A stretch of DNA of 13,860 nt from Phytoactinopolyspora endophytica (GTDB lineage Bacteria; Actinomycetota; Actinomycetes; Jiangellales; Jiangellaceae), in contig NZ_ML142851.1 in the NCBI RefSeq assembly GCF_004138495.1, positions 249,520-263,379 of the forward strand, read 5' to 3'. This document shows, piece after piece, positions 1 through 13,860 of the stretch. The notes beneath the pieces were generated by a model. The model saw only the letters and a list, made by a program, of their open reading frames with translations, ran no database searches and had not been told where the DNA came from. A program made the translations under genes and the position numbers. Each line of letters begins with the position of its first letter. The stretch's first letter is position 1.

Positions 1-2
1 TC

Positions 3-404
3 GGGCTTGCCACGGTTGCATTGCCTATGCTGCGTCCGCTGCGTCTGGTTCGTCTTGTCGTCGTCCTGGATTACGCGCAGCGTCGGGCGGCGAGCCTGCG
101 CATCAGGGCCGGAAGCTACGTTGCGAGTGGCGCGGCTCTGCTCGTTTTCGTCGGCGGGCTGGCTATCACTGATGCTGAACGCGGTCATCCGGACGCGCTC
201 ATTGCGAACGTCGGAGACGGCTGGTGGTGGGCGTTTGTCTCCATGACCACGGTCGGTTATGGCGATATGTATCCGGTGACCGTCAGTGGTCGCCTCATCG
301 CGGTCGCCCTTATGCTGGGCGGTATCGCGGTTCTGGGCAGCGTCACCGGTATGGTCGCGTCGTGGGTGATCGAGCAGGTGCGCGTCCCCAGTGAGGAACG
401 ATGA
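3..404 (+). CDS. Potassium channel, pore-containing C-terminal part (5' truncated by window)
   Basis: The reading frame is open to the left edge, so the true start lies outside the window. What is visible begins with an arginine-spaced hydrophobic stretch ([13 protein letters not shown]), which resembles the end of an S4 voltage-sensor helix. Next come an outer membrane helix (about [19 protein letters not shown]), a pore helix, the selectivity filter TTVGYGD and a final inner helix (about [21 protein letters not shown]). The TVGYGD filter is the defining K+-selective signature. The S4-like segment suggests a six-helix voltage-gated type rather than a two-helix type, but the sensor itself is not in view. 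Only about 10 residues follow the inner helix, so there is no C-terminal RCK or cyclic-nucleotide domain. It converges with the next gene, leaving 14 bp between stop codons. Confidence 0.93.
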
Positions 405-418
405 CTGTGCCGCCCGGG

Positions 419-811
419 TCAGGCCCGGAACTCGTCGGACCGCTCACGTGCGGCATCGGCGGCGTCGACGTCTTTGTGGAAGCGCTTATGGATCCACAGC
501 CGTTTCGGTCCGAGGTTTGAGGTGCTCGCCCACAGTCCGCTGAGAGGGCCGATCCGGGTGTGCCGGGGGACTCGTGCCTCGACTGCGTCGCTCTTCTTCG
601 GCTTGGTGTTCATGATGTAGCGAGCTCGCACCAAGATGATGCTCTGGTCCGTGACGACCACGATGTAGAACCTGATCCAGAAGAACGTGAGCCACGTGAG
701 CAACAGGAAGTACGGGCTTGGCCCGGATTGTGCCAGGAAGACCTGCTCGGTGTTTTCGCCGGGGCGCAGATAGGGTCGTGTGCGTTCGGGGAGCTTGTCG
801 CGAAGAGTCAT
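419..811 (-). CDS. Small PH-like membrane-associated protein, paralogue 1
   Basis: A 130-residue protein starting at ATG 811. It has a charged N-terminus with the motif YLRPGE. A hydrophobic region at about residues 33-63 (SPYFLLLTWLTFFW, then FYIVVVTDQSIILV) reads as a membrane hairpin or segment running into a beta-rich stretch. A basic C-terminal half follows, with GPLSGLWASTS and KRLWIHKRFHKDVDAADAA. I recognise this as a widespread actinobacterial family usually annotated as hypothetical or PH-domain-like, with no assigned biochemical role. It is 73% identical by hand count, without gaps, to the gene immediately upstream (847-1239), so the pair is a tandem duplication. There is no Shine-Dalgarno sequence. 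A TAnnnT element lies 8 nt before the ATG, which suggests a leaderless transcript. Function unknown. Confidence 0.85.
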   Translation of the reverse strand: MTLRDKLPERTRPYLRPGENTEQVFLAQSGPSPYFLLLTWLTFFWIRFYIVVVTDQSIILVRARYIMNTKPKKSDAVEARVPRHTRIGPLSGLWASTSNLGPKRLWIHKRFHKDVDAADAARERSDEFRA

Positions 812-819
812 GGCGGGTC

Positions 820-825
820 AGCCTA
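820..825 (-). promoter_or_regulatory. Putative leaderless -10 element of PH-like gene 1
   Basis: On the minus strand the sequence reads TAGGCT, then 8 nt, then the ATG at 811. TAnnnT at this distance is the usual arrangement for leaderless actinobacterial transcripts. The same block (TARGCTGACC, one base, GCC, ATG) precedes the paralogue at 1239 with identical spacing. That conservation is the main support. Confidence 0.5.
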
Positions 826-846
826 GATCATTTAGAACGGAGTTGG

Positions 847-1239
847 TCAGGCTAGGGGTCCATCGGGCTGATCGAGTGCGGCATCGGCGGCGTCGACGTC
901 TTTGTGGAAGTACCTATGGATCCACAGCCGCTTCGGTCCGAGGTTTGAGGTGCTCGCCCACAGCCCGCTGACGGGGCCGATGCGGGTGCGCCGGGGGAGC
1001 CGGGCCTCGACTGGGTCGTCGCCCTTCGGCTTGGTGTTCACGAAGTGACCGGTCCGCACCATGACGATGCTCTGGTCCGTCACAGCCACGATGTAGAACT
1101 TGTGCCAGAACAGCGTGAGCCACGTCAGGAGAAAGAAGTACGGGCTTGGTCCGGATTGCGCCTGAAAGACCTGCTCGATGTTCTCACCAGGGCGCAGATA
1201 CGGTTGCGCACGTTCGCGGAGTCTGTCCCGAGTGGCCAT
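847..1239 (-). CDS. Small PH-like membrane-associated protein, paralogue 2
   Basis: A 130-residue protein starting at ATG 1239. It has the same architecture and exactly the same length as the gene at 419-811: YLRPGE near residue 14, a hydrophobic region from about residue 33 to 60, TDQS, NTKPK, then GPVSGLWASTS and KRLWIHRYFHKDVDAADAA. Differences between the two copies cluster in three places: the first 12 residues, a short block at about 59-76, and the last 8 residues. The block around GLWASTSNLGPKRLWIH is invariant and is probably the functional core of the family. It lies 35 bp upstream of its paralogue on the same strand. Each gene keeps its own promoter-like box, so they may be transcribed separately or together. 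Function unknown. Confidence 0.85.
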   Translation of the reverse strand: MATRDRLRERAQPYLRPGENIEQVFQAQSGPSPYFFLLTWLTLFWHKFYIVAVTDQSIVMVRTGHFVNTKPKGDDPVEARLPRRTRIGPVSGLWASTSNLGPKRLWIHRYFHKDVDAADAALDQPDGPLA

Positions 1240-1516
1240 GGCTGGTCAGCTTAGGACATTCGTTGAACGGCCAGTGCGGGGGCTCGCGGTACGGACGACG
1301 GCCGTTTGAGTGATCCGGTCCAGCCGTTGCCAAGATCGTGGTGCAGGTGTAGGCACAGACGGAACCGGCTGCCCGGGTTGGCTGTTCACATGCGCAACCG
1401 CTCGGGGGGAAGAGGCAGCTGATGCATGGCGAATGGTGACTGCGTCGCCGCCTGTGGCGAGCGCGGTCTTTTGATGTCCGTTTGTAGTCCACGGCACCTC
1501 AATGGGGAGGTAAAGG
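1240..1516. other. Intergenic region between divergent genes
   Basis: This 277-bp gap separates the minus-strand PH-like gene from the plus-strand LVIVD gene. It holds the leaderless promoter box of the former. At the far end it holds a strong ribosome binding site (GGGGAGG, 1504-1510, 6 nt before ATG 1517) for the latter. A short hairpin (TCGCC/GGCGA, 1445-1460) followed by TTTT lies in between. I could not identify a convincing -35/-10 pair for the plus-strand gene, and I see no conserved small gene. Confidence 0.5.
1248..1253 (-). promoter_or_regulatory. Putative leaderless -10 element of PH-like gene 2
   Basis: On the minus strand TAAGCT sits 8 nt before the ATG at 1239. Position and sequence match the box in front of the downstream paralogue. 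No Shine-Dalgarno sequence is present. Confidence 0.5.
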
Positions 1517-3535
1517 ATGAGACGACATCCACGCCAGAAGAGCACCAGGCGAGGCGTATTGGTCGCCGTATCGGGGGTGATCCTTGCTCTCGGGTTCGCC
1601 TCGGCCAGTGCTCATCCAGGTCACGACGACGGGATCGAGCCGCGGCCGGGACCGCATGCCGCTGGCCAGCCCGACGACGTGGTCAGCAAGAACAACATCC
1701 ACGACCAGCATGGACCGAGCAGCGGCCACCTGCCGGGTTCGGTGGAGAACGTCGAACTGATCAGCTCGCTACGGCTCACGTCGTTCGAGGAGGACATCTC
1801 TGACGTGTCGGCGCTGCAGACCGCGGACGGGCGATGGTTCGCCTACGTCGGCGACTGGGGCGCGCACTGTGAGACCGGTGGCGTCCGCATCGTCGATTTC
1901 ACCGATCCGGAGAACCCGACCCGGGCAGGAAACCTGAACAGCCCCGGCTTCGGCTACGTCACGGAGGGCCTGCAGGCGCTGAGCGTCGACACGGCGCAGT
2001 TCAGCGGCGATCTGCTCGTCGTCAGCAACGAATGGTGCCGCACCAGCGGCAATCCGAAGAACATGCCCGGCGGCATCACCCTCTGGGACATCAGCGAGCC
2101 CACCGAGCCGGAGAAGCTCGTCGAGGCGTTCGGCGACTTCGACCTGCACGGCAACCGGGCGAACGAGTCACACAGCGCGATCGCATGGGACACCGGCGAA
2201 GGCAACGCCTACGTCGCCGTCATCGACAACGAAGAGGCTGAAGACGTCGACCTGTTCGACATCACCGATCCGCGCAACCCGGTGCTCCTCGCCGAGACCG
2301 AGCTCCCGGGCGTGAACGTCAACGGCTTCGGCGACCTGAAGACGGCGCACGACTTCGACGTGCTGCAGTTCCCCGACGGCACCTGGCACCTCATGGTCTC
2401 GGACTGGGACGCCGGCTGGATCGACGTCGACGTCACCGACCCGTCCAATCCCGTCATTGTGGGTGACTTCGACTACGCGGAATGCGACCAGGTGATTCTG
2501 GAGGAACTCGGCGACTGCCTTCAGCCGGAGGGCAACGGCCACCAGGGTGAGTGGACCAGCGACGGATCCGTCTTCGTCGGAACCGATGAGGACTTCGCAC
2601 CGTTCCGCACCAGCGACCTGATGATCACCACGGGGGACCACCAGGGCGATTACCCGGCTGTGAGCGTGGGCGGCGCGCAGTCTCCCGCCAGCCTGGAAGA
2701 TCTCGAACTGGATGGGCCGGTGGTGTACGGCGGTTACGGCTGCCCGGACTCGGCACCGATACCGAGCCCCGAGGATGTGCCCGGATACCTGGACATGCTC
2801 GAAGAGGGCGACGAGCGGATCGTCGTCCTTCAGCGTGGTCCGGTCGGAGACCCGAGCGCTCCCGAGGATCCCTGCTTCCCAGGTGAGAAGGCACATGAAG
2901 CGGTGCTCGCCGGTTGGGACGCGGTGCTGTTCGTCCAGTCGCACTCCGGGCCCGAGGATCCGCCGTTCTGCGGGTCGGGCGCCTTCGTCGACGAGGTCGT
3001 GGGCGTGTGCACCAGCCACGAGGCATTCCACCGGCTGTTCGACTCGCCGCCGTTCACTCCGCCGTGGACCTACCCCGACGGGCCGGAGATCGGCGCCATC
3101 GGAGATCGCATCGAGGTCGTGGCCACGTTCGACGGCTGGGGCTACACCAGGGTGGTCGACACCGCGGACCCGAGCATGCCGACGGAGATCGCCCAGATCA
3201 CCATCCCGGAGACCATGGACCAGGACGTCGCCATCGGGTTCGGTGACCTCACCGTGCACGAGGTCGAGGTTCCGCGAGGCGACCCGAACGAAGGCGGTGC
3301 GAACGTCGACGACGACCTGCTGGCGTACTTCTCCTGGTACGCGGGTGGCTTCCGGGTGGTCGACATCAGCGATCCGGCGAATCCTGAGGAGGTCGGTCAT
3401 TACATCGACGACGACGGCAGCAACTTCTGGGGCGTCGCGTTGGCGACCGACCAGAACGGTGACCGCATCGTCTTGGCCAGCGATCGAGACTACGGATTGT
3501 TCATCTTCCGCTACACCGGAGCGTTGCCCGAGTAA
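1517..3535 (+). CDS. Secreted LVIVD-repeat protein with a protease-associated (PA) domain
   Basis: A 672-residue exported protein. The N-terminus is a classic signal peptide: a basic start, a hydrophobic core at about residues 14-28 and an AxA site (cleavage expected after A32), followed by a His/Asp-rich HPGHDDG start of the mature protein. LVIVD-type repeats, predicted to form a beta-propeller, recur through the protein. Examples are GGVRIVDFTDPENP, GGITLWDISEPTEP, VDLFDITDPRNP, WIDVDVTDPSNP and FRVVDISDPANP. A PA domain at about residues 390-510 (YGGYGCPDS, RIVVLQRGP, DAVLFVQSH, with several Cys) interrupts the repeats. No protease or hydrolase catalytic motif is visible, so a surface or secreted binding role is inferred. 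The start is set by GGGGAGG 6 nt upstream. There is no sortase signal or C-terminal membrane anchor. Confidence 0.88.
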   Translation: MRRHPRQKSTRRGVLVAVSGVILALGFASASAHPGHDDGIEPRPGPHAAGQPDDVVSKNNIHDQHGPSSGHLPGSVENVELISSLRLTSFEEDISDVSALQTADGRWFAYVGDWGAHCETGGVRIVDFTDPENPTRAGNLNSPGFGYVTEGLQALSVDTAQFSGDLLVVSNEWCRTSGNPKNMPGGITLWDISEPTEPEKLVEAFGDFDLHGNRANESHSAIAWDTGEGNAYVAVIDNEEAEDVDLFDITDPRNPVLLAETELPGVNVNGFGDLKTAHDFDVLQFPDGTWHLMVSDWDAGWIDVDVTDPSNPVIVGDFDYAECDQVILEELGDCLQPEGNGHQGEWTSDGSVFVGTDEDFAPFRTSDLMITTGDHQGDYPAVSVGGAQSPASLEDLELDGPVVYGGYGCPDSAPIPSPEDVPGYLDMLEEGDERIVVLQRGPVGDPSAPEDPCFPGEKAHEAVLAGWDAVLFVQSHSGPEDPPFCGSGAFVDEVVGVCTSHEAFHRLFDSPPFTPPWTYPDGPEIGAIGDRIEVVATFDGWGYTRVVDTADPSMPTEIAQITIPETMDQDVAIGFGDLTVHEVEVPRGDPNEGGANVDDDLLAYFSWYAGGFRVVDISDPANPEEVGHYIDDDGSNFWGVALATDQNGDRIVLASDRDYGLFIFRYTGALPE

Positions 3536-3580
3536 GCGGCCACCGCTCAGGTAGGTGATCGATACCTGGGTGAGTGGTAG

Positions 3581-3637
3581 ATGCCCGAGCAGGGGCGCTG
3601 ACTGCCGGGGAGAAGGCGTCCCTGCTCGCCCGGGCAT
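3581..3637. terminator. Large hairpin, probable bidirectional terminator
   Basis: GAGCAGGGGCGC (3587-3598) pairs with GCGTCCCTGCTC (3616-3627) with one G-T wobble. Below this the stem continues as ATGCCC (3581-3586) with GGGCAT (3632-3637) across a 4-nt bulge. The loop is 17 nt. It sits between the convergent LVIVD gene (ends 3535) and AraC-type gene (ends 3702). There is no U-tract on either side, which is common for actinomycete terminators. A smaller hairpin, CAGGTA/TACCTG, lies just before it at 3548-3568. Confidence 0.65.
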
Positions 3638-3701
3638 ACACGGGGCCGGGTGCTCGTGGCGATGGGCCCGCGGGCATTGCGGGTCGACGACGTGGCAGCG
3701 A

Positions 3702-4517
3702 TCAGGTGCGTGAGGTAGACGTCCGTAGCTCTGTCGGCGACAAGCCGGTGGTCTCCTTGATCTTCCGCGCGAAGTGGAAGCTGGTCTTGAACCCACACCG
3801 GTCGGCGATGGAGCCGATCGTGAGCCCGGTCGACGTCAAGAGTTCGACGCCGAGAGAGATGCGGCGGTCCCAGAGGTATCGAATCGGGGTCGTGTCCATG
3901 TGGGCACGGAACATCCGAACCAGATGAGCCGGCGTCACCGAAGCGGCTTGAGCGATGTCCGTAAGAGTGATCTGCCGCTCGACATGGGTGTGGATGAACA
4001 GCCGGGCATCCTCGATCGACTTCGGCAACGCCGCCGGAAGGTTCCTGAACTCGGCGATGAACCGCCACAGCAGCGCGGTCGCGAGCGCGTCGAGAAGCGC
4101 GCCGTCGGCGGTGAGTCTGGTCTGCTCCGTGACGACGGCCTCTCGCGCCAAATAGGTGAGGGCGGACGAGAGGGTCCTGGTGGGGCGGAGCGACTCGAGC
4201 CATGTGCGCATCTGCTCCGTCGCGTTCTCCATCCGGCCCCGGACGAGCGTCTCTCTGGTGCCGGCATGCTCGTCGAACCAGATTTCCTCCGTGTGGCCAG
4301 GCAACAGGAGACATATCTGGCCCGTCGGCACGTGACGCGGCTCGCCGTCGTCGATGCGCACGCTCATCGATCCGGAGTGGATCAGCATGAGCTGTATCTC
4401 TTGCTGGCGACGCGGTCCGATCCTGGAGCCGGCGGGCTGCACCATCTGTCGCGCCGTCGCGTCGACGACGCGGAGTCTGCGAGAGCGAGCATCAAGCTCA
4501 GACACAGAACGGTACAT
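3702..4517 (-). CDS. AraC-family transcriptional regulator of the divergent uptake operon
   Basis: A 271-residue regulator from ATG 4517. The N-terminal half is a cupin-like sensing domain (IQLMLIHSGSMSVRIDDGEP, PTGQICLLLPGHTEEIW). The C-terminal about 100 residues form the two-HTH AraC DNA-binding domain. The first HTH is at ITLTDIAQAASVTPAHLVRMF. The second is at LTIGSIADRCGFKTSFHFARKIKE and carries the usual GF-S--F-R/K signature. The frame stays open upstream to a GTG at 4580, but that would run 19 bp into the divergent oxidoreductase gene. ATG 4517 is preferred because TAACAT lies 7 nt upstream, fitting a leaderless transcript. Only 44 bp separate the two divergent starts, so it very likely controls the oxidoreductase/ABC operon and its own gene in response to a carbohydrate or derivative. 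The effector is unknown. Confidence 0.9.
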   Translation of the reverse strand: MYRSVSELDARSRRLRVVDATARQMVQPAGSRIGPRRQQEIQLMLIHSGSMSVRIDDGEPRHVPTGQICLLLPGHTEEIWFDEHAGTRETLVRGRMENATEQMRTWLESLRPTRTLSSALTYLAREAVVTEQTRLTADGALLDALATALLWRFIAEFRNLPAALPKSIEDARLFIHTHVERQITLTDIAQAASVTPAHLVRMFRAHMDTTPIRYLWDRRISLGVELLTSTGLTIGSIADRCGFKTSFHFARKIKETTGLSPTELRTSTSRT

Positions 4518-4524
4518 TTCAGCT

Positions 4525-4530
4525 ATGTTA
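4525..4530 (-). promoter_or_regulatory. Putative leaderless -10 element for the AraC-type gene
   Basis: On the minus strand TAACAT ends 7 nt before ATG 4517. An ATGACA hexamer further upstream (19-nt spacer) could be a poor -35. On the plus strand the overlapping TATGTT (4524-4529) also fits TAnnnT and would start the divergent operon transcript near 4536. The two promoters would overlap within the 44-bp gap. Confidence 0.4.
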
Positions 4531-4561
4531 ATAGAGGTCGTCTTGATGGTGTCATGTTCGC

Positions 4562-6181
4562 ATGAGTGAACTCGAGACACAGCTCCTGGTCGTAGGTGGC
4601 GGGGTCGGTGGCGTCGTGGCCGCCGTGACCGCGGCGCGCCGTGGAATCCATGTGACGCTCACCGAGCCCACCGACTGGCTGGGTGGTGTGCTGACCACCC
4701 AGGCGGTTCCGCCGGATGAGCACGTGTGGATAGAGCAGTTCGGATGCACGGCGACGTATCGGGCGTACCGTGACGCCGTCCGCGAGTACTACCGGCGGCA
4801 CTACCCGCTGACCGACGCCGCCCTGGAACGGCGGGCGTTCAACCCGGGCGGCGCCAAGGTCTCAGACCTGTGCCACGAACCGCGGGTCAGCCTCGCCGTG
4901 CTGGAAGCGATGGTGGCGCCGTTGCGAGGCTCGGGCCTGCTGCACATCCTGATGGAGCACGAGCCTGTCGCCGCGGAGACCGACGGTGATCACATCACGG
5001 CCGTGACTATGCGGAACGGAAGAACCAGTGCGTCGACGGTGATCTCTGCCCAGTGGGTCATCGACGCAAGCGAGACCGGCGAGCTGCTGCCGATGGCCGG
5101 TGTGGAGTACGTCTCGGGTGCTGAGGCCCATGCCGAGACGGGTGAGCCGCATGCCGCCGACGTCGCCGATCCGCTGAACATGCAGCCGGTGTCGGTGTGC
5201 TTCGCGCTCGATCACCGGTCGGATGAGGACCACACCATCGACAAGCCGGACGGCTACGAGCGGTTCAAGGCCGCTCGCGCCATCGACTGGCCGAATGGCC
5301 AGCTCTCGTTCTCCGCTCCGCATCCGAAGACTCGCCGACCGGTCGAGCATCAGTTCTGGCCGAATCCCGACGACGATCCGGCGACGATCAGGCCTGACTA
5401 TGCGGATCAGCGGGTGGGCTCGATGGATCGGAACCTGTGGACGTTCCGGCGGATCGCCGCCCGGGCGAACTTCCAGCCAGGGGCCTACCCGAGCGACATC
5501 ACCCTGGTGAACTGGCCACAGATCGACTATTGGGGTGGTCCGGTCTACGACCACCCCGACGCGGAGACACATATGCAGGCGGCACGGGCGTTGAGCCGCT
5601 CCTTCCTGTACTGGTTGCAGACGGAGGCGCCTCGTCCCGATGGCGGTACGGGCTGGCCAGGGCTGCGCCTGCGTGGCGACGTCGTCGGTGATACCGACGA
5701 TGGACTGGCGAAAGCGCCGTACATCAGGGAATCGCGCCGGATCCGCGCCGAGCACACGGTCGTGGAGCAGGAACTCTCCCTGGAGATGCGGGGCGCGGCC
5801 GGTGCTGTCTCCTACCGGGACAGCGTCGGCGTGGGGATGTACCGGATCGATCTGCATCCGTCCACCGGTGGCGACCCGTACATCGACATCGGTTGCTGCC
5901 CGTTCGAGCTGCCTCTGGGAGCGATGGTGCCGGTGCGCGTGGAGAACCTGCTTCCGGGCGCGAAGAACATCGGTACGACACACATCACGAACGGCGCGTA
6001 CCGCATGCCGCTGGTGGAGTGGAACATCGGCGAGGTCGCCGGCCACCTGGTCGCCTTCTGCACGCAGCGCAAGGTGCAGCCGCGGCAGGTCAGGGCCGAC
6101 GACGGGCTGCTGGCTGAGTTCACGCGCGAACTGGATGATGCCGGCGTCGAGCGGCACTGGCCGAGAGTCGCCGGGTACTGA
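4562..6181 (+). CDS. FAD-dependent oxidoreductase (FAD_oxidored-type family)
   Basis: A 539-residue cytoplasmic flavoenzyme. The N-terminus is a dinucleotide-binding Rossmann motif: VVGGGVGGVVAAVTAARRG at residues 10-28, with an acidic residue (E35) ending the second strand, then DWLGG. The C-terminus has the matching FAD-contact segment LLPGAKNIGTTHITNGAYRM, followed by VEWNIGEVAGHLVAF. This pattern fits the FAD_oxidored family, whose members often sit beside sugar transport genes; the substrate is not deducible. A Cys pair (DIGCC, about residue 445) lies near the C-terminal FAD region. The start is fixed at ATG 4562 because an in-frame stop (4544-4546) lies just upstream with no other start. 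It lacks a clear ribosome binding site. It is the first gene of an operon, 74 bp before the solute-binding protein gene. Confidence 0.88.
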   Translation: MSELETQLLVVGGGVGGVVAAVTAARRGIHVTLTEPTDWLGGVLTTQAVPPDEHVWIEQFGCTATYRAYRDAVREYYRRHYPLTDAALERRAFNPGGAKVSDLCHEPRVSLAVLEAMVAPLRGSGLLHILMEHEPVAAETDGDHITAVTMRNGRTSASTVISAQWVIDASETGELLPMAGVEYVSGAEAHAETGEPHAADVADPLNMQPVSVCFALDHRSDEDHTIDKPDGYERFKAARAIDWPNGQLSFSAPHPKTRRPVEHQFWPNPDDDPATIRPDYADQRVGSMDRNLWTFRRIAARANFQPGAYPSDITLVNWPQIDYWGGPVYDHPDAETHMQAARALSRSFLYWLQTEAPRPDGGTGWPGLRLRGDVVGDTDDGLAKAPYIRESRRIRAEHTVVEQELSLEMRGAAGAVSYRDSVGVGMYRIDLHPSTGGDPYIDIGCCPFELPLGAMVPVRVENLLPGAKNIGTTHITNGAYRMPLVEWNIGEVAGHLVAFCTQRKVQPRQVRADDGLLAEFTRELDDAGVERHWPRVAGY

Positions 6182-6255
6182 CGGCAGGCGGCCGCAGCGA
6201 TCGGCGACGTGTTCGGAAAAGGACTTCGTACTTCGTTCATCAAAGGAGATGGCTC

Positions 6256-7653
6256 ATGCGCGCAATCAGAACGAGGACGGCCAGGACGACGACGGCCAGG
6301 ACGACGACGGCGGCGGTGGCGACGGCCACGGTGGCTGCCGTGATGACCGTGGTGGCCGGATGCGGCTCCGACTCGGACTCCTCCGCCTCGGGCTCGTCGT
6401 CCGACGTATCGGGCGACGGCGAGGTGGTGATCACTTGTGCGACGTGCCAGGAGAGCCCGACCGACCCGTTCTTGCAGTACAACTATGAGGCGGTGGAGCG
6501 GTTCAACGAGGAGTTCGCCGGGACGTACCGGGTCGACACGATCGAGAACGCGAACGCCGGATCCAGCGACGACCGGCTGCAGTACTACCAGCGGCTTGCC
6601 CTCGCCGACGATCTGCCCGACCTGTTCCAGCTCAACTCTGGTGAGGTCAAAGCGCTGCAGGAGACGGGGAAGCTCCACGATTTCGCACCGAATCTGGAGA
6701 ACGACGACGAGTGGGCGGGGACCTTCCACGACCAGGCGTTCGACGCGTTGATGGGGTCCGACGGCCAGATCTGGGCGGTACCGCAACAGCGCGACGCCAT
6801 CGGGATCTACTACAACGTCGAGCTTCTCGAAGAGGCCGGCTATGAGGAGTTTCCGTCGACGTGGGACGAGTTCGAGGATTTGGCGGCAGAGCTGAAGGCG
6901 CAGGACAAGATCGCCATCGCCATGGACGGCGACTGGGCGACGATGCTCATGTGGGTCAACCTGATCGGGACCCAGCCTGATGGCGCGGAGTTCCTGGGTG
7001 AGGGGATCGTCGAATCGGACAACTGGGGCGCCGACTCCGCAGTGGTCGAGGCGACGGAACGTCTTCGGGATTGGCATGTGGAGGGTTACGTGAATTCCGA
7101 TGCGTTCTCCGGTGACTTCCAGAACGCGGCCGCACCATACCTGACCGAGGAAGCGGCGATGGTCGCCAATGGTCCGTGGTTCGTGAACACGAACCTTAAG
7201 ACGGACTCGGCTGCTCCCGGACTCTACGAGAAGACGGGCTACGCGGCTGCACCGGGATGGTCGGAGGGTGATCAGGGCACCGTCGTCGTATCTGGTGCCG
7301 GCTGGGTGTCGGGAACGACGGACGAGCGGAAGCTCGAGGCGGTCGAGGCGTTCGTCAAGTTTGTGTCTTCGGAAGACGAAGTTCTGAAGCAGGCGGCGGC
7401 GACGGGGGCCAACCCGCCGGTGAAAGTCGATGCGGCTGCCGCCGAAGACGCAAACCTGGAGCCGTTGGCGGTAGGGCTCATCGAAGAGGCCGCCGAGCTG
7501 ACGTACCGCTACCCGCATGTGCGTGTGCATGGTCCGGCGGGGTTCGGTACGGCGTGGAAGAACCTCTGGCCCGCCTACGTGAAGGGTGAGATGGAGACGG
7601 ACGACTTCCTGCAACGGCTGACGGAAGATGCCGCTTCGGAAGCGGCGGGCTGA
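6256..7653 (+). CDS. ABC transporter extracellular solute-binding lipoprotein (carbohydrate type)
   Basis: A 465-residue substrate-binding protein of the family-1 (maltose-binding-like) type. The signal peptide is unusually Arg/Thr/Ala-rich and ends in the lipobox VAGC, with lipidation expected at C36. A Ser/Asp-rich linker follows. Family features include LPDLFQLNSGEVKAL, then WAVPQQRDAIGIYYNVELLEEAG and PSTWDEFEDLAAELKAQ. Further on are AMVANGPWFVN and the C-terminal GAGWVSG and AVEAFVKFVSSE segments. It would capture an oligosaccharide or related solute outside the membrane for the two permeases that follow. AAAGGAG lies 7 nt before the ATG. The next gene begins 2 nt after its stop, so translation is probably coupled. 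The ligand cannot be read from sequence. Confidence 0.93.
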   Translation: MRAIRTRTARTTTARTTTAAVATATVAAVMTVVAGCGSDSDSSASGSSSDVSGDGEVVITCATCQESPTDPFLQYNYEAVERFNEEFAGTYRVDTIENANAGSSDDRLQYYQRLALADDLPDLFQLNSGEVKALQETGKLHDFAPNLENDDEWAGTFHDQAFDALMGSDGQIWAVPQQRDAIGIYYNVELLEEAGYEEFPSTWDEFEDLAAELKAQDKIAIAMDGDWATMLMWVNLIGTQPDGAEFLGEGIVESDNWGADSAVVEATERLRDWHVEGYVNSDAFSGDFQNAAAPYLTEEAAMVANGPWFVNTNLKTDSAAPGLYEKTGYAAAPGWSEGDQGTVVVSGAGWVSGTTDERKLEAVEAFVKFVSSEDEVLKQAAATGANPPVKVDAAAAEDANLEPLAVGLIEEAAELTYRYPHVRVHGPAGFGTAWKNLWPAYVKGEMETDDFLQRLTEDAASEAAG

Positions 7654-7655
7654 CC

Positions 7656-8666
7656 ATGAGCGCACCGACGACGTCCACGTCCGGCCCGCTGCGCCCTCCC
7701 GACGACGAGCGACGTGCGGCGGCTGGGCGGGCGGCAGGGGCTGGGAAGGCAACCGCGGCCGGGCCGGCGAACCGAACGGCCAGGCGTGTGGTCGGGACGA
7801 AGATTCCGCGGGGGATGCGCGGGCCTGTGGCGGTGTCCCTGCTGCCGGGGATCATCCTGTTCGGCACGTTCTTCCTGGTGCCGTTCTTCGTGCTGGTGGC
7901 GACAGCGTTCGCCCGGTGGGGCGGACTGGATTTCGCGTGGATCGGTCTGGACAACTATCGGCGGATGTTCGACGACCCGGTGTTCTACAAGGCGTTCGGC
8001 AACACGCTGTTCTACGCCGCAGCGTCGATGTTCATCCAGGTCCCGCTTGGGGTGGCCGTGGGTATGGTGCTGGCGCTGCGGCCGCGCGGGTGGAGGACGC
8101 TGCGAACCATCATCTTCGTGCCGTTCGTGATCTCGGGCGCCGCGTACGCGGTGATCTTCTCCATGTTCTACAACCCGAGGTCTGGGCTGCTGAACAACGT
8201 CGTCGGCGCGCTCGGACTGCCGGGCGATCGCGACTGGCTGTTCGACACGACGACGGCGCGGTGGGCGGTCGCGGCGACGTTCGTGTTCATCATCGGGTTC
8301 GTCGTCGTGTTGGTTATGGCGGAGATCGCGTCGATCCCCAGTGAGCTGTATGAGGCGGCGTCGGTGGACGGAGCGACGACGTGGCAGCAGCTGACGCGGA
8401 TCACGTTGCCGCTGCTGCGCAACGTCATCGGGACCGCGATCCTGGTCCGTCTGCTGGTGGACATCGGCATGTTCGACCTGGTGTTCATCCTGACAGCTGG
8501 TGGGCCGGACGACGCGACGGCAACGCTGGCGCTGTACGCGTACCGCGCGTACCTGAATGGCGAGTGGGGATACGCAAATGCCGTCGGCTCGGTGATCCTG
8601 GCGCTCGGCCTCGTGTTGATCGTGACCGTGCGGCGGGTGTTTCGGATCGGAGAGCGGGCGCTATGA
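7656..8666 (+). CDS. ABC transporter permease, MalF/UgpA-like
   Basis: A 336-residue inner-membrane permease. About 45 N-terminal residues are Ala/Arg/Pro-rich and probably disordered and cytoplasmic. Six predicted membrane helices follow, beginning near VSLLPGIILFGTFFLVPFF. The cytoplasmic EAA loop, which docks the ATPase, is clear at EAASVDGATTWQQLTRITLP. The late motif FDLVFILTAGGP is typical of the MalF/UgpA-like half of carbohydrate transporters. The gene starts 2 nt after the binding-protein stop and ends inside the next permease gene's start (ATGA overlap), so the three are one translational unit. Confidence 0.94.
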   Translation: MSAPTTSTSGPLRPPDDERRAAAGRAAGAGKATAAGPANRTARRVVGTKIPRGMRGPVAVSLLPGIILFGTFFLVPFFVLVATAFARWGGLDFAWIGLDNYRRMFDDPVFYKAFGNTLFYAAASMFIQVPLGVAVGMVLALRPRGWRTLRTIIFVPFVISGAAYAVIFSMFYNPRSGLLNNVVGALGLPGDRDWLFDTTTARWAVAATFVFIIGFVVVLVMAEIASIPSELYEAASVDGATTWQQLTRITLPLLRNVIGTAILVRLLVDIGMFDLVFILTAGGPDDATATLALYAYRAYLNGEWGYANAVGSVILALGLVLIVTVRRVFRIGERAL

Positions 8667-9541
8667 AAGGCACGATGAGGAGCGCGGCCAGCGGCACCGC
8701 GGGACTGGCCTCCGTCGGGCGTCGTCCGGTCTGGGCGTATGTGCTGATCTACGGGTTCCTGGGCGCGGTGACGTTGCTGGCGTTGACGCCCACGGTGTGG
8801 GTGATGCTGTCGAGCTTCAAGACCGGGAACCAGATCTTCACCGGGCAGGGGTTCTGGCCGTCGCCTTTCACGGTGCAGGGTTTCGTCGACGCGTTCACCC
8901 AGATCCATCTTCATGAGTACCTGCTGAACACCCTGATATATGCGGGATTCGGGACGCTGGGTGCACTCGTGGCCGCATTCCTGGCGGCCTATCCGTTGGC
9001 CAGATTCGCGTTCGTCGGGCGCAACGCGCTGGTGGCGCTGTTCTCCCTAGCGCTGGCGTTGCCGCTGGTAGGGCTGGCGACGCCGGTGTTCTTCGTGGTG
9101 CGAGAGCTAGGGTTGTTCGACTCCCGGCTCGGCATGGTGATCTTCTACTCGGCCCTACAGTTCCCGTTCACGTTCATCGTGCTGCGAGCGTTCCTGGTCT
9201 CCACGCCGCCGGAGTTGGAGGAGGCCGCCATGATGGACGGCGCCGGGTACTTCACGACGCTCTTCCGCGTGGTACTGCCGCTTGCACGGCCGGCGTTGGC
9301 GACGGTGGCCGTGGTGGCATTCGTGAACATCTGGAACGAGTTCTTCTTCGCGAACCTGCTGCTTGTGTCGCAGGAGAACCAGAACGTCCAGTTGGCGTTG
9401 GCGGGATTCAAATCGCAGTTCGGGTTCAACGTCACGGGAGCGGTGGCTGGGGCGACCGTCGTGATGCTGGTGCCGATCTGCCTGTTCCTGGTCCTGCAGC
9501 GCCAGGTGATCTCAGGTCTCACCGCGGGCGCCGTCAAGTAG
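8663..9541 (+). CDS. ABC transporter permease, MalG/UgpE-like
   Basis: A 292-residue inner-membrane permease, partner of the preceding one. The frame stays open upstream, but ATG 8663 is chosen because it overlaps the previous stop by 4 bp (ATGA) and has GGAGAG 8 nt before it. The first helix is near YVLIYGFLGAVTLLALTP, followed by the typical WVMLSSFKT segment. The EAA loop is EEAAMMDGAGYFTTLFRVVLP. NIWNEFFFANLLL and the C-terminal QRQVISGLTAGAVK are standard for the MalG/UgpE half. With the other permease it forms the translocation pore. No ATPase gene follows before the operon ends, so an ATPase encoded elsewhere, such as an MsiK-type shared subunit, must energise it. Confidence 0.94.
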   Translation: MKGTMRSAASGTAGLASVGRRPVWAYVLIYGFLGAVTLLALTPTVWVMLSSFKTGNQIFTGQGFWPSPFTVQGFVDAFTQIHLHEYLLNTLIYAGFGTLGALVAAFLAAYPLARFAFVGRNALVALFSLALALPLVGLATPVFFVVRELGLFDSRLGMVIFYSALQFPFTFIVLRAFLVSTPPELEEAAMMDGAGYFTTLFRVVLPLARPALATVAVVAFVNIWNEFFFANLLLVSQENQNVQLALAGFKSQFGFNVTGAVAGATVVMLVPICLFLVLQRQVISGLTAGAVK

Positions 9542-9573
9542 CCACAATGGCAGTCGATGAGGCTGCCCGTGGC

Positions 9574-9603
9574 ACCCTGATTATCTCTACACGTCATCAG
9601 GGT
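9574..9603. terminator. Hairpin after the transporter operon, possible terminator
   Basis: ACCCTGAT (9574-9581) and ATCAGGGT (9596-9603) are perfect 8-bp inverted repeats with a 14-nt loop, 32 bp after the last permease stop and 50 bp before the next start. The stem is moderate in GC and has no U-tract, so termination is plausible but unproven. Confidence 0.45.
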
Positions 9604-9653
9604 CTTCGTGTGCTGAGCAGGCGAGGTCTTCACCGACGCCTAGACCTGGGACA

Positions 9654-10355
9654 ATGTCGTGTATGGCGCGCCTCGTGCTCGGCGTCGACGCATGTAAGAG
9701 CGGCTGGGTAGGCATAAGCCTGAGGGCTGGTGACGTCCGCGGTTGGCATGCGCCGGTGATCGCCGAGCTCGTCGACCGCGTGGCGGCACATACGGTTCCG
9801 GACGCTGTCGCCATCGACATCCCCATCGGGCTGCCATCCGGGGGTGCGCGGCGGGCTGACGGTATGGCGCGTGAGTACCTGGGCGCGCGTCGTTCGTCAG
9901 TCTTCCCTACGCTCGTCCGCGCCGCGTATGAGGCAGAGACCTTCCGGGAGGCGTTCGACGCGCAGGTGGCAGCCACGGGGAAAGGCATGTCGCAGCAGGC
10001 GTGGGGGCTGCGCTACAAGGAGCTGGACGTCGACACATGGCTGGAACGGCCGAGTGCCGTCAGCGTCGTCGTGGAGTGTCACCCGGAAGTGTCATTCGCG
10101 GCGATGAACGGGGGCACAGCGGTGCCGCACTCGAAGAAGACCTGGTCAGGGCAAGCGCGTCGTATGGAGCTCTTGGCCGCGGAGGGGATCGTCGTCCCAT
10201 CCGAGCTCGGCGACGTGGGGCGGGTTCCTGCAGACGACATCCTTGACGCTGCCGCGGCAGCGTGGACAGCCCGAAGAGTGGCGGAGGGGCGAGCTGTGTC
10301 GCTTCCAGAGGAGCCCGAGCAATTCGGCAGCCGTCGGGCCGCGATCATGTACTGA
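9654..10355 (+). CDS. DUF429 family protein (RNase H-like fold predicted)
   Basis: A 233-residue protein matching the DUF429 pattern. It begins LVLGVDACKSGWVGISL, a beta-strand with an early Asp followed by Gly-Trp, as in RNase H-like folds. Next come VAIDIPIGLPSGGARRAD, then RRSSVFPTLVRAAYEA, VVVECHPEVSFAAMNGG and a late DDILDAAAAAWTARR. The acidic residues at D12 and in AIDIP, with the acidic DD-D near the C-terminus, are consistent with a metal-binding active site. The family is often annotated as a predicted nuclease, but its activity is not established. The start may be ATG 9654 or ATG 9663; neither has a strong ribosome binding site. It appears to be a single-gene unit between the transporter operon and the phosphotransferase. 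Confidence 0.85.
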   Translation: MSCMARLVLGVDACKSGWVGISLRAGDVRGWHAPVIAELVDRVAAHTVPDAVAIDIPIGLPSGGARRADGMAREYLGARRSSVFPTLVRAAYEAETFREAFDAQVAATGKGMSQQAWGLRYKELDVDTWLERPSAVSVVVECHPEVSFAAMNGGTAVPHSKKTWSGQARRMELLAAEGIVVPSELGDVGRVPADDILDAAAAAWTARRVAEGRAVSLPEEPEQFGSRRAAIMY

Positions 10356-10397
10356 AACGGCTACGGCTTGGGTAGGGCACTTTCACCTGCAGTTTTG

Positions 10398-10427
10398 CAA
10401 TAGATGATTGATATCGCTCGTCTATTG
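10398..10427. promoter_or_regulatory. Palindromic element, copy 1 (orphan operator/promoter)
   Basis: Arms CAATAGATGA and TCGTCTATTG (one mismatch, 10-bp spacer TTGATATCGC) form a dyad. The region 10385-10430 is about 80% identical to 11451-11496, which stands directly before the MNT gene. The spacer contains TTGATA, a good -35-like hexamer. Copy 1 has no recognisable gene downstream on the plus strand and would read antisense into the aph gene. It also fills most of the otherwise empty 10356-10481 gap. Confidence 0.55.
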
Positions 10428-10481
10428 AGTAATGACCCTGGCGATGGCCGCGACACGAAGCCGGGCCGGTCGGGAGGTCTG

Positions 10482-11294
10482 TCAGGTGAGGTCCCAGAGC
10501 AGGCGGTAGTAGGCGATGCGCTCGGGATCTGGGTCGATTCCGTACGCGTCGTAGACGACGTTCTCGTAACCGGGGCCGTAGTTCCACTCGGTGCTCCAGG
10601 CCGCGACGGCGAGATCTGCCCAAGGGTCTGCGACGCCGAGTGTGCCGAGGTCGACGTGCGCGGCGAACGTGCCGTCGTCGTGAAGCAGCGTGTTCGGGGC
10701 GCAGGCGTCGCCGTGACAGACAACGAGGCGTTCGATGGGCGGCGGGTCGCTGACGCGTGCCTCGGGGTCATCGACTCCGGGATGCCGATCCTGCTTGAAC
10801 CGATCGACGAGACGCGCGCTGTCGCCCAGACTCTTGCGCGCATCGGCGAGCCGTTGCTCGACGCTCCAGTCGAAGGGGCACTCGTCTACGGGTAGGGCAT
10901 CGTGGAGTACCCGCAGTCCGTAGCCGATCGCCGACGCGGCGGTCTTCGGATCGTCTATCCATCGCGGGTCGACGGCGGAGCGGCCAGGTACGGCTGAGGT
11001 GACAAGCCACGTGCCGTCGTCGTTCGACCCGCGCTCGATGACGTGCGGGACCTGTGCCCAACGCTGTGCCCAGGCGAGTCGCTCAGCCTCGGCGGCAAGG
11101 TCGATCTCTGGAGTGCCGGCAGCCGTCCACTTGGCGTAGCGGGTGCTGTCGCGGCCGTCGTCGAGCCGGAAGGTCAGGCCGCCGAGCTCGTTCACCCATA
11201 CGGGCGTGATGGTGTCGTCGCCGGCGAGTGCGGTGACGACGCCAGGGACGGTGACGGAAGCAGGAGGGATTCCAGAGAACAAGGGAGGGCTCAC
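10482..11294 (-). CDS. APH(3')-type aminoglycoside phosphotransferase
   Basis: A 270-residue kinase from GTG 11294. The protein shows the APH(3') series of motifs. There is a Lys strand (RYAKW, K55) and acidic helix residues (AAEAERLAW). The catalytic loop is VVCHGDACAPNTLL, with HGD at 194-196 and the metal-binding N201. The metal-binding DLG (D215) leads into GVADPWADLA. The C-terminus RIAYYRLLWDLT is characteristic of APH(3') enzymes. All residues expected for ATP-dependent O-phosphorylation are present, so the product is probably active on an aminoglycoside, although a different small-molecule substrate is possible. The frame is open further upstream, but this GTG gives the family's usual length (264-271) and has GGAAG 10 nt before it. 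It is convergent with DUF429 and is flanked by two copies of a palindromic element. Confidence 0.88.
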   Translation of the reverse strand: MSPPLFSGIPPASVTVPGVVTALAGDDTITPVWVNELGGLTFRLDDGRDSTRYAKWTAAGTPEIDLAAEAERLAWAQRWAQVPHVIERGSNDDGTWLVTSAVPGRSAVDPRWIDDPKTAASAIGYGLRVLHDALPVDECPFDWSVEQRLADARKSLGDSARLVDRFKQDRHPGVDDPEARVSDPPPIERLVVCHGDACAPNTLLHDDGTFAAHVDLGTLGVADPWADLAVAAWSTEWNYGPGYENVVYDAYGIDPDPERIAYYRLLWDLT

Positions 11295-11341
11295 AGGCGA
11301 CGATCTTCCCAGACGCGCATTGCCTGTCGCGAACGAGTTTT

Positions 11342-11402
11342 TGCGGATCTGGAGGGCCCAATCCTGCGGATTTGGAGGGCCCAATCCTGCGGATCTGGAG
11401 GG
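11342..11402. repeat. 23-bp tandem direct repeat upstream of aph
   Basis: Two full units (11342-11364 and 11365-11387) differ at one base (C/T), followed by a 15-bp partial third unit (11388-11402). Each full unit contains TGCGGATYTGGAGGGCCCAA, including the palindrome GGGCCC. The array ends 48 bp before the aph start, so it lies in its leader or promoter zone. It belongs to no gene. Confidence 0.85.
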
Positions 11403-11463
11403 TCGGCGTCGGGATGTTGATGAAGTTGGGTAGGTGAGGGGAACGAGGTGACCTGCTAGTTTG

Positions 11464-11493
11464 CAATAAACGATTGATATTGCTCGTTTGTTG
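11464..11493. promoter_or_regulatory. Palindromic operator/promoter, copy 2, in front of the MNT gene
   Basis: Arms CAATAAACGA and TCGTTTGTTG (one mismatch) flank TTGATATTGC. Overlapping half-sites GCAATA (11463), TATTGC (11478) and GCGATA (11495) give three alternating GCRATA boxes. TTGATA (11474-11479) fits a -35. A weak -10 (around GATACAT, 11497-11503) would place the transcript start at or near ATG 11510. A repressor bound here would block the promoter, which fits autoregulation by the winged-helix protein encoded next. Confidence 0.55.
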
Positions 11494-11509
11494 AGCGATA
11501 CATACTCGT

Positions 11510-12100
11510 ATGAGAGCTGCCGAGCCTCCGTTGCTGCCGATCTTGCGGTCTGCCGTGGTCGGTAAAGTCATTGCGCTGCTGGCGATGGACGTGGAACGGT
11601 GGTGGACGCTGGACGAGATCACTGCACGGGTGGGTGGGGCATATCCGACGGTGTCACGCGAGGTCCGGTGACTTCAGCAGGTGCGGTTGGTCGAGGTAGA
11701 AGAGATGGGTCGGACGAAACGGGTTCGGCTGGACACATCCAACCCGTTGCACAGTCCTCTCGCCGAGCTCATGATCCGCTCCTTTGGCCCTGTAGTCGTC
11801 ATAGGTGAGGAGTTCGAGGCGTTGGATAACGTCACTCAAGTCTCGATCTACGGATCTTGGGCGGCGCGCTACTCAGGCGAGCAGGGCCCCACACCTAATG
11901 ACATTGATGTGCTTGTGCTCGGCAGGCCGGACCGTGATGAGATCTATGAGGCGGCACGTCGGTCGGAGCGACGGTTGGGTGTCGCGGTCAACACAACCAT
12001 CCGAACGCCCGAAGACTGGTCACGAGCGGAAGACTCGTTCACCCGTCAGGTGAAGACATCGCCGATGGTGACGGCCCGGCCCCGTGAGGAGGTTGGCTGA
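11510..12100 (+). pseudogene. Winged-helix + MNT nucleotidyltransferase (MntA-like antitoxin), interrupted by in-frame TGA
   Basis: Read through, this frame encodes 196 codons of a winged-helix/nucleotidyltransferase protein known in actinobacteria. The N-terminal HTH contains WWTLDEITARVGGAYPTVSREVR. The wing is VRLVEVEEMGRTKRVRLDT. The MNT domain is VSIYGSWAARYSGEQ, then PNDIDVLVLG, with the GS...DxD active-site signature intact. Codon 54 (11669-11671) is TGA, just after REVR; a single C-to-T change from CGA (Arg) explains it. No frameshift accompanies it. GAGG (11693-11696) lies 8 nt before an in-frame ATG at 11705, so a stand-alone MNT domain might still be made. The role expected of the intact protein is antitoxin (AMP transfer to the HEPN toxin) plus autorepressor. 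Alternatives are a sequencing error or a genuine split gene. Confidence 0.82.
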
Positions 12101-12322
12101 TGCGCTGGGCGAAAGGCGCAGACCGGATCGAAACGTTGCTCCGCGACAACGAGCTCCAGAATGTGTGTGGCGGTACTGAGGCAGCCAGAGGACTAGCTCG
12201 ACATGGCTGAACAGCATGTGAAGGCTGCCAAGGCGGCAGTAGCTGTCGACCACGAGGGTGCCTACGCGCTGGCGTACGACGCGACCCGCAAGTCCCAGGG
12301 CTACGGCGACGGCGTTGTGTAG
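12100..12322 (+). pseudogene. HEPN-domain (HepT-like toxin) remnant, frameshifted and truncated
   Basis: This gene begins at ATG 12100, overlapping the MNT stop by one base (TGATG), behind a strong AGGAGG (12087-12092). The first frame reads MRWAKGADRIETLLRDNELQ and stops at 12208-12210. From about 12203 the sequence continues in the +1 frame as MAEQHVKAAKAAVAVDHEG, then AYALAYDATRKS, ending at TAG 12320-12322. Both parts match the order of an actinobacterial HEPN protein: the MRW start, then the AxxH helix, then the GAYALAYDAxRK helix. One or two bases were therefore gained or lost near 12195-12203. The C-terminal half, where the RX4-6H nuclease motif should lie, is missing. The original role would be ribonuclease toxin of the pair. 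Family assignment is from remembered pattern. Confidence 0.75.
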
Positions 12323-12604
12323 GTCGTCGGTCGCTCCGATGTCCAGTGTGTCTCGGCCTCTTCCGGGCCGAGCGGCTGGCTGCAGCCGGCGGGTGCCTGT
12401 GGAGCGATTAGCCTCCGGGGTTTCAGGCTCTCGGCGAGGACGTCGGCACGGATCGCGAGAACGACGTCTTCTCAGCGTGGCACAGGACGGGCGCCTCGGA
12501 TAGACCCGAACGACGGCGGGGGTGGCGCCGGCTCGGTCGGCGAATCGCAGAACCGCGTGACCGGTGGCGGGCACGAGACGATCACTGTGTTTGAATCGAT
12601 CGGT
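12323..12604. other. Intergenic stretch after the HEPN remnant
   Basis: I find no recognisable gene, RNA or repeat in this 282-bp stretch. No convincing continuation of the HEPN gene is visible in the plus-strand frames, so its 3' end appears deleted. The frame of the following esterase is open through the last hundred-odd bases (GTG codons at 12557 and 12587), which leaves the esterase start slightly uncertain. Confidence 0.5.
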
Positions 12605-13860
12605 ATGGGGCACGGCACGACGAAGACCGACGGGACTGGGACGGTGGTCGCCACCCGGTATGGACGGATACGTGGCCGTGTGACTGCGGGCATCCATGCG
12701 TATCTGGGTGTTCCGTACGCTGCGCCGCCGTTCGGCGCTCGTCGGTTCCAGCCCCCGCAGCCGGTCGAGCCGTGGAGCGGGGTGCGTGAGGCGCTCGCCC
12801 TCGGCGCGACGCCGCCACAGTCCGCGACGCCGCCTCCGCATGACGTCTTCTTCCCGCTCGTTCCGGGGGAAGGCTGCCTGAATCTGAACGTATGGTCGCC
12901 GGATCTGGGGCGAGCTCGGCAGCCGGTCATGGTCTGGATACCTGGTGGCGGGTTCGACGGTGGGGCGAGCGGGCTGTACGACGGGAGCCGCTTCGCCAGG
13001 GACGGCGTCGTCTGCGTGACCCTCAACACCCGGCGCGGTGCCGACGGCTTCCTCGACCTGGGCGACGTGGCGACGAACATGGGGCTGCTCGATCCCGTCG
13101 CCGCGCTGGTATGGGTGCGGGACAACATCGCCGCCTTCGGCGGGGACCCGGATAACGTCACCGTCTTCGGGGAGTCCGCGGGTGCGATGCTCGTCGGCAC
13201 TCTACTGGCCATGCCCGGCGCCCGTGGTCTGTTCCGGCGTGCCATCTTGCAGAGCGGGGCGGGGAACATGGTCTTCACGCCCGAGACGGCACAGGAGGTC
13301 AGCCGGCGGCTGGCTGCCGTACTGGGGGTGGCGCCGGAGCGTGCGGCGATCGCCGACGTGCCGGTGGACCGTCTGCTCGATGCCCAGCTGCAGGTGGCGG
13401 CAGACTTGAGAGCGCACCCGGACCCTGTCCGGTGGGGTGGCGAGCCGGGGTCGAGGGTGAATCTCTGGCAGCCGGTCGTCGATGGGGAGGTCCTGCCTGC
13501 CCGCCCGATCGAGGCGATCGAAGCGGGGGCCAGCGCCGATATCGACGTCCTGATGGGCCAGAACGCCGAGGAAGGTCGGCTGTCGCTGGTGCCGTTTGGG
13601 CTGCTCGATGAGGTCACCGACGAGCAGCTGGCCGCGGCCATGACCGCCTACGGACTGCCGGTCGAGCAGGCCCGCGCCGGCTACCGTCGGGCGTATCCGG
13701 GTGCCGGGCCGGGCGACCTGCTGGGCATCCTGCAGGGCGACTATTACTACCGCATCCCGGCGATTCGCCTGGCCGAGGCACGTGTCGCGGCGGCGCCGAC
13801 CTACATGTACGAGTTCGCTTGGCGCTCTCCGCAGTTCAACGGGCTGCTCGGTGCTTGCCA
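12605..13860 (+). CDS. Type B carboxylesterase / para-nitrobenzyl esterase family (3' truncated by window)
   Basis: 418 codons are visible and the gene runs off the right edge. The N-terminus has TRYGRIRGRV, then HAYLGVPYAAPPFGARRFQP, the signature start of type B carboxylesterases. Next come CLNLNVWSP and the oxyanion-hole segment VWIPGGGFDGGASGLYDG. The nucleophile elbow is VTVFGESAGAML, with the catalytic Ser in GESAGA. The acid segment is LMGQNAEEGR. The last bases, GGT GCT TGC CA, match the GACH motif, so the window ends inside the catalytic His codon. One deviation: the usual NYRLG is NTRRG here. No signal peptide is seen, so it is probably cytoplasmic. The start at ATG 12605 lacks a ribosome binding site; GTG 12587 is an alternative. 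Confidence 0.9.
   Translation, partial: MGHGTTKTDGTGTVVATRYGRIRGRVTAGIHAYLGVPYAAPPFGARRFQPPQPVEPWSGVREALALGATPPQSATPPPHDVFFPLVPGEGCLNLNVWSPDLGRARQPVMVWIPGGGFDGGASGLYDGSRFARDGVVCVTLNTRRGADGFLDLGDVATNMGLLDPVAALVWVRDNIAAFGGDPDNVTVFGESAGAMLVGTLLAMPGARGLFRRAILQSGAGNMVFTPETAQEVSRRLAAVLGVAPERAAIADVPVDRLLDAQLQVAADLRAHPDPVRWGGEPGSRVNLWQPVVDGEVLPARPIEAIEAGASADIDVLMGQNAEEGRLSLVPFGLLDEVTDEQLAAAMTAYGLPVEQARAGYRRAYPGAGPGDLLGILQGDYYYRIPAIRLAEARVAAAPTYMYEFAWRSPQFNGLLGAC

Follow-up and report, generated by a model that had tools for sequence, protein, structure and literature searches.

The window, as we call the whole stretch of 13,860 nucleotides from Phytoactinopolyspora endophytica analysed here, contains a wHTH-MNT antitoxin gene (11510–12100, plus strand) that is interrupted by a stop codon in its own frame, and the question it raises is what has become of such a gene and of the toxin that it should accompany. 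In translation, 53 codons lead up to a TGA at 11669–11671, after which the frame is open until a second TGA at 12098–12100. With an X placed at the internal stop, the resulting 196-residue query retrieved 1158 homologues at E <= 1e-5 from the protein database, the top one with 69% identity at 96% query coverage, and matched the PADLOC family PDC-M05A (PDLC04370) with E 1.8e-45; the closest homologue, P0002, has the source label Jiangellaceae. The halves also match PDC-M05A separately: the 5' piece (11510–11671, plus strand), the first 53 codons of the wHTH domain up to the TGA, corresponds to positions 1–51 (E 7.1e-6 for 11510–11668), and the 3' piece (11672–12100, plus strand), consisting of the remaining wing and the MNT domain up to the stop at 12098–12100, corresponds to positions 61–186 (E 9.3e-35 for 11672–12097). 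Given the many homologues and the matches of both halves, the frame is more than a product of chance.

In an alignment of the window antitoxin with 32 homologues (A1), the homologues are continuous proteins of about 195 amino acids, and the column of the TGA is nearly invariant, one sense residue being common to 29 of the 31 full-length homologues; because of this conservation, we take the intact gene to read through the interrupted column. The GS and DxD of the MNT domain are present in the window gene and invariant across the homologues. A sequence-only reading of this DNA had described one in-frame TGA with an intact frame on both sides, a wHTH upstream and a wing and MNT domain with GS and DxD downstream, and had expected one conserved residue at the interrupted column, and in all of this, its coordinates included, the translation, the profile matches and the homologues bear it out. 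Its alternative, an ancestral split gene with homologues all ending at the TGA beside a separate MNT gene, is not supported, as all 32 homologues in A1 are uninterrupted across the column. The free MNT half, used as a query, matched 232 proteins, of which 120 were listed, and among 10 short ones aligned about five had no wHTH (P0122, P0125, P0141, P0143 and P0184); these could represent genuine free MNTs, fragments of genes or proteins cut off by a contig end. Individually, the domains of the window copy stay below the Pfam cut-offs (HVO_A0114-type wHTH, 24.0 bits; NTP_transf_2, 16.5 bits), and P0002 is above the cut-off for MarR_2. Megablast against plasmids and an initial scan of genome contigs found no DNA relatives of the window, scans of 11300–12600 for promoters, terminators and Rfam families gave no matches, and a sequence search of solved structures gave marginal matches only.

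What the sequence-only reading did not mention is a broken HEPN toxin gene directly downstream (12100–12295). The gene begins at 12100 with an ATG overlapping the MNT stop, changes frame near 12190 and loses its homology near 12295, giving way to a piece of a protease gene in antisense orientation. Against a HEPN profile of 152 positions, built from 49 open downstream genes of relatives, the first piece of the remnant (12100–12210, plus strand) matches positions 2–36 at 12100–12204 before running into a stop (E 3e-5 in a small set), and the second piece (12188–12295, plus strand), in another frame and with one stop, matches positions 31–66 (E 9e-8 in a small set); positions 67–152 are absent from the window. 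The second piece was also weakly matched in whole-genome searches with the HEPN proteins of relatives (E 0.022 and E 0.017), and neither piece, each being too short, has a match in Pfam or PADLOC. In the C-terminal half of 30 HEPN relatives (alignment A3), the invariant residues surround a GGH segment or fall in the motif RRRRNxxEY, and both segments are missing from the window remnant.

The 3' end of the HEPN gene is replaced by the trypsin-like protease fragment (12294–12504, minus strand), which is 87% identical at 12294–12457 and 82% at 12460–12504 to locus L130 of the same-genus genome G002 (87% across 165 aligned columns) and 71–77% identical to the window genome's own downstream protease gene (Trypsin_2, E 8e-19). 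The junction would be accounted for most simply by one deletion with one end in the HEPN gene and the other in the protease gene, which is oriented the opposite way. The G002 gene was considered as an intact copy of the protease and rejected, its coding being spread over two overlapping frames, one of them with a zinc ribbon only in Pfam. An APH-family gene lies nearby in G002, and a two-gene antitoxin locus was not found in that genome. The surroundings also hold duplicated tails of neighbouring genes (the end of a DUF429 gene, the protease and another gene) at 10251–10392 of the window and at 5677–6000 of L004; these are scattered fragments with 73–89% identity, and the region is thus littered with gene remains. 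Elsewhere in the window, two similar genes for a 130-aa protein stand in tandem on the minus strand (419–811 and 847–1239), the copy at 847–1239 having no Pfam family.

The searches of the window genome found three relatives, namely the window locus and one locus each on contigs C6 and C1. The C6 copy (L010, G000:C6:313613–314244) is a second two-gene copy in which both genes are broken: the wHTH loses its frame past residue 37 or so, and the HEPN homology stops after about 49 residues; the MNT part is still an open frame. Its upstream palindrome, ACGTTCTCTATAAA...TTTATAGAGAACGT, is still perfect. The C1 relative (L011, G000:C1:732145–733239) is a single open frame in which we distinguished by eye an XRE-type HTH (PF13560, barely over the cut-off), a wHTH and two parts resembling MNT and HEPN, the first lacking DxD and the second RRRRNxxEY. 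Of the 22 family genomes searched, 17 have a single fusion of this type (L011, L006–L009, L017–L028), and these fusions look like a former toxin-antitoxin pair that may have been turned into a vertically kept regulator. Neither the genome searches nor the class profile searches found an intact separate HEPN partner in the window genome.

These observations are best explained, and with considerable assurance on our part, if the window locus is what is left of a PDC-M05-type pair, the toxin most likely having been lost first and the stop in the MNT gene tolerated afterwards. In the ancestral pair, a HEPN toxin gene would have stood behind a wHTH-MNT antitoxin gene; the toxin would have been destroyed by the deletion into the protease gene, the antitoxin would then no longer have been needed, and the in-frame stop could have arisen at no cost. 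We favour this explanation because the HEPN gene is split between two frames and truncated, because it ends in the protease junction, because L010 is also broken in both genes and because an intact partner was not found. Against it stands that one genome cannot show the order of events at the window locus, that the HEPN pieces of the window lack Pfam and PADLOC matches, and that the MNT half, being no further diverged than its counterparts in relatives, fits a late stop or continued selection alike; the missing association of damage in the 77-locus sample below and the exception L082 count against it as well. The earlier verdict of recent decay suits the little-changed MNT half only and fails for the locus, where the toxin gene has a broken frame, is cut short and runs into part of another gene. 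Likewise, the emphasis of that reading on a surviving antitoxin activity finds no support since the partner toxin is gone, and such an activity would have no object in this genome. Relaxed constraint on the window antitoxin was considered as a separate line of argument, and the column deviations and branch comparison were not decisive: in a close set, the window departs from 10 of 90 conserved columns, compared with 0–4 in each of 18 others, and its branch is long; in a set of 33 sequences, the departures number 4 among 25 conserved columns for the wHTH and 1 among 43 for the MNT half.

By itself, a single locus like this is a case of ordinary pseudogenisation, and it is useful mainly since the order of loss recurs in its relatives, the two samples giving ratios of 10 to 0 (42 loci) and 24 to 1 (77 loci) that support the toxin-first order. 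For the first, we screened 393 genomes of the class with two alignments, one of MNT (28 rows) and one of HEPN (30 rows); with eight or nine candidates scored per genome, some loci may be missed. MNT matches were found in 48 of the 393 genomes. With 17 fused loci, G123 (antitoxin at a contig end) and two MNT-less HEPN fragments (G368) left out, 42 loci remained and were classed by hand from profile coverage and stops, 20 regions being fetched and read. Both genes were intact at 24 loci (three read, the rest classed from search rows); the MNT gene was intact and the HEPN gene broken or not found at 10 (all read; G330 and G128:C3 doubtful); both were broken, or the HEPN gene not found beside a broken MNT gene, at eight (all read); and a broken MNT gene beside an intact HEPN gene was seen at none. 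The Fisher test gives P 3.7e-4 as classed, 1.1e-4 with the two doubtful loci counted as intact and 0.0021 without the two loci of the window genome. Apparent internal stops in G342, G128:C3 and G324:C25 were rejected on reading, the stops being terminal or near-terminal, and the loci were reclassified.

The second sample, the best 80 of 158 loci by MNT similarity and biased to intact MNT genes, lost three loci to contig ends; among the 77 scored, both genes were intact in 51, only the HEPN gene was damaged in 24, only the MNT gene in one and both in one. Damage to the two genes was not significantly associated in this set (Fisher P 0.55), and the 24 to 1 split of the cases with one broken gene has P 1.5e-6. 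The one exception, L082 from an Acidimicrobiaceae MAG (about 3001–3959), combines a shortened wHTH with an intact MNT domain and an intact HEPN gene and is the only damaged antitoxin gene that we saw beside a whole HEPN; it hints that the MNT domain alone may be sufficient.

The upstream sequences offer a view of how the intact pairs might be controlled. The window has an operator-like inverted repeat before the antitoxin gene (11464–11493; 10-nt arms, 10-nt spacer), whose score of 7 against a shuffle mean of 5.05 is modest alone. Inverted repeats over the promoter or start are present in many relatives, with a mean score of 7.04 compared with 4.82 for shuffled sequences among the 79 scored, and 33 of the 79 exceed their own shuffle mean by more than 2. 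In many of the relatives among L038–L105 (L079 and L104, for example, the arm of L079 being 18 nt long and perfect), the start codon lies within one arm of a palindrome, which suggests an operator over the start. A solitary operator-like repeat, with 25 of 28 bases like those of the antitoxin-gene repeat, occurs in the window at 10398–10427, on the 3' side of an APH-family gene; no antitoxin gene lies directly behind it, and a related repeat is found at the same place in G002. From these patterns we infer that, in intact relatives, the wHTH part would bind a palindrome over the promoter and the gene would thereby regulate itself; the MNT part would neutralise HEPN, for which nucleotidylation, as in HepT/MntA, is a possible means. 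At the window locus, DNA binding and autoregulation have likely been lost, with the operator-like palindrome still there, and neither regulation nor neutralisation is expected to operate now.

Of the competing explanations, the one that survives best, albeit as an improbable one, is that the locus was functionally remodelled: after the loss of the toxin, the wHTH half would have been discarded, and selection would now maintain a free MNT domain starting at ATG 11705, whether as an orphan nucleotidyltransferase or as a safeguard against incoming HEPN toxins. The GAGG at 11693–11696 and the ATG at 11705, eight bases on, are present as the sequence-only reading had seen, and the database gene call for the window contig begins at that ATG (P0003, 131 aa; 11705–12100, plus strand). 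The free product that the sequence-only reading proposed is modelled as a complete fold, similar to solved MNT antitoxins (mean pLDDT 85.9, pTM 0.77; residues 3–9 below 50), but its start is not conserved, methionine being found at this position in none of the 32 homologues and a start codon with an SD-like motif in 2 of 69 scorable relatives (80 in all). A free MNT domain may be retained. Among the further points for remodelling, the ATG with GAGG eight bases upstream is found only in the window; yet both lie within codons that the homologues also have in another form, V or I standing at the ATG in 31 of 32. The window branch is longer in the wHTH than in the MNT half (0.377 vs 0.154; relative ratio 2.5), but the ratio spans 0.58–6.73 in the bootstrap, does not exceed 1 in 12.5% of 40 replicates and is higher in 4 of the other 31 sequences. 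On C6, too, the wHTH is broken and the MNT frame open, L082 keeps its HEPN with a shortened wHTH, and 7 of the 10 damaged antitoxin genes in both samples, judged by eye, have a wHTH lesion and an open MNT frame (one-sided P 0.048 against the length share); the search, however, favours the better conserved MNT domain, so that wHTH lesions are easier to see. No partner toxin was found. A generalised form, in which wHTH-MNT/HEPN loci would follow a fixed route of decay from the death of HEPN through the shedding of the DNA-binding half to a selected free MNT that is not autoregulated, seems to us a shade less probable still; if it were true, the window genome would carry two free-MNT loci, that of the window and that on C6.

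That the TGA is an error of sequencing or assembly and the antitoxin gene intact is very unlikely: the genome is a draft of 64 contigs, a single base decides the matter and the database has only one sequence of the P0003 protein, but the adjacent HEPN gene has several independent lesions, for which one wrong base is insufficient. Readthrough or recoding of the TGA into a full-length protein, suggested by the frame continuing perfectly past the stop, is hardly credible, as the homologues in A1 run through the column uninterrupted and have a sense residue there, 11300–12600 contains no Rfam element and a dead partner leaves little reason to keep recoding.

The decayed pair also finds its place among known systems. 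PDC-M05, a PADLOC phage-defence candidate, consists of a nucleotidyltransferase (M05A) and a HEPN protein (M05B) in the same gene order as the window locus; two HEPN relatives tested match PDC-M05B (E 5.9e-18 and 8.2e-12) and exceed the PF05168 cut-off of 22 (29.0 and 33.2 bits). The window differs in having both genes broken and HEPN pieces without a PADLOC match and, judged by these profile matches, is a decayed relative of PDC-M05 without an intact M05B and not a working member; in the portion of PMC12988326 consulted, the antiviral role of PDC-M05 is unconfirmed. Class I HEPN/MNT modules, defined in the relevant part of PMC7641770 by GSX10DXD in MNT and RX4HXY in HEPN and represented by HepT/MntA of Shewanella oneidensis (SO_3166/SO_3165), differ from the window family in three respects: the window MNT has the spacing GS-x14-DxD, the 30 HEPN relatives in A3 carry RRRRNxxEY in place of RX4HXY (a region missing in the window), and a wHTH is fused to the MNT. 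The family corresponds to Class II, where a PF05168 HEPN stands beside an MNT (same part of PMC7641770); RX4HXY was not found in the A3 relatives, in which one tyrosine is invariant, and the differences are the N-terminal wHTH of the MNT and, for the window locus, that it is dead. HEPN is the toxin and MNT the antitoxin in the view given in the sections seen of PMC3710099, the roles having been reversed in those of the earlier PMC2701414, and no biochemical study of Class II was known to the authors of PMC7641770 in 2020. Our comparison bears on the question left there, whether Class II modules are toxin-antitoxin pairs: no locus of the class sample combined a broken antitoxin with an intact toxin, whereas ten showed the opposite, as one would expect if the two genes encode an antidote and its toxin.
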